Shown here: in pieces, positions 1-64,000 of the stretch
Numbering within the stretch: position 1 is the first letter of the stretch
How the letters are laid out: every line of letters begins with the position of its first letter
DNA from: Flavobacteriaceae bacterium
Lineage (GTDB): Bacteria > Bacteroidota > Bacteroidia > Flavobacteriales > Flavobacteriaceae
Assembly: GCA_018657955.1 (NCBI GenBank)
Contig: JABHWD010000012.1
Location: 1 to 64,000 of the forward strand
Direction of reading: 5' to 3'
DNA: 64,000 nt
Notes under the pieces: generated by a model
What the model was told of the DNA's origin: nothing
The model's input: only the letters and a program-made list of their open reading frames with translations
Database searches by the model: none
Translations under genes and position numbers: made by a program

Positions 1-231
1 AGAATTCCATAATTTTCGAAGTAGTCGAAGTTCCGAGGGCGTGGCTCCTTGAGCTTCTGCTAATTTTTCAATTTGAATTAAATTAAGACCTTTTAATTTA
101 GCTTTTTCAACATATGACACAAGTTCAGATTCACTTGAAAAATTAGCAACAGATCTTATTTGATCAATGTTTTGGCTAAAAGAATTAAAGCTTAGAAAAA
201 ATAAAGCAATAAAAATATGTAATAACCTCAT
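1..231 (-). CDS. Polysaccharide export protein (SLBB/Wza type), N-terminal part only
   Basis: The minus strand is open from an ATG at 231 to the window edge, giving 77 residues. A signal peptide of about 20 residues ends in SFNSFSQ. A helical stretch follows (ESELVSYVEKAKLKGLNLIQ, then IEKLAEAQGATPSELRLL). This pre-domain is typical of flavobacterial polysaccharide biosynthesis/export proteins, in which it comes before the Poly_export and SLBB domains. Those domains lie outside the window, so the call rests on the N-terminus and on the divergent WecA-like transferase at 393. A TAnnTTTG box at 247-254 sits 15 bases before the start. Likely role: outer-membrane channel for capsule or O-polysaccharide export. 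The family is likely and the exact role is inferred. Confidence 0.6.
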   Translation of the reverse strand, partial: MRLLHIFIALFFLSFNSFSQNIDQIRSVANFSSESELVSYVEKAKLKGLNLIQIEKLAEAQGATPSELRLLRKLWNS

Positions 232-246
232 ATATGAATTTTGGCA

Positions 247-254
247 CAAATATA
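247..254 (-). promoter_or_regulatory. -7 promoter box for the SLBB export gene
   Basis: TATATTTG on the minus strand, matching the Bacteroidota TAnnTTTG element. ATTG lies 20 bases upstream as a 3-of-4 match to the -33 TTTG element. The start codon is 15 bases downstream. Confidence 0.55.
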
Positions 255-367
255 CTGATAAAATTACTAGTGAACAATAACTATATACTAACGCTCAAAT
301 AACTAGAACTATTGTGGTTAAATCAAAATATTCATATGGCAAATATTTTAAATTAAACTTATTTCAT

Positions 368-375
368 TAGTTTTG
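368..375 (+). promoter_or_regulatory. -7 promoter box for the WecA-like gene
   Basis: TAGTTTTG matches TAnnTTTG and ends 17 bases before the TTG at 393. This supports transcription starting just upstream of that codon and so supports the TTG start. Confidence 0.45.
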
Positions 376-392
376 CATAACTAAAAATTGTT

Positions 393-1490
393 TTGGCTAC
401 AATTAACCTTTTATACATAATCACTTTTTTCTCTGTATTATTTATAGCAAGATTTGTTTTTTCCAGGTATTATTCAGTAGCTAAAAAATATAATCTTGTT
501 AAGGGTTATAATAATAGATCAGTCCATAATGGGAGAGTATACACTGGAGCTGGCCTTGTTTTGTCTTTTATTCTTCTATTATTAGCAGTAGGTTTAAATA
601 ATATTGAGTTTTTATTTTTTGAAAAATTAGCACCAATTATAAGCGCTTCTGTGCTTATTGCTATTATAGGGTTTTATGATGATTTTCGAGAATTATCTGC
701 TTTTCAAAAGTATATTATTTTAGCTTTTTTAGTAGTAACGACTGTTTATGCAGGAGAATCTAATGGTATAGATTATGGGATGATTACTAATCTAAATGGT
801 TTTTTTGGAATTAATGAAATAGGATATTTTCCTGCTTTTATTTTTACATGTTTTGTATATCTATCGATAATGAATGCTATTAATTTAATTGATGGAATTG
901 ATGGGTATATTGGAATTTTTGCATCTATTTTCTTTTTCTTCTTTTTTATAATATATCATAATAATTCATTTTTTACTCATTCTGTAGTTTCAGTAATTTT
1001 TATAGCTTCCATGATTGTCTTTTTAAAACACAATTTTTCTAGAAAAAAAAAGTTGTTTGTCGGGGATGCAGGATCACTTTTTTTAGGATTTTGGATGGCT
1101 AATTTTCTTATTCTATTTATAACATCTGCAGATGTTGCAAGAATTACAAATTCATTTTCTATTAAATTAGAAAATATACCTGTTATTGCTATTGCAACTC
1201 TTAATGTCCCTGTGATTGATACCCTTCGAATTATGTTAGTTAGAATGTTAAAAAATAAATCTCCTTTTAAAGGTGACAAGAATCATATCCATCACATTTT
1301 AATTGATAAGGGTATAACCCATTTTAGAACCTCTATGATTTTATGTTTAATTAATGCTGTTAATTTCTTTCTAATTGTCTTATTAGAGCCTTATTTTAAT
1401 TCTGTTGAATTAACTGGTTTTTATATAGGAATTAGTTTAATTTGGTTTGGGGTTTTTGAATATATTAAAAGGAAGAAATTTTCTAGTTAA
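393..1490 (+). CDS. WecA/MraY-like undecaprenyl-phosphate sugar-1-phosphate transferase
   Basis: A 365-residue polytopic membrane protein of glycosyltransferase family 4. It would transfer a sugar-1-phosphate (often GlcNAc-1-P) from a UDP-sugar to undecaprenyl phosphate, the first membrane step in O-antigen or capsule synthesis. Visible family motifs in order: DD in IGFYDDF (around residue 90), NAINLIDGIDG (around 160-170), FVGDAGS (around 220) and HIHHIL (around 295). The length is normal for WecA/TagO relatives. The start is TTG at 393: a stop lies just upstream at 378-380, no upstream ATG exists, and the first in-frame ATG would remove several membrane helices. The divergent SLBB export gene fits a polysaccharide locus continuing to the left. 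The sugar specificity cannot be read, and a role distinct from wecA proper is possible. Confidence 0.85.
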   Translation: MATINLLYIITFFSVLFIARFVFSRYYSVAKKYNLVKGYNNRSVHNGRVYTGAGLVLSFILLLLAVGLNNIEFLFFEKLAPIISASVLIAIIGFYDDFRELSAFQKYIILAFLVVTTVYAGESNGIDYGMITNLNGFFGINEIGYFPAFIFTCFVYLSIMNAINLIDGIDGYIGIFASIFFFFFFIIYHNNSFFTHSVVSVIFIASMIVFLKHNFSRKKKLFVGDAGSLFLGFWMANFLILFITSADVARITNSFSIKLENIPVIAIATLNVPVIDTLRIMLVRMLKNKSPFKGDKNHIHHILIDKGITHFRTSMILCLINAVNFFLIVLLEPYFNSVELTGFYIGISLIWFGVFEYIKRKKFSS

Positions 1491-1504
1491 TAAGCACTAT
1501 AGAG

Positions 1505-2158
1505 TTATAAATTCTTTAATTTTGCTATAGTTTCAGTAGGATTATCGCTTTTAAAGACATGATTTCCAGCAACTAGCACATCAGCACCTGTTTCTAGTAG
1601 TTTTTTAGCGTTCTTATCACTAACCCCTCCATCAATCTCAATTTTACAGGTTGAATTAGCATTAGTAATAATTTGTTTTAGCCTAGAAACTTTTTTATAA
1701 GTTGCTTCAATAAATGACTGTCCACCAAATCCAGGATTTACGCTCATCAGGCATACTAGATCGATATCACTGATAATTTCCGATAATAAATCCACATTAG
1801 TATGGGGATTAATAGCAACCCCTGCCTTCATGCCATTATTTTTTATCTCTTGAATGGTCCTGTGTAGATGGTTACATGCCTCATAGTGAACAGTAAGTAT
1901 ATTACTTCCTAGATCTGCAAAGGTTTTGATATACCTCTGTGGTTTTACAATCATAAGGTGCACATCCAGAGGTTTTTTGGTGTGTTTACTAATTTCTTTT
2001 AAAACTGGCATTCCAAAGGATATATTTGGCACAAATACTCCGTCCATTACATCTATATGAAACCAGTCAGCCTCACTAGAGTTTACCATTTCTAGATCAG
2101 CTTTTAGATTTCCAAAGTCTGCAGCTAAAATTGATGGAGCTATTAGATGATTACCCAT
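1505..2158 (-). CDS. rpe: Ribulose-phosphate 3-epimerase
   Basis: A 217-residue cytosolic TIM-barrel enzyme that interconverts ribulose 5-phosphate and xylulose 5-phosphate in the pentose phosphate pathway. The family signature HIDVMDGVFVPN sits near residues 34-45 with the catalytic Asp36. The metal-ligand His is in DVHLM (about residue 67). MSVNPGFGGQ and IDGGV, with the second catalytic Asp, follow in the usual order. The length is standard. It begins 9 bases after the end of rpoD on the same strand, so the two are probably cotranscribed. It ends 14 bases from the convergent WecA-like gene. Confidence 0.97.
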   Translation of the reverse strand: MGNHLIAPSILAADFGNLKADLEMVNSSEADWFHIDVMDGVFVPNISFGMPVLKEISKHTKKPLDVHLMIVKPQRYIKTFADLGSNILTVHYEACNHLHRTIQEIKNNGMKAGVAINPHTNVDLLSEIISDIDLVCLMSVNPGFGGQSFIEATYKKVSRLKQIITNANSTCKIEIDGGVSDKNAKKLLETGADVLVAGNHVFKSDNPTETIAKLKNL

Positions 2159-2167
2159 TTTATTAAA

Positions 2168-3031
2168 TTATCCAAGGTATGTTTTAAGAATTTTACTTCT
2201 TGAAGTATGTTTTAGCCTTCTTATGGCTTTTTCTTTTATTTGACGTACTCTTTCTCTTGTTAAATCAAATGTTTCCCCTATTTCCTCTAATGTCATGGGA
2301 TGATGATTTCCAAGTCCAAAATAAAGCTGAATTACATCAGCTTCTCTTGGAGTAAGGGTTTCTAATGCACGTTCTATCTCTGTTCTAAGAGATTCATGTA
2401 TTAATTCTTTATCTGGATTTGGTGATTCCCCACTTCTAAGCACATCATACAGATTAGAATCCTCTCCTTCAACAAGGGGTGCATCCATCGATACGTGACG
2501 TCCAGAGTTTTTCATTGACTCTTTTACATCATTAATTGTCATATCTAGCTCTTTAGCAATTTCCTCTGCACTAGGAGGTCTCTCATGTGATTGCTCTAAG
2601 AATGCATAGGTCTTGTTAATTTTATTGATAGATCCAATTTTATTAAGTGGAAGTCTAACAATTCTTGATTGCTCTGCCAGTGCTTGTAGAATAGACTGTC
2701 TAATCCACCATACAGCATAGGAGATGAACTTAAACCCTCTTGTCTCATCAAACCTTTGAGCAGCTTTGATCAGACCTAAATTCCCTTCATTAATTAAATC
2801 AGGAAGCGTTAGTCCTTGATTTTGATACTGTTTTGCAACCGATACAACAAAACGAAGGTTAGCTTTGGTTAATTTTTCAAGAGCTTCCTGGTCACCTTGT
2901 TTTACTTTTTGAGCTAATTCAATCTCTTCTTCAGCTGTGATTAGATCAACTTTTCCAATTTCCTGTAAATATTTATCTAGAGATGCAGTCTCTCTATTAG
3001 TTACTTGTTTGGTAATCTTAAGTTGTCTCAT
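2168..3031 (-). CDS. rpoD: Primary sigma factor RpoD (sigma-70), short Bacteroidota form
   Basis: A 287-residue sigma-70 factor that directs RNA polymerase to housekeeping promoters. It lacks region 1.1 and the long non-conserved insert, as is usual for the primary sigma of Bacteroidota, and begins almost directly with region 1.2 ([15 protein letters not shown]). Region 2 has [31 protein letters not shown] and the 2.4 segment [13 protein letters not shown]. Region 3 follows, then region 4.2 with the helix-turn-helix [20 protein letters not shown]. Proteins of this type recognise TTTG and TAnnTTTG elements, and many TAnnTTTG boxes are present in this window. It is upstream of rpe with a 9-base gap. 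No clear promoter box is visible in the 121-base gap behind it. Confidence 0.96.
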
Positions 3032-3152
3032 TTAATTTGAAAAATATTTTGTTATTATTTATGATTCAATATCAATTATGATACCAAACTAATTTCTATT
3101 AATTAAAAATTATAAAAAGCTAGAATTTACAAAAAATATAGCTAATTATTAT

Positions 3153-5351
3153 CTATTTTCTATTTCTATTATCTCTCCCCCTGTTATCTCTTGATCTGTT
3201 ATCTCTTGATCTTGGAGGTCTCTCTACATATCCTTCAGGTTTAGCAAGCAATGCCTTCAAGGAAACTTTATCTTTTCTGGTTCTTGGATCCACCCCAAAA
3301 TATTTAACATCTATTACATCACCCATATTAACTACATCTGTTACATTCTCTGTTTTTGCCCAAGCAAGTTCACTAATATGTAATAAAACTTCATTTCCAG
3401 GGGCATCATTATACTCCACAACAGCACCAAAATCTAGAATTTTTATAACTTTTACTTCATAAACACTCCCTACTTCAGGTTTGAAAAGCATGGATTCAAT
3501 ACTCGATAGTACAGCATCAATCCCATCTTGATCAGTACCTAAAATTTCAACAAGGCCTTCTTCTGTAACTGGATCTTCATTAATTACAATAGTACACCCA
3601 GTAGTTTTTTGAAGTTCTTGAATATTTTTTCCACCAGGTCCAATTAATGAGCCAATATAATCTCCAGGAATTGTTCTTGTAACCATTTTTGGAGCATGCG
3701 TTTTAACATCACTATTAGGCTTTGCAATAGTATCAGTTAATTTAGATAATATATGTAAACGACCATCCTTTGCTTGGTTTAGTGCTTTTACAAGAATATC
3801 ATAGGATAATCCCTTAATTTTAATATCCATTTGACAAGCAGTAATCCCATCGGCAGTTCCAGTAACTTTAAAATCCATATCACCTAGATGATCTTCATCA
3901 CCTAAAATATCACTTAAAACGGCATGCCTATCACCATCAGATATTAATCCCATAGCAATACCAGAAACAGGTTTTTTTAGTTGAATACCTGCATCCATAA
4001 GAGCCATTGTTCCAGAACATACTGTAGCCATAGAAGAAGATCCATTAGACTCTAACACTTCACTAACCACTCTAACTGTATAAGGGCAATCCTCTGGAAT
4101 CATTCCTTTTAAACCACGCTGAGCCAAATTACCATGACCAACTTCTCTTCTAGATGTTCCCCTTAAGGGTCTAGCTTCTCCCGTACAAAAGGGCGGAAAG
4201 TTGTAGTGCAGGTAGAATGTTTCTTCACCTTGATAAGAAGGCATATCAATTTTATTTGCTTCTCTAGAAGTACCAAGAGTAACAGTAGCTAACGCTTGTG
4301 TTTCCCCTCTAGTAAAGATAGATGATCCGTGTGTTGATGGCAAGTAATCTACCTCACACCAAATTGGTCTTATTTCAGTAGTTTTTCTTCCATCAAGACG
4401 AAGCCCTTCACTTAAAGTTAACTCCCTTATAGCTTCTTTTTGAGTTTTATTATAATATTTGCCAATTAGTTCTTTTTGCTCTTCTAATTCTTCTTCAGTA
4501 AATAAAGCTTTAACTTCATCTTTAACCTCAGAGAAAGCTAAGCTTCTTTCTGCTTTTGAAGAGCCCTTTTTTGCAATTGCATAGCATTTATCATAACTAG
4601 CATCATGAATTTTTTTAGCCAATTCCTGATCTTCAACTGCACCTTCATATTCTCTAACTTCTTTCTTTCCTACTGCTTTAGCTAATTTAACTTGAGCAGC
4701 AATTTGAATTTTTATAGACTCATGTGCAAATTTAATTGCATCAGCCATTTCTTCTTCGCTACATTCATCCATTTCACCTTCAACCATCATTACTGAATCA
4801 GCTGAAGCTCCAACCATCATATCTATATCAGAATCTTCAAGTTGGGCTCTAGATGGATTGATGACAAATTCTCCATTGATTCTAGCAACTCTAGCCTCAG
4901 AAATAGGACATTCAAATGGAAAATCACTTAGTTGAATTGCAGCAGAAGCAGCTAAACCTGCTAGTGCATCTGGCATTACCTCTTCATCATGCGACATAAG
5001 CTGGATCATAACCTGTATTTCTTGGTAATAATCTTTTGGAAACAGTGGTCTAAGGACCCTGTCAACAAGACGCATCGTTAGAACTTCTCCATCACTAGGT
5101 CTTGCTTCTCTTTTGAAAAATCCACCAGGATATTTTCCTGCAGCAGCAAATTTTTCTCTGTAGTCAACAGTAAGAGGTAAGAAGTTTACTGGACTTGTTT
5201 TATAGTTTGAGACTACTGTACAAAGTAGCATCGCTTTACCCATTTGAACCACTACTGATCCATGAGCTTGTTTTGCTAATTTTCCTGTTTCAATAGAAAT
5301 CTCTCTACCATCGCCTAAGTCAATTAGCTCTTTATAAATTTTTGGTTTCAT
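3153..5351 (-). CDS. pnp: Polyribonucleotide nucleotidyltransferase (PNPase)
   Basis: A 732-residue phosphorolytic 3'-5' exoribonuclease acting in RNA decay. It shows two RNase PH cores (starting near [20 protein letters not shown] and again near [14 protein letters not shown]), the alpha-helical linker, a KH domain with [12 protein letters not shown], and a C-terminal S1 domain ([16 protein letters not shown]). It ends in a basic arginine-rich repeat tail ([19 protein letters not shown]), a low-complexity extension that could bind RNA. The length fits the family. It lies 95 bases downstream of rpsO, the classic rpsO-pnp order. Confidence 0.97.
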
Positions 5352-5446
5352 AATTATTTTTTTTGGTTAAATAAAATTTGTGTTGATATTATCTTAAACC
5401 AATGAATAATTACATTACTAGGATTTGATCTATTAATTATAATCAA

Positions 5447-5716
5447 TTATTTTCTTAAGTCTAACTCTTTTACAATTGCTCGATATCTTAAAATATCTTT
5501 TTTGGTTAGATAGTCCAACAAGGATCTTCTTTTTCCTACTAGCTTAACAAGAGATCTTTCCGTGTTGAAATCTTTTTTGTTTTTCTTAAGATGTTCAGTT
5601 AAATGATTTATTCTTAAGGTAAATAGTGCAATCTGGCCTTCAGCACTTCCAGTATTTTCGGCTTTTTCGCCATGCTTTTTAAATAAATCTTCTTTTATTT
5701 TCTTAGTTAAATACAT
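5447..5716 (-). CDS. rpsO: 30S ribosomal protein S15
   Basis: An 89-residue ribosomal protein that binds 16S rRNA in the central domain. Family features are GSAEGQIALFTLRINHLTEHL and the C-terminal VGKRRSLLDYLTKKDILRYR. The length is exactly typical. It is transcribed ahead of pnp. A TATATTTG box at 5773-5780 and a small hairpin at 5754-5768 lie in the leader. S15 autoregulates by binding its own leader in other bacteria; whether that holds here is not shown by the sequence. Confidence 0.97.
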   Translation of the reverse strand: MYLTKKIKEDLFKKHGEKAENTGSAEGQIALFTLRINHLTEHLKKNKKDFNTERSLVKLVGKRRSLLDYLTKKDILRYRAIVKELDLRK

Positions 5717-5753
5717 GCAAACATTTTTTAATAATTATTATGTATAAATTATA

Positions 5754-5768
5754 TCTGTTATAAACAGA
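5754..5768 (-). promoter_or_regulatory. Hairpin at the predicted 5' end of the rpsO mRNA
   Basis: On the minus strand TCTGTT-TAT-AACAGA forms a 6-bp stem with a 3-base loop. It starts 4 bases after the predicted -7 box, so it would sit at or next to the 5' end of the transcript. It could stabilise the mRNA or take part in S15 control; this is inference. Confidence 0.4.
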
Positions 5769-5772
5769 GGCG

Positions 5773-5780
5773 CAAATATA
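5773..5780 (-). promoter_or_regulatory. -7 promoter box for rpsO
   Basis: TATATTTG on the minus strand matches TAnnTTTG. It gives a leader of about 50 bases before the rpsO ATG at 5716. No good TTTG is seen at the ideal -33 spacing. Confidence 0.5.
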
Positions 5781-5817
5781 ATAAAAATAAGGAAACTTAG
5801 ATTTATTTAAGAATATT

Positions 5818-6672
5818 TTATTCTCTTATAGGTTTATTGAGAATTAAATCTAAATATAAATTAATTTTCTTCTTCAAGTTTTTTCTATGGCTTATAAAAT
5901 CTAGAAATCCATGATCTAAAACAAATTCTGCTTTTTGAAATCCTTTAGGAAGATCTTTCCCAGTAGTATCTTTTACTACCCTAGGTCCTGCAAATCCAAT
6001 TAAAGCACCTGGTTCACTAATATTAATATCACCAAGCATTGCAAAAGAAGCCGTTGTTCCACCAGTAGTTGGGTCTGTACAAAGAGAAATATAAGGTATC
6101 TTTGCTTTGGCAAGTTGTGCAAGTTTTACCGAAGTTTTAGCCAGTTGCATAAGTGACAGAGCAGCTTCCATCATCCTAGCTCCACCAGATTTAGAGATTA
6201 TAACAAGAGGAATTTTTTTCTTGAGTGAATAATCAATTGCTCTAGAGATTTTCTCGCCAACTACACTTCCCATAGAACCCCCTATAAAAGTAAAGTCCAT
6301 GCAAGCTATTATAATTTTTTCCCCCATAGATTTTCCTACTGCCGTTCTAATAGCATCCTTTAGATTGGTTTTTTTCTTAGCCTCTTTTAACCTGTCAGAA
6401 TATTTTTTGGTATCGACAAATTTTAAGGGATCCTTAGAGGTTAGGTTAGCATTAATTTCCTTGAAGTCATCATCAAATAGAATTTCAAAATATTCTTTAC
6501 TACCAATTCTTACGTGATAATCATCTTCAGGACTAACATAAAAATTCTCTTGTAATTCTTCTGTATCAACTATTTTTCCAGTAGGGGATTTATACCATAA
6601 GCCTTTTGGAATATCTCTTTTGGATTCAGTAGGTGTTTGAATTCCTTTACTTTTTCTTTTGAACCAAGCCAT
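5818..6672 (-). CDS. accD: Acetyl-CoA carboxylase carboxyltransferase beta subunit, without zinc cysteines
   Basis: A 284-residue beta subunit of the carboxyltransferase that makes malonyl-CoA for fatty acid synthesis, working with AccA. The crotonase-like core is intact: [43 protein letters not shown], and [13 protein letters not shown]-like [14 protein letters not shown]. In E. coli AccD the N-terminal zinc ribbon has CxxC pairs. Here the ribbon frame is kept (YKSPTGK near residues 27-33 and YVSPEDDYH near 45-53), but the four cysteine positions are S29, G32, S47 and D50, so zinc should not bind. fbaA lies 41 bases upstream on the same strand. A TAGATTTG box at 6698-6705 suggests accD also has its own promoter. 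Confidence 0.95.
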
Positions 6673-6697
6673 TAGAAACTATTTAAAAGATAATAAG

Positions 6698-6705
6698 CAA
6701 ATCTA
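6698..6705 (-). promoter_or_regulatory. -7 promoter box for accD
   Basis: TAGATTTG on the minus strand matches TAnnTTTG, 25 bases before the accD ATG in the gap after fbaA. Confidence 0.4.
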
Positions 6706-6713
6706 ACTTAATT

Positions 6714-7781
6714 TTATAAAGTATCGACATTATTAAGGTCCTTAAATGCTTTTTTAAGCCTTTCTACAAAAGTTTTCTCACCTTCTCTTACCCACCTTCT
6801 AGGATCATAATACTTTTTGTTAGGGAGATCACTTCCTCCTGGATTACCAATTTGCGATAAAAGGTACTCTGAATTATTTTTAAAATAATCCCTTATCCCT
6901 TCCATATATGCATATTGCATATCGGTATCAATATTCATTTTAATTACCCCATAACCAATAGCTTCTCTTATTTCTTCTAGGGAAGATCCTGATCCTCCAT
7001 GAAAAACAAAATCAATATGATTATCAGGTAGATTAAACTTTTTAGAAACGTATTCTTGGGAATTTCTAAGAATCTTTGGAGTTAATTTTACATTTCCAGG
7101 TTTATAGACTCCATGCACATTTCCAAAAGCCGCTGCTATAGTAAACTTATTGCTAATACTACTTAACTCTTCATATGCATAGGCTACTTCTTCTGGCTGG
7201 GTATATAGCTTTGAATTATCAACATCAGTATTGTCTACACCATCTTCCTCACCACCAGTTATTCCAAGCTCTACCTCAAGAGTAATTCCAACTTTTGACA
7301 TTCTAGCCAAATATTCTTTACAGATACTTATATTCTCCTCAATAGGCTCGTCAGATAGATCAATCATATGAGAGCTATAAAGAGGAATTCCATGTTTTTT
7401 AAAATGTTCTTCATTTGCATCCATAAGCCCATCAATCCATGGTAGTAATTTCTTTGCACAATGATCTGTATGTAATATTACTGGAACCCCATAATAAAGA
7501 GCCATGGTATGTATGTGTTTTGCTCCTGCAATACCTCCAGAAATAGCAGCTTTTTGATCAGTATTATCTAACCCTTTACCAGCATTAAAAACTGCTCCAC
7601 CGTTGGAGAATTCGATAATTACTGGAGCGTTTAATTCTTTTGCAGTTTCAAGAACACCATTAACACTACTTGATCCAATAACATTTACAGCAGGAAGTGC
7701 AAATTTTTTACTTTTTGCAAGTCTAAAAATCTCTTGAACTTGATCTCCAGTTGCAACTCCAGGTTTTATGTTGTGGCTCAT
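6714..7781 (-). CDS. fbaA: Class II fructose-bisphosphate aldolase
   Basis: A 355-residue zinc-dependent aldolase that cleaves or forms fructose 1,6-bisphosphate in glycolysis and gluconeogenesis. Class IIA features seen are VILHTDHCAKKLLPW (metal His and catalytic Asp), ELGITGGEEDGVDN, AAFGNVHGVYKPGNVKL with another zinc His, and FVFHGGSGSS for phosphate binding. The length matches the E. coli type (about 359). It is divergent from the RNA methyltransferase at 7855, with accD downstream. Confidence 0.97.
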   Translation of the reverse strand: MSHNIKPGVATGDQVQEIFRLAKSKKFALPAVNVIGSSSVNGVLETAKELNAPVIIEFSNGGAVFNAGKGLDNTDQKAAISGGIAGAKHIHTMALYYGVPVILHTDHCAKKLLPWIDGLMDANEEHFKKHGIPLYSSHMIDLSDEPIEENISICKEYLARMSKVGITLEVELGITGGEEDGVDNTDVDNSKLYTQPEEVAYAYEELSSISNKFTIAAAFGNVHGVYKPGNVKLTPKILRNSQEYVSKKFNLPDNHIDFVFHGGSGSSLEEIREAIGYGVIKMNIDTDMQYAYMEGIRDYFKNNSEYLLSQIGNPGGSDLPNKKYYDPRRWVREGEKTFVERLKKAFKDLNNVDTL

Positions 7782-7854
7782 TGTAAGTTGGTTTGATTTA
7801 GGTTTTAAAAAGTATAAATTTTATCTTTACGAAGTTACTTATTTTGTTAGTAAA

Positions 7855-8589
7855 ATGATTACAAAAAATGAAATTAAATTTGTCCGTTCTCTAAGAATAA
7901 AAAAGAACAGAATAAATTCTGATCAGTTCATAGTAGAAGGAGAAAAAATAGTTGATGAATTAATAAATTCTTCATTAGAATTAGTAAGAGTTTATTCTAC
8001 TTCATCTAAACATGAATCTTTAGGTGAAGTATATACTAAGATTTTAAAAACTAATTTATTACAGATTAGTAATTTAACAACACCTAATAAAGTTGTAGCA
8101 ATTTTTAGTATTCCAAAACCCGATAAAATAGATTTTACTTCTAAAATTATTGCTCTGGATAATATTAGTGATCCAGGTAATCTAGGGACAATAATTAGGC
8201 TTTGCGATTGGTTTGGTATTAAAGATTTGATTTGTAACACAGAAACAGTTGATTGCTATAATCCTAAAGTTGTGCAAGCTTCAATGGGGTCAATTTCTAG
8301 GGTTAACATAACCTATTTAGATTTTAAGGAACTATTTAGCGAAAAAAAATTAAATGTAGTTGCTGCTGATCTTAAGGGAGAATCAATCAATAAATTTCCT
8401 TTTACAAAGAATCAAATAGTAGTTTTTGGAAATGAATCTTTGGGAATAAGCCCAGAAATTAAAAAAATAATCAAAAATAGAGTTACCATTCCTCGTTATA
8501 ATTCTAATTATGATATTGAGAGTATAAATGTGGCAAATTCAGTGGCAATAATTTTGGCTGAATTAAAAAACAGGCCTACTGGAATGTAA
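7855..8589 (+). CDS. SpoU/TrmH-family RNA 2'-O-methyltransferase
   Basis: A 244-residue SPOUT methyltransferase expected to 2'-O-methylate ribose in rRNA or tRNA using SAM. The N-terminal substrate-binding part has RINSDQFIVEGEKIVDEL. The trefoil-knot catalytic domain has LDNISDPGNLGTIIRLCDWF, VQASMGSISRVN, VVFGNESLGISPE and the C-terminal SINVANSVAIILAEL. The ATG at 7855 was chosen: an upstream in-frame start at 7768 overlaps the start of fbaA on the other strand and adds a hydrophobic, unrelated N-terminus. The 3' end overlaps the convergent porT by 14 bases. The target nucleotide cannot be predicted. Confidence 0.88.
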   Translation: MITKNEIKFVRSLRIKKNRINSDQFIVEGEKIVDELINSSLELVRVYSTSSKHESLGEVYTKILKTNLLQISNLTTPNKVVAIFSIPKPDKIDFTSKIIALDNISDPGNLGTIIRLCDWFGIKDLICNTETVDCYNPKVVQASMGSISRVNITYLDFKELFSEKKLNVVAADLKGESINKFPFTKNQIVVFGNESLGISPEIKKIIKNRVTIPRYNSNYDIESINVANSVAIILAELKNRPTGM

Positions 8590-9289
8590 AGTTTATAACG
8601 ATACCACTTGTTTTCATAAATTCTATATTACTAGTCCATGGGCTAAGCGGATCCTGATCAGGAACTAATTCATCATTTATTGCAAAAATCCCTCTAATGG
8701 AAGGGCTGAACTTAAACCATTCTAGATAAAAATCAATCCCAAATCCTAATTCATAAAAGAACATATTCTTCTTTGTTCTAAATTGACCAAGCAAATTATC
8801 ATCCAAACTCTTTTCTTTACTTGATAGATTTATAGCAGTTGATATACCTCCAGTTATATATGGCTTGATATTATTAACCCTTTTAGTTGAGATTTTAACA
8901 AGTAAGGGGAGATGTATATAGGTTGATTTAATATCTCTTTGATGTTGCGTTTGATTAAATTCTGTTTCATTGAAATTTGCAGGATCGTAGATAAGACTCC
9001 TTTTTGACATAACAAGACCTGGTTCAATTCTAATGTCTAAATAATCATTAATTCTTAGGCTCCCAATTAATCCAACATTGAATCCAAAAGCTTTTTCAGT
9101 TTGAATATCTTCTAAATCCACCTTATAATCAAAATTAAAGTCATAGTTATTCACCCCTAGAAAATAACCCCAGCTTATGGTAGGTTTGTCAAAATTCTCA
9201 TTATTAAGAACCTTTTTCTTTGTAAATAATTGAGAATATCCAATATTCATAGAAAGAAGAAAAACCAATGTTAATAGGAGTTTTTTCAT
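8576..9289 (-). CDS. porT: Type IX secretion system protein PorT (outer-membrane barrel)
   Basis: A 237-residue protein with a signal peptide (MKKLLLTLVFLLSMNIGYSQ) and beta-rich sequence of an 8-strand outer-membrane barrel. The segment DKPTISWGYFLGVNNYDFNF and the INDYLDIRIEPGLVMSKRSL stretch are characteristic of PorT/SprT, needed for T9SS protein secretion and gliding in Bacteroidota. Its placement directly after ubiE (1-base gap) matches the usual flavobacterial gene order as I recall it. It is convergent with, and overlaps, the RNA methyltransferase. Other T9SS parts in the window are the DUF5103 protein and sorting-domain cargo. Confidence 0.85.
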   Translation of the reverse strand: MKKLLLTLVFLLSMNIGYSQLFTKKKVLNNENFDKPTISWGYFLGVNNYDFNFDYKVDLEDIQTEKAFGFNVGLIGSLRINDYLDIRIEPGLVMSKRSLIYDPANFNETEFNQTQHQRDIKSTYIHLPLLVKISTKRVNNIKPYITGGISTAINLSSKEKSLDDNLLGQFRTKKNMFFYELGFGIDFYLEWFKFSPSIRGIFAINDELVPDQDPLSPWTSNIEFMKTSGIVINFTFQ

Positions 9290-9290
9290 A

Positions 9291-10037
9291 TTATTTTTTA
9301 TTTGCTACATATATTGTAGTAGCTCCAAAAGTTTGAGGTTTGTTTTCAATATTTATAAACCCTATTTTATTTAAAATATTGTTGAAATGAATTCCACTAG
9401 GGAATTTTGTTGAAGATTTAGACAAATATTTGTAAGCATACTTGTCTTTTGAGAACATTTTTCCAACAAAGGGAACAATGTATTTTATATACAAGTGATG
9501 AATTTGCTTAAAAGGAAAGTTTTCTGGATTAGAGGTTTCTAAAACAACAAAGGTTCCATTGGGTTTTAGGATTCTGTTAATCTCCTGCAATGCTTTGGGT
9601 AAATCTTCAAAATTTCTCACACCAAAAGAGCAGGTAATTGTATCAAAATAATTGTCTTGAAAATTTAAGTTTTCAGCATCTCCTAATTGTATTTCAATTA
9701 TATCATTCAAATTGTGGTTATTAACCTTATTACGGGCAATTTTAAGCATTTCTTTGCTTATGTCTGCTCCAACTATGTTTTTTGCATTAGTCTTTATTAA
9801 ATCAATTGCCAGGTCACCAGTTCCAGTAGCAATATCTAAAATTTTAACAGGTTTTTTATCAATTAATAGTTTTACTACTTTTTTTCTCCAAACAGAATGC
9901 AATCCAAAAAATAATATTTTATTTACTTTATCATAAACATCAGATATAGTATCAAAAACTTTTATAACCTGATTTTTTTTTGATAATCTGCTATTATCAT
10001 ATGGATTTACATTTTCATATGAGCTGTGATTATTCAT
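9291..10037 (-). CDS. ubiE: Demethylmenaquinone methyltransferase (UbiE/MenG)
   Basis: A 248-residue SAM-dependent methyltransferase that methylates demethylmenaquinone in the last step of menaquinone synthesis. Visible are the N-terminal FDTISDVYDKVNKILFFGLH, the SAM-binding ILDIATGTGDLAIDL, GDAENLNF, and FGVRNFEDLPKALQEINRIL, all diagnostic for UbiE. Menaquinone is the usual respiratory quinone in Bacteroidota and would be the acceptor for the NQR complex encoded at 26064-32062. It leads into porT and is divergent from trkA, with a TATTTTTG box at 10059-10066. Confidence 0.94.
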   Translation of the reverse strand: MNNHSSYENVNPYDNSRLSKKNQVIKVFDTISDVYDKVNKILFFGLHSVWRKKVVKLLIDKKPVKILDIATGTGDLAIDLIKTNAKNIVGADISKEMLKIARNKVNNHNLNDIIEIQLGDAENLNFQDNYFDTITCSFGVRNFEDLPKALQEINRILKPNGTFVVLETSNPENFPFKQIHHLYIKYIVPFVGKMFSKDKYAYKYLSKSSTKFPSGIHFNNILNKIGFINIENKPQTFGATTIYVANKK

Positions 10038-10058
10038 TATAGTCGACTAATTAATATG

Positions 10059-10066
10059 CAAAAATA
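10059..10066 (-). promoter_or_regulatory. -7 promoter box for ubiE-porT
   Basis: TATTTTTG on the minus strand, 21 bases before the ubiE ATG. A TTTG lies 23 bases upstream on the same strand (10090-10093), slightly more than the ideal spacing. Confidence 0.5.
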
Positions 10067-10099
10067 AACACAATAAAGTAACAATTGCCCAAAATGAAG

Positions 10100-10107
10100 T
10101 ATATTTG
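10100..10107 (+). promoter_or_regulatory. -7 promoter box for trkA-trkH
   Basis: TATATTTG matching TAnnTTTG, 21 bases before the trkA ATG at 10129. It overlaps a TTG at 10105 that could otherwise be read as a start, which argues for the ATG. Confidence 0.5.
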
Positions 10108-10128
10108 TTCTCTAGAATTATTACTACA

Positions 10129-11466
10129 ATGAATATAATAATTGCGGGATCTGGAGAGGTAGGATCTCATTTAGCAAAGTTATTATCACACGAATCTCAA
10201 GAAATTACATTAATTGATTCTAATAAGGAAAATTTATCTTTTCCAAACTCACATTTAGATATTAAAGTAATTCATGGAGATTGTTCTTCAATTTCAATTT
10301 TAAAGGAAGCAGAAGTATCTTCTGCTGATTTATTTATAGCTGTAACAGAGATGCAATCGGTTAATTTAACTTCATGTTTTCTGGCTAAACAATTGGGAGC
10401 TAAGAAAACTATTGCTAGAATATCTAATACAGAGTTAATTGAAAAAAATGGAGTTGATATTAGTGCACTAGGAATAGAAGAATTAATTTCTCCAGAAGCA
10501 TTAGCTTCAGATGAAATTAAACTAGTAATTAGTCAATCGGTATTTAATGATGCATTTGAGTTTGAAGATGGAGCATTATTGACATTAGGACTAAAAGTAC
10601 AAGATTCTGCACCTTTAATTGGTAAATCAGTTATTGAAGCAGCAGGTATTTTACCTGAAATGCACTTTTTCCCAATAGCAATAAAAAGAGAAAATGAAAC
10701 AATTATCCCTAGAGGTGACACAGTCTTTCAGGTTGGGGATCGCATAATATTTATGACAACTCCTGGAGGTGATGAAGAGTTGCTTAAATTATCTGGAAAG
10801 AATAATTGTGAAATTAAAAATATAATGATTCTTGGGGGAGGTAGAATTGGAAGAAAGGTAGCTAAGGATCTTAGTGAGAATAATCTTAATATAAAATTAG
10901 TTGAATCAAATAAAGATAAAGCTCAGGAGTTAGCTGATGAATTGATTGATTGTTTAGTAATATTAGGTGATGGAACTAATGTTGAGTTATTAGAAGATGA
11001 AGATATAAATCAAATGGATGCATTTATATCAGTCACTGGAGATTCTGAGACTAATATAATGTCTTGTTTAATGGCTAAATCTAAAGGAATTAATAAAACT
11101 ATAGCATTAGTTGAGAATATTGATTATTACAAGCTTTCCCAAATAAGTGGAATAGACACATTAATAAATAAAAAATTATTAACTGCCAATACTATCTCAA
11201 AATATGTAAGAAGAGGTGAAGTAGTAGCTATTTCAAAATTAAGTAATATGAATGCAGAATTGTTAGAGTTTATTGTAAGAAAAGACTCTAAAATATGTGA
11301 TAAAAAAATTAAAGACTTGTCTTTTCCAAGATCTGCAATAATTAGTGGTGTAATTAGAGACGGTAAAGGACATATTGTCTTAGGAGATTTCAAGCTATTA
11401 GAAAATGATAGAGTAGTGGTTTGCTTTCTTATTGATTCTATAAAGAAGGTTGAGAAGTTTTTCTAA
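10129..11466 (+). CDS. trkA: Trk potassium uptake regulatory subunit TrkA
   Basis: A 446-residue cytoplasmic NAD(H)-binding regulator that gates the TrkH potassium channel. It has two tandem RCK modules. The first Rossmann fold is at the very start (MNIIIAGSGEVGSHLAKLL) and is followed by a TrkA_C domain with ISPEALASDEIKLVI. The second Rossmann fold has IMILGGGRIGRKVAKDL and GDGTNVELLEDEDI, followed by a second TrkA_C. The ATG at 10129 is chosen because it places the GxGxxG loop at the normal position. trkH begins 10 bases after the stop. Confidence 0.95.
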   Translation: MNIIIAGSGEVGSHLAKLLSHESQEITLIDSNKENLSFPNSHLDIKVIHGDCSSISILKEAEVSSADLFIAVTEMQSVNLTSCFLAKQLGAKKTIARISNTELIEKNGVDISALGIEELISPEALASDEIKLVISQSVFNDAFEFEDGALLTLGLKVQDSAPLIGKSVIEAAGILPEMHFFPIAIKRENETIIPRGDTVFQVGDRIIFMTTPGGDEELLKLSGKNNCEIKNIMILGGGRIGRKVAKDLSENNLNIKLVESNKDKAQELADELIDCLVILGDGTNVELLEDEDINQMDAFISVTGDSETNIMSCLMAKSKGINKTIALVENIDYYKLSQISGIDTLINKKLLTANTISKYVRRGEVVAISKLSNMNAELLEFIVRKDSKICDKKIKDLSFPRSAIISGVIRDGKGHIVLGDFKLLENDRVVVCFLIDSIKKVEKFF

Positions 11467-11476
11467 AAATATTTTC

Positions 11477-12961
11477 ATGAAAATTAATCATAAAATCATA
11501 TTATATTTTGTAGGTTTTTTACTGCTTTTCAATGGTGGATTTATGTTTATATCTTCTATTGTAAGTTATTATTATGCAGATGGGATTACAAGTGAGATGA
11601 TCTACTCTGGTATAATAGTTGCTTTAATTGGAGGATTACTTTTGTTTCTAAATAGAGACCATGATAAACAGCTAAATAAAAGGGAAGGCTATCTTGTTGT
11701 AATTCTAGGGTGGTTGGCAATGATTCTTACAGGAACACTTCCATACATACTAACAAATACTATAGATGGGTTTTCTAATATAATATTTGAAACAACTTCA
11801 GGTTTTACAACCACAGGAGCAACAATTTTAAATAATATTGAGGCCTTACCTGAAGGAATTCTATTTTGGAGAAGTATTACTCACTGGTTGGGTGGTATGG
11901 GAATAATAGTTTTTGCTATTGCAATTTTGCCTTTACTTGGAATTGGAGGCATGCAGCTATTTAGTGCTGAATCTCCAGGGATGAATACAGATAAATTACA
12001 TCCAAGAATTACAGATACAGCTAAGAGATTATGGTTAATTTATTTATCATATACTCTAATAGAAACCGTTCTTTTAACCTTCGCAGGTATGTCTTTTTTT
12101 GATGCTATTAATCATTCTATGAGTAATATCGCATCTGGAGGTTTTTCTACAAAAAATGATAGTCTTGGTTTTTGGAATGATCAGCCCTTGATTCAATACA
12201 TTGTGATATTTTTTATGTTTATAGCCGGAACTAATTTTGTTCTTAGTTATTTTGGATTTAAGGGAAAGTTTAGAAATATAATTAAGGACGAGGAATTTAA
12301 AATTTATAGCCTTCTCATTGCAACATTTACTCTTTTAGTTGGATCAATAATTTATTTAAATACTGATTTCCTTTCAGAACTAACGAATAGTTTTACTAGA
12401 ATAGAAGGAGTTTTTAGACATGCACTCTTTCAAGTAGTATCTATAATTACAACAACTGGTTTTACAACAGCAGATTATACCGCCTGGACTCCACTTCTTT
12501 TACTAATTTTCTTTGGATTAATGTTTATAGGAGGTTCTGCAGGAAGCACAGCGGGTGGATTTAAGGTTATGAGACACTTATTAATAATTAAGAATGGCTT
12601 TTTACAATTTAAAAGAATATTACATCCAAACGCAATTTTACCAATAAGATATAATAAGAAATCTGTTTCAAGTGAAATTATGTATAATATACTAGGATTT
12701 TTCATTGTATATATGTTGTCATTTATGGTAGGAGCATTAATTTTCTCAATACTTGGTTTAGATTTTGAGTCTTCACTTGGAGTTTCTGCATCTAGCTTAG
12801 GTAATATAGGTCCTTCTATTGGAGGTTTTGGACCATCTTCTACTTTTTATGATTTACCATCTTTAGCTAAATGGTGGTCATCTTTCTTGATGTTATTAGG
12901 AAGGTTAGAGCTCTATACGGTTCTAATTATTATTACCCCTTATTTCTGGAGGAATAGATAA
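11477..12961 (+). CDS. trkH: Trk potassium uptake channel TrkH
   Basis: A 494-residue inner-membrane channel subunit for K+ uptake, working with TrkA just upstream. The four pore loops show the expected TTSGFTTTGAT, SNIASGGFSTKNDS, TTTGFTTADY and GNIGPSIGGFG motifs, each with the selectivity-filter glycine. Between them lie pairs of membrane helices. The ATG at 11477 was preferred over a TTG at 11450, which would overlap the end of trkA. It ends 2 bases before the convergent aminotransferase gene. High-capacity K+ uptake fits a saline habitat; that is inference. Confidence 0.95.
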   Translation: MKINHKIILYFVGFLLLFNGGFMFISSIVSYYYADGITSEMIYSGIIVALIGGLLLFLNRDHDKQLNKREGYLVVILGWLAMILTGTLPYILTNTIDGFSNIIFETTSGFTTTGATILNNIEALPEGILFWRSITHWLGGMGIIVFAIAILPLLGIGGMQLFSAESPGMNTDKLHPRITDTAKRLWLIYLSYTLIETVLLTFAGMSFFDAINHSMSNIASGGFSTKNDSLGFWNDQPLIQYIVIFFMFIAGTNFVLSYFGFKGKFRNIIKDEEFKIYSLLIATFTLLVGSIIYLNTDFLSELTNSFTRIEGVFRHALFQVVSIITTTGFTTADYTAWTPLLLLIFFGLMFIGGSAGSTAGGFKVMRHLLIIKNGFLQFKRILHPNAILPIRYNKKSVSSEIMYNILGFFIVYMLSFMVGALIFSILGLDFESSLGVSASSLGNIGPSIGGFGPSSTFYDLPSLAKWWSSFLMLLGRLELYTVLIIITPYFWRNR

Positions 12962-12963
12962 AA

Positions 12964-14151
12964 TTAATTTAGAATATTTTTTATTCTTGAAACAGCTTCA
13001 ATTAGTTGTTCTTTAGATGCTGCATAGGATATTCTAATACAGTTAGAATTACCGAAAGCATCACCCGTTACAGTGGCAACCAATGCCTTTTCAAGTAAGA
13101 ACATAGACATATCAGAAGCATTATTAATAGTTACTCCGTCAATTGTCTTACCAAAGTAATGAGATACATCAGGGAATACATAAAATGCCCCTTCTGGTTT
13201 ATTGCATTTAAATCCATTTATGTTATCTAGCAAACCTAAAATAAGGTCTCTTCTTTCTTTAAATTCATCAACCATGTAATGAATTTTTGAAGGATTTTCT
13301 TGTAAAGCAGTTATTACTGCTCTTTGTGCAATACAATTTGCACCACTAGTAACTTGTCCCTGCATTTTATTACAGGCCCTAGCAACCCATTTAGGCCCAC
13401 CAATGTAGCCAATTCTCCAGCCTGTCATTGCAAAAGCTTTTGACACTCCATTTACAGTAATTGTTCTATCATACATATCATCAAATGCTGCAATACTAGA
13501 ATGCCCTCCAGAAAAATTGATATGTTCATATATTTCATCAGATACAACATAAATTTCGGGGTGTTTCAATAATACATCAGAAATTTCCCTAAGTTCAGAT
13601 TTACTATATACAGATCCGCTTGGATTACAAGGTGAGCTAAACCAAAGCATTTTAGTTTTACTTGTTATAGCTTTTTCAAGATCTTCTCCACTGATTTTAA
13701 AATCAGATGATATACTTGTTTTTACTTCAATAGGAACACCTCCATTTAATTTGATAATATCTCTGTAGCTAACCCAATATGGACATGGAAGAATCACTTC
13801 ATCACCAGGATTAATAAACGCAGCAGCTATGTTAGATAAAGATTGTTTTGCCCCAGTTGATACAACTATTTGGGATAAATTGTAGTTTAATTTATTATCT
13901 CTTTCAAATTTATTAATAATTGCTTTTTTTAATTCAACATACCCATCAACTGGGGTATATGAATTATAGTTATCCTGGATTGCTTTTATAGCAGCTTCTT
14001 TTATAAAATCAGGAGTATTAAAGTCAGGTTCTCCTAAACTAAGTCCTATAACATCCTTTCCTTGTGATTTTAATTCTCTTGCCTTAGCAGCCATAGCTAG
14101 GGTCTGTGATACAGCCAAATTATTAATTCTATTAGATAGAATTTCTTTCAT
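12964..14151 (-). CDS. aspC: Class I/II aminotransferase, aspartate aminotransferase type
   Basis: A 395-residue PLP enzyme of fold type I. The N-terminus LSLGEPDFNTPDFIKEAA, the cofactor region STGAKQSLSN, SPCNPSGSVYSKSEL, VVSDEIYEHINF, the PLP lysine in NGVSKAFAMTGWRIGYIGG, and the substrate arginine in NCIRISYAAS are all present. This is the subgroup 1-gamma pattern of bacterial aspartate or prephenate aminotransferases, and substrate range cannot be fixed by eye. It starts 11 bases after the desaturase gene, so the two are probably cotranscribed. A second, more diverged aminotransferase is at 44959-46149. Confidence 0.88.
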   Translation of the reverse strand: MKEILSNRINNLAVSQTLAMAAKARELKSQGKDVIGLSLGEPDFNTPDFIKEAAIKAIQDNYNSYTPVDGYVELKKAIINKFERDNKLNYNLSQIVVSTGAKQSLSNIAAAFINPGDEVILPCPYWVSYRDIIKLNGGVPIEVKTSISSDFKISGEDLEKAITSKTKMLWFSSPCNPSGSVYSKSELREISDVLLKHPEIYVVSDEIYEHINFSGGHSSIAAFDDMYDRTITVNGVSKAFAMTGWRIGYIGGPKWVARACNKMQGQVTSGANCIAQRAVITALQENPSKIHYMVDEFKERRDLILGLLDNINGFKCNKPEGAFYVFPDVSHYFGKTIDGVTINNASDMSMFLLEKALVATVTGDAFGNSNCIRISYAASKEQLIEAVSRIKNILN

Positions 14152-14162
14152 TTTTTTAACTG

Positions 14163-15257
14163 TTATATAGTTGGTTTTATTCCCATGAGACGCAAATAAT
14201 TAAAATGAGCAATAATAGCATCTTTTGTGGTTTTAAACTCGTTATAAGGAAGTTTAAATTCTTTTACTGTTTTCTTTACAATCTCTGCTATTTTACTATA
14301 GTGAACATGAGATATGTTAGGAAATATATGATGTTCAATCTGGTGGTTTAAGCCACCAGTGAACCAATTGACTAATTTATTATTACAAGCAAAATTAACT
14401 GTTGTTTTTAATTGATGAATAGCCCAGCTATTTTTAATATTTCCTTTAGAATCTGGAACAGGCATATCCGCTTCATCCATTATATGAGCTAACTGAAATA
14501 CTAAGCTTAGTATTAAGCCTGCAGTATAATGCATTACAATAAAAGAAATCAGAACTTTCCACCATACTACATTAAATACGAAAATTGGAATAAAGATCCA
14601 GAAAAGAAAATATAATATTTTTGATATGAACAATTTAGTCCAATTTACAAATGGATTTGGAAATTTACCATGAGATAATTTTCTTTTCATATATCTTTTC
14701 ATTTGAAGAAAATCTACAATTATTGCCCAATTGATTGTAAGTAGCCCGTATAATAAAACAGAGTAGTAATGTTGAAATTTATGAAACCACTTCCATTGTG
14801 AATGCTTTGAGAATCTAATTATTCTTCCAGCTTCTAAATCTTCATCATGACCATGAATATTAGTATAAGTGTGATGTAGAACATTGTGTTGAACTTGCCA
14901 ATTATACCTGTTACCGGCTAATAAATATATGCTACTTCCCATTAGTCTGTTTATCCATTTTTTATTAGAAAATGATTCATGATTTCCATCATGCATTACA
15001 TTCATTCCAACTCCTGCTAAACCAATCCCCATAACAATAGATAATACAATTTGTAGCCATCCGGGGATTGTTAAAATTGAGATTAAAATATAGGGAGTAA
15101 TTAGTAAACTAAACATTATAATTGTTTTTACCCAAAGCTTCCAATTTCCATTTTTCGTAATATTTTTTTCCTTGAAATAATTATTAACTCTTTTATTTAA
15201 AGTTTTAAAAAATATTTCTGAATCTTTTCTGTTAAATAATACTATTTTGGAGTCCAT
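14163..15257 (-). CDS. Membrane fatty acid desaturase (linoleoyl-CoA/acyl-lipid type)
   Basis: A 364-residue membrane di-iron desaturase that inserts double bonds in acyl chains. Histidine boxes are HDGNHES (near residue 90), HNVLHHTYTNIHGHDEDLE (near 125) and the third box with glutamine, NHQIEHHIFPNISHVHY (near 310). The QxxHH third box is seen in front-end and acyl-lipid desaturases. Several hydrophobic helices lie between the boxes. No N-terminal cytochrome b5 domain is present, so an external electron donor is required. A TATATTTG box at 15280-15287 precedes it. A role in membrane fluidity at low temperature is plausible but inferred. Confidence 0.85.
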   Translation of the reverse strand: MDSKIVLFNRKDSEIFFKTLNKRVNNYFKEKNITKNGNWKLWVKTIIMFSLLITPYILISILTIPGWLQIVLSIVMGIGLAGVGMNVMHDGNHESFSNKKWINRLMGSSIYLLAGNRYNWQVQHNVLHHTYTNIHGHDEDLEAGRIIRFSKHSQWKWFHKFQHYYSVLLYGLLTINWAIIVDFLQMKRYMKRKLSHGKFPNPFVNWTKLFISKILYFLFWIFIPIFVFNVVWWKVLISFIVMHYTAGLILSLVFQLAHIMDEADMPVPDSKGNIKNSWAIHQLKTTVNFACNNKLVNWFTGGLNHQIEHHIFPNISHVHYSKIAEIVKKTVKEFKLPYNEFKTTKDAIIAHFNYLRLMGIKPTI

Positions 15258-15279
15258 TTATTTATGATTTCTTTAAATT

Positions 15280-15287
15280 CAAATATA
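15280..15287 (-). promoter_or_regulatory. -7 promoter box for the desaturase gene
   Basis: TATATTTG on the minus strand, 22 bases before the desaturase ATG at 15257. Confidence 0.45.
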
Positions 15288-15341
15288 TTAATAAAAGTAA
15301 TTTCTTTCTATTTCATTTAGAAATAGTTGTGCACAAAAACC

Positions 15342-15349
15342 TATTTTTG
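15342..15349 (+). promoter_or_regulatory. -7 promoter box for rsmG
   Basis: TATTTTTG matching TAnnTTTG, 14 bases before the rsmG ATG at 15364. Confidence 0.45.
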
Positions 15350-15363
15350 TTGAAAATTATATT

Positions 15364-15987
15364 ATGAAATTAATTCAGAAATATTTTAAAGATTTAACAG
15401 AAGATCAATTAAACCAATTTCAAAAATTAGAATTGCTTTATAAAGATTGGAATTCAAGGATTAATGTTATTTCAAGAAAAGATATTGATGAATTATATCT
15501 TAGACATGTATTACACTCATTAGCTATTGCAAAATTTATTCAATTCAATAAGGGCACGCATATTATCGATGTTGGAACTGGTGGAGGTTTTCCAGGTATT
15601 CCATTAGCAATTTTATTTCCAGACTGCAAATTTCATTTAGTTGATAGTATTGAAAAAAAAGTTAGAGTAGTGGATGCAGTTTTAAATGAGCTAGGGCTAG
15701 AGAATGTAACTACTCAGTGTAAAAGGGTAGAGGATATAGAGGATAAATTTGATTTTATCTTAACAAGAGCTATAGCAGATATGTCAACAATCCTTAAATG
15801 GACTGTAAATAATATTAATCCTAACTCTAATAATGTAGTTCCAAATGGAATAATTGCACTAAAGGGAGGAGATCTTGACAAGGAACTCTTTAAAATTGAA
15901 AATAAAAAAGTAGTGGCCATCAAGGATTATTTTGATGACCACTATTTTATAAATAAAAAATTAGTTTACGTACCTATTCAAAAATGA
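15364..15987 (+). CDS. rsmG: 16S rRNA (guanine-527-N7)-methyltransferase RsmG
   Basis: A 207-residue SAM enzyme that methylates G527 of 16S rRNA. Signature segments are LLYKDWNSRINVISRKDIDE, LYLRHVLHSLAIAKF, the SAM loop IIDVGTGGGFPGIPLAI, FHLVDSIEKKVRVV and ILTRAIADMSTIL. The length is normal. Its last codons also encode a strong inverted repeat (15911-15944) that looks like a terminator for the convergent gene. It ends 8 bases from the stop of the Omp28-type gene. Confidence 0.95.
   Translation: MKLIQKYFKDLTEDQLNQFQKLELLYKDWNSRINVISRKDIDELYLRHVLHSLAIAKFIQFNKGTHIIDVGTGGGFPGIPLAILFPDCKFHLVDSIEKKVRVVDAVLNELGLENVTTQCKRVEDIEDKFDFILTRAIADMSTILKWTVNNINPNSNNVVPNGIIALKGGDLDKELFKIENKKVVAIKDYFDDHYFINKKLVYVPIQK
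15902..15944 (-). terminator. Putative minus-strand terminator inside the 3' end of rsmG
   Basis: Arms at 15911-15923 and 15932-15944 can pair over 13 positions; the one imperfect pair is G-U on the minus strand. The loop is 8 bases. On the minus strand the stem is followed by C and then six T residues, then ATT. It lies 52 bases past the stop of the convergent Omp28-type gene, so it could end that transcript while serving as rsmG coding sequence. Confidence 0.55.
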
Positions 15988-15995
15988 ACAGAAAA

Positions 15996-18038
15996 TTACT
16001 GAATTAGTAATTTAAAACTTTTCACACCTGTAGTTCCTTCAATATTAACAATATAGATTGAAGTTCCTAAATCTCTTAGATTAGATGTATGTACGTTACT
16101 ATTTATATTCTCTTCAAATACTTTTTGACCTAAGATGTTAAAAATTTGAATCTTTCTTAAGGTCTCATCTGATGTCATTTCCAAAGTCTTAGAACTTACA
16201 TTATAGAAATATTCAAAGTTATTTATTACACTATCTTCAATTCCTAAAGTTCCGTCAACAGTATATGAATCTGTTTGCAGCACAAAAGAATCATTTGACA
16301 TATAATGAATAGCAATTCTAATTGTTTGACCCTCATATTGACTTAAATCAAATTGATATTGTGTCCAATTAGTTGGAGCTTCAATATATGTTCCTTCAGA
16401 TATAATCGTAAAATCATTATAGTCTGTAGAATTTCCAACTCCAACTTGGAATCTTTCAAGACCGTATGTGTCATTAACTGATTTTGCCCACATACTAAAG
16501 GTTGGAGAAGTAACTCCACTTAAAGTAAATTCAGGACTTATCATCCAATCATCATTTGGAAATGTAGTTCCACTTGCACCTGATGCAAAGAAATACAATC
16601 CTTGGTTGCCTTCATATGTATCCCATGCAGATATATCACCGCCTGTTCCGGTTGCAAGTTCTTGATTATATATAATTCCTGTACCAACATAGGATTCGTT
16701 TGTAAAATCCACAGCATTAGCACCCCAAGTTGTTCCTCCATCAAGGTCATACATGACCCAATCTCCGATATCACTAATGGCAAATTCTGTATGACATTCA
16801 AAGTTGTCTCTCCATACTATTGGAAGTGAATACTCATCAGGACAGTCTCCTCCTACAATACTAGTAAAACTAGTAGAAGAGCTGTCATTACTATTATTCT
16901 CATCACTTGTCAATGATGTACTGGCTACAATTTCATAATCTCCTGGAGTTGAAAAATCATATGTAGCGTAAAAAGTGAACTGAGAAGTTTCATTAAATGC
17001 TATAGATCCAGTAAAACTTTCTGTTACAGTATTTCCACCATTAACTTGATAGGTAACATCAAAATTTGATACTGTATTTTCACCTAAGTTTTCTAATGTA
17101 ACAACAATATTTTCGTTATCAGAGTAAACTCCGTTACCTGATGGAGAATCAATACTCGTTATAGCAACATCATAATCAAGATATGAAACTGGAACCTTAT
17201 AGCCATTAATAATTTCATCACCATCTGTAATAAATGCAGCAACTTCTATTTCAGCTAGATCAACGGGTACATCATTATACATATCAGGAAGAGTATAAGT
17301 GTAGGTTCTATCAATAAAACTACCAGTTGAAGTTGTAGTAATTGCATCTCCACTAATTCCATCAACCATATCTACTAATCTATCCATATGTCTATAATCA
17401 TATTCATTATGCGCATAATTAGAATTTGGTGAACTTGAAACCACATAGCTTGGGTTATAATTTGTTCCCGTTTGTGGACCAATAGTTTCATCTTGCATTA
17501 TTGCAACATGTAAATAGTTAGTCGATTCAGGGCTACTTGCCGTATAGTATGCCTCTACATGAATTGTTAGCACATTACCAGCTAATTCTGCTTCAAGACC
17601 AACATTAACATAAGCACTCTCTTGTAAAACTTGTGAAATAGCAGTATTCCAATATCCTCTACTCATAGCAGTTCCACCTGTCATAGATAAATTACTAAAA
17701 ACTTGACGATTAACTGAAGCGGAAGGTTGTCCGTTAGCCGCTGCCATATTTCCTAATTGATTTGCAAGTGCATTATTAAAATCATGACCACCATTAGGAT
17801 CACAATCCCATGCATATCCTCCTTCATGAAATTTAATTACAAAAACATCATTAGGGTTTTGGTCAATAATTTGATTTAGCATGGCATGACCATCTGGACA
17901 ATACTGACAATGGATTGCAGTTGATTCCTCAACAATTGCATTTTTATTTTCAGGTGTTGTTGAAACGATCGTTTGTGCCGAAATATAGCCTAGAGATGAT
18001 AATAAAAGAATAAAAAGCAGAATGTATTGTTTTTTCAT
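15996..18038 (-). CDS. Secreted Omp28-type thioredoxin-like protein with T9SS sorting domain
   Basis: A 680-residue protein with a signal peptide (to about residue 22, ending GYISAQ). The Omp28-like, thioredoxin-related domain has a CxxC at C44-Q-Y-C47 and spans roughly residues 30-280. A CARDB-like Ig segment follows (EIVASTSLTSDENNSND near 370). Next is a choice-of-anchor or MAM-like jelly-roll domain that starts at GGDCPDEYSLPIVWRDNFEC. The C-terminus is a type A sorting domain (KIQIFNILGQKVFEENIN and the end SFKLLIQ). It is therefore probably exported by T9SS and anchored at or released from the surface. CxxC suggests thiol-disulfide chemistry outside the cell; the substrate is unknown. 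It is divergent from the small cargo gene at 18107. Confidence 0.82.
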   Translation of the reverse strand: MKKQYILLFILLLSSLGYISAQTIVSTTPENKNAIVEESTAIHCQYCPDGHAMLNQIIDQNPNDVFVIKFHEGGYAWDCDPNGGHDFNNALANQLGNMAAANGQPSASVNRQVFSNLSMTGGTAMSRGYWNTAISQVLQESAYVNVGLEAELAGNVLTIHVEAYYTASSPESTNYLHVAIMQDETIGPQTGTNYNPSYVVSSSPNSNYAHNEYDYRHMDRLVDMVDGISGDAITTTSTGSFIDRTYTYTLPDMYNDVPVDLAEIEVAAFITDGDEIINGYKVPVSYLDYDVAITSIDSPSGNGVYSDNENIVVTLENLGENTVSNFDVTYQVNGGNTVTESFTGSIAFNETSQFTFYATYDFSTPGDYEIVASTSLTSDENNSNDSSSTSFTSIVGGDCPDEYSLPIVWRDNFECHTEFAISDIGDWVMYDLDGGTTWGANAVDFTNESYVGTGIIYNQELATGTGGDISAWDTYEGNQGLYFFASGASGTTFPNDDWMISPEFTLSGVTSPTFSMWAKSVNDTYGLERFQVGVGNSTDYNDFTIISEGTYIEAPTNWTQYQFDLSQYEGQTIRIAIHYMSNDSFVLQTDSYTVDGTLGIEDSVINNFEYFYNVSSKTLEMTSDETLRKIQIFNILGQKVFEENINSNVHTSNLRDLGTSIYIVNIEGTTGVKSFKLLIQ

Positions 18039-18054
18039 GGAGCTTAATTTCTTT

Positions 18055-18062
18055 CAAATATA
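18055..18062 (-). promoter_or_regulatory. -7 promoter box for the secreted Omp28-type gene
   Basis: TATATTTG on the minus strand, 16 bases before the ATG at 18038. It lies within 13 bases of the oppositely directed box at 18075-18082. Confidence 0.5.
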
Positions 18063-18074
18063 AGGACTTTTGTA

Positions 18075-18082
18075 TATTTTTG
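18075..18082 (+). promoter_or_regulatory. -7 promoter box for the small T9SS cargo gene
   Basis: TATTTTTG on the plus strand, 24 bases before the ATG at 18107. It overlaps a TTG at 18080, which makes the TTG an unlikely start. Confidence 0.45.
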
Positions 18083-18106
18083 TTTTACAAACTAAAATAT
18101 ATACTT

Positions 18107-18859
18107 ATGATTAATTCCAGAATATTTCTTTTTATAGCACTTTTTTTAACTAACATATTTGTTTATTCACAGAATGAATATGCCTTTTCATTAGAAACAA
18201 CTGATGGAATTGTGATAGAGGACAATGAAGTTCTTGAATTTTCAGAAATTACATACCCGGATGCATCTTTTGATTTTTATGTAAGAAATGATACATCAGA
18301 AGCAATTAATGTAAAAATTGAAGTTGTAAGTTTTTCTGGAACCGATGGAAGTTCAATGGAATTATGTTTTGGAGAATGCTATTATGGTATAAGTGCAAAT
18401 CAAAGTTATCCATCTAATTCTTTTGTAACTATTAACCCTAATGAAACCCAATCATCATCTGGGGATCATTTTTTCAATCAAGATTCTGGAGATGGAAGTA
18501 CACCGGTAGAATACACATTTCGTTTTTATATGGTTGATGGAGACGGAAATGAGGTGGTTAGTACGGCAGAATTATTTACCGAATTATCTGTAGGATATTA
18601 TTATTCTTCTACTCTAAGTGTTGATGATTTTGATCAAATTAATGCTACATTTTCTCATTCAAATGGTATATTAAAAATACACTCTGAAAAAAAGTATCAA
18701 CTAAATATATATGACGTAAGAGGTTCTTTAATTATAGAAAAAAATATTCAAATAGGAGATAATTATATTAATTCATCAATTATACCAAATCATTTGTATT
18801 TGTTGAATTTTACACAAGAAAATGGAACTTCAATATTCAAGAAAATTATATTGAATTAA
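18107..18859 (+). CDS. Small secreted protein with T9SS sorting domain and CxxxC pair
   Basis: A 250-residue protein with a signal peptide (MINSRIFLFIALFLTNIFVY, then SQ). An Ig-like beta domain covers about residues 22-165. It contains the only two cysteines, in LCFGECYY (C87 and C91). A C-terminal type A sorting domain follows (YQLNIYDVRGSLIIEKNI to FKKIILN). The central domain is not one I recognise by family. The ATG at 18107 gives a proper signal peptide, whereas the earlier TTG at 18080 would prepend nine residues and overlaps the promoter box. It ends with a 4-base TTAA overlap with the convergent DUF6029 gene. It sits between two Omp28-type genes, so a role with those redox-like surface proteins is inferred. 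Confidence 0.7.
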   Translation: MINSRIFLFIALFLTNIFVYSQNEYAFSLETTDGIVIEDNEVLEFSEITYPDASFDFYVRNDTSEAINVKIEVVSFSGTDGSSMELCFGECYYGISANQSYPSNSFVTINPNETQSSSGDHFFNQDSGDGSTPVEYTFRFYMVDGDGNEVVSTAELFTELSVGYYYSSTLSVDDFDQINATFSHSNGILKIHSEKKYQLNIYDVRGSLIIEKNIQIGDNYINSSIIPNHLYLLNFTQENGTSIFKKIILN

Positions 18860-20499
18860 AAAGAATAACTAAGGTTTAGATTGAAGCCGTTACTCTCTGG
18901 AACATATCTACATACCCCGCCAATACATATAAGTCCACCTCTTTGTCTTCCGTAGTTAAGACTTACTCTAGTACTATTTTTTGAATAACTACCACCTAGG
19001 TTATAGTAATGTATTTTGTCAGATCTTCCGTAATTCCATCCATCTGAAACAAAAACATTTACCGATGATGAGATTCCATATTCATAAACCAATCCTAGCC
19101 AGTTTTTTCTATCATTTTTAGTCCATAAATGTTGAAGTACCCCTCTAGAAGATTTTCCATTTGCATGAAGATAATTTGCTTCAATAACTCCAACTTTTGC
19201 TTTGATATCTCCTTGAACACCAAGGGGACCACCCAATGTAATTCCCTTGTCTATAATTACATCTAAAAAGGTAATTGCTGTTCTTAATTTAGAATTCCAT
19301 CTATTTTTTATTTCCAAGTTTAAATCTCTATAATATCTATCTCCATTTCCAATAAATTTTACATCGTATGAATTATCTTGATTAAATGTGGACTCTATGC
19401 CGCTCCAGTATGAAAAATTAAAAGCAATTTTTGTCTTATATTTTCCTAGGAAATTATCTTTATCAAAGGTGTAATAAAAATCATTTTGGAAGCCTACTTC
19501 ACCTGATCTTTTTTCAATGGAATTCATTACCAATCGAGGCTGTGAATTGTATACATAAATATTTGTTAGTAGATAGTCCTGCTGTTTACTAAGAGTAGGG
19601 GTAAAGCTCAATGTTTTTTGATTATAGATATTTCCCTCTGCTAGTCTATCACTATAGAAATTAAAATTTTCTAGCCTTCTAAATGTTGTATTTATTCCAA
19701 TTCCTTTTTTTGAATATCCTAAATCTACTTGTAAGGCTGTACCATCATATAGTCTGTTAGATACTAAATTATTTTCATTGGCTATCACATCAGGATCTTT
19801 TATAACCCCTTCTATATTAAGAGAAAAGTCACCTGCATACATATTTAATCTACCGCCATAGGCTGAAACATTTGAAGGAATCGAGTCGTTTGCCCCATTC
19901 TCTTGGTATCTATTTACAATACTAGAACCAATAGACAAATCAACTTCTTTTAGATTAAGCATTTGATTTAGATTTATTTCAGTATTTAATCCTTGAATCG
20001 TTGATGCTGTGTAATTAAATCCATCTCTTTGCTGACCATACAAGGCTGTCAATTCAATATTATCCGATGGGTAATATTTTAATTTTATTCCTTTAATTGC
20101 GTTATTTATGCCTAGTTGACGATCTTCCCATGATCTAAAAATGAGTCCGTTACCAAACTGTTCATAAAAAGAACCTACCGTTATATCACTTTTCTCATTT
20201 TGAATCTTTATAAAGTAATTAGTTATTTTATTTTGATTATCGAGTTCAGGATAAAACCCTAGCAGTGAACTAGGCAAATAACCTTCGTATTGAATACCAG
20301 CTAGAATATTATTTATTTGGTAGTTTATTTGAAAATAATTATTTGATCTAAAGTTATCTTCAGGAGATATAAAATCTAATGACTGGTCATTTTGTAGTAA
20401 TTGCGAATTACTTTCAAAACTACCATAGATGTATGGCTGGTTCTGAGAAAAAATAAGTGAAGAGAAAAATAGAAATATTATGTAGAATATATTTTTCAT
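18856..20499 (-). CDS. DUF6029-type outer-membrane barrel protein with a C-terminal cysteine pair
   Basis: A 547-residue protein with a signal peptide (MKNIFYIIFLFFSSLIFSQ) and a sequence of alternating polar and hydrophobic beta strands ending in a phenylalanine (NLNLSYSF), as in outer-membrane barrels. The N-terminal YGSFESNSQLLQND and the GSFYEQFGNGLIFRSWEDRQLGI-like stretch match flavobacterial proteins annotated as DUF6029. It has exactly two cysteines, C525 and C530 in ICIGGVC, in what should be the last loop. Its start overlaps the stop of the TlpA-like gene by 4 bases (ATGA), so the two are translationally coupled. This suggests that a periplasmic thioredoxin acts on, or with, this barrel. 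No biochemical function is known to me. Confidence 0.7.
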   Translation of the reverse strand: MKNIFYIIFLFFSSLIFSQNQPYIYGSFESNSQLLQNDQSLDFISPEDNFRSNNYFQINYQINNILAGIQYEGYLPSSLLGFYPELDNQNKITNYFIKIQNEKSDITVGSFYEQFGNGLIFRSWEDRQLGINNAIKGIKLKYYPSDNIELTALYGQQRDGFNYTASTIQGLNTEINLNQMLNLKEVDLSIGSSIVNRYQENGANDSIPSNVSAYGGRLNMYAGDFSLNIEGVIKDPDVIANENNLVSNRLYDGTALQVDLGYSKKGIGINTTFRRLENFNFYSDRLAEGNIYNQKTLSFTPTLSKQQDYLLTNIYVYNSQPRLVMNSIEKRSGEVGFQNDFYYTFDKDNFLGKYKTKIAFNFSYWSGIESTFNQDNSYDVKFIGNGDRYYRDLNLEIKNRWNSKLRTAITFLDVIIDKGITLGGPLGVQGDIKAKVGVIEANYLHANGKSSRGVLQHLWTKNDRKNWLGLVYEYGISSSVNVFVSDGWNYGRSDKIHYYNLGGSYSKNSTRVSLNYGRQRGGLICIGGVCRYVPESNGFNLNLSYSF

Positions 20500-20981
20500 T
20501 CTTTGGAAAGTGTTTTGAGTTTTTCAAAAAGTTCATATTCATCACCATTTCTATAACCTGTGTGTTGATACAGAATCTTATTATTTCTAACGATTATTGT
20601 TACAGGAATAGCGGAAGCTCCTAATGACCTTTTTAAATTATGATTTGTATCTAAAAGAATATTATGTTCCCATCCTTTTCCATTAACTAATGCTTTTGCC
20701 CTGTTGATAGATCTGCTATCATCAACAGATATTGCATAAACTTCAAAATCAACTTGTGTTTTCCACTCGTCATATAATTCATTTATTGCATCCAGCTCTT
20801 TAATACACGGCACGCACCATGTTGCCCATAGGGACAAAATAGCGATCTTATCATTTGAAGTTAAATCAGCAACATTTACCTTATCCCCTTCAAATGTTTT
20901 AAGATTAATATTTGGCAGTGTTTTTTGGGAAAACCCAGCAAATGATAGTAGAAATACAGATAAGAAAATAAAATTTCTCAT
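20496..20981 (-). CDS. TlpA-like periplasmic thiol-disulfide oxidoreductase
   Basis: A 161-residue thioredoxin-fold protein with an N-terminal signal (MRNFIFLSVFLLSFAGFSQ). The active site is WATWCVPC (C56 and C59), and the cis-proline is in GASAIPVTIIV. It keeps the insert IAILSLWATW and the YDEWKTQVDFEVYAISVDD segment of the TlpA/ResA group. It would act in the periplasm as a thiol reductant for specific clients. It is the first gene of a two-gene unit with the DUF6029 barrel (4-base overlap) and is preceded by a TATCTTTG box at 20998-21005. It is divergent from the Omp28-type lipoprotein. Confidence 0.9.
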   Translation of the reverse strand: MRNFIFLSVFLLSFAGFSQKTLPNINLKTFEGDKVNVADLTSNDKIAILSLWATWCVPCIKELDAINELYDEWKTQVDFEVYAISVDDSRSINRAKALVNGKGWEHNILLDTNHNLKRSLGASAIPVTIIVRNNKILYQHTGYRNGDEYELFEKLKTLSKE

Positions 20982-20997
20982 ATGATATAATTTATTG

Positions 20998-21005
20998 CAA
21001 AGATA
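20998..21005 (-). promoter_or_regulatory. -7 promoter box for the TlpA-DUF6029 unit
   Basis: TATCTTTG on the minus strand, 16 bases before the TlpA ATG at 20981. Confidence 0.5.
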
Positions 21006-21046
21006 GTTTTGTTTTTAATTATAATTATAATTATTTCAAAAATATG

Positions 21047-21054
21047 TAAATTTG
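21047..21054 (+). promoter_or_regulatory. -7 promoter box for the Omp28-type lipoprotein
   Basis: TAAATTTG on the plus strand, 21 bases before the ATG at 21076. Confidence 0.45.
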
Positions 21055-21075
21055 ACTCCAGCTTAAGTAATTTTT

Positions 21076-22113
21076 ATGAACTCATTTCTAAAGTATCCTG
21101 CAATTTTATTAATGCTCATTGTAACATTGAGTTGTAGTAGGACTGAATCTTTTTTTTATGAAGTTGTTGAGCCTGAAATTGTAACAGGCTTAGTAGTTTA
21201 TCCATCATATTTAAGAAATCAAGAGATCACTTTTGAAGTATTTGATGCAGAGGGAAACAACATCACAATGGATTCTAATTTTATTGTTGATGGAGTATCA
21301 ATTGTGGGAAATCAAATCAGTTATCCTGAAATAGGCACTCATCAGGTATATGCGGAATATAGTATTGAATCAACAGTCTATAATAGTGATACAAGAACAT
21401 TTAATATTGTTATTCCTAAAACACGGGTTGTATTAGAAGATTATACTGGTACATGGTGCGGATATTGTCCTAATGTTAGCCATGCTATTGAAGAAATACG
21501 AATGATTACTGATGATATTTCAGTTGTAGCCATACACTATGCGGATGAAATGACAATTTCACCAGGATTAGATCTTATAAATGAATTTAATATCACCGGT
21601 TACCCAACTGCAAGAATAAATAGAACAGTGGATTGGTCCTATCCTTATGGTTCAAGCCAAATTGAATCACTAATTGAGACAGATAATTCAATTGCTATTT
21701 CAATTGACAGCCATATGATTGACATGAGTATGTTGCAAGTTCAGCTTAGGGTTGTTTCTGAGGAAGATCTAAGTGATCACAAAGTAATTGCCTATTTAGT
21801 AGAGGATAATCTAATCTATGACCAGACCAATTATTATAATTACGATGAGAATAGTTACTTTTTTGGAATGGGAAATCCAATAGTAAATTTTGTTCATAAT
21901 GATGTGTTACGACACTCATTTACTGATGCTTTAGGAAATCCTATGGAGAATCCAACTCCTGCATTAAACGATACTTTTTTTAATTATTCTTTTGAAATTG
22001 ATTCGGGACATACTCTTGCCAATCTAGGAATAGTTGTTATGATAGTAAATCAGAATAATACAGCAATTAATTCACAATTTTCAGAAATAAATTATTTCCA
22101 GGATTTTAATTAG
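21076..22113 (+). CDS. Omp28-type thioredoxin-like lipoprotein
   Basis: A 345-residue lipoprotein. The lipobox VTLSC puts the lipidated cysteine at residue 20. An Ig-like domain covers about residues 30-115. It is followed by an Omp28-type thioredoxin-like domain with VVLEDYTGTWCGYCPNV, where the CxxC is C128-G-Y-C131, and FNITGYPTARINR, where the proline occupies the cis-proline position. No T9SS sorting domain is present, so it should stay membrane-anchored, unlike the larger Omp28-type cargo at 15996-18038. It is divergent from the TlpA-DUF6029 unit and abuts the convergent pruA stop with no gap. A role in thiol handling at the outer membrane is inferred. Confidence 0.8.
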   Translation: MNSFLKYPAILLMLIVTLSCSRTESFFYEVVEPEIVTGLVVYPSYLRNQEITFEVFDAEGNNITMDSNFIVDGVSIVGNQISYPEIGTHQVYAEYSIESTVYNSDTRTFNIVIPKTRVVLEDYTGTWCGYCPNVSHAIEEIRMITDDISVVAIHYADEMTISPGLDLINEFNITGYPTARINRTVDWSYPYGSSQIESLIETDNSIAISIDSHMIDMSMLQVQLRVVSEEDLSDHKVIAYLVEDNLIYDQTNYYNYDENSYFFGMGNPIVNFVHNDVLRHSFTDALGNPMENPTPALNDTFFNYSFEIDSGHTLANLGIVVMIVNQNNTAINSQFSEINYFQDFN

Positions 22114-23745
22114 TTAGTCTTTACCAAGAAAAGGGTACCTATAATCTGTTGGCGTTACAAATGTCTCTTTAATTAATCTAGGAGACACCCATCTAAGTAG
22201 ATTTAACATACTACCAGCTTTATCATTTGTCCCTGAACCTCTAGCACCACCAAAAGGCTGCTTTCCAACTACAGCGCCGGTTGGCTTGTCGTTTACATAG
22301 AAATTTCCAGCTGCATTTCTTAATGCTTTTGTTACTTTTTCAATAACATTTCTGTCTTTAGATAAAACAGCACCAGTTAATGCATACTTAGTACTAGAGT
22401 CAATTAGACCCAATGTTTTATCAAAATCATTATCATCATAAACGTATATTGTAATAACTGGACCAAAAATTTCTTCCCTCATAGTAACATAATTAGGATC
22501 CTCAGCCACTAATACGGTTGGTTCAATGAAATACCCTTTTGATTTATTGTATGATCCACCTGCTATTACCTGAACTTTCGAATCAGCTTTAGCATTATCA
22601 ATATATTTTGCAATTTTATCAAATGAGTTTTCATGAATTACAGCAGTCATAAAATTGCTTAGATCATCAGGAGACCCCATGTTAATTGATTTTAAATCTT
22701 CAATTACGTTTGCTTTTACAGCATTCCATATAGATTTTGAAATATATCCTCTTGAGGCTGCACTACATTTTTGACCTTGAAATTCAAATGCACCTCTTGT
22801 TATTGCTGTAGATACTTCTTTTGGATTCGCAGATTTATGGGCAAGAATAAAATCTTTACCACCTGTCTCTCCTACAATTTTTGGATAGGTTTTATAATTT
22901 GAAATATTCGCTCCAATTTTTTTCCAAAAACTATTAAATACTACAGTTGATCCTGTAAAATGCAGTCCTGCAAAATCTCTACTTTCTAGAACTTTGTTTG
23001 AAATCATTTCCGGATCTCCGAAAACGGCATTTATAACACCATCAGGAAGTCCAGCTTCCTTATAAACATCAATTAAAATCTTTGCAGAATATACTTGACT
23101 ATCACTAGGTTTCCACACCACTACATTTCCTAACATTGCCATTGAAGCCGCTAGATTTCCAGCAATAGCAGTAAAATTAAAGGGTGTAACTGCATAAACA
23201 AAACCTTCTAGAGGTCTGTATTCTACGCGGTTCCATGCATCAGGATCACTATCAGGCTGGTTGCTGTAGATATCAGTAATGTATTGAACGTTAAATCTTA
23301 AGAAATCTATTAATTCACAAGCAGCATCAATTTCAGCTTGATGAATGGTTTTAGATTGTCCTATCATAGTTGCGGCATTTATTTTTGATCTGTATGGACC
23401 AGCAATAAGCTCAGCTGCTCTAAGAAATATTGCAGCTCTATTTTCCCAAGACATATTTTCCCAACTTTCTTTAGCATCTAATGCAGTTGAAATCGCTTGA
23501 TTAACATGAGATTCATTTGCTAAATAATACTTAGCTACTATATTTTTATGATCATGAGGAGGTGAAACAGAATTGGTTTCATCTGATTTAACATCTTTCC
23601 CATTGATATACATAGGAATTTCAATCTTTTCTTGAATCATCTTTTTGTATGTATTCAAGACCTCTTTTCTCTCACTTGAACCTGGTAAATATGACTTAAC
23701 AGGTTCGTTTATAGGTGTTGGAACTTTGAAAAATCCTATACTCAT
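22114..23745 (-). CDS. pruA: L-glutamate gamma-semialdehyde (delta-1-pyrroline-5-carboxylate) dehydrogenase
   Basis: A 543-residue NAD-dependent aldehyde dehydrogenase that oxidises glutamate semialdehyde to glutamate in proline degradation. Seen in order are the N-terminal FKVPTPINEPVKSYLPGS, YAVTPFNFTAIAGNL, GNVVVWKPSDSQ, HFTGSTVVF, KIVGETGGKDFILAHK and the catalytic cysteine in FQGQKCSAASRGYI, then EIFGPVITIYVY and KPTGAVVGKQPFGGARGSG. The length and insertions match the group found in Bacteroidota and eukaryotes (ALDH4A1-like). No proline dehydrogenase gene is beside it in this window. Confidence 0.93.
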   Translation of the reverse strand: MSIGFFKVPTPINEPVKSYLPGSSERKEVLNTYKKMIQEKIEIPMYINGKDVKSDETNSVSPPHDHKNIVAKYYLANESHVNQAISTALDAKESWENMSWENRAAIFLRAAELIAGPYRSKINAATMIGQSKTIHQAEIDAACELIDFLRFNVQYITDIYSNQPDSDPDAWNRVEYRPLEGFVYAVTPFNFTAIAGNLAASMAMLGNVVVWKPSDSQVYSAKILIDVYKEAGLPDGVINAVFGDPEMISNKVLESRDFAGLHFTGSTVVFNSFWKKIGANISNYKTYPKIVGETGGKDFILAHKSANPKEVSTAITRGAFEFQGQKCSAASRGYISKSIWNAVKANVIEDLKSINMGSPDDLSNFMTAVIHENSFDKIAKYIDNAKADSKVQVIAGGSYNKSKGYFIEPTVLVAEDPNYVTMREEIFGPVITIYVYDDNDFDKTLGLIDSSTKYALTGAVLSKDRNVIEKVTKALRNAAGNFYVNDKPTGAVVGKQPFGGARGSGTNDKAGSMLNLLRWVSPRLIKETFVTPTDYRYPFLGKD

Positions 23746-23808
23746 AATTAAAATATTTAGCTGTTAATTTTTTGTGAATTTACAATTTATTTTTTGAGAA
23801 ATAAATTA

Positions 23809-24195
23809 TTAGTTCATTGCAAAGGGTGCACTCAATTTAAAAGTAGGAATAACTACATCGAATTTTTTAGTTGTAGTAAAATCAACCATTTTATAATGAC
23901 CATACATCGCTCCAAAAGGAGAAAGAAGTAAACATCCTGAACTATAGGTATGAGATTCTCCAGGGTTTATTACAGGTTTTTTACCAATGACTCCTTCACC
24001 AACAATCTCTTGTTCCTGATTAAGTGCATCTAAAATAATCCAATGACGTGAGTTGAGTTGAACTGAATCTTTACTATGATTTTCAATAGTCACTTTATAT
24101 CCAAAAGCATAATGTGTTTTGTTGTTTTTATAAAAAGTTCCTTCAAAATCTGTTTGAACGGAAATTTTAATACCTCTTGTGACTTGTTGAACCAT
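23809..24195 (-). CDS. apaG: ApaG family protein
   Basis: A 128-residue protein consisting of one ApaG/DUF525 immunoglobulin-like domain. Visible hallmarks are the YKNNKTHYAFGYKVTIENHS segment, VQLNSRHWIILDALN, the EVVGEGVVG-like IVGEGVIGKKPVINPGE, and FGAMYGHYKM. ApaG is linked to Co2+/Mg2+ resistance and diadenosine tetraphosphate levels in enterobacteria, though its biochemical role is not settled. It stands alone, with pruA 63 bases downstream on the same strand. Confidence 0.92.
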   Translation of the reverse strand: MVQQVTRGIKISVQTDFEGTFYKNNKTHYAFGYKVTIENHSKDSVQLNSRHWIILDALNQEQEIVGEGVIGKKPVINPGESHTYSSGCLLLSPFGAMYGHYKMVDFTTTKKFDVVIPTFKLSAPFAMN

Positions 24196-24296
24196 AGTTG
24201 TAAAGTATTTTTTAAATGTATAAAAAAAAATAATATTTAACTACTAATTTAAAACAAGAAGATATGCCTATGGTTTAGTTGGTAGTAGTTTTTCAA
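24196..24296. other. Intergenic stretch with an imperfect inverted repeat
   Basis: Between apaG and the cupin gene. AACTACTA at 24239-24246 and TAGTAGTT at 24283-24290 can pair over 8 bases around a 36-base loop. The part GGTTTAGTTGGTAG resembles a tRNA D-arm, but no acceptor partner is found. It may be a weak terminator region for the minus-strand cupin transcript, or chance in AT-rich DNA. Confidence 0.25.
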
Positions 24297-24620
24297 TTAG
24301 TTATTTATAGATCCAACAAGAAGAAAGCATTCAGAATCAGTAGGGTTATTTATACTGTGTTTTTTTGAGTTTGGTAAAATAAAAAAATCATCTTTCTCTC
24401 CATTATAATTATTCTGTCCAATAGTAATTTTTGGGTTTCCTTCAAGAACATAAATAAATTCTGTTTTATTAGGGTGAAGGTGAGAAGGATATGTGGAACA
24501 GGAATCTACTTTGACCTTCTTTAAACCACCATTTTCCAAGTTAATTAGATTCTTTCCAGAGAAACCTTTTACTTTCCCAATTTCCCAATCCATTAGATTA
24601 GTTTTTTTATAGTTTTCCAT
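24297..24620 (-). CDS. Small cupin-domain protein
   Basis: A 107-residue single-domain cupin. The conserved barrel shows PSHLHPNKTEFIYVLEGNPK (HxH and Glu metal-site residues, motif 1), and FFILPNSKKHSINNPTDSEC with the motif 2 histidine. A metal site of two His, Glu and one His is therefore intact. The substrate cannot be predicted, since single cupins include sugar isomerases, dioxygenases and sensors. The ATG at 24620 is preferred to a TTG nine bases further upstream. No operon partner is obvious. Confidence 0.75.
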   Translation of the reverse strand: MENYKKTNLMDWEIGKVKGFSGKNLINLENGGLKKVKVDSCSTYPSHLHPNKTEFIYVLEGNPKITIGQNNYNGEKDDFFILPNSKKHSINNPTDSECFLLVGSINN

Positions 24621-24672
24621 TATTTTCAATTTTGACTATCGTTTTTAAATTAATACCTACAATTTACAATAA

Positions 24673-25941
24673 TTAGTTGGTAATATTTATGGAACTGGCT
24701 TGGCCCATACCAATAACCCTGTCATACCTATATCCATAACCTCTATAGTATATTAATACTTTATAATCATTTTCAGTTTCATCATAATTTCCACTTACTC
24801 CACCTTGATTAATTTCATCATACTCATTTACCAATACATACTTATAATTGTAAAAACCTTGTTTTAGCTTTAGAATTAATTGATATGAATCTAAAGAACT
24901 ATTATATGTCATTTTATATTTAGGCTGTATGCTATAATTATTAAAAGCGCCTACTATATATATTGATTCACTGGGTCTATTAGTGCTATTCTTTAATGAA
25001 AAGTGAATATTTACATAGTCAGCTTCAATATCAATATCATCAGCATTTAAAGCTGTTGTTAAAAAGCCTCCATTAATATCTGGATTGTATGTATAGGAGT
25101 TATTAAACCTATGGTAATCAGTAAACAGATAGTTATGATAGATATCATAAAGATTAAAGGTCCTAATATTAAGATTTGAACTTCTTATTTCTTTGTTTTC
25201 AAAAAACAGATATTCATTTCCACCCCAGAAACTCGACTCTTCATCGTATTTGAAAATTAATTTAGAGCCAATGGTATATTGAGCCTTTAAATTACTAATA
25301 GAAGTGCTTAGATTATTGTTCTGAATGATTAAAGTTCTTACTGTGTTTTTTGGATTATTTAATTGAATTGTTACTGGATTTACTTCAAAATTTACTGATT
25401 GTTTAGTATGTATATATTTTAAATTTCTTAGTCTTTTTATTTGTGTTGGAACTGTTGTTATGCTCTCATAGACAATAAATTTTCTACTAAAAATAATATT
25501 TCCATATTCATCATATATTTTTAGAATATAATTTCCAGATTTTATAATTCTAACATCTTGATTTGGTATTTCAAGTTTGTAATGAGAATACATCTGATAA
25601 GTATTAAAAGATGTTTTATAGTTTTGAATTTTAATATTATCAAATCCTCTTAAATATTCTGATTTAATTAACTGAGATTTAGACCAATCAAAATTTAGCT
25701 GATCAATTGTATAGTAGTAATCTTCCTCCTCATTATTAAGTACATCAAAATCTAGAGTAAACCTTTCTCCAAGTTTTATTACAGGAAGATTAGTTGAATA
25801 GTTTTCTTGATTGGTTGTAAAGCTAACTGTATTAATATATTCTGGAGGATTTAACTCTTTTTCAATTTGACCAAATATTGGATTAATTATTAAAAAGTTT
25901 AGACAAACCAATAGAAACATAAACTTATATAAATCAATCAT
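24673..25941 (-). CDS. T9SS Plug-type protein (DUF5103)
   Basis: About 422 residues, with a signal peptide (MIDLYKFMFLLVCLNFLIIN, cut near FGQ). Beta-rich domains include the family stretch LNFDWSKSQLIKSEYLRGFD, NPKNTVRTLIIQNN, DGGFYSRN-type region NPDINGGFLTTA, and an E-set-like C-terminal part (YIVGAFNNYSIQ, ending MGQASSINITN). This fits DUF5103. One member was found as the Plug protein closing the SprA translocon of T9SS in Flavobacterium johnsoniae. An in-frame ATG at 25974 could add 11 residues, but the signal peptide is cleaner from 25941. It is divergent from nqrA. Confidence 0.8.
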   Translation of the reverse strand: MIDLYKFMFLLVCLNFLIINPIFGQIEKELNPPEYINTVSFTTNQENYSTNLPVIKLGERFTLDFDVLNNEEEDYYYTIDQLNFDWSKSQLIKSEYLRGFDNIKIQNYKTSFNTYQMYSHYKLEIPNQDVRIIKSGNYILKIYDEYGNIIFSRKFIVYESITTVPTQIKRLRNLKYIHTKQSVNFEVNPVTIQLNNPKNTVRTLIIQNNNLSTSISNLKAQYTIGSKLIFKYDEESSFWGGNEYLFFENKEIRSSNLNIRTFNLYDIYHNYLFTDYHRFNNSYTYNPDINGGFLTTALNADDIDIEADYVNIHFSLKNSTNRPSESIYIVGAFNNYSIQPKYKMTYNSSLDSYQLILKLKQGFYNYKYVLVNEYDEINQGGVSGNYDETENDYKVLIYYRGYGYRYDRVIGMGQASSINITN

Positions 25942-26016
25942 ATTTAAGGGCAGTGTTATACTAATTATTTTCATTAAAAATAATCAAAAAATATTGTAAA
26001 ATCTTTAATATTGATT

Positions 26017-26024
26017 TACTTTTG
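26017..26024 (+). promoter_or_regulatory. -7 promoter box for the nqr-apbE operon
   Basis: TACTTTTG matches TAnnTTTG and gives a leader of about 35 bases before the nqrA ATG at 26064. It overlaps the TTG at 26022, making that an unlikely start. Confidence 0.5.
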
Positions 26025-26063
26025 CAGCGAATAAAAACTCCATTTAATTTTATTCTCCCGACT

Positions 26064-27407
26064 ATGTCAAAAGACATCATTGTTAAAAAGGGTTTAAACA
26101 TCAATTTAGTTGGTGATGCTTCCAAGACTCTAGAAATTTCTAAAAATAGCAAATATTATTCTTTATACCCTGATGATTTTCATGGAGTATTTCCAAAACT
26201 TACAATTAAGGTTGATCAAAAAGTAAAAGCAGGCGATGTTCTTTTTTTTGATAAAAACAATGAAGAAGTAAAATTTGTTTCACCTGTTTCGGGTAAAATT
26301 ACTGAGATTCAAAGGGGTGAAAGAAGAAGGATTGTTTCTATTAAAATTTTAGCAGATAAAAAAATAGAATATAAAAACTTAGGAAAGCTAGATGCCAAGG
26401 CTGATAAAAATAAGATAATTGATTATTTCTTAAACTCTGGTTTATGGCCTTTTATAAAACAAAGACCCTATGACGTGATAGCTGATCACAAAATATCTCC
26501 TAAATCAATTTTTATTTCTGGATTTTCATCAGCACCACTTTCAGCTGATTTAGACTTTATTTCAAAAGGTTATGAAGATAAGATTCAAACCGCTATAAAT
26601 TTTTTATCAAAATTAACTAAGGGTGAAATACATATGTCAGTTAGAAAGAATTCAAATTCAGAATTATCTAATCTAAATAATATAACTATTCATAATGTTT
26701 CAGGGCCTCATCCTTCTGGAAATGTAGGAACATTAATCAATAAGGTGTCTCCTGTGAATAAAGGTGAAGTCGTATGGACAATTTCTTTGCAAGATCTTAT
26801 TCTAATAGGTTCAGTTATTGAATCTGGAAAATTTTCTGCAGAAAGGATAATTGCATTAGTAGGATCATCTATTGAGAATCCGAGATATATTAAAACTATT
26901 ATTGGATCTCAGATTTCAAAGATTCTAGATAAAGGAATTCAGGACAATAATAGAATAATTTCTGGAAATGTATTGACTGGAAAACAAATTTCTATAAAAG
27001 GAAATCTTGATTATTACAGTAATACAGTAAGTGTAATCCCTGAGGGTAATGATTACGATCTTTTTGGATGGACTAGACCTATATTTGATAAAATTTCAAC
27101 TTCTAGAGCGTTAACTTTTTCATGGCTTTTTCCAAATAAAAAATTTAGCTTGAACACAAATACTAATGGCGAGCATAGAGCATTTGTTATTACAGGCGCT
27201 TATGAGAAAGTTTTCCCATTAGATATATATCCAATGAGAATATTAAAAGCATGTATGTATAAGGATCTTGAGGAAATGGAAGCTTTAGGCATGTATGAAG
27301 TTGCTCCTGAAGATTTTGCATTAACTGAGTTTATATGCATATCTAAGCAACCTCATCAAGAAATAATTAGAAAAGGATTAGACTTAATGAAAAAAGAATT
27401 AGGATAA
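26064..27407 (+). CDS. nqrA: Na+-translocating NADH:quinone reductase subunit A
   Basis: A 447-residue cytoplasmic subunit of Na+-NQR, which helps bind quinone. It starts with the biotinyl-like fold DIIVKKGLNINLVGDAS and the HGVFPKLTIKVDQKVKAGD stretch, and contains NVSGPHPSGNVGTLINKVSPV and the C-terminal TGAYEKVFPLDIYPMRILKA. The length is typical (about 446-450). The ATG at 26064 was chosen. It overlaps nqrB by 1 base and starts the seven-gene operon nqrABCDEF-apbE. Confidence 0.97.
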   Translation: MSKDIIVKKGLNINLVGDASKTLEISKNSKYYSLYPDDFHGVFPKLTIKVDQKVKAGDVLFFDKNNEEVKFVSPVSGKITEIQRGERRRIVSIKILADKKIEYKNLGKLDAKADKNKIIDYFLNSGLWPFIKQRPYDVIADHKISPKSIFISGFSSAPLSADLDFISKGYEDKIQTAINFLSKLTKGEIHMSVRKNSNSELSNLNNITIHNVSGPHPSGNVGTLINKVSPVNKGEVVWTISLQDLILIGSVIESGKFSAERIIALVGSSIENPRYIKTIIGSQISKILDKGIQDNNRIISGNVLTGKQISIKGNLDYYSNTVSVIPEGNDYDLFGWTRPIFDKISTSRALTFSWLFPNKKFSLNTNTNGEHRAFVITGAYEKVFPLDIYPMRILKACMYKDLEEMEALGMYEVAPEDFALTEFICISKQPHQEIIRKGLDLMKKELG

Positions 27408-28621
27408 TGGGGATAAAATTAAGTCTACATCAATTAAAGGAAAAATTTAAGGGCAATATGTTTGCTCCTGCATTTAATGCATTTCATACTTTTTTATATA
27501 CACCGAATGATGTAACTAAAGGTGGAACTCATATAAAAGCAGCAGATGATTTGAAAAGAACAATGAACATGGTTATCCTTTCACTAGTTCCATGTCTTTT
27601 GTTTGGTATATTCAATGCTGGATATCAGCATTATGCTGCAGTTGATCTTGCTAATGGAATAATTAGAGAAGCCTCGTTTCTAGGTAATTTTATTACTTTG
27701 GAAAATTTTCTATTGGGATCAACTAAAGTCCTCCCACTTGTTATAGTATCTTATGTTGTAGGGCTTACTGTTGAATTTATTTTTGCAGTTATAAAGGGTC
27801 ATGAAGTTGAAGAAGGTTATTTAGTGACCGGCATGTTAGTTCCATTAATTGTCCCAGTTGATCTCCCTCTTTGGATGTTAGCAGTTGCTGTAATTTTTGG
27901 AGTTATAATTGGAAAAGAGGTGTTTGGTGGAACAGGAATGAATATTCTAAATCCAGCGCTTACTATTAGAGCTTTTTTATTTTTTGCCTATCCTACATGG
28001 ATGAGTGGAGATAAAGTATGGGTTCATCAAGCAGTGGAAAGAACAGGTACAGCTGAGGCAATTTCAGGAGAAACAATTTTAGGTATGCATGCTCAGAATA
28101 TACCTATTGAGATATACGATTTATCAGATATGTTTATTGGGTTTATACCGGGATCTGTAGGTGAAACTTCTAAAATATTAATTATTCTAGGTGCACTATT
28201 TTTAATTTTTACAAAGATAGGTTCATGGAGAATAATGCTTAGTACAATCGCAGGCGCTCTTTTTATGGGCTTAATTTTTAATCAAGTAGTTGATCTTGGA
28301 TGGATTACAGAAACTAGTAAATTTTATGGCTTAATGAGTGTTCCTTTTTGGGAGCATTTGTTAATAGGGAGTATTTTATTTGGAGCAGTTTTCATGGCAA
28401 CTGATCCAGTAACTGCAGCGCAGACTTTAAAAGGTAAATGGATTTATGGGTTTTTAATTGGTTTTATTTCAATTATGATTAGAGTATTTAATCCTGCTTA
28501 TCCTGAAGGAGTATTTTTAGCAATATTATTAATGAATGTTTTTGCTCCTACAATTGATCATTATGTTATTCAATCTAATATTAAGAACAGACTTAATAGG
28601 ATTAAAATAAAAATTAGTTAG
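27407..28621 (+). CDS. nqrB: Na+-translocating NADH:quinone reductase subunit B
   Basis: A 404-residue polytopic membrane subunit that carries covalent FMN and helps form the Na+ pathway. Features include RTMNMVILSLVPCLLFGIFN, GTGMNILNPALTIRAFLFFAYP, and MATDPVTAAQTLKGKWIYG. The covalent FMN site in well-studied NqrB proteins is the threonine in an SGAT motif. Here the equivalent site reads SGET at residues 220-223, so Thr223 is present but the alanine is glutamate. Whether ApbE accepts this is open. The start overlaps the nqrA stop (TAATGG context). Confidence 0.96.
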   Translation: MGIKLSLHQLKEKFKGNMFAPAFNAFHTFLYTPNDVTKGGTHIKAADDLKRTMNMVILSLVPCLLFGIFNAGYQHYAAVDLANGIIREASFLGNFITLENFLLGSTKVLPLVIVSYVVGLTVEFIFAVIKGHEVEEGYLVTGMLVPLIVPVDLPLWMLAVAVIFGVIIGKEVFGGTGMNILNPALTIRAFLFFAYPTWMSGDKVWVHQAVERTGTAEAISGETILGMHAQNIPIEIYDLSDMFIGFIPGSVGETSKILIILGALFLIFTKIGSWRIMLSTIAGALFMGLIFNQVVDLGWITETSKFYGLMSVPFWEHLLIGSILFGAVFMATDPVTAAQTLKGKWIYGFLIGFISIMIRVFNPAYPEGVFLAILLMNVFAPTIDHYVIQSNIKNRLNRIKIKIS

Positions 28622-28622
28622 A

Positions 28623-29375
28623 ATGGGAATTAATACAGATAAAAACTCATATACAATACTTTTTGCCATAGGGATGGTTATTATTGTAGGTACACTACTT
28701 GCTGCTATTGATTCCTCCTTAAAAGAAAAAATAAAAACAAATAAAATTCTTGAGAAACAACAGAATATTCTTTATGCAATTGGAGTAGATGATAATGAAG
28801 GTAATAATGTTAGTTTTATTTCTACTGATCAGGCTCCTATCGAATTTGATAAATATGTAGTTAATCAAATTTATATTCAAGGAGGTAAAGTAATTGAAGA
28901 TGAAGAAGCTTATTTGATTGAAGTAAAAAAGGAAAAGACACTTGCAAAAAATCCAAATTATGATAGAAGATTGCCTTTATTTATTGCTGAAAAGGATCAG
29001 AAAAAATATTATGTTGCACCAATAAGAGGAAAGGGTTTATGGAATTCAATTTGGGGTTATGTTGCTATGGATGAAAACATGGTAATTCAAGGAGCTTATT
29101 TTGATCACCAGGCAGAAACCCCAGGACTGGGAGCTAATATAAATCAGAGATTTTTTATGGATGATTTCATTGGTGAGAACTTATTGGATTCTAATGGTAA
29201 TTTTAGAGGAATAACTGTCTCTAAAAAAGATCTTGATCCTAGAAATGAAATAAAGGATGATAATAGGGTAGATGCAATTGCTGGAGCTACCATAACGGGT
29301 GATGGTGTTTCCGCAATGATTAAAAGTGATTTAAGATTATACGTACCATACTTTAAAAAATTAAAACAGAATTAG
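28623..29375 (+). CDS. nqrC: Na+-translocating NADH:quinone reductase subunit C
   Basis: A 250-residue subunit with one N-terminal membrane helix (YTILFAIGMVIIVGTLLAAI) and a periplasmic FMN-binding domain. Seen are APIRGKGLWNSIWGYVAMD, DHQAETPGLGANI and the FMN-attachment region DAIAGATITGDGV. The attachment threonine is Thr223 in AGAT; the usual motif is SGAT, so the serine is alanine here. It lies 1 base after nqrB and directly abuts nqrD. Confidence 0.96.
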   Translation: MGINTDKNSYTILFAIGMVIIVGTLLAAIDSSLKEKIKTNKILEKQQNILYAIGVDDNEGNNVSFISTDQAPIEFDKYVVNQIYIQGGKVIEDEEAYLIEVKKEKTLAKNPNYDRRLPLFIAEKDQKKYYVAPIRGKGLWNSIWGYVAMDENMVIQGAYFDHQAETPGLGANINQRFFMDDFIGENLLDSNGNFRGITVSKKDLDPRNEIKDDNRVDAIAGATITGDGVSAMIKSDLRLYVPYFKKLKQN

Positions 29376-30020
29376 ATGGGGTTATTATCAAAAAAAGATA
29401 GCAAATTAATATTAGATCCATTATCAGATAATAATCCGATAACTATTCAGGTTCTTGGGATTTGTTCAGCTTTGGCTATCACAGCTGAACTTGAAGCCTC
29501 GGTTGTAATGTCTATTGCAGTTTTATTTGTAATGGGGGCAGGTAATGTTGTAATTTCTTTAATAAGAAATATCGTCCCATCCAGAATTAGAATTATTGTC
29601 CAATTAATAATTATTGCAACCCTAGTAATTATAGTAGATTTAGTTTTAAAAGCTTATGCTTACGAGTTAAGTAAAACGCTATCTGTATTTGTTGGTCTTA
29701 TAATTACCAATTGTATAATTATGGGAAGGTTTGAAGCTTTTGCTCTTGGTAATGGTCTATGGAGATCATTCCTTGATGGTATTGGAAATGCATTAGGATA
29801 TTCTTTAATATTAATAATTGTAGGGTTTTTTAGAGAATTATTAGGGTCAGGAACTCTTTGGGGTTATCCTGTTTTAGGAGATGCTATTGACAAGACTGGA
29901 TTATATGCCTTTGGATATGAAAACAATGGGTTTATGTTATTATCACCAATGGCACTGATTGTGGTTGGAATTATCATTTGGATTCAACGATCAAAAAGTA
30001 CTCATTTAATTGAAGATTAA
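29376..30020 (+). CDS. nqrD: Na+-translocating NADH:quinone reductase subunit D
   Basis: A 214-residue integral membrane subunit with six predicted helices. Typical segments are [54 protein letters not shown] and [16 protein letters not shown]. NqrD and NqrE are homologous with inverted topology and share an intramembrane 2Fe-2S centre in the known complex; each has the conserved cysteines, here in GICSAL and TNCIIMG. It abuts nqrC and precedes nqrE by 2 bases. Confidence 0.96.
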
Positions 30021-30022
30021 AT

Positions 30023-30751
30023 ATGGAACATATAGAATTATTATTTAAATCTATTTTTATCGATAATATGGTATTTGCCACATTCTTAGGGATGTGTTCA
30101 TATCTAGCAGTTTCCAAAAAAGTTTCTACTGCTAATGGTCTTGGAGCAGCTGTACTTTTTGTATTAACCATTACAGTTCCTTTAAACTGGCTTTTAGATA
30201 CTTATGTACTACAGGATGGTGCTATGAAATGGTTACACCCAAGCCTTGAAGAATATAATCTTAATTTTTTATCCTTTATATTATTTATTGCCACAATAGC
30301 AACAATGGTTCAATTAGTTGAGATTGTTGTTGAAAAATTTTCACCTGCACTTTATAATTCACTAGGAATATTTTTGCCTTTGATTGCTGTTAATTGTGCA
30401 ATATTAGGAGGTTCATTATTTATGCAGTCAAGAGAGATTCCTTCAATTGAACTAGCATTAACCTATGGAATTGGATCAGGAATAGGCTGGTGGTTGGCAA
30501 TTTTAGCCATTGCATCAATTCGTGAAAAAATTAGGTATTCCAATGTACCTGCTCCATTAAGAGGTCTTGGAATTACGTTTATTATAACAGGATTGATGGC
30601 TATTGGTTTTATGAGTTTTGGAGGAATGTTAACAGGAGGAGATGAGGCTCCAAAAACTACTCAAAAAGAAATAGTTTTAGATTCAGATAGTGAAGATTAT
30701 ATCGCTGAAGAAGATCAAATACTTATGGATACAAATAATGATATAGAGTAA
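30023..30751 (+). CDS. nqrE: Na+-translocating NADH:quinone reductase subunit E
   Basis: A 242-residue six-helix membrane subunit. Typical segments are [39 protein letters not shown] and the [17 protein letters not shown] stretch, plus [16 protein letters not shown]. Conserved cysteines are in GMCSY and VNCAI. It carries an acidic C-terminal tail of about 35 residues ([14 protein letters not shown]), longer than E. coli-type homologues such as RnfA, facing the aqueous phase. It is followed by nqrF after 3 bases. Confidence 0.96.
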
Positions 30752-30754
30752 AGT

Positions 30755-32062
30755 ATGATACTAGCAACTTCTATTTCGAAATCTATAATTCTAGTAATAG
30801 GTATATTATTAACAGTTACATTATTGTTAATATTAATGCTCTTATTTGTTAAGGAAAAACTCTCTCCTTCAGGCCCTGTTAAAATTAATATTAACGGAAA
30901 AAAGGAAATTGAAGTTAATTCTGGAGATTCTTTACTTACAACACTTAGTTCTCAAAAGATATTTTTACCATCTGCCTGTGGAGGAGGTGGTACCTGCATT
31001 CAATGTGAATGTCATATTAATTCTGGAGGAGGAGAGGCATTACCAACAGAAACCCCACACTTTACTAGAAAAGAGCTGCAGTCTGGAGCTAGACTTGCAT
31101 GTCAAGTAAAAGTTAAACAGGATATGGACATTAGCATTCCTGATGAGGTTTTTGGTATAAAAAAATGGGAAGCTACAGTAGTTAGAAACTATAATGTTGC
31201 ATCATTTATTAAAGAATTTGTTGTCCGAATTCCAGAAGATATGGGATATAAGGCAGGAGGCTATATACAAGTAGAAATCCCAGAAACTGAGGTGAAATTT
31301 TCTGATATAGAAATTGAAGCTCATCCAGAAGAGCACGATTCTCCAGACAAGTTTAAGGCTGAGTGGGATAAATTTAATTTATGGCCATTAGTAATGAAGA
31401 ATTCTGAAATAACTGAAAGAGCATATTCTATGGCTTCATATCCTGCAGAAGGTAGGGACATAATGTTAAATGTAAGAATAGCTACTCCTCCTTGGGACAG
31501 AGATAAGAACTCTTGGATGAATGTAACCCCTGGTATTGCATCTTCATATATGTTTTCAAGAAAACCGGGAGATAAAGTGACTATTTCAGGCCCATTTGGC
31601 GAGTTTTTCATCAATGATTCTGAAGCTGAAATGTTGTATGTTGGTGGAGGTGCTGGGATGGCTCCATTAAGGTCTCACCTATATCATTTATTTAATACTT
31701 TGAAGACTGGAAGAAAAGTTACTTACTGGTATGGAGGAAGATCTAGAAGAGAATTATTCTATCTTGACCATTTTTATAAACTTGAAAAATCTTTTTCAAA
31801 TTTCAAATTTTATATATCTCTTTCTGAACCTCTTCCTGAAGATAATTGGAAAATTAAAAAAGACATTAATTCTAAAGGAGATGGTTTTGTTGGTTTTATT
31901 CATAATTGTGTTATTGATAACTACCTAAATTATCATGAATCTCCTGAAGATATTGAACTATATTTCTGTGGCCCACCGCTAATGAATCAGGCTGTTCAAA
32001 AAATGGGTGAAGATTTTGGCATTCCTGATGAGAATATCAGATTTGATGATTTTGGTATTTAG
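30755..32062 (+). CDS. nqrF: Na+-translocating NADH:quinone reductase subunit F (NADH dehydrogenase)
   Basis: A 435-residue electron-entry subunit with an N-terminal membrane helix (residues about 10-31). A 2Fe-2S ferredoxin domain follows, with cysteines C75, C81, C84 and C116 in SACGGGGTCIQC and ARLACQVKV. The FAD domain has RAYSMASYP, and the NADH domain has YVGGGAGMAPLRSHL and the C-terminal ELYFCGPPLMNQAVQKM. Electrons enter from NADH here and pass through NqrD/E and the FMN of NqrC and NqrB to quinone. apbE follows after 17 bases. Confidence 0.97.
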   Translation: MILATSISKSIILVIGILLTVTLLLILMLLFVKEKLSPSGPVKININGKKEIEVNSGDSLLTTLSSQKIFLPSACGGGGTCIQCECHINSGGGEALPTETPHFTRKELQSGARLACQVKVKQDMDISIPDEVFGIKKWEATVVRNYNVASFIKEFVVRIPEDMGYKAGGYIQVEIPETEVKFSDIEIEAHPEEHDSPDKFKAEWDKFNLWPLVMKNSEITERAYSMASYPAEGRDIMLNVRIATPPWDRDKNSWMNVTPGIASSYMFSRKPGDKVTISGPFGEFFINDSEAEMLYVGGGAGMAPLRSHLYHLFNTLKTGRKVTYWYGGRSRRELFYLDHFYKLEKSFSNFKFYISLSEPLPEDNWKIKKDINSKGDGFVGFIHNCVIDNYLNYHESPEDIELYFCGPPLMNQAVQKMGEDFGIPDENIRFDDFGI

Positions 32063-32079
32063 TCTAAGGATAAAAGTTT

Positions 32080-33045
32080 ATGAACAGAGTTATTGTATTT
32101 CTTTTTTTTATATTTTCTTGTAATCAGAATCCGAAAACAACTTTACAAGGGATAGCATTTGGCACTTCATACTCTGTCCAGTACTTTTCAGAAGATCAGA
32201 TAGATTATTCTATTCAATTGGATAGCATATTTGATTTAATAAATAATTCTATGTCAACTTATATTGACACTTCTATTATCTCTAGAATCAATAATAATGA
32301 GCCTGTAAAGGCTGATAATCATTTTGTTAATGTATTTAATGCCTCAAAAAAGATATTCGATAAAACAAAGGGAAAATTTGATCCTTCAGCAGGTATATTA
32401 GTAAACTTTTGGGGTTTTGGACCTAAGTTTACTAATATACCTGTTGATTCATTAGCATTAGACAATTTAAAATTACTTGTTGGATTTGAGAAATTTAAGA
32501 TAGGTGATACAAATATTATTTTAAGACCAAAAAATTCATTTTTAGATTTTAACGCTATTGCAAAAGGTTATACAGTAGATTTAATATCGGGTTTTTTAGA
32601 TGATAATAATATTGACAACTATTTAGTAGAGATTGGAGGTGAACTAAGAGCAAAAGGATCAAATCTTTCTAAAAAAAATAGTTGGATTATTGGAATTGAT
32701 GAACCTAGATATGATGATAGTCAAAATATTTTTATAACAACTGAATTAAATAATTTAGCAATGGCAACTTCTGGTGTTTATAGAAAATATAAAACTGATT
32801 CAAATGGCAGAAAGTATGCTCATATTTTAGACCCTATATCAGGATTACCTGCCAAAACAAATATTTTAAGTGTTTCAGTTGTATCAGAAACTTGTATGGA
32901 AGCTGATGCATATGCTACAGCATTACATCTAATGAACATAAAAGAAATAGAAGACTTTCTTGATAAGAATAAAGATATTAGCGTATATATAATTTATGAA
33001 AATAAAAATAGAGAGATGATTGGTAAAGCTTATAATGATTTTTAG
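32080..33045 (+). CDS. apbE: FAD:protein FMN transferase (ApbE), lipoprotein
   Basis: A 321-residue enzyme that attaches FMN to threonine in NqrB and NqrC, using FAD. A lipobox (FIFSC, Cys14) indicates a lipoprotein on the outer face of the inner membrane. Family segments are LQGIAFGTSYSVQYF, FDPSAGILVNFWGFG, LDFNAIAKGYTVDLI, VEIGGELRAKG, and KYAHILDPISGLPA. The Thr or Ser residues of the metal site lie in TSGVYRKY and the DAYATALHLM segment. It is the last gene of the nqr operon and convergent with the methyltransferase gene (12-base gap). Confidence 0.93.
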   Translation: MNRVIVFLFFIFSCNQNPKTTLQGIAFGTSYSVQYFSEDQIDYSIQLDSIFDLINNSMSTYIDTSIISRINNNEPVKADNHFVNVFNASKKIFDKTKGKFDPSAGILVNFWGFGPKFTNIPVDSLALDNLKLLVGFEKFKIGDTNIILRPKNSFLDFNAIAKGYTVDLISGFLDDNNIDNYLVEIGGELRAKGSNLSKKNSWIIGIDEPRYDDSQNIFITTELNNLAMATSGVYRKYKTDSNGRKYAHILDPISGLPAKTNILSVSVVSETCMEADAYATALHLMNIKEIEDFLDKNKDISVYIIYENKNREMIGKAYNDF

Positions 33046-33057
33046 AATTAGATAATC

Positions 33058-33822
33058 TTACTTCTTACACACAGGAATTATTTCAGTTGGTGATAGGCAA
33101 TATTTTGTAATCTCTTTATCACTAAGTTTATTGGCATATTTTACTTTTTTTACAGAAAAACCAACAGATTTTAGTCTTTCAAAATAATCCATTCCATAAA
33201 TTCTAACATGGTCATATTGTCCAAACATTCTATTTCTTTCTTTGGGACTCTTTATTGATCTATCTTCATAAGTGTTTTCTCTTTTTGAATCTATAGGAAT
33301 TTGAAAAATACCTATTCCTCCTTTTTTTAGGACTCTATATAATTCACTCATTGCTTTTAGGTCATCCTCTATGTGTTCTAATACATGATTACAAAGTATA
33401 AAATCATATGTATCATCTTTTAGGGGAAGATTACAAATATCAGCTTTTATATCAGCTAGTGGTGAATTCAAATCAATAGTATCATATAAGATATTATTAG
33501 ATTTTTTAAATATTTCATAGAATGCTGGTTCTGGAGCAAAGTGTAATAATTTGACTTTGTTACTAAAAATTTTAGTTTCATTTTTTAAATAAAGCCATAA
33601 CATTCTATGTCTTTCTAATGAATATGTGGAAGGGGATAGAGCATTTTTTCTGACATTATTATATCCATAAGGAATAAATTCTCTAAAACTCTTTCCATCA
33701 ATAGGATCCGTATACTTATCTCCTTTGAGATATAATCTAATAATTGGTTTAACAAAAGTACTGATCCTTGTTAAAATAGTTCTAGGAATATAATTTAAAA
33801 TAAGTTTGATTATTGATTTCAT
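33058..33822 (-). CDS. Class I SAM-dependent methyltransferase
   Basis: A 254-residue protein with a methyltransferase domain of the type 11 group. The SAM loop is degenerate (LLHFAPEPAFYEIFKKSN), followed by LPLKDDTYDFILCNHVLEHI and ELYRVLKKGGIGIFQIPID. An N-terminal extension of about 95 residues (NYIPRTILTRISTFVKPIIR and a zone with DPIDGKSFREFIPYGYN) is not catalytic in appearance. LLHFAPEP is seen in methyltransferases of glycan or lipid loci, but the target is unknown. It starts directly after map, as the last gene of gpmI-map-methyltransferase. Confidence 0.75.
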   Translation of the reverse strand: MKSIIKLILNYIPRTILTRISTFVKPIIRLYLKGDKYTDPIDGKSFREFIPYGYNNVRKNALSPSTYSLERHRMLWLYLKNETKIFSNKVKLLHFAPEPAFYEIFKKSNNILYDTIDLNSPLADIKADICNLPLKDDTYDFILCNHVLEHIEDDLKAMSELYRVLKKGGIGIFQIPIDSKRENTYEDRSIKSPKERNRMFGQYDHVRIYGMDYFERLKSVGFSVKKVKYANKLSDKEITKYCLSPTEIIPVCKK

Positions 33823-34635
33823 TTATTTAAAAAAATTATGAAATTCTTTTTCTTCGTTAGATTTTATTCCAAGAACTTCATAAATAAATTTGAAGGTTGA
33901 TAATATTTCTGGTTTACCATCTATAATGGCTATGTTATGTTCAAAATGTGCACTTGGCTTATTATCTTGAGTAGTAATTGTCCATCCATCATTATGTTGA
34001 AAAATTTTGTGGGTTCCCTGATTAATCATAGGTTCTATAGCTACTGTCATTCTATTTTTAAATTTTTTTCCAATTCCTTTTCTCCCATAGTTTGGCATTT
34101 CAGGTTTCTCATGCATAACTTTCCCAATACCATGCCCAACTAATTCTCTTACAACTCCAAATCCATTTTTTTCACAATGATTTTGAATTGCATATCCTAC
34201 ATCACCTACTCTATTACCTTTTTTAAACTCCCTCATACCAATATATAATGACTCTTTTGTAATGTTCAGTAGTCTTTGGGTTTCTTCAGGAACTTCTCCA
34301 ACTGTAAATGTATATGCATGATCTCCATAATAACCGTCTTTTAATACACCGCAGTCTATTGAAATTATATCTCCATTTTTTAATGGTTTATTATTTGGAA
34401 TTCCATGTACTACTTGAGAATTTGGACTTACACATAATGTATTTGGGAAACCATATAACCCTAAAAATCCAGGGATAGCATTATTAGATCTTATAAAATC
34501 TTCTGCAATTTTGTCTAATTTTAATGTTGTTACTCCTTCTTTTATTTCTTTTGCAATTAATCCAAGAGTTTTTGAAACTAATAGAGCGCTTTCTCTGATG
34601 AGTTTAATTTCTTCAATATCTTTTATTATACCCAT
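33823..34635 (-). CDS. map: Methionine aminopeptidase, type I
   Basis: A 270-residue cytosolic metalloprotease that removes the initiator methionine. The dinuclear metal ligands are visible: SIDCGVLKDGYYGDHAYTF gives the two Asp, VRELVGHGIGKVMHEKP the His, VAIEPMI the first Glu, and SAHFEHNIAI the second Glu. Type I length. It lies 5 bases after gpmI and 0 bases before the methyltransferase, so it is in the same operon. Confidence 0.95.
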   Translation of the reverse strand: MGIIKDIEEIKLIRESALLVSKTLGLIAKEIKEGVTTLKLDKIAEDFIRSNNAIPGFLGLYGFPNTLCVSPNSQVVHGIPNNKPLKNGDIISIDCGVLKDGYYGDHAYTFTVGEVPEETQRLLNITKESLYIGMREFKKGNRVGDVGYAIQNHCEKNGFGVVRELVGHGIGKVMHEKPEMPNYGRKGIGKKFKNRMTVAIEPMINQGTHKIFQHNDGWTITTQDNKPSAHFEHNIAIIDGKPEILSTFKFIYEVLGIKSNEEKEFHNFFK

Positions 34636-34640
34636 AATAT

Positions 34641-36158
34641 TTATTTCAAAAGGGAATCTTGAGTCATGTCATCAGGAATTTCAATACCCATTAGTTCTAA
34701 AATAGTTGGTGCAATATTTGCCAAAATCCCACTATTAATGCTTTTTAAATCATTATCAATTAAAATTACTGGAACTAGATTGTTTGTATGTGCAGTATTT
34801 GGTGATCCATCAGGATTAGACATTGTTTCACAATTTCCATGATCTGCAATTAGTAATATGCTGTAATCACTATTTATTGCAGTATTTACAATTTCTTTTA
34901 CACATTTATCAATTGCTTCACATGCCTTTATCGCTGCACTCATTATTCCTGTATGACCAACCATGTCACCATTAGCAAAATTTAAGCAAATAAAATCATG
35001 GAACTGACCCTTAATTTCTTTAATTAATGCTTCTGCCACTAAAAATGCACTCATTTCTGGTTTTAAATCATAGGTAGCTACTTTAGGTGAATCTTTCAGT
35101 ATCCTTTTCTCACCATCAAAAGGTTTTTCTCTTCCACCAGAAAAGAAAAATGTAACGTGAGGATATTTTTCAGTTTCAGAGATTCTAAGTTGTTTTTTAT
35201 TATTTTTTTCTAATACCTCACCTAATGTATTTTTAATATTTTTTTTATTATAAATAACTTTAATCCCTGAAAAAGAAGTATCATAATTCGTCATTGTTAC
35301 AAAATAAAGATTCATGTCATTAACTTGGAATTGTGAAAATGTTCTTTGAGTTAATGCCCTAGTTAGTTGCCTCCCTCTATCTGTTCTAAAATTAAAGAAA
35401 ATGACTACATCATTTTTCCCTATATTTCCTACAGGGTTCATTGATTCATCAACTTTAATTATTGGTTTTAGGAATTCATCAGTACAATCATTAGAATAAT
35501 TTTCTTTTATTTCTTTACATAGATTATTGGCTTTTATTCCCTTTCCACTAGTTACTGCATCATATGCTAATTTTGTTCTTTCCCATCTATTATCTCTATC
35601 CATTGCAAAATATCTACCAGTAACCGATGCTAAAAAAGTATTCTTATCAACTAAAAATTTCTCTAGATTATTAATATCATTATAACCTGATTTTGGATCT
35701 ACATCTCTTCCATCAGTAAAAGCATGAATATATGATTTGAAATTATATTTTGAAGACAGCTTAATTAGTTCGTATAAATGATCTTGATGAGAATGTACGC
35801 CTCCATTACTAACTAGTCCTAAAAAATGAACAGCACTATTATTCTCTTCAGCATATTTAAATGCATCAATTGTAACTTCATTATTTCTAAATTCCTTCTT
35901 ATCAATTGATTTATTAATTTTTGCAAGCTCTTGTAATACAATTCTTCCTGCACCAAGATTTAGATGTCCAACTTCACTATTTCCCATTTGACCATCAGGT
36001 AAACCAACACTAATTCCATCTGTTTTTAGATTGGCATTTGGGTAATTATCATATAAATTATCAATAAAAGGAGTATTTGCTTGGTCGATAGCAGAAATTT
36101 TGGAGTCTTTTGATTTACCCCATCCATCTAAAATCATTAAAATAACCTTTTTGTTCAT
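34641..36158 (-). CDS. gpmI: 2,3-bisphosphoglycerate-independent phosphoglycerate mutase
   Basis: A 505-residue glycolytic enzyme of the alkaline phosphatase superfamily that needs Mn2+. Seen are the N-terminal LMILDGWGKSKD, the phospho-serine in GQMGNSEVGHLNLGAGR (Ser61), AFTDGRDVDP, GRYFAMDRDNRWERTK, and the C-terminal metal site IADHGNCETM and NTAHTNNLVPVIL. The length matches the family. A TATCTTTG box at 36179-36186 precedes it. It leads the gpmI-map-methyltransferase operon. Confidence 0.96.
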   Translation of the reverse strand: MNKKVILMILDGWGKSKDSKISAIDQANTPFIDNLYDNYPNANLKTDGISVGLPDGQMGNSEVGHLNLGAGRIVLQELAKINKSIDKKEFRNNEVTIDAFKYAEENNSAVHFLGLVSNGGVHSHQDHLYELIKLSSKYNFKSYIHAFTDGRDVDPKSGYNDINNLEKFLVDKNTFLASVTGRYFAMDRDNRWERTKLAYDAVTSGKGIKANNLCKEIKENYSNDCTDEFLKPIIKVDESMNPVGNIGKNDVVIFFNFRTDRGRQLTRALTQRTFSQFQVNDMNLYFVTMTNYDTSFSGIKVIYNKKNIKNTLGEVLEKNNKKQLRISETEKYPHVTFFFSGGREKPFDGEKRILKDSPKVATYDLKPEMSAFLVAEALIKEIKGQFHDFICLNFANGDMVGHTGIMSAAIKACEAIDKCVKEIVNTAINSDYSILLIADHGNCETMSNPDGSPNTAHTNNLVPVILIDNDLKSINSGILANIAPTILELMGIEIPDDMTQDSLLK

Positions 36159-36178
36159 AGAGCCTTACAAATAAGGTC

Positions 36179-36186
36179 CAAAGATA
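36179..36186 (-). promoter_or_regulatory. -7 promoter box for gpmI
   Basis: TATCTTTG on the minus strand, 20 bases before the gpmI ATG at 36158. Confidence 0.5.
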
Positions 36187-36199
36187 AAATAAATCAAAC

Positions 36200-36910
36200 C
36201 TAATAGAGTAGTTTATTTAAATTAAACTCAGGTTCTATTTCATGGGGAGTATAATCTTTTTTAAAAATTCTAGCCGTATTTGGACCTTTAAGAATTATGT
36301 TGTTTTCTTGAACTTGTAGATAACTTCTTTCTCTAAGGCCAATTACTATTTGATTATTAAACTTATGAAATTCTTTAATTCTTATTTCTCTACTCTCACC
36401 CATATGTTTACTTCCTTTAATTAGGTCTATATAGTGCGGGTTAATATTAAATGGAATAAGATTTAGACTTTTTAAGCTAGAAGGATGTACAATTGGCATA
36501 TCATTAGTTGTTCCTATGCTGATTCCACAAATATTTGTCCCTGCACTAGTCCCTAAGAGTGGAGTTCCAGAATTAACTTTTTTTATTATCGGTTTTATTA
36601 GATTATACCTCTGAATAGAGTCAAGTAATAAGAATGAATTACCTCCACCAATAAAGATTCCATCACATCTATTAATATTTTCAATAGGGTTATTAGAATC
36701 ATCAATTCCAAAAACACTCAAGTTTAATTGTTCGAATGTATCTTTAACAATGTTTGTATATGATTTATAGGGAATACCGTTAGGTCTTGCATAAGGAATA
36801 AATAAAATATTTTTAGAGTTTGAGAAAAGATTCTTAATTACTGGAAACAAATACTCCAAGTATTCACTCCCATAAATTGTGGAAGTACTTGCCAATATCA
36901 TTTTTTTCAT
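36200..36910 (-). CDS. pepE: Dipeptidase E (peptidase family S51)
   Basis: A 236-residue cytosolic alpha-aspartyl dipeptidase. The GGGNSFLLLDSI segment and the serine nucleophile in LLGTSAGTNICG are the S51 hallmarks, along with the histidine in PFNINPHYID. The length is normal for PepE (about 229-236). It likely frees aspartate from Asp-Xaa dipeptides. It is upstream of gpmI with 41 bases between and divergent from tatA. Confidence 0.9.
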   Translation of the reverse strand: MKKMILASTSTIYGSEYLEYLFPVIKNLFSNSKNILFIPYARPNGIPYKSYTNIVKDTFEQLNLSVFGIDDSNNPIENINRCDGIFIGGGNSFLLLDSIQRYNLIKPIIKKVNSGTPLLGTSAGTNICGISIGTTNDMPIVHPSSLKSLNLIPFNINPHYIDLIKGSKHMGESREIRIKEFHKFNNQIVIGLRERSYLQVQENNIILKGPNTARIFKKDYTPHEIEPEFNLNKLLY

Positions 36911-36951
36911 AAAAAAAACTAAATAAGTTTACTACAAATAAACTTACTCAT

Positions 36952-36959
36952 TATATTTG
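36952..36959 (+). promoter_or_regulatory. -7 promoter box for tatA, nearly leaderless
   Basis: TATATTTG ends only 4 bases before the tatA ATG at 36964. TTTA lies 20 bases upstream (36928-36931), a 3-of-4 match to the -33 element. With transcription starting a few bases after the box, the mRNA would have almost no leader. Confidence 0.55.
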
Positions 36960-36963
36960 TATA

Positions 36964-37242
36964 ATGCTATTAAGCCAATTTTATTTATTTATAAGCGGTG
37001 CCGAGATTGCTATGATCTTATTTATAGCTGTGCTTATAATGGGTGCAGATAAAATACCAGAATTTGCAAGATCCTTAGGAAAAGGTATTAATGAAGTAAA
37101 ACATGCCACTAATGAGATAAAGGGTGAAATAAAAAAATCATCATCAGAGTTAGACAATAAATCTTCAAATATTACAAAAGAAATAAAAAAAGTAAAAGAA
37201 GATATAGATTCAATTTCATCTTCAATAAAGAGAGATTTATAA
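36964..37242 (+). CDS. tatA: Sec-independent (twin-arginine) translocase subunit TatA
   Basis: A 92-residue protein: short N-terminus, one membrane helix (about residues 12-28: GAEIAMILFIAVLIMGA), then the amphipathic helix with DKIPEFARSLGKGINEVKHA and a charged coiled C-terminus. TatA oligomers form the protein-conducting part of the Tat pathway. The start is set by the GAEI segment just before the helix; a downstream ATG would remove it. tatB or tatC is not in this window. It is convergent with the O-methyltransferase, 2 bases apart. Confidence 0.9.
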   Translation: MLLSQFYLFISGAEIAMILFIAVLIMGADKIPEFARSLGKGINEVKHATNEIKGEIKKSSSELDNKSSNITKEIKKVKEDIDSISSSIKRDL

Positions 37243-37244
37243 CT

Positions 37245-37886
37245 CTACTTTTTTCTACTTATACTAATTCCATCTCTAATAGGAAGTATTATAGTTTCCA
37301 TATCACTTCTTTGATTTATTAGTTTGTTAAATTTATCTATCTCTTGTGTGCTTAAGTCGTCATCGGATATAGACTTAATTACTTTTCCACTCCACAAAAC
37401 ATTATCAGTAATTAAAACACCATTAGTATTCAATTTATTTGCCAATAGCTCAAGATAATTAGTGTAATTCTCTTTATCTGCATCAAGAAATATTAGATCA
37501 AATTTTAAATTAATAGTATCTATTAGATCTATTGCATTTCCAAGATGTTGAAAAATTTTATCCCCGTAACCTGACTTATTAAAGTATTCTCTTTGAAAAT
37601 TATATAATTCTTCATTGTTATCAATGGTATGCAATTCTCCTGAATCTCTAATTCCTTCAGCTAAGCACAAAGTTGCATACCCAGTATATGTTCCAACTTC
37701 AAGAATATATTTTGGTTTAGTTAGTTTTGAAATCATACTTAATATTCTTCCTTGATAACTTCCACTCAACATTCTTGGATTTAGAATTTTTAATTTTGTA
37801 TTTCTTGAGAGTTCTTTAAGCAGATTTGATTCTTCAACAGAATGATTTTTTATATAATCATATATTTCCTTAGGAATAAAATTCAT
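37245..37886 (-). CDS. O-methyltransferase (caffeoyl-CoA/catechol type)
   Basis: A 213-residue class I methyltransferase. Family segments are ILSMISKLTKPKYILEVGTY with TGYATLCLAEGI, then LHTIDNNEE, FDLIFLDADKENYTNYLELL and LITDNVLWSGKV, where the Asp and Asn bind a divalent metal. The ending IILPIRDGISISRK is typical for bacterial O-methyltransferases such as YrrM/SafC relatives. The substrate is unknown (catechol-like or tRNA hydroxyuridine for TrmR). It starts 12 bases after msrA, so the two may be cotranscribed. Confidence 0.85.
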   Translation of the reverse strand: MNFIPKEIYDYIKNHSVEESNLLKELSRNTKLKILNPRMLSGSYQGRILSMISKLTKPKYILEVGTYTGYATLCLAEGIRDSGELHTIDNNEELYNFQREYFNKSGYGDKIFQHLGNAIDLIDTINLKFDLIFLDADKENYTNYLELLANKLNTNGVLITDNVLWSGKVIKSISDDDLSTQEIDKFNKLINQRSDMETIILPIRDGISISRKK

Positions 37887-37898
37887 TTTTAAGACAAG

Positions 37899-38555
37899 CT
37901 ATTTGTTATTAATTAAATGTTCAAAAGAATTACTAAACTTCTTAAATCTTGGATTAGATACTTTTATTATATAGATATTATTCATATTATTTTTTTTAAA
38001 ATCTTGATGATAATCTTCTCCAATCCAAAACCTTTGAAATGGATATAGTTCAGCTGCTACATTTAATAAAAACTTTTCTTCTAGAGAGATAATTTTATTA
38101 TTAGCTATTGTTTTTTGTTCTTCATTTTGAAAAAATATAATTGATCTATATTGAGATCCATTATCTGGCCCTTGACCATTTATTTGTTCAATGTCCTGTG
38201 ACCCAAAATAAACGTTAACTAGTTGACTAAAACTAATGATCTTTGGATTATAAATTACTTCTATAGTTTCAGCATGTCCAGTTGTTTCGGTGTTCACTAA
38301 CTGGTATGTTGGATTTTTAGTAAATCCACCAGAGTACCCGCTATTAACTTCTATTACACCTTTTAAACTCTCATAAATAACTTCAACACACCAAAAACAA
38401 CCACTTGCAAAATATGCTTTATGAATTGTGTCATTATTTACTGCATTAGGATATGATTTCTTAATAGTATTTAGTTTGGATGTATACTCTTGAGCATAAC
38501 TATAGTTTATATATAGGAATAGAAATAAATAAAATTTTATTGATAGAGATTTCAT
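37899..38555 (-). CDS. msrA: Peptide methionine sulfoxide reductase MsrA, exported form
   Basis: A 218-residue enzyme that reduces methionine-S-sulfoxide. The catalytic motif is YFASGCFWCVEVIYESL with C53; C56 completes the GCFWC motif. GYSGGFTKNPTYQLV, TGHAETIEVIYNP, YFGSQDIEQINGQGPDNGSQ and the AELYPFQRFWIGEDYHQDF stretch are conserved. The N-terminus (LSIKFYLFLFLYINYSYAQ) looks like a signal peptide, so the enzyme should work in the periplasm and need a periplasmic reductant such as a TlpA-type protein. It follows the terminator at 38561-38594. Confidence 0.92.
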   Translation of the reverse strand: MKSLSIKFYLFLFLYINYSYAQEYTSKLNTIKKSYPNAVNNDTIHKAYFASGCFWCVEVIYESLKGVIEVNSGYSGGFTKNPTYQLVNTETTGHAETIEVIYNPKIISFSQLVNVYFGSQDIEQINGQGPDNGSQYRSIIFFQNEEQKTIANNKIISLEEKFLLNVAAELYPFQRFWIGEDYHQDFKKNNMNNIYIIKVSNPRFKKFSNSFEHLINNK

Positions 38556-38560
38556 TACAT

Positions 38561-38594
38561 AAAAAAAGCTCCTAAATATAGAAGCTTTTTTTTT
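38561..38594 (-). terminator. Rho-independent terminator after the nif3-coiled-coil unit
   Basis: On the minus strand AAGCTTC, an 8-base loop (TATATTTA) and GGAGCTT form a stem that extends into flanking A and T runs, followed by TTTTT. It lies 25 bases downstream of the stop at 38620 and just before msrA. Confidence 0.7.
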
Positions 38595-38619
38595 AATTAT
38601 AATAGTTTAGAATAAGTTT

Positions 38620-39399
38620 TTATAATTTAGAAAATAACTTTTCCATTTTTTTTGTTTGCTCATTTGCAAGTACTTCATCAACTAAAATTCTACCACTATG
38701 TTCATCAGTTATAATTTTTTTTCTAGAAGCAATTTCCATTTGAACTTGTGGTGGAATAGTAAAATATGACCCCCCAGCTGCTCCTCTTTCAATAGGCACT
38801 ATTGCCAATCCATTTTTTACATTAGCTCTTATTCTATTATAAGCAAAAATCAATCTATCCTCAATTTTTTTCTTATAAGTTTCAGATTTTTTTAGCAATA
38901 GAGTTTCTTCTTTTTCAGTCTCTTTCAAGATTGTATCTAATTCACTTTTTTTGTGTTTTAAGTGTTTAGTCTTTTCAGAAGAAATAGATTTTATTTCATC
39001 AATTGATTCATTTTTTTGCTCAATTTGTGCCTTAAACTCATTAATATTTTTTTCAGCTAATTGAATTTCAAGATCTTGATATTCAGTTTCCTTTGTTAAT
39101 GAATCAAATTCTCTATTATTTCTCACATTTTTTTGCTGTTCAACATATTTCTTTATTAATACTTTTGCCTCAGCTATTAAATTCTTTTTAATTGAAATAC
39201 GTTCATCAATTTCCTCAAGTCCTTGTTTGAGTTTCTCAATTCTCTTTTTTATACCTTCTATTTCATCTTCTAAATCTCTAACTTCTAGAGGAAGTTCTCC
39301 TCTTATATCATGAATTTTATCTATTTGTGAATCAATCAATTGTAAATTATATAGAGATCTAAGTTTATCTTCTACTGTTATTTCTTTCTTTTTAGCCAT
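38620..39399 (-). CDS. Coiled-coil protein of the C4 zinc-ribbon family, without cysteines
   Basis: A 259-residue protein. Residues about 10-190 are long charged helices that should form a coiled-coil hairpin (EVRDLEDEIEGIKKRIEKLK, and similar). The C-terminus has the family end GAAGGSYFTIPPQVQMEIAS, KKIITDEHSGRILVD. In relatives with a C4 zinc ribbon, cysteines flank these; here the equivalent positions are A208, S211, D232 and S235, so zinc should not bind. Function is not established; an RNA- or ribosome-related role has been suggested for relatives. It is coupled to nif3 (1-base gap), a pairing I recall as common in bacteria. A terminator follows at 38561-38594. Confidence 0.85.
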   Translation of the reverse strand: MAKKKEITVEDKLRSLYNLQLIDSQIDKIHDIRGELPLEVRDLEDEIEGIKKRIEKLKQGLEEIDERISIKKNLIAEAKVLIKKYVEQQKNVRNNREFDSLTKETEYQDLEIQLAEKNINEFKAQIEQKNESIDEIKSISSEKTKHLKHKKSELDTILKETEKEETLLLKKSETYKKKIEDRLIFAYNRIRANVKNGLAIVPIERGAAGGSYFTIPPQVQMEIASRKKIITDEHSGRILVDEVLANEQTKKMEKLFSKL

Positions 39400-39400
39400 C

Positions 39401-40495
39401 TTAACTATACATTATTGGGTTAGTATTTGTTTTTGATAAAACGATCGCAAAATTAGGAATTTTTTTTGTAAGAAAGTTAAAGATTAATTTTTTTGTGTAT
39501 TGTTCGCTTTCATAATGACCAATATCTACTAATAACAGCTTGTTTTCTGCCTTAAAATAATCATGATACTTTAAATCTGATGTAACAAAAGCATCAGCAC
39601 CACTATTGATTGCATTTTCAATTGCAAAACTTCCTGATCCTCCTAAAACAGCTATTTTATGTACTTTCTTCCCTAATTTTCTTGAATGTTTGATCGATTT
39701 AGACTTCATTTTCTTCTTTAAAAAACTTAAGAATTTGTTTTCATCCATAGCTGAATCAAGTTCACCGATCATTCCCATACCTATATTTTGATTATAATTA
39801 TCTAATGAACAAATTTCATATGCAACTTCTTCATATGGATGATTTTCTTTTAATGTTTTAATCACTTTTTTCTCAAGGTGTTTAAGAAAAGTTATATTTA
39901 CACATACTTCTTTTACTTCAGTGTGTCTTAGTTTATTTCCAATTTTTGGATTTGACTTTTTGTTACCTTTAAATGAGCCAATACCTTCATAAGAAAAACT
40001 ACAATTATCATATTTTCCTAAAGAACCACCTCCAATTTTAAATATTTCTGATTTAAGTAAATCTACATTGTCTGACGGAATATAGGTAGTCAATTTTTGT
40101 ATAGTATTTTCTTTTGGAATTAAAATTTTATAGTTTTTTATTCCAAGTTTTTTACATATTGCACTATTTACTCCCTTTATTGAGTTGTCAAGTGATGTGT
40201 GCATTGCAATTACTGATATACTATTCTTTATTGCTTTATGAATTACTCTTTCAACATATGTGTTAGTGGTAACACTTTTTATATCATTAAAAATAATAGG
40301 ATGAAAACTAATAACTAAATTACATTTTGATTTTATTGCTTCATCAATTACTGATTCGGTAGAGTCTAGTGTAACTAGTATTCTGTTAACTTTTTGATTA
40401 TAATCACCTATTATTAGGCCTACATTATCAAATTCTTCTGCGTAGCAAAAAGGAGAGAACTCATCTATATAATCTATTACTTCTTTGACAATCAT
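39401..40495 (-). CDS. Nif3-like dinuclear metal centre protein
   Basis: A 364-residue member of the NIF3/DUF34 family, long form with an inserted PII-like domain (about residues 125-230: VDLLKSEIFKIGGGSLGKYD to YEEVAYEIC). The metal-binding residues are in FHPIIFNDIKSV, AMHTSLDNS and the C-terminal LLVDIGHYESEQY. NIF3 proteins form toroidal hexamers. A GTP cyclohydrolase-like activity has been reported for some members, but the general function is unclear. It is the first gene of a unit with the coiled-coil gene and is preceded by TATCTTTG at 40514-40521. Confidence 0.9.
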   Translation of the reverse strand: MIVKEVIDYIDEFSPFCYAEEFDNVGLIIGDYNQKVNRILVTLDSTESVIDEAIKSKCNLVISFHPIIFNDIKSVTTNTYVERVIHKAIKNSISVIAMHTSLDNSIKGVNSAICKKLGIKNYKILIPKENTIQKLTTYIPSDNVDLLKSEIFKIGGGSLGKYDNCSFSYEGIGSFKGNKKSNPKIGNKLRHTEVKEVCVNITFLKHLEKKVIKTLKENHPYEEVAYEICSLDNYNQNIGMGMIGELDSAMDENKFLSFLKKKMKSKSIKHSRKLGKKVHKIAVLGGSGSFAIENAINSGADAFVTSDLKYHDYFKAENKLLLVDIGHYESEQYTKKLIFNFLTKKIPNFAIVLSKTNTNPIMYS

Positions 40496-40513
40496 ATATA
40501 TTTATATTTTTTT

Positions 40514-40521
40514 CAAAGATA
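40514..40521 (-). promoter_or_regulatory. -7 promoter box for the nif3 unit
   Basis: TATCTTTG on the minus strand, 18 bases before the nif3 ATG at 40495. Confidence 0.5.
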
Positions 40522-40546
40522 AATAATTACTTTAGTTGCTGTGAAA

Positions 40547-41554
40547 ATGATTAAAAAAATATTGTTTTGGATGTTTAGCATTCCTTTTTCATTAGTTACT
40601 GAAATAAGAAATTTTCTATATAATATTGGAATATTAAAATCATCTGAATTTAATATTCCAATAATATCTATTGGTAATCTAGTTTTAGGGGGATCAGGAA
40701 AAACCCCAACTATTGAATATTTAGTTAGGCTACTAGCTTATAATTATAAAGTTGCTGTATTAAGTAGGGGGTATGGTAGAAAATCAACTGGGTTCATTTT
40801 AGCTGACACTAATTCAGATGCTAGTTTAATAGGAGATGAGCCAATGCAGTATTTTAGAAAATTTAAAAATATCATTGTATCAGTAGACTCTAATAGAGTT
40901 AGAGGAATTAATAAGCTAATTAATTTAAACTTAAAGCCTGAAGTAGTGTTATTAGATGATGCTTTTCAACATAGAAAAGTAAAACCTGGAATATCAATAT
41001 TGCTAACAGACTTTAATAATTTATATTCAGAAGATAATATTTTTCCTTTAGGTAATTTGAGAGAGTCAATAGGAAATGCAAGTAGGGCTGATATTATAAT
41101 TGTAACAAAATGTGATAAGAACATAAATAAAGATCAAAAAAGGCATATAATTCAAAAACTTAACATTGGTGATAATCAAAAAATTTATTTTAGTTCAATC
41201 AAGTATTCTAAAATGGTTTATGATAAAGAAAATTCAAAATCAATCATTGAATTTAAGAACGTAAAATTTACTCTTGTTACTGGAATTGCAGATAGCACTT
41301 ATTTAATTAATTATTTAAATGATAATGAATATAATTTTAACCATATATCTTTTAAAGATCATCATGATTTTTCTAATTCAGATATAATAAAAATTAATAA
41401 AAATGATTTAATTATTACTACTGAAAAGGATTATGTAAAATTATTTACAAAAATTACTAGTGTCTTATACTACTTACCTATAGAATTTGTTATAGATAAT
41501 GAAGTAGATTTTAATAAGCAAATATTAGATTATATTCAGATTGGAAATTCTTAA
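40547..41554 (+). CDS. lpxK: Tetraacyldisaccharide 4'-kinase
   Basis: About 335 residues, an inner-membrane-associated kinase that phosphorylates the 4' position of the lipid A disaccharide precursor. It has an N-terminal hydrophobic segment (LFWMFSIPFSLVTEI), then the P-loop in IPIISIGNLVLGGSGKTPT, VAVLSRGYGRKS, GDEPMQYFRKF, EVVLLDDAFQHRKV, and DINILLTD-like ISILLTDFNN with GNLRESIGNASRADIIIVTK. The ATG at 40547 is chosen; a GTG at 40541 is an alternative two codons earlier. Its stop interlocks with the lipA stop in the sequence TTAA. Confidence 0.93.
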   Translation: MIKKILFWMFSIPFSLVTEIRNFLYNIGILKSSEFNIPIISIGNLVLGGSGKTPTIEYLVRLLAYNYKVAVLSRGYGRKSTGFILADTNSDASLIGDEPMQYFRKFKNIIVSVDSNRVRGINKLINLNLKPEVVLLDDAFQHRKVKPGISILLTDFNNLYSEDNIFPLGNLRESIGNASRADIIIVTKCDKNINKDQKRHIIQKLNIGDNQKIYFSSIKYSKMVYDKENSKSIIEFKNVKFTLVTGIADSTYLINYLNDNEYNFNHISFKDHHDFSNSDIIKINKNDLIITTEKDYVKLFTKITSVLYYLPIEFVIDNEVDFNKQILDYIQIGNS

Positions 41555-42489
41555 TGAATATGTTTTTGAGCTTTATAAGATGATCTTACTAATGCACTGC
41601 TTTCTACATGTCTAAATCCCATTTTTAGACCTATTTCTTTATATTCTTTAAATTCTTCAGGAGTTACAAACCTTTGTACTTGAAGATGTTTTTTACTGGG
41701 TTGAAGGTACTGTCCAATAGTTACTATGTCAACGTTTGCTTCTTTAAGCTCATTCAATGTTTCAATTACTTCTTCCTTAAATTCTCCAAGTCCCAGCATT
41801 ATACCTGATTTTGTTCTTCTTTGACCAGCATCCTTTAAATATTTTAAAACTTCTAAACTTCTATCATACTTAGCTTGAATTCTTACTTGTTTTGTTAACC
41901 TTCTTACAGTTTCAATATTGTGTGAAATAACCTCAGGTCTTATATTTATTAGTCTATCAATATGTTCGTGTATTCCTTGGAAATCAGGAATTAATGCTTC
42001 AATTGTAATTTCAGGATTGTATTCTCTAACCTTTTTAATGGTTTTAACCCACAATTTACTTCCCATATCATCTTTTAAATCATCTCTGTCTACACTAGTT
42101 AAAACGGCATGTTTAATCTTCATTATCTGAATTGATTTAGCGACTTTTTCAGGTTCTTCCCAGTCTACAGGATCTGGTCTTCCTGTTTTAACTCCACAAA
42201 ATTTACATGAGCGAGTACATATGTTTCCTAGAATCATGAATGTAGCAGTGCCTTCGCCCCAACATTCCCCCATATTTGGACAACTTCCAGAAGCACAAAT
42301 AGTATGCAGATTATATTTGTCAACTAGATTTCTTAATTGAGTGTATTTATCTCCAATAGGTAGTTTCACTCTCAGCCATTTTGGCTTAGGCTGATGTTTG
42401 ACTTTTTTCTTTGAAAGGTCAACTTTATGCCAAGTCAAATTTTCTTTAATTTCAGTTGAATTTTCTGATATTTTATTTTGATTTACCAT
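41551..42489 (-). CDS. lipA: Lipoyl synthase
   Basis: A 312-residue radical SAM enzyme that inserts two sulfurs into octanoyl groups on lipoyl domains. It holds the auxiliary cluster motif CASGSCPNMGEC and the SAM-cluster motif CTRSCKFCGV. TSVDRDDLKDDMGSKLW, SHNIETVRRLTKQVR, SGIMLGLGEFKEEV and the closing SSALVRSSYKA with the last cluster serine are present. The length is normal. It is convergent with lpxK, the two stop codons sharing TTAA. Confidence 0.96.
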   Translation of the reverse strand: MVNQNKISENSTEIKENLTWHKVDLSKKKVKHQPKPKWLRVKLPIGDKYTQLRNLVDKYNLHTICASGSCPNMGECWGEGTATFMILGNICTRSCKFCGVKTGRPDPVDWEEPEKVAKSIQIMKIKHAVLTSVDRDDLKDDMGSKLWVKTIKKVREYNPEITIEALIPDFQGIHEHIDRLINIRPEVISHNIETVRRLTKQVRIQAKYDRSLEVLKYLKDAGQRRTKSGIMLGLGEFKEEVIETLNELKEANVDIVTIGQYLQPSKKHLQVQRFVTPEEFKEYKEIGLKMGFRHVESSALVRSSYKAQKHIH

Positions 42490-42522
42490 CAGCAGTGTAA
42501 AGATATAAACTATAAATTGAAA

Positions 42523-43800
42523 TTATATCCCTTTTACTAAAAACCATAAACTAAATCCTATAAGAAATATGATTCCAAGTATACTTAGTATATGTAATTT
42601 TATTGAAGGCCTATATTCTTTAGGCGTATGCTCGCTACTTATTAAAATATAATTAATTATAGCATAAAAAGGAGCTGTTAGAAATGACAGGATAGTAGCA
42701 ATTTTAATTAGTAGTCCCATTTTTGATGAAAATAAAAAGAATATAAAAATAGTTCCAACAGATAAAATTACCAACCAAAACAGGTATCCATGCTTAAAAT
42801 CTTTATTAATTAAGAGCTTAGTTGTTCTATTCATAGATCTTGGGGAAGCATCTAGAGTAGTAATAGTAGTGCTTAACATAGTGGTAAATGCAGCTATTCC
42901 AATAATGTAATAGGACCATTCACCAAGACTTGAAGTATACATTTCAATTAGTTGGTTAGAAAAAAGACTTGCAGATGTGCTAAATGATATATCACCTCCA
43001 AACATTACTAGATATCCTAAAGACATAAATGCAACACCTAATATCACTGTGCCAATATAACCAACATTAAAATCAAATAGTGAGGATTTATAAGTGAAAT
43101 TTTTATTAGTTTTTTGTTTTTCTAGGGACCATAAGGAATGCCAAACAGAAACATCTAATGGAGCTGGCATCCATCCCATAAATGCTATAAGAAAAGCTAT
43201 TTCTACAGTAATTTCTGGCAAGAACTGGGATAAAATTATTTCATTAGTATTGTTGTTGAATGCCATTAAAGTAGCGAAGATTGTACTGATAGCTAAAAGA
43301 ATAATTACATACTTTATTAATTTATCAAGGAGTTTATATTTACCAAAAAATAAAACTATTGAACAAATTATAATAATGATTATTGTCCATACTTCAGTGC
43401 TAAAAAGCCCATTAGTAAGGGATGCAGCCAATCCTGCTGTAACAATTGTTACAGCAGTTTGTATTGTAAACATTGTGGCTAGAGTAATTATAGCATATGC
43501 AATTAGTATGCCTCTACCCAATTTATAATACCCGTCTAGTAGACTTTCTCCCGTTGCACTTGCATATCTAGGCCCATATTGAAAAAATGGATATTTAAAT
43601 ATATTTACAAGGATTAATGCCCAAAGTAATCCCATACCAAATTCTGCTCCTGCTCTTGTTGATTGTACTAGATGAGAAACCCCTATAGCTGCTCCTGCAA
43701 ATAATAAACCTGGTCCTAATTTTTTTAGAAGTTTATTAATTTTTGGTATCACAATCTTTGAATTGATCTGGAGTTTTTCCACAAAACCCACATGGTTCAT
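42523..43800 (-). CDS. Nramp-fold transporter with altered metal-site motifs
   Basis: A 425-residue membrane protein with about 11 predicted helices and the Nramp (SLC11) layout: GPGLLFAGAAIGVSHLVQS, then RAGAEFGMGLLWALI. Canonical metal transporters have DPGN in helix 1 and MPH in helix 6. Here the helix 1 site reads GVSH (residues 40-43) and helix 6 reads GWMPAPLD (M211-P212-A213). The substrate may therefore differ from Mn2+ or Fe2+. Its ATG at 43800 overlaps the upstream small gene by 65 bases; a GTG at 43752 would reduce this to 17 bases and still keep all helices. It is probably cotranscribed with that gene. Confidence 0.8.
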   Translation of the reverse strand: MNHVGFVEKLQINSKIVIPKINKLLKKLGPGLLFAGAAIGVSHLVQSTRAGAEFGMGLLWALILVNIFKYPFFQYGPRYASATGESLLDGYYKLGRGILIAYAIITLATMFTIQTAVTIVTAGLAASLTNGLFSTEVWTIIIIIICSIVLFFGKYKLLDKLIKYVIILLAISTIFATLMAFNNNTNEIILSQFLPEITVEIAFLIAFMGWMPAPLDVSVWHSLWSLEKQKTNKNFTYKSSLFDFNVGYIGTVILGVAFMSLGYLVMFGGDISFSTSASLFSNQLIEMYTSSLGEWSYYIIGIAAFTTMLSTTITTLDASPRSMNRTTKLLINKDFKHGYLFWLVILSVGTIFIFFLFSSKMGLLIKIATILSFLTAPFYAIINYILISSEHTPKEYRPSIKLHILSILGIIFLIGFSLWFLVKGI

Positions 43801-43933
43801 TAGATTTGTTTAATAATGGATTTTGACTTGCACAGGTTCCAACAAATTCACCATCTTTTTTCGCCCATATTTTAATACTAATTCCAACAATACATAATCC
43901 AAGAATAATTACAGTAATTAGGGCTAGTATCAT
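43736..43933 (-). CDS. Small cysteine-rich membrane protein, NqrM-like
   Basis: A 65-residue protein: one N-terminal membrane helix (ALITVIILGLCIVGISIKIW), then a short soluble part with four cysteines (GTCASQ, EPCGFCGK and KDCDTKN). A helix plus a GxC...CxxC...C cluster resembles NqrM (DUF539), an iron-delivery or maturation factor for Na+-NQR. The NQR operon is about 12 kb away. The resemblance is by layout, so the family call is tentative. A TATCTTTG box ends 4 bases before the ATG, suggesting a nearly leaderless mRNA. The Nramp-fold gene overlaps its 3' end. Confidence 0.6.
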   Translation of the reverse strand: MILALITVIILGLCIVGISIKIWAKKDGEFVGTCASQNPLLNKSNEPCGFCGKTPDQFKDCDTKN

Positions 43934-43937
43934 ATAA

Positions 43938-43945
43938 CAAAGATA
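43938..43945 (-). promoter_or_regulatory. -7 promoter box for the NqrM-like gene, nearly leaderless
   Basis: TATCTTTG on the minus strand, 4 bases before the ATG at 43933. Located between this gene and the stop of murB. Confidence 0.5.
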
Positions 43946-43951
43946 GATTTT

Positions 43952-44959
43952 TTATATAATATTCACTTCAGCTTCTAACTCAATATCAAAAATTAATTTA
44001 ATAGCTTTTTGTATACTAATTGACAAATTTAATATATCACTTCCTTTAGCAGATTTATAATTAACTAAAACTAATGCTTGATCTTTATGAACGCCATAAT
44101 CTCCAAAAGTCTTTCCTTTAAAACCAGCTTTTTCGATTAGCCATGCTGCAGGTATTTTATATTTATTTTTATCAAAACTATAGAATGGTACATTACTAAA
44201 ATTAGATTTGAGTTCTTCAATTTTGTCTATGGAAACAATGGGGTTTTTAAAAAAACTACCACTATTCCCCGTTTTATCAGGATCAGGCAATTTTTCATTT
44301 CTAATTTTAATTACGGCACTAGAAACATCTTGTATAGTTGGGGATTTTATATTTGATTCATCAAGTTTATCCTGAATTCCTTTATAATTTAAATTTAAAT
44401 TATGTTTTTTGTTAGTTAATTTTAGTTTAATACTAATTACGATATAGTTATTATTTTTTTTGAAAATTGAATTTCTATATTTGAATTGACAATCTTTGTT
44501 GTCAAATGTTTTTATCTTTCCCGTTTCTCTATTTATTGCATCACAAGAAATTATCACATCTTTTAACTCTGTCCCATAGGCTCCAATATTTTGAATAGGT
44601 GCTGCACCAACACTGCCAGGAATTAAAGATAAATTTTCAATACCTCCAAGATCTCTTTTCAAACACCATTGGACAAGAGAATGCCAATTTTCACCAGCGA
44701 ATGCTACTATTTCTGTAATATTATTTTTCTTACTTTCTTCATGAATTCCTTTAATATTTATATGAATTACTAATCCTTTAATATTTTTAGTTATTAATAT
44801 ATTACTACCTCCACTTAGGATATATTTGCTTGGATATTTCTTGAATTTTAGAACTTCAACTAATTCATCTAAACTCTTTACAGAAACAAAATTTTCTGCA
44901 ATAGCATCAATCTTAAAGCTATTGTATTTCTTAAGAGAAAAATTGGTTAGAACTTCCAT
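43952..44959 (-). CDS. murB: UDP-N-acetylenolpyruvoylglucosamine reductase
   Basis: A 335-residue FAD enzyme that makes UDP-MurNAc for peptidoglycan. Seen are the FAD-binding LSGGSNILITKN, LSLIPGSVGAAPIQNIGAYG, the FKYRNSIFK tyrosine segment, the catalytic serine in GNSGSFFKNPIV, and AAWLIEKAGFKGKTFGDYG with VNYKSAKGSDIL. It is the E. coli-like type I length. Its ATG shares one base with the stop of the upstream aminotransferase (TAATG), so translation is coupled. Confidence 0.95.
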   Translation of the reverse strand: MEVLTNFSLKKYNSFKIDAIAENFVSVKSLDELVEVLKFKKYPSKYILSGGSNILITKNIKGLVIHINIKGIHEESKKNNITEIVAFAGENWHSLVQWCLKRDLGGIENLSLIPGSVGAAPIQNIGAYGTELKDVIISCDAINRETGKIKTFDNKDCQFKYRNSIFKKNNNYIVISIKLKLTNKKHNLNLNYKGIQDKLDESNIKSPTIQDVSSAVIKIRNEKLPDPDKTGNSGSFFKNPIVSIDKIEELKSNFSNVPFYSFDKNKYKIPAAWLIEKAGFKGKTFGDYGVHKDQALVLVNYKSAKGSDILNLSISIQKAIKLIFDIELEAEVNII

Positions 44960-46149
44960 TAATTATGGTATTGAATTAATGCTTTTTTTAGAATATTTAT
45001 TGCTGAGATTAAATCTTTTTCATTTAGAACATAAGCAATTCTTATTTGATTTTTTCCAATCTCTTTTGATGAGTAAAATCCTTGAGCTGGAGCAACCATT
45101 ACAGTTTGGTTATTTACAGAGAAACTTTCAAGCAACCATTTAGCAAAATCATTAGCATCATCAATAGGTAATTGAACAATACAATAAAAAGCTCCTTTTG
45201 GAGTAGAGACCTTAATTCCAGGTATTTTGTTGAGCTCATTAATTAAGACATCTCTTCTCTTTTTATATTCTTCAATAACATCATTAAAATATTTTTCTGG
45301 AGTATCCAGAGCAGCGAGACTAGCAATTTGAGCTAAAGTAGGAGGAGACAATCTTGCTTGAGCAAATTTTAAGACTGTTTTAATTAACTCTTTATTTCTA
45401 GAAACTACACATCCAATCCTAGCACCACACATACTATATCTTTTTGACACTGAATCAATCATTATAGCATTTTGGTTTATGGAATCCTCTTCCATAATTG
45501 AATAGTGCTTATACCCATCATAAGTAAATTCTCTATACACTTCATCTGCAATAAGAAATAAATCATATTCTTTAACAATATCAACAAGTTTTTTTATTTC
45601 ATCTTTAGAGTAAAGATAACCAGTTGGATTGTTTGGATTACAAATAAGTATTGCTTTTGTTTTAGAATTTATAAGCTTTTTAAATTCACTAATTTTTGGT
45701 AGAGAAAAATTATCATCAATTGTTGAAGTAATAGGTGCAATTTTAATTCCATTTGCAATAGAAAATCCATTATAATTAGCATAGAAGGGTTCAGGAATAA
45801 TTATTTCATCTCCAGGATCCATTATGCTTCCTAAAGTGAAAAATAAAGCTTCACTAGCCCCGCTGGTAACTATTATATTTTTTTGATTTACTATTACATT
45901 TTTTTTTGAATAATATTCAGCCAATTTTACTCTATAATTTTCTGAACCTTCAGATCTACTATAAGCTAGAACTTTTATATTTGAATTTTTTACTGCTTGA
46001 ATTGCTTGTTTAGGGGTTTCTATATCTGGCTGGCCAATATTAAGCTGAAATACTTTTAAACCTCTTTTTTTTGCATCCTCTGCATAGGGAACCAGCTTTC
46101 TAATTGGAGATTCAGGCATTGATTTTCCTTTTATAGAAATATTTGGCAT
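44959..46149 (-). CDS. Class I/II PLP-dependent aminotransferase
   Basis: A 396-residue fold type I enzyme. Seen are FQLNIGQPDIETPKQAIQA, VTSGASEALFFTL, the PEPFYANYNGF stretch, ICNPNNPTGYLYSKDEI, FLIADEVYREF, the PLP lysine in IDSVSKRYSMCGARIG, and RIAYVLNEKDL with the carboxylate-binding Arg. The VSKRYSMCGAR segment differs from VSKAFAMTGWR of the aminotransferase at 12964-14151. This type is common in Bacteroidota and its substrate is not fixed. It overlaps murB by one base. Confidence 0.87.
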   Translation of the reverse strand: MPNISIKGKSMPESPIRKLVPYAEDAKKRGLKVFQLNIGQPDIETPKQAIQAVKNSNIKVLAYSRSEGSENYRVKLAEYYSKKNVIVNQKNIIVTSGASEALFFTLGSIMDPGDEIIIPEPFYANYNGFSIANGIKIAPITSTIDDNFSLPKISEFKKLINSKTKAILICNPNNPTGYLYSKDEIKKLVDIVKEYDLFLIADEVYREFTYDGYKHYSIMEEDSINQNAIMIDSVSKRYSMCGARIGCVVSRNKELIKTVLKFAQARLSPPTLAQIASLAALDTPEKYFNDVIEEYKKRRDVLINELNKIPGIKVSTPKGAFYCIVQLPIDDANDFAKWLLESFSVNNQTVMVAPAQGFYSSKEIGKNQIRIAYVLNEKDLISAINILKKALIQYHN

Positions 46150-46206
46150 TTGAAAATTTTTAGTCTAATTATTAAGTAATGAAATAGAGGAAGTAAGCAA
46201 AACTCA

Positions 46207-46638
46207 TTAATATTCCTCTTCAATCAAGCTTTTTGATTTTTTTTCTAAACCAGTACTATTAACCTTATTAGTTACTTTTCCAGTAATTCTCAAAATTACA
46301 GTAGAGTTTTGAGCATTTGAACTTACATATATAGATTTTCTGATTAAACCAATTCTATTTGTATCATATTTGACCTGTATTTTTTCTGATTCACCTGGTA
46401 GTACAGGTTTATTAGGCTTCTTTGGAATTGTACATCCACATGTTGATTTTACATTCGTAATTATTAAGGGAGAATTACCATCATTTGTAAACTTAAAATC
46501 TCGAATCCCATTTGAGCCTTTTTCAATTACCCCATAATCAATTTCTGTAGTTTCAAAATTAATTTTAGCAATTTTTTCTTGAGAAAATAAATTAAAATTT
46601 AAACCTATAGCAAAAATAATTAATAATATTTTTTTCAT
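46207..46638 (-). CDS. DUF1573 periplasmic protein
   Basis: A 143-residue exported protein: signal peptide (MKKILLIIFAIGLNFNLFSQ), then one DUF1573 Ig-like domain. The hallmark EIDYGVIEKGSNGIRDFKF, the PLIITNVKSTCGCTIPKKP motif (C67 and C69) and VLPGESEKIQVKYDT are present. The function of the CGC motif is unknown; metal or thiol chemistry is possible. It stands alone ahead of the divergent valS. Confidence 0.85.
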   Translation of the reverse strand: MKKILLIIFAIGLNFNLFSQEKIAKINFETTEIDYGVIEKGSNGIRDFKFTNDGNSPLIITNVKSTCGCTIPKKPNKPVLPGESEKIQVKYDTNRIGLIRKSIYVSSNAQNSTVILRITGKVTNKVNSTGLEKKSKSLIEEEY

Positions 46639-46702
46639 TATGTTTAGTTAAAAAATTAGACAGATAAATATAATTATAATTACCCAGATAAAGAAATATG
46701 AG

Positions 46703-46710
46703 TATTTTTG
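46703..46710 (+). promoter_or_regulatory. -7 promoter box for valS
   Basis: TATTTTTG on the plus strand, 22 bases before the valS ATG at 46733. Confidence 0.45.
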
Positions 46711-46732
46711 TATTCAATCATAAATAAAAAAA

Positions 46733-49366
46733 ATGAGTATCAGTTCTAACTACAATTTTAAAAATATTGAAGATAAGTGGTATTCATATTGGATTAAGAA
46801 TAATTTTTTTCATTCTCAGCCAGATAAAAGAGAACCTTATACTATTGTAATTCCACCACCTAATATTACAGGAATTTTGCATATGGGACATATGCTAAAT
46901 AATACTATTCAAGATATTTTAATAAGAAGGGCTAGGTTATTAGGAAAAAATGCATGTTGGATTCCAGGAACAGACCATGCATCTATTGCTACTGAAGCAA
47001 AGGTTGTAGAAAGTTTAAAAGAAAAGGGGATAGAAAAAAATGATTTAAGCAGAGATGAGTTTATCAAACATGCATGGGACTGGAAGGGAAAGTATGGGGA
47101 TATTATTCTTGATCAATTAAAAAAAATTGGTTGTTCTTGTGACTGGGATAGAACCAGGTTTACTCTAGATGAGAACATGAATAAATCCGTAATTTCTGTT
47201 TTTATAGATCTATATAATAAAGGTTTAATATATCGTGGATATAGAATGATTAATTGGGATCCTAAAGCACAAACAACTCTTTCAGATGAGGAAGTTAATT
47301 ATATTGAAAAGAGAGATTTACTTTACTATGTTAAATATAAAATTGAAGGTGAAGAAGATTATGTAACTATTGCAACTACAAGGCCAGAGACAATTTTGGG
47401 AGATACTGCAATTTGTGTGAATTCAAAAGATGATCGATATAAAAAATTAAAAGGTAAACATGCGATAGTACCTATAGCAGAAAGGAAAGTTCCGATTATT
47501 TTTGACGATTATGTTGACATTGAGTATGGGACAGGATGTTTAAAGGTAACTCCAGCTCATGATATTAATGACAAACTAATTGGCGACAGACATGACCTGC
47601 AATTTATAGACATATTTAATGATGATGCTACACTGAACAAGCATGGTCTTCATCATCAAGGAAAGGATCGATTCAAGGCAAGGAAAGATATTATACTTGA
47701 GCTAGATAAATTGGGTATTTTAGAAAAGCAAGAGGAAATTACTCACAATGTTGGAATAAGTGAAAGAACAAATGAAATCATAGAGCCAAAATTTAGTTAT
47801 CAATGGTTTTTAAAAATGGATAATCTAGCTAAGCCGGCAATTAATTCAGTGTTAGCAGAAAATGAAATTAAGTTATATCCAAAGAAGTTTGAAAAAACAT
47901 TTAAACATTGGATGGAAAATATTAGAGACTGGAATATATCAAGACAGCTTTATTGGGGACATCAAATTCCAGCATATTTTTATGGAAATGAAAAGGATGA
48001 TTTTGTAATTGCTCAGGATATAGAAAAAGCAATTGATTTAGCAAAAGAAAAAACGGGAAATAAAAGTTTAACTATAAACGATTTAAAACAAGAAGAAGAT
48101 GTTCTGGATACATGGTTCTCCTCATGGCTATGGCCTATTAGTGTATTTGATGGCATAAATAACCCAGACAATGAGGATTTTAATTATTATTATCCTACAT
48201 CAGATTTGGTTACAGGTCCTGATATAATATTCTTTTGGGTAGCTCGAATGATAATTGCTGGTTATGAGTTTAAGAAAAACAAACCATTTAACAATGTTTA
48301 CTTCACTGGCATAGTTCGTGATAAGCAAAGAAGAAAAATGAGTAAATCATTAGGAAATTCACCAGATGCTTTGAAATTGATTTCAGAATATGGAGCTGAT
48401 TCCGTAAGAGTTGGATTAATGATGAGTTCATCAGCAGGAAATGATTTATTATTTGATGAGTCTTTATGTAATCAGGGCAGATTTTTTACTAATAAAATAT
48501 GGAATTCTTTTAGACTAATTGATGGTTGGGAGATTAAGGATATTGATCAGCCAGAATATTCTTCTGTGGTATTAGAGTGGTATGATAATAAATTTCAACA
48601 TGTACTATCTCAAATTAATGATCATTTCGATAAGTTTAGAATTAGTGATGCACTAATGTGTGTGTATAAATTGATATGGGATGATTTCTGCTCAGTATTG
48701 CTTGAAATTATTAAGCCAGAATTTGCTAAGCCAATTGATAAGAAAACATATGCTTCTTTAATTTTAATTTTTGAAAACAACTTAAAAATATTGCATCCAT
48801 TTATGCCTTTTATTTCAGAAGAACTTTGGCAATCTGTAAACAAAAGAAAAGTAGATCAGGCATTAGTTGTTTCAAGTTGGCCTGATTCTAAGTCGTACAA
48901 TAATAAAATTATTGAAGAATTTAAATTTGTTTCCGATGTAATAACTTCCATTCGATCACTAAGAAAAAAACATAATATTTCCTTTAAAGAAAGTATAGAA
49001 TTAAGTGTTATAAACAATGAGGGAATATCTGATAAATATGATTCAATTATAAAAAAAATATGTAATGTTAATGCTGTATTATATGTAAAGAATGAAGTCA
49101 AAGGTGTTATTTCATTTAGAATGAATACAAACATCTATTTTATTCCATTATCTACTGAAGTTGATGTTAAAGATGAGATATTAAAATTGGAGAATGAATT
49201 AAATTATAACTCAGGTTTCTTAAAATCAGTTGAAAAGAAATTATCTAATAAGAAATTTGCAGAAAATGCTCCTGAAAGTGTTATAGAAATTGAAAAAAAG
49301 AAGAAGTCAGATGCTATGGCTAAAATTGATCTAATCAAAGAAAGTATTAAGAAATTAAAAGGTTAG
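46733..49366 (+). CDS. valS: Valyl-tRNA synthetase
   Basis: An 877-residue class I synthetase that charges tRNA-Val. The HIGH motif is IPPPNITGILHMGHMLNN (HMGH at 50-53). The KMSKS motif is at residues 535-539 within KQRRKMSKSLGNSPD. The CP1 editing domain with ATTRPETILGDTAI and the tRNA-binding C-terminal coiled coil (ENELNYNSGFLKSVEKKLSN) are present. The length is as expected. It is convergent with psd, stop codons sharing TTAG. A TATTTTTG box precedes it. Confidence 0.97.
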   Translation: MSISSNYNFKNIEDKWYSYWIKNNFFHSQPDKREPYTIVIPPPNITGILHMGHMLNNTIQDILIRRARLLGKNACWIPGTDHASIATEAKVVESLKEKGIEKNDLSRDEFIKHAWDWKGKYGDIILDQLKKIGCSCDWDRTRFTLDENMNKSVISVFIDLYNKGLIYRGYRMINWDPKAQTTLSDEEVNYIEKRDLLYYVKYKIEGEEDYVTIATTRPETILGDTAICVNSKDDRYKKLKGKHAIVPIAERKVPIIFDDYVDIEYGTGCLKVTPAHDINDKLIGDRHDLQFIDIFNDDATLNKHGLHHQGKDRFKARKDIILELDKLGILEKQEEITHNVGISERTNEIIEPKFSYQWFLKMDNLAKPAINSVLAENEIKLYPKKFEKTFKHWMENIRDWNISRQLYWGHQIPAYFYGNEKDDFVIAQDIEKAIDLAKEKTGNKSLTINDLKQEEDVLDTWFSSWLWPISVFDGINNPDNEDFNYYYPTSDLVTGPDIIFFWVARMIIAGYEFKKNKPFNNVYFTGIVRDKQRRKMSKSLGNSPDALKLISEYGADSVRVGLMMSSSAGNDLLFDESLCNQGRFFTNKIWNSFRLIDGWEIKDIDQPEYSSVVLEWYDNKFQHVLSQINDHFDKFRISDALMCVYKLIWDDFCSVLLEIIKPEFAKPIDKKTYASLILIFENNLKILHPFMPFISEELWQSVNKRKVDQALVVSSWPDSKSYNNKIIEEFKFVSDVITSIRSLRKKHNISFKESIELSVINNEGISDKYDSIIKKICNVNAVLYVKNEVKGVISFRMNTNIYFIPLSTEVDVKDEILKLENELNYNSGFLKSVEKKLSNKKFAENAPESVIEIEKKKKSDAMAKIDLIKESIKKLKG

Positions 49367-50007
49367 TTTTCTGCAATAACTGAAATACTTCCTTTAACTT
49401 TTTGATTTATTTTAACATTTAGTTTAGTATTTAATGGAAGGAAAAGATCGATTCTAGATCCAAATTTAATAAAGCCAGCATCTTCACCTTGTTTAACTGT
49501 ATTTGATACTTTGGCATAGTTAACAATTCTTCTTGCAATAGCTCCGGCTATTTGACGATATAGGATTTTGCCAAAACTCCCATTTTCAATTACAATGCTA
49601 GTTCGTTCATTTTTTGTACTTGATTTCGGGTGCCATGCTACTAGGTATTTTCCAGGGTGATATTTTGAATAAACTACCCTCCCTGTCATAGGATACCTTG
49701 TTACATGAACATTTAGGGGGGACATAAATATGCTAACTTGAATTCTTTCATCCTTAAAAAACTCTGGCTCAAATACTTTTCCAATTATTACAATTTTGCC
49801 ATCAACAGGTGATAATATATGCTTGTCATTAGAGTTAACTATAATTTTAGGGTTTCTAAAGAACTGTAGAATTAAAATAAAAACAACTACTAAAAAAATC
49901 TTTATAGGAGAATCATATTGAATTGAAAAGTAATCAAGACTTAAAATAATTGATACTATAATTATAAAAGAAACAATAATTATAGTATAACCTTCTTTAT
50001 GAAACAT
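49363..50007 (-). CDS. psd: Phosphatidylserine decarboxylase proenzyme, short type
   Basis: A 214-residue pyruvoyl enzyme that makes phosphatidylethanolamine. Membrane helices are at the N-terminus (TIIIVSFIIIVSIILSLDYF and the next hydrophobic part). HILSPVDGKIVII and FMSPLNVHVTRYPMTG follow. The self-cleavage site is FIKFGSRIDLFLP, where Gly183-Ser184 gives the pyruvoyl group. Short Psd of this group lacks the longer N-terminus of E. coli Psd. It overlaps cdsA by 11 bases and belongs to the rsfS-ftsH-LUD-cdsA-psd series. Confidence 0.93.
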   Translation of the reverse strand: MFHKEGYTIIIVSFIIIVSIILSLDYFSIQYDSPIKIFLVVVFILILQFFRNPKIIVNSNDKHILSPVDGKIVIIGKVFEPEFFKDERIQVSIFMSPLNVHVTRYPMTGRVVYSKYHPGKYLVAWHPKSSTKNERTSIVIENGSFGKILYRQIAGAIARRIVNYAKVSNTVKQGEDAGFIKFGSRIDLFLPLNTKLNVKINQKVKGSISVIAEN

Positions 50008-50830
50008 TTGAGAAGGTTTTTAGAAATAAATATATAAATGGACTTGCAAACATTATACTATCAAGCCTGTCTAACAAACCTCCATGACCTGGTAATAATA
50101 TACCACTATCTTTTACTAATGATTTTCGTTTGTATTTAGATTCAACTAAATCACCCATTGTTCCAAAAACACTAATTATTATTGAAATAATAAGCCAATT
50201 AGTAAAATTTAATTCACTAATATAATTAGCAATAGGTATACTACAAATACAACAAAAAAATAAACCACCAAGAAACCCTTCAACAGTTTTGTTTGGCGAA
50301 ATAGTCATAAATAATTTTTGCTTACCAATTCTTTTACCAATAATAAATGCTAGACTATCATTTACCCATACAAGCATAAAGCATCCAAGAATTAAATCAG
50401 GATTAAATTCATTATTATAGTTTCCAATAAGAAACATAAAAATGAATGAACTCGATATATAAAAAACTGAGTTTATATATTTTCTTGTCAAGAATTCAGG
50501 TAAATCTTTAGTAACAAATAAGTCTCTTATTGAAAATAGCAGAACAAATATTGAAAAAACAAGTAAAATCTCTATAGTTTCATTAAAAAAAGAATTGCTT
50601 AGATCTAATGAGTTGAAATAGTAACTATAATATGAAAAGAAGCTAAATAATATTGTAAATATCACATATGAACTAATTCCTTTTTGCTTAATTAACTTAT
50701 TAAATTCAGCATGTGAAATCAAGCCAAATACATAGATTAAAATAGTAAAGCTTAAGAAAGACTTTAAGGAAAGGAGAAATAATAGCCCATATATTAAACC
50801 AGTAATTGATCTTTTATGAATTTCTTTCAA
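49997..50830 (-). CDS. cdsA: Phosphatidate cytidylyltransferase
   Basis: A 277-residue membrane enzyme that makes CDP-diacylglycerol from phosphatidate and CTP. Multiple hydrophobic helices lie N-terminal to the C-terminal signature KDSGILLPGHGGLLDRLDSI. The MTISPNKTVEGFLGG segment is also conserved. It begins 1 base after the LUD gene and overlaps psd, which acts further down the same phospholipid pathway. The intermediate synthase PssA is not in the window. Confidence 0.93.
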   Translation of the reverse strand: MKEIHKRSITGLIYGLLFLLSLKSFLSFTILIYVFGLISHAEFNKLIKQKGISSYVIFTILFSFFSYYSYYFNSLDLSNSFFNETIEILLVFSIFVLLFSIRDLFVTKDLPEFLTRKYINSVFYISSSFIFMFLIGNYNNEFNPDLILGCFMLVWVNDSLAFIIGKRIGKQKLFMTISPNKTVEGFLGGLFFCCICSIPIANYISELNFTNWLIISIIISVFGTMGDLVESKYKRKSLVKDSGILLPGHGGLLDRLDSIMFASPFIYLFLKTFSNVS

Positions 50831-50831
50831 T

Positions 50832-51443
50832 TTATATTGTTCCTTTTTCTAATAATATCAAATATAAGTTTTTTGCATTGGTTCCATAACTTAAAAAACC
50901 TTTTTCTTGAGAACTATGAAAATTTTTAATAGTAGTGATATTACTTGGAATTTTCTTGCTTTTTGATTTAATTTCTGCTAATCCTTCACCAATATTGTTT
51001 TTAAATTTTTTTGTGTCAGACAGAATAATTAAGTTGTTTGGGAAACCTGAAAGATTTTTTTCTTCAATTTGATTTGATGAAATTAAAACAGATCCATCAT
51101 TAGCAATTAAATTCTCGCAATCAGTTACAAAACATTTTGGATTCTCCTGGTTAACTTTTATTGAATTCGGGAGCTTATAATTAGACTTAATTTTATTATT
51201 GATAATCAATAAATCTTCTTTAATCCAATTGTTTTCTTTTAGAATTAAACTTAAATTTTCATTAAGCTCATTATAATTTTCACTATAAAGAAATTTCCCT
51301 CCATTATCTATAAAGTTTACAATAAACCTTTCTTCTATTGCAACTTTTACTTTAGGCATAAACTTGCTTTGTTCACGCTCTTGGCCTTCTTTAGATTTGT
51401 TTGTTCTGGGATTTCCTTTAAAAAGGTTATTAAAAAACTTCAA
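50832..51443 (-). CDS. LUD-domain protein (LutC/YkgG-like)
   Basis: A 203-residue protein with a LUD domain over about residues 90-200: FVTDCENLIANDGSVLISSN, the PNNLIILSDT stretch, and the KNLYLILLEKGTI end. LutC proteins belong to lactate oxidation systems, but lutA and lutB are not beside it; here it lies between ftsH and cdsA. The N-terminus is basic (FKGNPRTNKSKEGQEREQ). The start is TTG at 51443, because no upstream in-frame ATG exists and the first ATG would remove about 28 residues including this segment. Role unknown. Confidence 0.75.
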   Translation of the reverse strand: MKFFNNLFKGNPRTNKSKEGQEREQSKFMPKVKVAIEERFIVNFIDNGGKFLYSENYNELNENLSLILKENNWIKEDLLIINNKIKSNYKLPNSIKVNQENPKCFVTDCENLIANDGSVLISSNQIEEKNLSGFPNNLIILSDTKKFKNNIGEGLAEIKSKSKKIPSNITTIKNFHSSQEKGFLSYGTNAKNLYLILLEKGTI

Positions 51444-51526
51444 TTTTTTTAAGCTATTAAAAGTTAATTAAAATTAGGAAACTCTAAGGTTAATATAAAA
51501 TGAAAGAATAATTAATTTCTATTTTT

Positions 51527-53440
51527 TTAGTATTTTTTTTTAAAAGAACGCTCCCCAAATATTTCTTCTAAGTTTTTTTTAAAAATCACCTCTTTTTTTA
51601 GCAATAATTCTGCTAATTTGATTAATTTCTCTTTATTCTTTTGAAGAATCTTTAGCGCTCTTTTATACTGACTTTCAATTATTAATGATATTTCTTTATC
51701 AATAGTCTCGGCAGTTTGTTCGCTATAAGGCTTAGTAAAACCATATTCATTTCCATTTGATGAGTCATAATAGGTCAAATTACCAACTTTATCATTTAAG
51801 CCGTAAATTGTTACCATTGCTCTAGCCTGTTTAGTTACTTTTTCTAAATCACTTAGCGCTCCAGTTGATATTTTGTTAAAAATAACTTTCTCTGCAGCTC
51901 TACCTGCTAGTAATGAACACATTTCGTCTAGCATTTGTTCAGGCCTTACAATTAACCTTTCTTCAGGTAGATACCATGCAGCTCCTAATGATTTACCTCT
52001 AGGCACAATTGTTACTTTAACTAGAGGAGAGGCATGCTCTAGCATCCAGCTTACAGTAGCATGACCAGCTTCATGATATGCAACTGCTTTTTTCTCATCT
52101 TCAGTAATTATCTTATTTTTTTTCTCTAAACCTCCAACTATTCTATCAACTGCATCTAGAAAATCTTGTTTGCCAACAGATTTTTTATTTTTTCTTGCGG
52201 CTATTAATGCAGCTTCATTACAGACATTAGCAATATCAGCTCCAGAAAAACCAGGTGTTTGTTTTGAAAGAAAATCAACATCTACGCTAGCTGCTTTTTT
52301 TATTGGTTTTAAATGGACTTCAAATATTTCTTTCCTCTCTCTTATGTCAGGTAAATCAACATAAATTTGTCTATCAAATCTTCCAGCTCTCATCAGTGCT
52401 TTATCCAATACATCAGCTCTGTTAGTAGCAGCAATAACTATAACATTAGTATTGGTTCCAAATCCATCCATTTCAGTTAGTAATTGATTTAGAGTATTTT
52501 CTCTTTCATCATTTGACCCTGTAAAATTACTTTTACCTCTTGCTCTACCAATGGCATCAATTTCATCAATAAAAATGATTGATGGAGATGTTTCTTTTGC
52601 TTGTTTAAATAAATCTCTTACCCTAGATGCACCAACTCCTACAAACATTTCAACAAAATCAGATCCAGAAAGTGAATAAAAAGGAACTTTAGCCTCACCT
52701 GCAACAGCTTTTGCAAGAAGAGTTTTCCCAGTACCAGGAGCGCCGATTAATAATGCGCCTTTTGGAATTTTTCCTCCTAATGATGTGTATTTTTTTGGAT
52801 TTTTTAAAAAATCAACAATTTCTTGTATTTCCTCTTTGGCACCCTCTAAACCTGCAACATCCTTGAATGTAATTTTTATATCAGCTTTTGCATCAAAAAG
52901 TTTGGCTTTTGATTTTCCAATATTAAAAATCTGCCCGCCTGCACCACCTGCACTTGATGACATTCTTCTCATTATGAATATCCATATAGCTATAATTACA
53001 ATAAATGGAAGCATTGATATAAGAATATCACCCCAAACATTTTGTTCAGTAACATAATTAGTTTCTATACTTAAATTATTCTCTCGTGATATTATAGCTA
53101 AATTGTTTTCAAAATTTTGTAAATCACCAAATTCAAATTTATAATTAGGATTTCGATTGGAGATTGGAAGTAATGTTGTCTTTACAGTATTTCTATGAAT
53201 ATCTTTTAATTCAGCATCTCTAGTTAGATATACTCTAACTTCTCTCTTATTTATTATTTCAATTTTTTCAACATCACCATCTTTAACAAATTCTAAAAAT
53301 TTAGAAGGAGTTGTAGATATTGAGTCTTGATATCCTGAACTACCAGAATAAATATTCAATAGCAGGAATAAGAAAATTATTCCACCATATATCCAATATT
53401 GGTTAAATGAGTTTTTATTCTGCAGTTTTTTGTTTTTCAT
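51527..53440 (-). CDS. ftsH: ATP-dependent zinc metalloprotease FtsH
   Basis: A 637-residue inner-membrane AAA+ protease for misfolded membrane proteins. Two membrane helices are at about residues 16-33 and 140-157. The Walker A is GAPGTGKT (233-240), Walker B IIFIDEID (288-295), and the second region of homology is [20 protein letters not shown]. The zinc site is HEAGH (456-460) with the third ligand in the [12 protein letters not shown] region. It follows rsfS by 5 bases and precedes the LUD gene by 83 bases. Confidence 0.97.
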
Positions 53441-53445
53441 TAATA

Positions 53446-53811
53446 TTATTTTATATCAATACTTTGTGCATCTCCCCAAAGCCCTTCAATATCGTAAAAT
53501 TCTCTTTTGTGTTTTTGAAATACATGTACAACAACATCTATATAATCCATTAACACCCATTCAGCACTCTCCATTCCTTCAATACCCCAGGCTTTATCTT
53601 TTAAAGTCTTACTTACTTTTTTATTTATAGAGCTAACTATTGCACTAACTTGAGTATTTGAAGTGCCTTCGCAAATTACAAAATAATCACAAACTCTAGC
53701 TTCAAGGTTTCTAAGGTCAAGAATATTTATTTCTTTACCTTTTACTTCTTCAATACTATTAACTATTGTTGAAATTAAATTATTAGAGCTTCTCTTTGTT
53801 TTCGCCATCAA
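53446..53811 (-). CDS. rsfS: Ribosome silencing factor RsfS
   Basis: A 121-residue protein that binds L14 and blocks subunit joining during starvation. The conserved region contains DLRNLEARVCDYFVICEGTS, NTQVSAIVSSI, KAWGIEGMESAEWVLMDYID and VVHVFQKHKREFYDIEGLWG. The start may be either of two adjacent ATGs (53811 or 53808). A TAAATTTG box is at 53831-53838. It is divergent from birA and is the first gene before ftsH. Confidence 0.94.
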   Translation of the reverse strand: MMAKTKRSSNNLISTIVNSIEEVKGKEINILDLRNLEARVCDYFVICEGTSNTQVSAIVSSINKKVSKTLKDKAWGIEGMESAEWVLMDYIDVVVHVFQKHKREFYDIEGLWGDAQSIDIK

Positions 53812-53830
53812 TTCCTTTTATCTTGTTGTG

Positions 53831-53838
53831 CAAATTTA
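53831..53838 (-). promoter_or_regulatory. -7 promoter box for rsfS-ftsH
   Basis: TAAATTTG on the minus strand, 19 bases before the rsfS ATG. Confidence 0.45.
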
Positions 53839-53861
53839 TTATTTTTTTTTACTTTATACAC

Positions 53862-54593
53862 ATGAATATTATCAAACTTGATGCCATAGATTCTACAAAC
53901 AATTATTTTAAAAAAATAATATTAAATAAAGCTATTAGTGATTATACAGTTGTTACTGCAAAATTTCAAACAGAAGGTAAGGGTCAGCTGGGAGCTAAAT
54001 GGGAGTCAGAACATTCTAAAAACCTTATTTGCAGCATTTATAAGAAGAATATTAAAATTAAAGTGCAGAATCAATTTGTTATAAGTGCATTAGTTTCACT
54101 AGCTCTTATTAAAACATTAAGGAAAATTAATTTATCAAATTTACATATAAAGTGGCCAAATGACATAATGTCAGATAACAAGAAAATATGTGGAATTTTA
54201 ATAGAAAATATTGTAAAAGAAAATTATATAAAAGACAGTGTAATAGGAATTGGATTAAATGTAAACCAAACAATTTTCAATAATTTACCTAATGCAACTT
54301 CAATTCACAACTTGACAGGAACTCCATATAACAAAGATAAAATCCTTAAAGTTTTAGTAAATAACATTAAGCATTATTTTAATGTATTAAATAAATCTAG
54401 TATTAATTTGATTTATGAAAAATATGAAAGTTGCCTTTTTAGAATAAATAAGCCTTCTACTTTCAAGAATTCAAAAGGTGAGATTTTTAGTGGGTATATA
54501 AAAGGAATAACTTGTTCAGGAAAGCTTAATGTTATGCTTGAGGATAATTTACAAGAATCATATAATTTAAAGGAGATTTCAATACTCAATTAG
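53862..54593 (+). CDS. birA: Biotin--[acetyl-CoA-carboxylase] ligase
   Basis: A 243-residue enzyme that biotinylates the carrier subunit of acetyl-CoA carboxylase; AccD of that enzyme is encoded at 5818-6672. The catalytic domain shows LDAIDSTNNYFKK, the biotin loop TEGKGQLGAKWESEHSKN, LHIKWPNDIMSDNKKICGIL and GIGLNVNQ. It lacks the N-terminal helix-turn-helix of E. coli BirA, so it should be a monofunctional ligase and not a repressor. The ATG at 53862 is chosen over an upstream in-frame one at 53796, which would overlap rsfS and add a non-homologous hydrophobic tail. Confidence 0.94.
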   Translation: MNIIKLDAIDSTNNYFKKIILNKAISDYTVVTAKFQTEGKGQLGAKWESEHSKNLICSIYKKNIKIKVQNQFVISALVSLALIKTLRKINLSNLHIKWPNDIMSDNKKICGILIENIVKENYIKDSVIGIGLNVNQTIFNNLPNATSIHNLTGTPYNKDKILKVLVNNIKHYFNVLNKSSINLIYEKYESCLFRINKPSTFKNSKGEIFSGYIKGITCSGKLNVMLEDNLQESYNLKEISILN

Positions 54594-54596
54594 AGA

Positions 54597-55241
54597 TTAA
54601 ATCCAGGCAGAAGGGTTTGCGTTCCATTTTTCAAGCATTTTGAATTCAATTTCAGAGATATATTTAGTTTTTTTAGCAATTCTTAATAATATAGAATAAT
54701 TACTTAACGTTTTAACTTTTATTCCTTCATTATTAAGATTTTCTTTAGAAACATTAAACTCATAAGTAAAAATAGCTATCATGCCAATCACATTTAAACC
54801 GTGTGATTTTAAAGCTTTTATAGCACCAATACTACTTTTGCCGGTACTGATTAAGTCTTCAATTACCATTACATTTTTACCTTTTTTAATATCACCTTCT
54901 ATTTGATTTTTTCTACCATGTTTCTTAGCTTCAGGTCTAACATATATAAAGGGGAGATCTAAATAATCTGCTACAAGCATACCAATTCCTATTGCCCCAG
55001 TTGCAACTCCGGCTATGGCATCAGGTTTTTCAAAACTTTCACTTATGACATGAGCTAAATATTTTTTTATACTATTTCTAATTTTAGGATTAGATAAGAT
55101 AAGTCTATTATCACAGTAAATAGGAGATTTCCAGCCAGAAGCCCATATAAAAGGCTCATTTGGACTTAATTTTATTGCATTAATATCAAGTAGAATTTTA
55201 GCAGTTTCTTCTTGGTAGTTATTAAATTCCATTTCACACAT
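54597..55241 (-). CDS. pyrE: Orotate phosphoribosyltransferase
   Basis: A 214-residue enzyme making orotidine 5-phosphate from orotate and PRPP in pyrimidine synthesis. Seen are AIKLSPNEPFIWASGWKSPI, CDNRLILSNPKIR, the AIAGVATGAIGIGMLVADYL segment, FIYVRPEAKKHGRKNQIEG, and the PRPP motif MVIEDLISTGKSS. The start is at 55241 or 55232, two in-frame ATGs. It is divergent from the Nudix gene, with facing promoter boxes. It is 3 bases from the convergent birA stop. Confidence 0.96.
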   Translation of the reverse strand: MCEMEFNNYQEETAKILLDINAIKLSPNEPFIWASGWKSPIYCDNRLILSNPKIRNSIKKYLAHVISESFEKPDAIAGVATGAIGIGMLVADYLDLPFIYVRPEAKKHGRKNQIEGDIKKGKNVMVIEDLISTGKSSIGAIKALKSHGLNVIGMIAIFTYEFNVSKENLNNEGIKVKTLSNYSILLRIAKKTKYISEIEFKMLEKWNANPSAWI

Positions 55242-55251
55242 ATTTCTAAAA

Positions 55252-55259
55252 CAAAATTA
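55252..55259 (-). promoter_or_regulatory. -7 promoter box for pyrE
   Basis: TAATTTTG on the minus strand, 10 bases before the first pyrE ATG. It lies 2 bases from the opposite-facing box at 55261-55268, so the two promoters share their DNA. Confidence 0.4.
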
Positions 55260-55260
55260 A

Positions 55261-55268
55261 TAGTTTTG
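55261..55268 (+). promoter_or_regulatory. -7 promoter box for the Nudix gene
   Basis: TAGTTTTG on the plus strand, 17 bases before the ATG at 55286. RNA polymerase could probably bind only one of the two facing promoters at a time. Confidence 0.4.
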
Positions 55269-55285
55269 TTTAGTTTTTTTTAGTA

Positions 55286-55867
55286 ATGTACAAGATTTTT
55301 TATCTAGATAAGCCAATTGTAATTACAGATGTCAAATCTGACAACAAAAATGTACACAATATTAAGTTTAAAGATTTTAATCTTAAAAAGGCTTTAAAGA
55401 ATCTTTCTAAAACAAATATATCATCTATAAGGATAATTGGAAAAGATAAAGAAAAACTTCTTAAAAAATTTCTTAAACTTTTACCAAAGATAATAGCAGC
55501 AGGAGGTAAGGTCCTTAATCAAAAGGGGGAGATTCTGTTTATTTTTAGAAACAATAAATGGGACTTACCAAAAGGAAAAGCTGAGTATAATGAAAATATT
55601 GCAGATACAGCCATACGTGAAGTTAAAGAAGAGACAGGAGTAACCAAATTAGTCATTACCAAACCACTAGAAATTACTTATCATATTTTTAAAAAAAACA
55701 ATACCTTCAGATTAAAAGTTACATACTGGTTTGAAATGAAATCCATGGCAGATAATCAATTAATTCCGCAGGTTGAAGAAGGAATCACAAAAGCAGAGTG
55801 GATAAATAACTCAGAAATTGACAAAATAAAGAAGAAATGTTATGCCAATATTAGATTATTGATTTAA
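55286..55867 (+). CDS. Nudix hydrolase
   Basis: A 193-residue protein. The N-terminal about 70 residues are basic and specific to the Bacteroidota group ([30 protein letters not shown]). The Nudix domain follows, with [20 protein letters not shown] and the core REVKEETGV. The LPKGK before the box is seen in Ap4A- or NDP-type Nudix enzymes. The exact substrate is not predictable. Its stop interlocks with the coaD stop in TTAA. Confidence 0.88.
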
Positions 55868-56319
55868 CACCATCTAACAGATTTAGGAACAAGCTTAGTA
55901 TATTCACCCTTATTAGTAATAATTTCTCTTACAATTGAGGAAGAAATATATGCTGTTTCAGGAGATGTTAAGAAGAAAATAGTTTCAATTCCTGTTAGTT
56001 TTTTGTTGGTTTGTGCAATAGTCTTTTCAAATTCAAAATCAGCTGGATTTCTTAATCCTCGGACAATAAAATTTGCATTTATTTTTTTGCAGAAATCTAC
56101 AGTTAAACCTTCATAGGTTAAAATTTTTATTTTTTCTTCATTAATAAATTCATCATGTATAAATTTTTTTCTTTGATCTATAGAGAACATGCTTTCTTTA
56201 GTTGAATTTACTCCAATAGCCAGAACTATTTCATCAAATAGATTGAGACTTTTATTGATGATATCACAATGACCCAAAGTTAATGGATCAAAAGACCCTG
56301 GAAAAACAGCTTTTTTCAT
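55864..56319 (-). CDS. coaD: Phosphopantetheine adenylyltransferase
   Basis: A 151-residue enzyme of coenzyme A synthesis. Seen are [18 protein letters not shown] (the T/HxGH nucleotide motif), [35 protein letters not shown] and the ISSSIVREI end. The length is normal. It follows ddl by 17 bases on the same strand, and the two likely form an operon. Confidence 0.96.
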
Positions 56320-56336
56320 GATTCGAAATTACAAAT

Positions 56337-57308
56337 TTAATTGATAGCTTCATTAATTGCATTGCTGAATAGGTCTTTAAGTTCTATTCCAGCAGCATTT
56401 GCTTGTTTAGGAAGAATACTCTCATTAGTTAATCCTGGAACACTATTGACCTCTAGTAAAAACACTTCATCATTTTGAATAATAAATTCACTTCTTGAAA
56501 ATCCTTTCATATCTAGAATTTCATACATTTTTTTTGCTATAGATTTAATTCTCAAAGTCATTTGATATGAAATTCTAGCAGGGGTTATCTCATCTGCTTC
56601 CCCTTTATATTTTGCGTTATAATCAAAAAAGTCATTATCTGTAACAATTTCAGTTATTGGGAGTACTAGAATATCATTATCATAAGAAATAACACCAACA
56701 GAAATTTCAATTCCATCAAGGAATGATTCAACTATCACCTGATTACCCTCATTAAAAGCAATAGCAATAGCCTTGTCAAAATCTTCAATTCTAGAAACTT
56801 TTGTTATTCCATAGCTACTTCCAGACTTACTAGCTTTAATAAAACAAGGAAGCCCAACATTTTTTATAATGCTATTATTATCTATTTCCTCACCCTTTGA
56901 TACAATAGATGATTTAGCACATTTTATTCCATGAGGTTTTAGATATTCTAAACACTGTATTTTATCAAAAGTTAATTTTGCTTGAAATTCACCACATCCG
57001 CTCATTGGAATGTTTAGTTTAGAGAAGTACTGGTGTAATAAGCCATCCTCACCAGGGGATCCATGCACTGCATTAAAAACACAATCAAATTTAATTTTAG
57101 GCTTTTTAATTATTGTAAATGAATTTTTATCAATCTGAAATTCTTTTCTATCGCTATCTACATAAACCCATCTATCTTTTAGAATATGTATTTGAAAACA
57201 ATTAAAATTGCTGTTTTTTAATGTTTCAAATACAACTTTTCCGCTTTTTAATGAAATCTTATATTCATTAGAATAACCACCCATTAAGATTGCTATATTT
57301 TTTTCCAT
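56337..57308 (-). CDS. ddl: D-alanine--D-alanine ligase
   Basis: A 323-residue ATP-grasp ligase that makes D-Ala-D-Ala for peptidoglycan. Seen are IAILMGGYSNEYKISLKSGK, DCVFNAVHGSPGEDGLLHQ, the IPMSGCGEFQAKLTFDKI segment, FIKASKSGSSYGITKV, VESFLDGIEISVGVI, and FLLEVNSVPGLTNESILP. The length is typical. It leads into coaD, with a TAACTTTG box behind it, and is divergent from the PASTA gene. Confidence 0.96.
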   Translation of the reverse strand: MEKNIAILMGGYSNEYKISLKSGKVVFETLKNSNFNCFQIHILKDRWVYVDSDRKEFQIDKNSFTIIKKPKIKFDCVFNAVHGSPGEDGLLHQYFSKLNIPMSGCGEFQAKLTFDKIQCLEYLKPHGIKCAKSSIVSKGEEIDNNSIIKNVGLPCFIKASKSGSSYGITKVSRIEDFDKAIAIAFNEGNQVIVESFLDGIEISVGVISYDNDILVLPITEIVTDNDFFDYNAKYKGEADEITPARISYQMTLRIKSIAKKMYEILDMKGFSRSEFIIQNDEVFLLEVNSVPGLTNESILPKQANAAGIELKDLFSNAINEAIN

Positions 57309-57335
57309 TTATAATCTGAAAAGAGAAATCTGTAT

Positions 57336-57343
57336 CAAAGTTA
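57336..57343 (-). promoter_or_regulatory. -7 promoter box for ddl-coaD
   Basis: TAACTTTG on the minus strand, 27 bases before the ddl ATG at 57308. Confidence 0.45.
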
Positions 57344-57374
57344 GTATTTAAATAAGATTTATTTAATAAATGTT

Positions 57375-57382
57375 TAGTTTTG
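57375..57382 (+). promoter_or_regulatory. -7 promoter box for the PASTA-rluD unit
   Basis: TAGTTTTG on the plus strand, 19 bases before the ATG at 57402. Confidence 0.45.
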
Positions 57383-57401
57383 TAAAAATTAATTCGATAG
57401 G

Positions 57402-57953
57402 ATGACTTTTTTAAGGTTTCTTTTTAGTAAATATTTTTTTAAACATATTTTTTACATACTTGTAATTGTTCTATTTGCAACATTTTTTGGAATACTAGCA
57501 CTTAGTTTTATAACAAATCATGGGGATTATATAAAAGTGCCAGATTTAAAAGGAAAAACTCTAGATAGTGTAGCAATTGAGTTAGATAATTTAGATTTAA
57601 AATATATTATTCTTGATTCAGGTAATTATAATCCCAATTACAAAATTTTTTCAGTTTTAGATCAGCAGCCCAAGTTTGATTCTAAAGTAAAAGAAGGCAG
57701 AAAGATATACCTTACTATAAATTCATCTGACTTTAAAATGGTTGAAGTACCAAATGTGATAAGGGCCACCATTCGTCAAGCTCGAAAATCATTAGAATCT
57801 CTTGGTTTTATTATAGGTGAAATAGAATATATTGATGATATAGGAAAAGATGAAGTAATTTCTTTTAGTTATGAAGGAAAAGAATTAAAGCCGGGAGATG
57901 CTTTAAAAAAGACTTCAGTTATAGATTTTAAATTAGGTAATGGAAAACTCTAA
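57402..57953 (+). CDS. PASTA-domain membrane protein without kinase
   Basis: A 183-residue protein: a short basic cytoplasmic N-terminus, one membrane helix (about residues 15-38), then two PASTA domains in the periplasm (about 43-110, starting YIKVPDLKGKTLDSV, and about 114-181, starting VEVPNVIRATIRQARKSL). PASTA domains often bind peptidoglycan fragments or muropeptides. Here there is no Ser/Thr kinase or penicillin-binding domain attached. Its position divergent from ddl fits a cell-wall role, but the coupled downstream gene is rluD (14-base overlap). Confidence 0.85.
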   Translation: MTFLRFLFSKYFFKHIFYILVIVLFATFFGILALSFITNHGDYIKVPDLKGKTLDSVAIELDNLDLKYIILDSGNYNPNYKIFSVLDQQPKFDSKVKEGRKIYLTINSSDFKMVEVPNVIRATIRQARKSLESLGFIIGEIEYIDDIGKDEVISFSYEGKELKPGDALKKTSVIDFKLGNGKL

Positions 57954-58950
57954 CTCATTATTTGAGCATTTTTCTTTTACAGTAGATAAAGGTCAAAGTC
58001 CACTTAGGATTGATAAATATCTAATGAATTTTATTGAAAATGCAACTCGAACAAAAATTCAAGAAGCAGCCAAGTCAGGAAGTATTCAAGTAAACGGTAA
58101 TGGAGTAAAATCAAATTACAAGGTAAAGCCAGAAGATAAAATCAAGGTTTTATTTGAATATCCACCTCATGAGAACTTATTATTGCCTGAAAATATAGAT
58201 TTAAATATTGTTTATGAAGACAAAGAGTTGGTGGTGGTAAATAAACCATCAGGAATGGTAGTTCATCCTGGCCATGGAAACTATTCAGGTACTCTTATAA
58301 ATGCACTTATTTATCATTTTGAAAATCTACCAAATAATTCATCAAACAGACCTGGGCTTGTTCATAGAATTGATAAAGAAACAAGTGGCCTTCTGGTTGT
58401 TGCTAAAACAGAGAAAGCAATGGTAGACTTATCTGAGCAATTTGCAAAGAAAACTAGCACTAGAGAGTATATTGCATTGGTTTGGGGAAATGTTAAGGAG
58501 GATTCAGGAACTATAAATGAATATATTGGCAGAAACCCTAAGAATAGACTTCAGAATATTGTTTTTTCTGGTGATGATATAGAAAAAGGAAAACCTGCTA
58601 TTACTCATTATAAGGTTTTAAATAGATACGGGTACGTTACCCTAGTTAGTTGCAAGCTAGAAACCGGAAGAACTCATCAAATTAGAGTACATATGAAGCA
58701 TATAGGCCATACAATTTTTAACGACAGCAGGTATGGGGGAAATTTGATTTTAAAGGGTACTACTTTTACCAAATACAAGCAATTTGTTGAGAATTGTTTT
58801 AAGATTTTACCAAGGCAAGCGCTGCATGCTAAAACACTTGGTTTTAAACATCCTAAAACTAAAGAATACCTTTCTTTTGATAGTGAGCTCCCTAAAGATA
58901 TTCAAGAATGTCTTGACAAGTGGGAGTCTTATGCAAAACACCAATTATAA
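57940..58950 (+). CDS. rluD: 23S rRNA pseudouridine synthase RluD type
   Basis: A 336-residue enzyme. An N-terminal S4 domain (LRIDKYLMNFIENATRTKIQ) is followed by the catalytic domain with VVNKPSGMVVHPGHGNYSG, the catalytic aspartate in LVHRIDKETSGLLVVAKTEK, and GRTHQIRVHMKHIGHTIFND. RluD modifies 23S positions 1911, 1915 and 1917 in E. coli; RluD is the best guess among RluA-family members, based on the S4 domain. It overlaps the PASTA gene by 14 bases. Confidence 0.92.
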   Translation: MENSNSLFEHFSFTVDKGQSPLRIDKYLMNFIENATRTKIQEAAKSGSIQVNGNGVKSNYKVKPEDKIKVLFEYPPHENLLLPENIDLNIVYEDKELVVVNKPSGMVVHPGHGNYSGTLINALIYHFENLPNNSSNRPGLVHRIDKETSGLLVVAKTEKAMVDLSEQFAKKTSTREYIALVWGNVKEDSGTINEYIGRNPKNRLQNIVFSGDDIEKGKPAITHYKVLNRYGYVTLVSCKLETGRTHQIRVHMKHIGHTIFNDSRYGGNLILKGTTFTKYKQFVENCFKILPRQALHAKTLGFKHPKTKEYLSFDSELPKDIQECLDKWESYAKHQL

Positions 58951-59020
58951 CTAATTTTTGCACTTTCATTTTGATATTTAGCATGATCCTTTGTAATTTT
59001 AGTAAAAATTTATTTGTTAT

Positions 59021-59779
59021 ATGAAACTTGTTGTCTCTCCTGCCAAATCATTAGATTTTATTAGAGGCTTGCCTACTGAATCAAATTCAAAGGCTTGTTT
59101 TTTAAAAGAAGCAGAAAGTCTTAATAATATTTTGAGAGAGAAATCTCCACAAGACCTTTCTGAGTTAATGAGTATTTCACCTTCTTTGGCAGAATTAAAC
59201 TATCAGAGAAATAATAGTTGGCAGTTGCCTTTTAGTTCTTCTAATTCAAGACAAGCTATTTATGCTTTCAACGGGGATGTTTATAGAGGAATTGATGCAT
59301 ATTCAATAGCAGAAAATAAAATAGATCTTTTGCAAGATACAGTTAGAATAATATCTGGCTTGTATGGTCTTTTAAAACCATTGGATTTAATTCAGCCCTA
59401 TAGATTAGAAATGGGAACTAAAATGCCAGTTGGAGCCAGTAAAAACTTATATGAATTCTGGAGAAGAAAACTAACAGAGTCTATCAGTAAGGAGTTGAAA
59501 GATGGAGAGATTTTCCTAAATCTTGCCAGCAATGAATATATAAAGGCTATTGATACAAAGGTTTTAAAAACACCAATGATAACTGCCAATTTCAAGCAGT
59601 TAAAAGATGGAAATTATAAGACAATAGCTATTTTCTCTAAGCGAGCAAGGGGTCTTATGGTAAGATATATTATAGATAACAATATAGATTCTATTAATGG
59701 AATTAAAGGTTTTAACTCTGATGGCTATCTTTTTACTGAATCACTTTCCTCTTCAAATGAACTGATTTTTACTAGATAA
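59021..59779 (+). CDS. yaaA: YaaA family peroxide stress protein
   Basis: A 252-residue protein of the DUF328/UPF0246 family. The conserved beginning is MKLVVSPAKSLDF and the other segments include NDDVYRGI-like FNGDVYRGIDAY, HVRIISGLYGLLKPLDLIQP-like RIISGLYGLLKPLDLIQPYR, MGTKMPVGASKNLYEFW and FSKRARGLMVRYII. YaaA in E. coli limits intracellular iron during peroxide stress and has a DNA-binding fold. The length is typical. It precedes two rhodanese genes after a 170-base gap. Confidence 0.93.
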   Translation: MKLVVSPAKSLDFIRGLPTESNSKACFLKEAESLNNILREKSPQDLSELMSISPSLAELNYQRNNSWQLPFSSSNSRQAIYAFNGDVYRGIDAYSIAENKIDLLQDTVRIISGLYGLLKPLDLIQPYRLEMGTKMPVGASKNLYEFWRRKLTESISKELKDGEIFLNLASNEYIKAIDTKVLKTPMITANFKQLKDGNYKTIAIFSKRARGLMVRYIIDNNIDSINGIKGFNSDGYLFTESLSSSNELIFTR

Positions 59780-59949
59780 AAAAAATCTTATTAACATCGT
59801 ATAAAAGGGCATTTTCTTCAATAAAAGCGCTAATTATAAACAGTTTCTTTATATTTGTGAGTTCAAGTGGACAATTAAACATAACGAATATGAAAAAAAT
59901 ATAAAGATTAAAAATACAAGAGCCATAAGGTGTCCAATTAAAGTTTAAT
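59780..59949. other. Intergenic gap upstream of the rhodanese pair
   Basis: A 170-base gap with no convincing gene. It holds the TATATTTG box at 59850-59857. It also has two imperfect copies of GTGnnCAATTAAA at 59867-59879 and 59930-59942, 63 bases apart. The second copy sits just before the rhodanese ATG and could be a binding site; the evidence is weak. Confidence 0.3.
59850..59857 (+). promoter_or_regulatory. -7 promoter box for the rhodanese pair
   Basis: TATATTTG on the plus strand, giving an unusually long leader of about 90 bases before the ATG at 59950. Confidence 0.4.
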
Positions 59950-60270
59950 ATGTCAGACATAGATCAAAATAAATGGAGGTCTCAATTAGAATCTGAAGAG
60001 GATTATCTTATCATTGATGTTAGAACCTCTGAAGAATTTGAAGAGATAAGATTACCTAATTCAATAAATATAGACTTTTATAATCCACAAGATTTTATGC
60101 AGGAGCTTGAAAAACTAGATAAAAATAAAGCCTACTATATATATTGTAGAACAGGCTCTAGAAGTGCAAATACATGTGAGTTGATGAAAGAAATAGGGTT
60201 TGCTAAAACCTATAATCTATTAGGCGGAATAACTGATTGGGAAGGTGAAGTTGAGGATCAAAATAATTAA
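59950..60270 (+). CDS. Cytosolic rhodanese-domain protein
   Basis: A 106-residue single-domain sulfurtransferase. The catalytic loop is YCRTGSRSANT with the Cys near residue 65. The IIDVRTSEEFEEIRLPNSINI segment and LLGGITDWEG end are standard. No signal peptide, so cytosolic. It carries persulfide on the cysteine; substrates are unknown. It is 3 bases upstream of a second, exported rhodanese with related sequence. Confidence 0.88.
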   Translation: MSDIDQNKWRSQLESEEDYLIIDVRTSEEFEEIRLPNSINIDFYNPQDFMQELEKLDKNKAYYIYCRTGSRSANTCELMKEIGFAKTYNLLGGITDWEGEVEDQNN

Positions 60271-60273
60271 TTC

Positions 60274-60681
60274 ATGAATACTATTTTTAATTACTTTTTT
60301 ACGTTTATCTTTTTCATGCTTTTCTCATGCGGTCTAAATAGTAATTCATCGATTAATCAAATGAATTCAGATGAATTATTAGATTTTATTGAAATTAATA
60401 ATGCAATACTAGTAGATGTTCGAACACAAGATGAGTATAATAGTGGTTACATAGAAAATTCTTTAAATATAGATTATCTATCAAATGACTTCTCTGAAAA
60501 TATAGAAAAATTAGATAAAAATATCTCAATTATTCTTTATTGCCGATCAGGTAAAAGAAGCTCTATGTCAGCAAATAAATTGTCAAAACTAGGCTTTAAA
60601 GAAATATATAATCTAGATGGAGGAATACTAAAGTGGATTGAAATAGGTAATAGCGTTATTTTTAATGATACTATTAATTAA
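60274..60681 (+). CDS. Rhodanese-domain lipoprotein
   Basis: A 135-residue exported paralogue: lipobox FMLFSC with the lipid cysteine at residue 19. The rhodanese domain has AILVDVRTQDEYNSGYIENS, the active loop YCRSGKRSSMSANK and LDGGILKWIE. It parallels the cytosolic rhodanese just upstream (same active loop layout, CRTGSRS and CRSGKRS), which suggests tandem duplication followed by addition of an export signal. It would handle sulfane sulfur in the periplasm. It ends 1 base from the convergent kinase gene. Confidence 0.85.
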   Translation: MNTIFNYFFTFIFFMLFSCGLNSNSSINQMNSDELLDFIEINNAILVDVRTQDEYNSGYIENSLNIDYLSNDFSENIEKLDKNISIILYCRSGKRSSMSANKLSKLGFKEIYNLDGGILKWIEIGNSVIFNDTIN

Positions 60682-60682
60682 T

Positions 60683-61741
60683 TTATACTTTTTCAATAGC
60701 TTCTTTCATAAAATCTTGATGTTTAAGAGCAAGCTTTGAAAAAGCAAACAAATTTCTTGATCTAATTAGATTTTGTTTTGGATAGCTTACTCTGTAGTAG
60801 ATATTCCCATTAAGATAGTCTGTTAATGCACGCAATCCATGAATAAATGGCATTAAAGCAGTAGATAGAGGCAATAATTCAAGTTCTTTATTGGACAAAA
60901 ATTTTCCATTACTTTTAAGCCCATCAATAAAAGCTTTAAAAAGTGATTTATTAAACAGTATTTTAGACAGGTCTTTTTCTTCTTCAGAGGCGGGGTTTAC
61001 TATAGTTCTTATTGCATCACCAAAATCATAATGAAAATAGCCTTTCATAATAGTATCTAGATCTATCATGCATAATCCTTTACTAGAGCTGCTAAAAAGT
61101 ATATTATTTAATTTGGAATCATTATGACATATTCTCTCTGGTAAACTTGAGTTATAGAAAACAATTAATCTATCAAACATTTCTATAGAAAAATTTATTT
61201 CTTCTTTACATTCTTCTTTTAAATTGCTATCTGAATTGTCTAATGATTCTTCAAATTCTTTAATTCTATAAGAAAGGTTGTGAAAATTATCTAATGTATA
61301 AAGATACTTTTCTAAGTCCTCATCTTTTAATAAAATATGAAATAAGCTAAGTATTCTTCCAGCTTCAAATGCGTCATTAGTATTTTCGGCATTATCTTTT
61401 GTGTAACTGTCTTTAACATACTCCATTAATCTCCAGTATTCTTTACCTGAATTATAAAATAATTCTTGGCTTATAGGATTTATAAATTTTATTTTATGGT
61501 AACCTAAATCTTTTAGATTATTAATAGACAAACTAATGTTGTTTTTTATTGCATCAATATTTTTAAAAACATTAGTGTTTATTTTTTGTAGCACATATTT
61601 TCTTTCACCATTTTCAATAATATAATATGAATCATTAATATAGCCGGTATTAATTATTTCATAGCTATATTTTGATGTATTTACATCAAAATTTGAAAGA
61701 ATTATATTTAGCTCAGTTTTAGTCACTTGAGTTAATTCCAA
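60683..61741 (-). CDS. APH-fold sugar kinase, N-acetylhexosamine 1-kinase (NahK) type
   Basis: A 352-residue phosphotransferase of the APH/choline kinase fold. The catalytic loop is ICHNDSKLNNILF (H206 to N213). The metal aspartates are in IDLDTIMKGYFHYDFGDAIR (D227, D229 and the DFGD). HNDTKxNN plus IDLDT.MPG is the pattern of N-acetylhexosamine 1-kinases, which phosphorylate GlcNAc or GalNAc at the anomeric carbon; antibiotic kinases differ at these places. It overlaps the nucleotidyltransferase gene by 10 bases, so the pair likely makes a nucleotide sugar from a free sugar. The actual sugar is unknown. Confidence 0.75.
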   Translation of the reverse strand: MELTQVTKTELNIILSNFDVNTSKYSYEIINTGYINDSYYIIENGERKYVLQKINTNVFKNIDAIKNNISLSINNLKDLGYHKIKFINPISQELFYNSGKEYWRLMEYVKDSYTKDNAENTNDAFEAGRILSLFHILLKDEDLEKYLYTLDNFHNLSYRIKEFEESLDNSDSNLKEECKEEINFSIEMFDRLIVFYNSSLPERICHNDSKLNNILFSSSSKGLCMIDLDTIMKGYFHYDFGDAIRTIVNPASEEEKDLSKILFNKSLFKAFIDGLKSNGKFLSNKELELLPLSTALMPFIHGLRALTDYLNGNIYYRVSYPKQNLIRSRNLFAFSKLALKHQDFMKEAIEKV

Positions 61742-62616
61742 AGAGGACTTGGATAGTCCCCGTTATCTGTATATTGTTTTAGGTTTTTAACCGCAGCTAT
61801 TTTATCTTCAGCATAGGTTACCCCAAACCATTTGCTTTGCGAGTCAATAACTTTAATTTCAATTGTATTATCCTGCAATAAATTTTGAGCTGCAAATGGC
61901 AGATAAATCTCATCTTTTTCTATATTCTCCAGTTGATTATGCATTTTAATAATATATTCTTCTAGGTAATAAAATATGCTCTCATTGCAGACCCAATAAT
62001 TCATCGAAACAAAGTCTTCTTCATGTAGCGTATTACCGCTGTTGTGATCTATTATTATGTCTTCTTTTCTTTGTATTTCTAAATGTTCAATAATTGAAGT
62101 TAATTTACCATCTTTTTCTTTGCAGACACCTCTAGAAACCGTTCCAAATTCTGACAGTGTATTTTTTAATTTATATGTAATTAAAGCATAAGTTGATTTA
62201 TTAGGATTTGATTTAAGAAAATTAGCAGCATTTTTAAAAGCATTTTTATCATAAAAATCATCAGCATTTATTATAGCAAAACCAGTTTTTATTACATCTT
62301 TAGCACACCATACTGCATGTGCTGTTCCCCAAGGTTTTATCCTATTAGGATCAGTAGGAATACTATTTGGCAGATTACTTACTTCTTGAACAATCACATC
62401 AATTTTTATATCGCTAGGAATCCTTGGTCTTAAATAATCATTTAAATAGTCTTTGTTCTCCTTTTTTGTAATTAACACTATATGGTTAAATCCATTCTGA
62501 ATTGCATCATATATACTAAACTCTAGCAAGAATTCTTTATTCGGACCTAAATCATCAAATTGTTTTAGTTTTCCATACCTGCTACCACTACCTGCAGACA
62601 TTACTAATAAAACCAT
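61732..62616 (-). CDS. Sugar-1-phosphate nucleotidyltransferase-like protein
   Basis: A 294-residue nucleotidyltransferase (GT-A fold). The nucleotide loop is MSAGSGSRYGKLKQF with G9-x-G11-x-R13; the lysines K16 and K18 follow. IPTDPNRIKPWGTAHAVWCA and FAIINADDFYD with the metal aspartates at 119-120 follow. The LGPNKEFLLEFSIYDAIQ start replaces the more usual PKPL or PVxGKP. The divergence suggests a distinct family. It is the upstream partner of the anomeric kinase. A box at 62754-62761 lies 137 bases before the start. Confidence 0.75.
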   Translation of the reverse strand: MVLLVMSAGSGSRYGKLKQFDDLGPNKEFLLEFSIYDAIQNGFNHIVLITKKENKDYLNDYLRPRIPSDIKIDVIVQEVSNLPNSIPTDPNRIKPWGTAHAVWCAKDVIKTGFAIINADDFYDKNAFKNAANFLKSNPNKSTYALITYKLKNTLSEFGTVSRGVCKEKDGKLTSIIEHLEIQRKEDIIIDHNSGNTLHEEDFVSMNYWVCNESIFYYLEEYIIKMHNQLENIEKDEIYLPFAAQNLLQDNTIEIKVIDSQSKWFGVTYAEDKIAAVKNLKQYTDNGDYPSPLWN

Positions 62617-62753
62617 AATACTTATTTTAGTTTGTTAATTAAATTAATAGCTTTTTCATTACTACTATAGTGTAAACTATAAAAATTTGTATTAATTATC
62701 CAATTGCTTTAGATATGATATCATAAATTCTATGAGTTATTAATCTATCATCA

Positions 62754-62761
62754 CAAAGATA
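62754..62761 (-). promoter_or_regulatory. -7 promoter box for the nucleotidyltransferase-kinase unit
   Basis: TATCTTTG on the minus strand. It gives a long leader of about 130 bases that contains the palindrome at 62666-62681. No good -33 match is seen. Confidence 0.35.
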
Positions 62762-62794
62762 TTATTTGATAAAAATATTAAATAATAAGAATAA

Positions 62795-62820
62795 AAAAAA
62801 CCCTCATAAGAGGGTTTTTT
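62795..62820 (-). terminator. Rho-independent terminator after the 65-residue small-protein gene
   Basis: AAAAAACCCTC, loop ATAA, GAGGGTTTTTT: a perfect 11-bp inverted repeat including the flanking A and T runs. On the minus strand it is 19 bases past the small gene stop at 62840. It is symmetric and could also stop plus-strand reading. Confidence 0.85.
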
Positions 62821-62839
62821 AAATAATTTTAAAAACTTA

Positions 62840-63037
62840 TTATGATTTTCCTTTTAAGAACGGAAGACCAGTTTTTTCGTTTTCTACTACAGTTTTACCT
62901 GATGGCAGATCACAAGCGTTAGGTCTTGAGTCTTTTGCGAAATAATAAATTGTTTGATTTCTTCCTCCTTTTAACACTACATCTTTAGAGTGTAGGTGGT
63001 AAGTTTTTCCTTTACTGTTTGTGTGAGTATAACCCAT
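62840..63037 (-). CDS. Conserved small protein of unknown function (65 residues)
   Basis: A 65-residue soluble basic protein: MGYTHTNSKGKTYHLHSKDV, then VLKGGRNQTIYYFAKDSRP, ACDLPSGKTVVENEKTGLPF, LKGKS. The pattern HSKDVxLKGGRxQxIYYFAK...VVExxxTGLPxLKK is one I recognise from short conserved proteins of several phyla, but no function is known to me. The protein looks like a small beta fold. A candidate promoter lies upstream on the minus strand (TTGG, 19 bases, then TATCTTTA). A strong terminator follows, so it is a single-gene unit that may be well expressed. Confidence 0.75.
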   Translation of the reverse strand: MGYTHTNSKGKTYHLHSKDVVLKGGRNQTIYYFAKDSRPNACDLPSGKTVVENEKTGLPFLKGKS

Positions 63038-63194
63038 GTCTTTTTAGTTTTTAAATTATTAATAGCTTAAAGATAGCTTTTTTCTCTGATAAAACCAAGA
63101 GGTTACTCAGATAATTCCTTTTTTATAATTTTTAATTATTTGTAGTTAATTAATGGATATAGTGATTTAGTTATATCTGTTAGCTCAAAAAATG

Positions 63195-64000
63195 TTACAT
63201 TTTTAGCATTTTGGAGCTATTATTGTAAAAGTTTTCTGTTCTAAGTACTGCATTTTCACTTATATCTTTCCAAAAGAAGTTTATATCTCCAATGTGATAA
63301 TCTTTTACAAATGAAAAAAGTAGTCTTTTAGGTATTTTTCTAGGAACATTTGACCAGACAATACCATCAAATACTTTAATTTTAATTGTGTTTGGATATA
63401 TTTTTTTATCATAAAAAAGAAATCCTTTGTGTTGATCTAATTCTGTGCTTATAGAATTATCCCATGTTATGGGATTTACAACAACTGAGTTGTTCTTCCA
63501 ACTAAAGTATGCCGGATCATTTTTTTTAGGATTCTTTTTTCTCCTGTAGGTGTTCCATGAGACATAACCTTTATTTTCTTTAGGATTGTACATTGGTTTA
63601 AGCTCTTTAAAATAGTCTTCTTTAAGACTTGTCCCAATTAAATATGCTGCAATTAATCTATCTTTTAGTTCAGTTCCATCAAAAAAGTCTCTTAGTAGCA
63701 TCTTACAATGAATGGCTCCTTGGCTATGGCCAACGATTATAATGGGTCTACCATTGTTTAGATTATTAATATAGTAGGTAAAAGCACGTTTAATATCATT
63801 ATAGGCAATTTCTCCTGCAATTAGGCCTCCATTATTAGTGTAGGGTTCAACAAAGATCCTGTAATGAGCTTGTCTATATATAGGACTATATATTTTTCCT
63901 GCTTTTGCCCATGCCGAAGCTTGATATTGTATTGCTGTGCTTCTAATTATATCATTTTGCTTTTTATCATATACATTAGCATTCCAAGAATCATTTTTTT
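63195..64000 (-). CDS. DUF3089 alpha/beta hydrolase, 5' end beyond the window
   Basis: The frame is open from the window end to a stop at 63195 (about 268 residues visible), so an ATG at 63701 is internal and not the start. Upstream of it lie NDSWNANVYD, the YQASAWAKAGKIYSPIYRQA stretch, and the nucleophile elbow PIIIVGHSQGAIH (Ser codon near 63725). FFDGTELKDRLIAAYLIG, KGYVSWNTYRR and VVVNPITWD follow. This is the layout of DUF3089 proteins, predicted lipases or esterases related to the alpha/beta hydrolase fold. The N-terminus and any signal or lipobox are outside the window. Confidence 0.85.
   Translation of the reverse strand, partial: KNDSWNANVYDKKQNDIIRSTAIQYQASAWAKAGKIYSPIYRQAHYRIFVEPYTNNGGLIAGEIAYNDIKRAFTYYINNLNNGRPIIIVGHSQGAIHCKMLLRDFFDGTELKDRLIAAYLIGTSLKEDYFKELKPMYNPKENKGYVSWNTYRRKKNPKKNDPAYFSWKNNSVVVNPITWDNSISTELDQHKGFLFYDKKIYPNTIKIKVFDGIVWSNVPRKIPKRLLFSFVKDYHIGDINFFWKDISENAVLRTENFYNNSSKMLKM

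Follow-up and report, generated by a model that had tools for sequence, protein, structure and literature searches.

To our knowledge, bacterial thiol-redox pathways end in the periplasm, and the cell exterior is generally held to be without a thiol reducing supply. The closest described chemistry is that of the pathways leading from DsbD/CcdA to TlpA, ResA and DsbE (NCBIfam TIGR00385, NF002854). In architecture, the closest system is MtrCAB of Shewanella, a porin-cytochrome complex that combines a periplasmic redox carrier, a large barrel and a surface lipoprotein carrier; MtrC also carries a redox-active cysteine pair (PMC9973256). HBP35 of Porphyromonas gingivalis is a surface thioredoxin that leaves the cell by the T9SS and whose thioredoxin activity has been measured; the abstract mentions no barrel partner (PMC2907840). 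DUF6029-like barrels have been tied to polysaccharide export by similarity alone, in passages that mention neither a cysteine pair nor TlpA (PMC9603273). For the Omp28 family (PF11551; NCBIfam NF033782, NF045500), no description of a link to DUF6029 or TlpA was found in the literature searched. The same search returned no account of DUF6029 together with TlpA or Omp28, nor of any such system, in agreement with a sequence-only reading of the DNA analysed here.

The window, a 64,000-nucleotide stretch from a member of the Flavobacteriaceae, contains a block of five genes at 15996–22113 (Table 1). The ORF list holds all five open reading frames at the coordinates that the sequence-only reading had given. 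The genes are consecutive, as that reading proposed, but lie on both strands in the order −, +, −, −, +, which rules out a single operon for the block. DUF6029 and tlpA are the sole overlapping same-strand pair (4 bp); genes 1 and 2 are divergent and 68 bp apart, as are tlpA and gene 5 at a distance of 94 bp. In this last intergenic region, motifs resembling TAnnTTTG, which we take to be the consensus, were seen by eye on both strands.

Table 1. Coordinates of the genes and motifs of the five-gene block in the window
Feature	Position	Strand	Basis
Omp28-type thioredoxin-like protein, secreted, with T9SS type A tail (gene 1)	15996..18038	-	PF11551 E 1e-11; TIGR04183 above cut-off
CQYC (C44-C47) of Omp28-T9SS protein	17898..17909	-	translation
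T9SS C-terminal sorting domain of Omp28-T9SS protein, residues 623-679	15999..16172	-	profile matches
Small T9SS cargo: Ig-like domain with C87/C91, then sorting tail (gene 2)	18107..18859	+	alignments, AF2 model
CFGEC (C87-C91) of small cargo	18365..18379	+	alignments, translation
DUF6029 outer-membrane barrel, ~24 strands (gene 3)	18856..20499	-	PF19494 E 1e-182; AF2 model
Last outward barrel loop, residues 520-535, C525-x4-C530 hairpin	18895..18942	-	conservation, 187/187 unique copies reaching C-terminus
TlpA/ResA-like soluble periplasmic thioredoxin, 4-bp overlap with DUF6029 start	20496..20981	-	profile matches; adjacency
CVPC active-site motif (C56-C59) of TlpA	20805..20816	-	translation
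94-bp divergent intergenic region between tlpA-DUF6029 and Omp28 lipoprotein gene	20982..21075	.	sequence
Omp28-type lipoprotein, PDI/thioredoxin-like domain (gene 5)	21076..22113	+	PF11551 E 3e-22; PF00085 above cut-off
CGYC (C128-C131) of Omp28 lipoprotein	21457..21468	+	translation

Translation confirms the cysteine pairs claimed for all five proteins, and profile searches bear out the domain assignments (Omp28 in genes 1 and 5, DUF6029, TlpA-like, T9SS tails on genes 1 and 2). The small cargo (250 residues from an ATG at 18107; C87, C91), the barrel (547 residues; C525, C530) and TlpA (161 residues; C56VPC59) contain no other cysteines. The 680-residue Omp28-T9SS protein has C79, C399 and C415 in addition to C44QYC47, and the 345-residue Omp28 lipoprotein has the lipobox C20 in addition to C128GYC131. 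Genes 1 and 5 are PF11551 members (45.1 and 79.9 bits; cut-off 34.9) but lie below the cut-offs of the Omp28 NCBIfam subfamilies, with 55.5 and 52.8 bits against the 150 bits of lipoprot_Omp28 (NF033782). The best relative of the lipoprotein in the PDB is PDIA4 (E 1e-10), and relatives of Omp28 include a named selenoprotein, which points to a catalytic CxxC. At least two acidic residues are found at +2 to +8 in 83 of 101 lipobox-bearing Omp28 proteins, a stretch that resembles the surface export signal of PMC5080379. TlpA is AhpC-TSA/ResA-TlpA-like (PF00578, E 1e-18), with WCVPC present and a signal peptide read by eye; it scores below the cut-offs of the curated TlpA/ResA/DsbE models (61.5 bits against 230, 59.2 against 170 and 41.7 against 123). 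TIGR04183 (cut-off 23) matches genes 1 and 2 with 30.5 and 24.7 bits, predicting T9SS type A cargo, and Pfam Por_Secre_tail is slightly below its cut-off on both. The genome encodes the T9SS translocon (SprA_N, E 2e-125).

Gene 3 is a full-length DUF6029 member (PF19494, 608 bits, positions 1–538 of 538, over the cut-off). Its AF2 model (pLDDT 90.9, pTM 0.84) is a confident 24-strand barrel in which 12 longer loops alternate with 11 short ones. In this model, the last outward loop forms a small hairpin on which the two cysteines face each other, and DSSP places C525 opposite C530 across a two-residue turn. Such a geometry suggests a cross-strand disulfide; bonds of this class have been called metastable and redox-prone (PMC4354306). 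Among 190 distinct DUF6029 loci, every one of the 187 unique copies extending to the C-terminus has CxxxxC. Although it belongs to an outward loop, the CxxxxC segment is the most conserved of the barrel, at 3.2 bits compared with 2.06 for the strands. The pair of the small cargo is likewise invariant in 37 aligned relatives and kept in 90–91 of 91 homologous stretches; alignments of both families thus show the retention on which the sequence-only reading depended. The AF2 model of the cargo (pLDDT 89.6) matches only Ig-like pairs and T9SS tail domains in fold searches.

The conservation of the outward barrel loops would also suit a transporter. On this account, the barrel moves either a substrate that depends on thiol chemistry, such as copper or another metal or a thiol compound, or a polysaccharide; on each side, the thioredoxin-like proteins act on that substrate or on the sites that bind it. 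In other bacteria, reductants of the TlpA type take part in the maturation of copper sites, and the fold of the barrel loosely resembles those of transport barrels, the copper channel OprC among them. These fold matches are generic (TM 0.3–0.5), the best being the PapC/FimD ushers at TM 0.38–0.50; a search of a viral structure library with the barrel fold gave nothing useful. The PDB sequence search yielded no solved relative, and its RecA matches, which have no passing stretch, were judged artefacts. DUF6029-like matches do occur among the Wzi-type barrels proposed for polysaccharide export in the passages of PMC9603273, and Wzi-type neighbours stand at a few loci. They are, however, the only recurring neighbours of that kind (3 of 64 flanking genes), and a link to OPX or polysaccharide export was rejected. 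In the sampled flanks, CxxC proteins recur widely, whereas no family for metals, sugars or export does, and we consider a transport function improbable.

What recurs beside the barrel is TlpA. When all ORFs were scanned at unique loci, rather than called genes only, 176 of the 187 assessable loci had tlpA next to DUF6029 or, in two species, joined to it in one reading frame. As background, 15 of the 1022 genes that lie at a distance of more than five genes in the same loci are of the TlpA family (1.5%), and the association is far beyond chance. Omp28 is near in 10 of the 11 loci that have no adjacent tlpA. The two genes occur in two orientations, on the same strand or, in groups f4 and f5, divergently, which argues that their adjacency is not mere operon inertia. 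In the fusions, found in two species of one genus, a single ORF with one signal peptide keeps both cysteine pairs, and strand 1 follows the C-terminal helix of TlpA after roughly 10 residues.

Overlap and fusion would equally suit a private folding helper, and invariant pairs such as those of the barrel and the cargo are common in structural disulfides; cysteine invariance alone also fits such a disulfide. The main rival reading is accordingly one of biogenesis or repair: C525–C530 is structural, TlpA is an oxidoreductase devoted to making or correcting it in the periplasm before or during insertion, the Omp28 proteins, with their PDI-like domain, act as surface disulfide isomerases for secreted proteins, and no electrons cross the barrel. 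A barrel with only two cysteines four residues apart requires no isomerase, however, and TlpA relatives are reductants as a rule. We regard this reading as unlikely, though it deserves to be taken seriously. Nor does it account for the ties of Omp28 and the cargo to the barrel, which hold for presence and loss alike.

Phylum-wide, 58 genomes have both Omp28 and DUF6029, 4 Omp28 only, 22 DUF6029 only and 212 neither, so that 58 of 62 Omp28-bearing genomes carry the barrel (Fisher 4e-38). The corresponding counts in the family are 45, 3, 5 and 197 (45/48; Fisher 3e-40), and presence is also concordant inside families. In all three family genomes with Omp28 but without DUF6029, the site is the same one, bounded by rsmG and the P5C dehydrogenase gene; tlpA-DUF6029 has disappeared from it, and only Omp28 remnants are left. 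Balneola-like lineages lack Omp28, and their barrel is adjoined by two different thioredoxin-fold proteins with CxxC, one a lipoprotein and one with a T9SS-like tail. The small cargo is confined to genomes with DUF6029 (29/29, 1e-24), in several of them on a different contig from the barrel.

The cargo and the Omp28-T9SS proteins share T9SS tails and cysteine pairs, and SprA is present in 79 of 80 DUF6029 genomes. This raises the possibility of surface anchoring, in which the outward CxxxxC would hold T9SS-secreted cysteine-pair proteins by mixed disulfides and the thioredoxin-like proteins would load or release them. Yet more than half of the loci are without the cargo, and one genome (G230) has the barrel and Omp28 with SprA undetected; we think anchoring very improbable.

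Comparison of these loci shows TlpA, DUF6029, an Omp28 or other surface thioredoxin-like protein and the cysteine-pair T9SS cargo to be one evolutionary unit with strictly kept cysteines. By the same comparison, the block is the local representative of a module that occurs across Bacteroidota sensu lato. Synteny inertia cannot be the sole cause, given the concordance within families, the differing arrangements and the cargo genes on other contigs. The sequence-only reading had set conservation beyond close relatives as its test beforehand, and the neighbourhood is conserved well beyond them; its observation is confirmed, with a stronger case than it had made. Co-occurrence, co-loss and the natural TlpA-DUF6029 fusions support a functional unit, and the module is well supported. 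That reading had further suggested a passage of electrons or disulfides across the barrel, a step that we still infer.

Our preferred reading, held tentatively and with somewhat less than even confidence, is a dedicated outer-membrane thiol-redox module in which electrons probably travel from periplasmic TlpA through the barrel to thioredoxin-like proteins that are surface-located or secreted. TlpA would regain its electrons from the cytoplasm by way of a DsbD/CcdA-type protein; the genome encodes two DsbD_TM proteins. VKOR and DsbB were not detected in the genome, which is weak evidence because the assembly is 84.5% complete. Reduced TlpA would dock where the 24-strand barrel opens to the periplasm, and electrons would pass on via the strained C525–C530 hairpin disulfide at its outward end. 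Because this pair faces outward, its reaction with TlpA requires either that TlpA reach into the lumen or that the loop dip into it. The surface-anchored Omp28 lipoprotein would then accept electrons from the barrel and serve clients outside the cell, namely the Omp28 protein secreted by the T9SS, the CFGEC cargo and perhaps surface disulfides that have been damaged.

Such a layout of periplasmic carrier, barrel and surface lipoprotein carrier would be a thiol counterpart of the porin-cytochrome conduits. Unlike MtrCAB, the module is hemeless (none of the five proteins has the CxxCH of multiheme cytochromes), its barrel is of a different family and its carriers are thioredoxin folds. Its TlpA is of the same superfamily as those of the DsbD/CcdA pathways, but the proposed client pair belongs to a barrel of the outer membrane, on whose far side surface thioredoxins follow. 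Its proteins also differ from HBP35. A candidate class for the module is that of transmembrane thiol-electron carriers, DsbD-like but in the outer membrane, in which a cysteine pair would exchange with redox partners on either side of the membrane. That it is the first outer-membrane thiol conduit, a heme-free porin-cytochrome counterpart spread across Bacteroidota with a cross-strand disulfide as relay, is possible, though we put it forward with some doubt. If true, a phylum-wide module with thioredoxins on either side of a barrel, retained and lost as a unit, would change the periplasm-only view of thiol redox. DUF6029 and the widely annotated Omp28 would gain a testable shared role, and the module would offer a straightforward genetic way to ask whether proteins secreted by the T9SS are under redox control once exported.

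All five open reading frames are present where the sequence-only reading had placed them, and translation and profile searches confirmed the cysteines and domains it had assigned to their products. The genes lie on both strands and form two divergent pairs, and a single operon for all five is therefore rejected. The tlpA and DUF6029 genes overlap by 4 bp, 94 bp separates tlpA from the divergent Omp28 lipoprotein gene, and 68 bp separates the Omp28-T9SS gene from the divergent small cargo gene. Housekeeping genes flank the block, rsmG on one side and the gene for L-glutamate gamma-semialdehyde dehydrogenase on the other. The window's named relatives are Flavobacteriaceae and other marine flavobacteria; its source genome (1.44 Mb, 84.5% complete) encodes two Omp28 proteins, both within the block. 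A T9SS plug-type protein (PF17116, E 5e-39) is encoded near the block, as it also is in a few relatives (L054, L058, L061, L062).

Coordinates of the block genes and of related features in the window and in other collected loci
Feature	Sequence	Coordinates	Strand
Omp28-T9SS gene	window	15996-18038	-
Small cargo gene	window	18107-18859	+
DUF6029 barrel gene	window	18856-20499	-
tlpA	window	20496-20981	-
Omp28 lipoprotein gene	window	21076-22113	+
T9SS plug-type protein	window	24673-25974	-
TlpA-barrel fusion	L084	8530-10533	
TlpA-barrel fusion	L215	6992-9028	
Small-cargo relative	L105	6863-8350	-

C525 and C530 are the sole conserved cysteines of DUF6029. Both are found in 99 of 99 copies of a first set and in each of the 187 unique copies extending to the C-terminus (of the other three, a contig end cuts one short and two are N-terminal pieces of split genes), and they are two of ten invariant columns in an alignment with a mean identity of 27%. 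C87 and C91 of the small cargo are invariant in 37 relatives and in 90-91 of 91 stretches, so the pairs are kept in both families, and the lack of conservation that would have refuted the sequence-only reading is not seen. In one cargo relative (L105) the Cys-pair domain occurs three times, each copy with C-x3-C (C73/C77, C201/C205 and C329/C333), and there is a T9SS tail. CxxC is found in every barrel-adjacent TlpA and in nearly all Omp28 neighbours of the barrel; in Omp28, its retention and an NCBIfam relative carrying a selenoprotein name point to a catalytic role.

We collected 200 DUF6029 loci, 190 once duplicates were removed, and 187 could be assessed for tlpA. In 176 of these, the barrel gene either is fused to a TlpA-family gene or has one as its immediate neighbour, upstream on the same strand or divergent (same family 113/114, other lineages 33/41, distant Balneola-like and similar genomes 12/12, family f4 18/20); at a distance of more than five genes within these loci, TlpA-family genes number 15 of 1022. 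The neighbourhood thus persists beyond close relatives, and the restriction to them that would have refuted the sequence-only reading is not seen. Ten of the eleven exceptions keep Omp28 close by. Five loci (L080, L086, L088, L113, L130) have Omp28 directly downstream of DUF6029 and no tlpA nearby. The position of Omp28 varies, Flavobacteriaceae having it divergent from tlpA and other lineages immediately downstream of the barrel gene, indicating that the association survived rearrangement. Omp28 is absent from loci L118, L120, L122 and L126 of family f23, which we take to be Balneola-like from the genome type; here two TlpA-like proteins with CPHC-type motifs, one a lipoprotein and the other T9SS-tailed, come after the barrel, and the surface thioredoxin appears to have been swapped independently. 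Beyond Omp28 in family f24 (L090, L091, L093, L095, L096), the opposite strand repeatedly encodes a protein of about 550 aa; Wzi-type (PF14052) matches, seen in 3 of 64 scanned flanking genes, may be these proteins.

In the TlpA tree, a supported group (99/98) unites 52 barrel-adjacent proteins with the two fused domains and contains no unlinked TlpA. On the whole tree barrel adjacency requires 5 changes, compared with 35 in shuffles; because deeper joins are weak, it cannot be claimed that all barrel-adjacent TlpA proteins share one origin. The fusions, from two species of one genus, are single reading frames that run from a signal peptide through a WCVPC-bearing TlpA domain to the complete barrel, keeping both Cys pairs and lacking a second signal peptide. 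By eye, only about 10 residues link the last TlpA helix to the first barrel strand, which would place TlpA at the periplasmic mouth of the barrel.

Co-occurrence was tested with genomes treated as independent, which overstates significance: among 296 phylum genomes 58 have both Omp28 and DUF6029, 4 Omp28 alone, 22 DUF6029 alone and 212 neither (Fisher 4e-38); the window's family (250 genomes) gives 45, 3, 5 and 197 in the same order (3e-40); and the cargo occurs in 29 of these 250, all 29 with DUF6029 (9e-25). The conclusion is nonetheless supported by repeated gain and loss inside families. Omp28 and DUF6029 agree in presence and absence within families too: in f16, for example, 7 of 16 genomes have both and 9 neither; multiplying the within-family probabilities gives 5e-15, to be taken as a guide and not as a corrected P value. 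In several genomes cargo and barrel are on different contigs, so their co-occurrence goes beyond linkage alone. The DUF6029-only phylum genomes are mostly f23, with other thioredoxin-like neighbours. The three Omp28-only family genomes have lost tlpA-DUF6029 and keep remnants at the site bounded by rsmG and the dehydrogenase gene, and in two DUF6029-only genomes just the last 35-86 codons of DUF6029 are left. Decayed blocks reduced to Omp28 or DUF6029 remnants lie in L235, L236, L237, L238 and L240, flanked by rsmG and the P5C dehydrogenase gene. SprA of the T9SS is present in 79 of 80 DUF6029 genomes in the phylum sample and was undetected in G230, which has Omp28 and DUF6029. In that genome, an Omp28 double-domain protein of 689 aa that has two CxxC motifs is encoded 3' of DUF6029 (L097). 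The periplasmic thioredoxin, the barrel with its invariant Cys pair, the surface and secreted thioredoxin-like proteins and the Cys-pair cargo form one evolutionary unit.

Signal peptides of the Sec type were read by eye in TlpA and the barrel, the Omp28 lipoprotein has a lipobox, and the Omp28-T9SS protein and the cargo have T9SS tails in a genome that possesses the T9SS. Positions +2 to +8 hold two or more acidic residues in 83 of 101 lipobox-bearing Omp28 relatives (e.g. CSKKEE, CSRTED, CSSSDD), a stretch resembling the surface export signals K-(D/E)2 and SDDFE (PMC5080379); the window's own protein (CSRTES) is a weak match. Two DsbD_TM proteins are candidate sources of reductant, and neither VKOR nor DsbB was detected in the incomplete assembly.

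The AlphaFold2 model of DUF6029 (72 sequences) is a confident barrel (pLDDT 90.9, pTM 0.84) with 24 strands, read from its DSSP string; a fold search returned generic barrels only. Short and long loops alternate, an arrangement that leaves both termini periplasmic and the Cys loop on the outer side in the model. Porin loops are usually less conserved than strands, and this barrel shows the reverse: conservation peaks in the Cys loop (3.2 bits) and loop 112-134 (3.0), which exceed the strands (2.06). The cargo model consists of an Ig-like domain and the T9SS tail, and the N-terminal domain of Omp28 is PDI/thioredoxin-like (PDIA4, E 1e-10). In the barrel model C525 faces C530 on a hairpin with a two-residue turn; if oxidised, the pair would be a cross-strand disulfide, a type described as metastable and often redox-active (PMC4354306). 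The main rival reading makes this pair a structural disulfide that TlpA forms or protects; it leaves unexplained why the presence of surface Omp28 and cargo depends on the barrel. We infer instead an electron relay, in which TlpA would dock under or in the barrel and reduce the hairpin pair, and Omp28 would take over the electrons at the cell surface. Its weak step is distance: with the pair on the outward side, the relay requires either that TlpA move into the wide barrel or that the loop bend inward.

Porin-cytochrome conduits are alike in layout only; they have heme, whereas the block proteins have no heme motif. Surface thioredoxins in themselves have a precedent in HBP35 (PMC2907840), and the sole DUF6029 paper found suggests polysaccharide export from similarity (PMC9603273). 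Our search, in which subscription journals were barely covered and an unseen report is possible, found no literature joining DUF6029, TlpA and Omp28, in agreement with the sequence-only reading, to which no described system of the kind was known. The protein families themselves are already known, and the outer-membrane thiol module built from them would extend DsbD-TlpA pathways past their known range.
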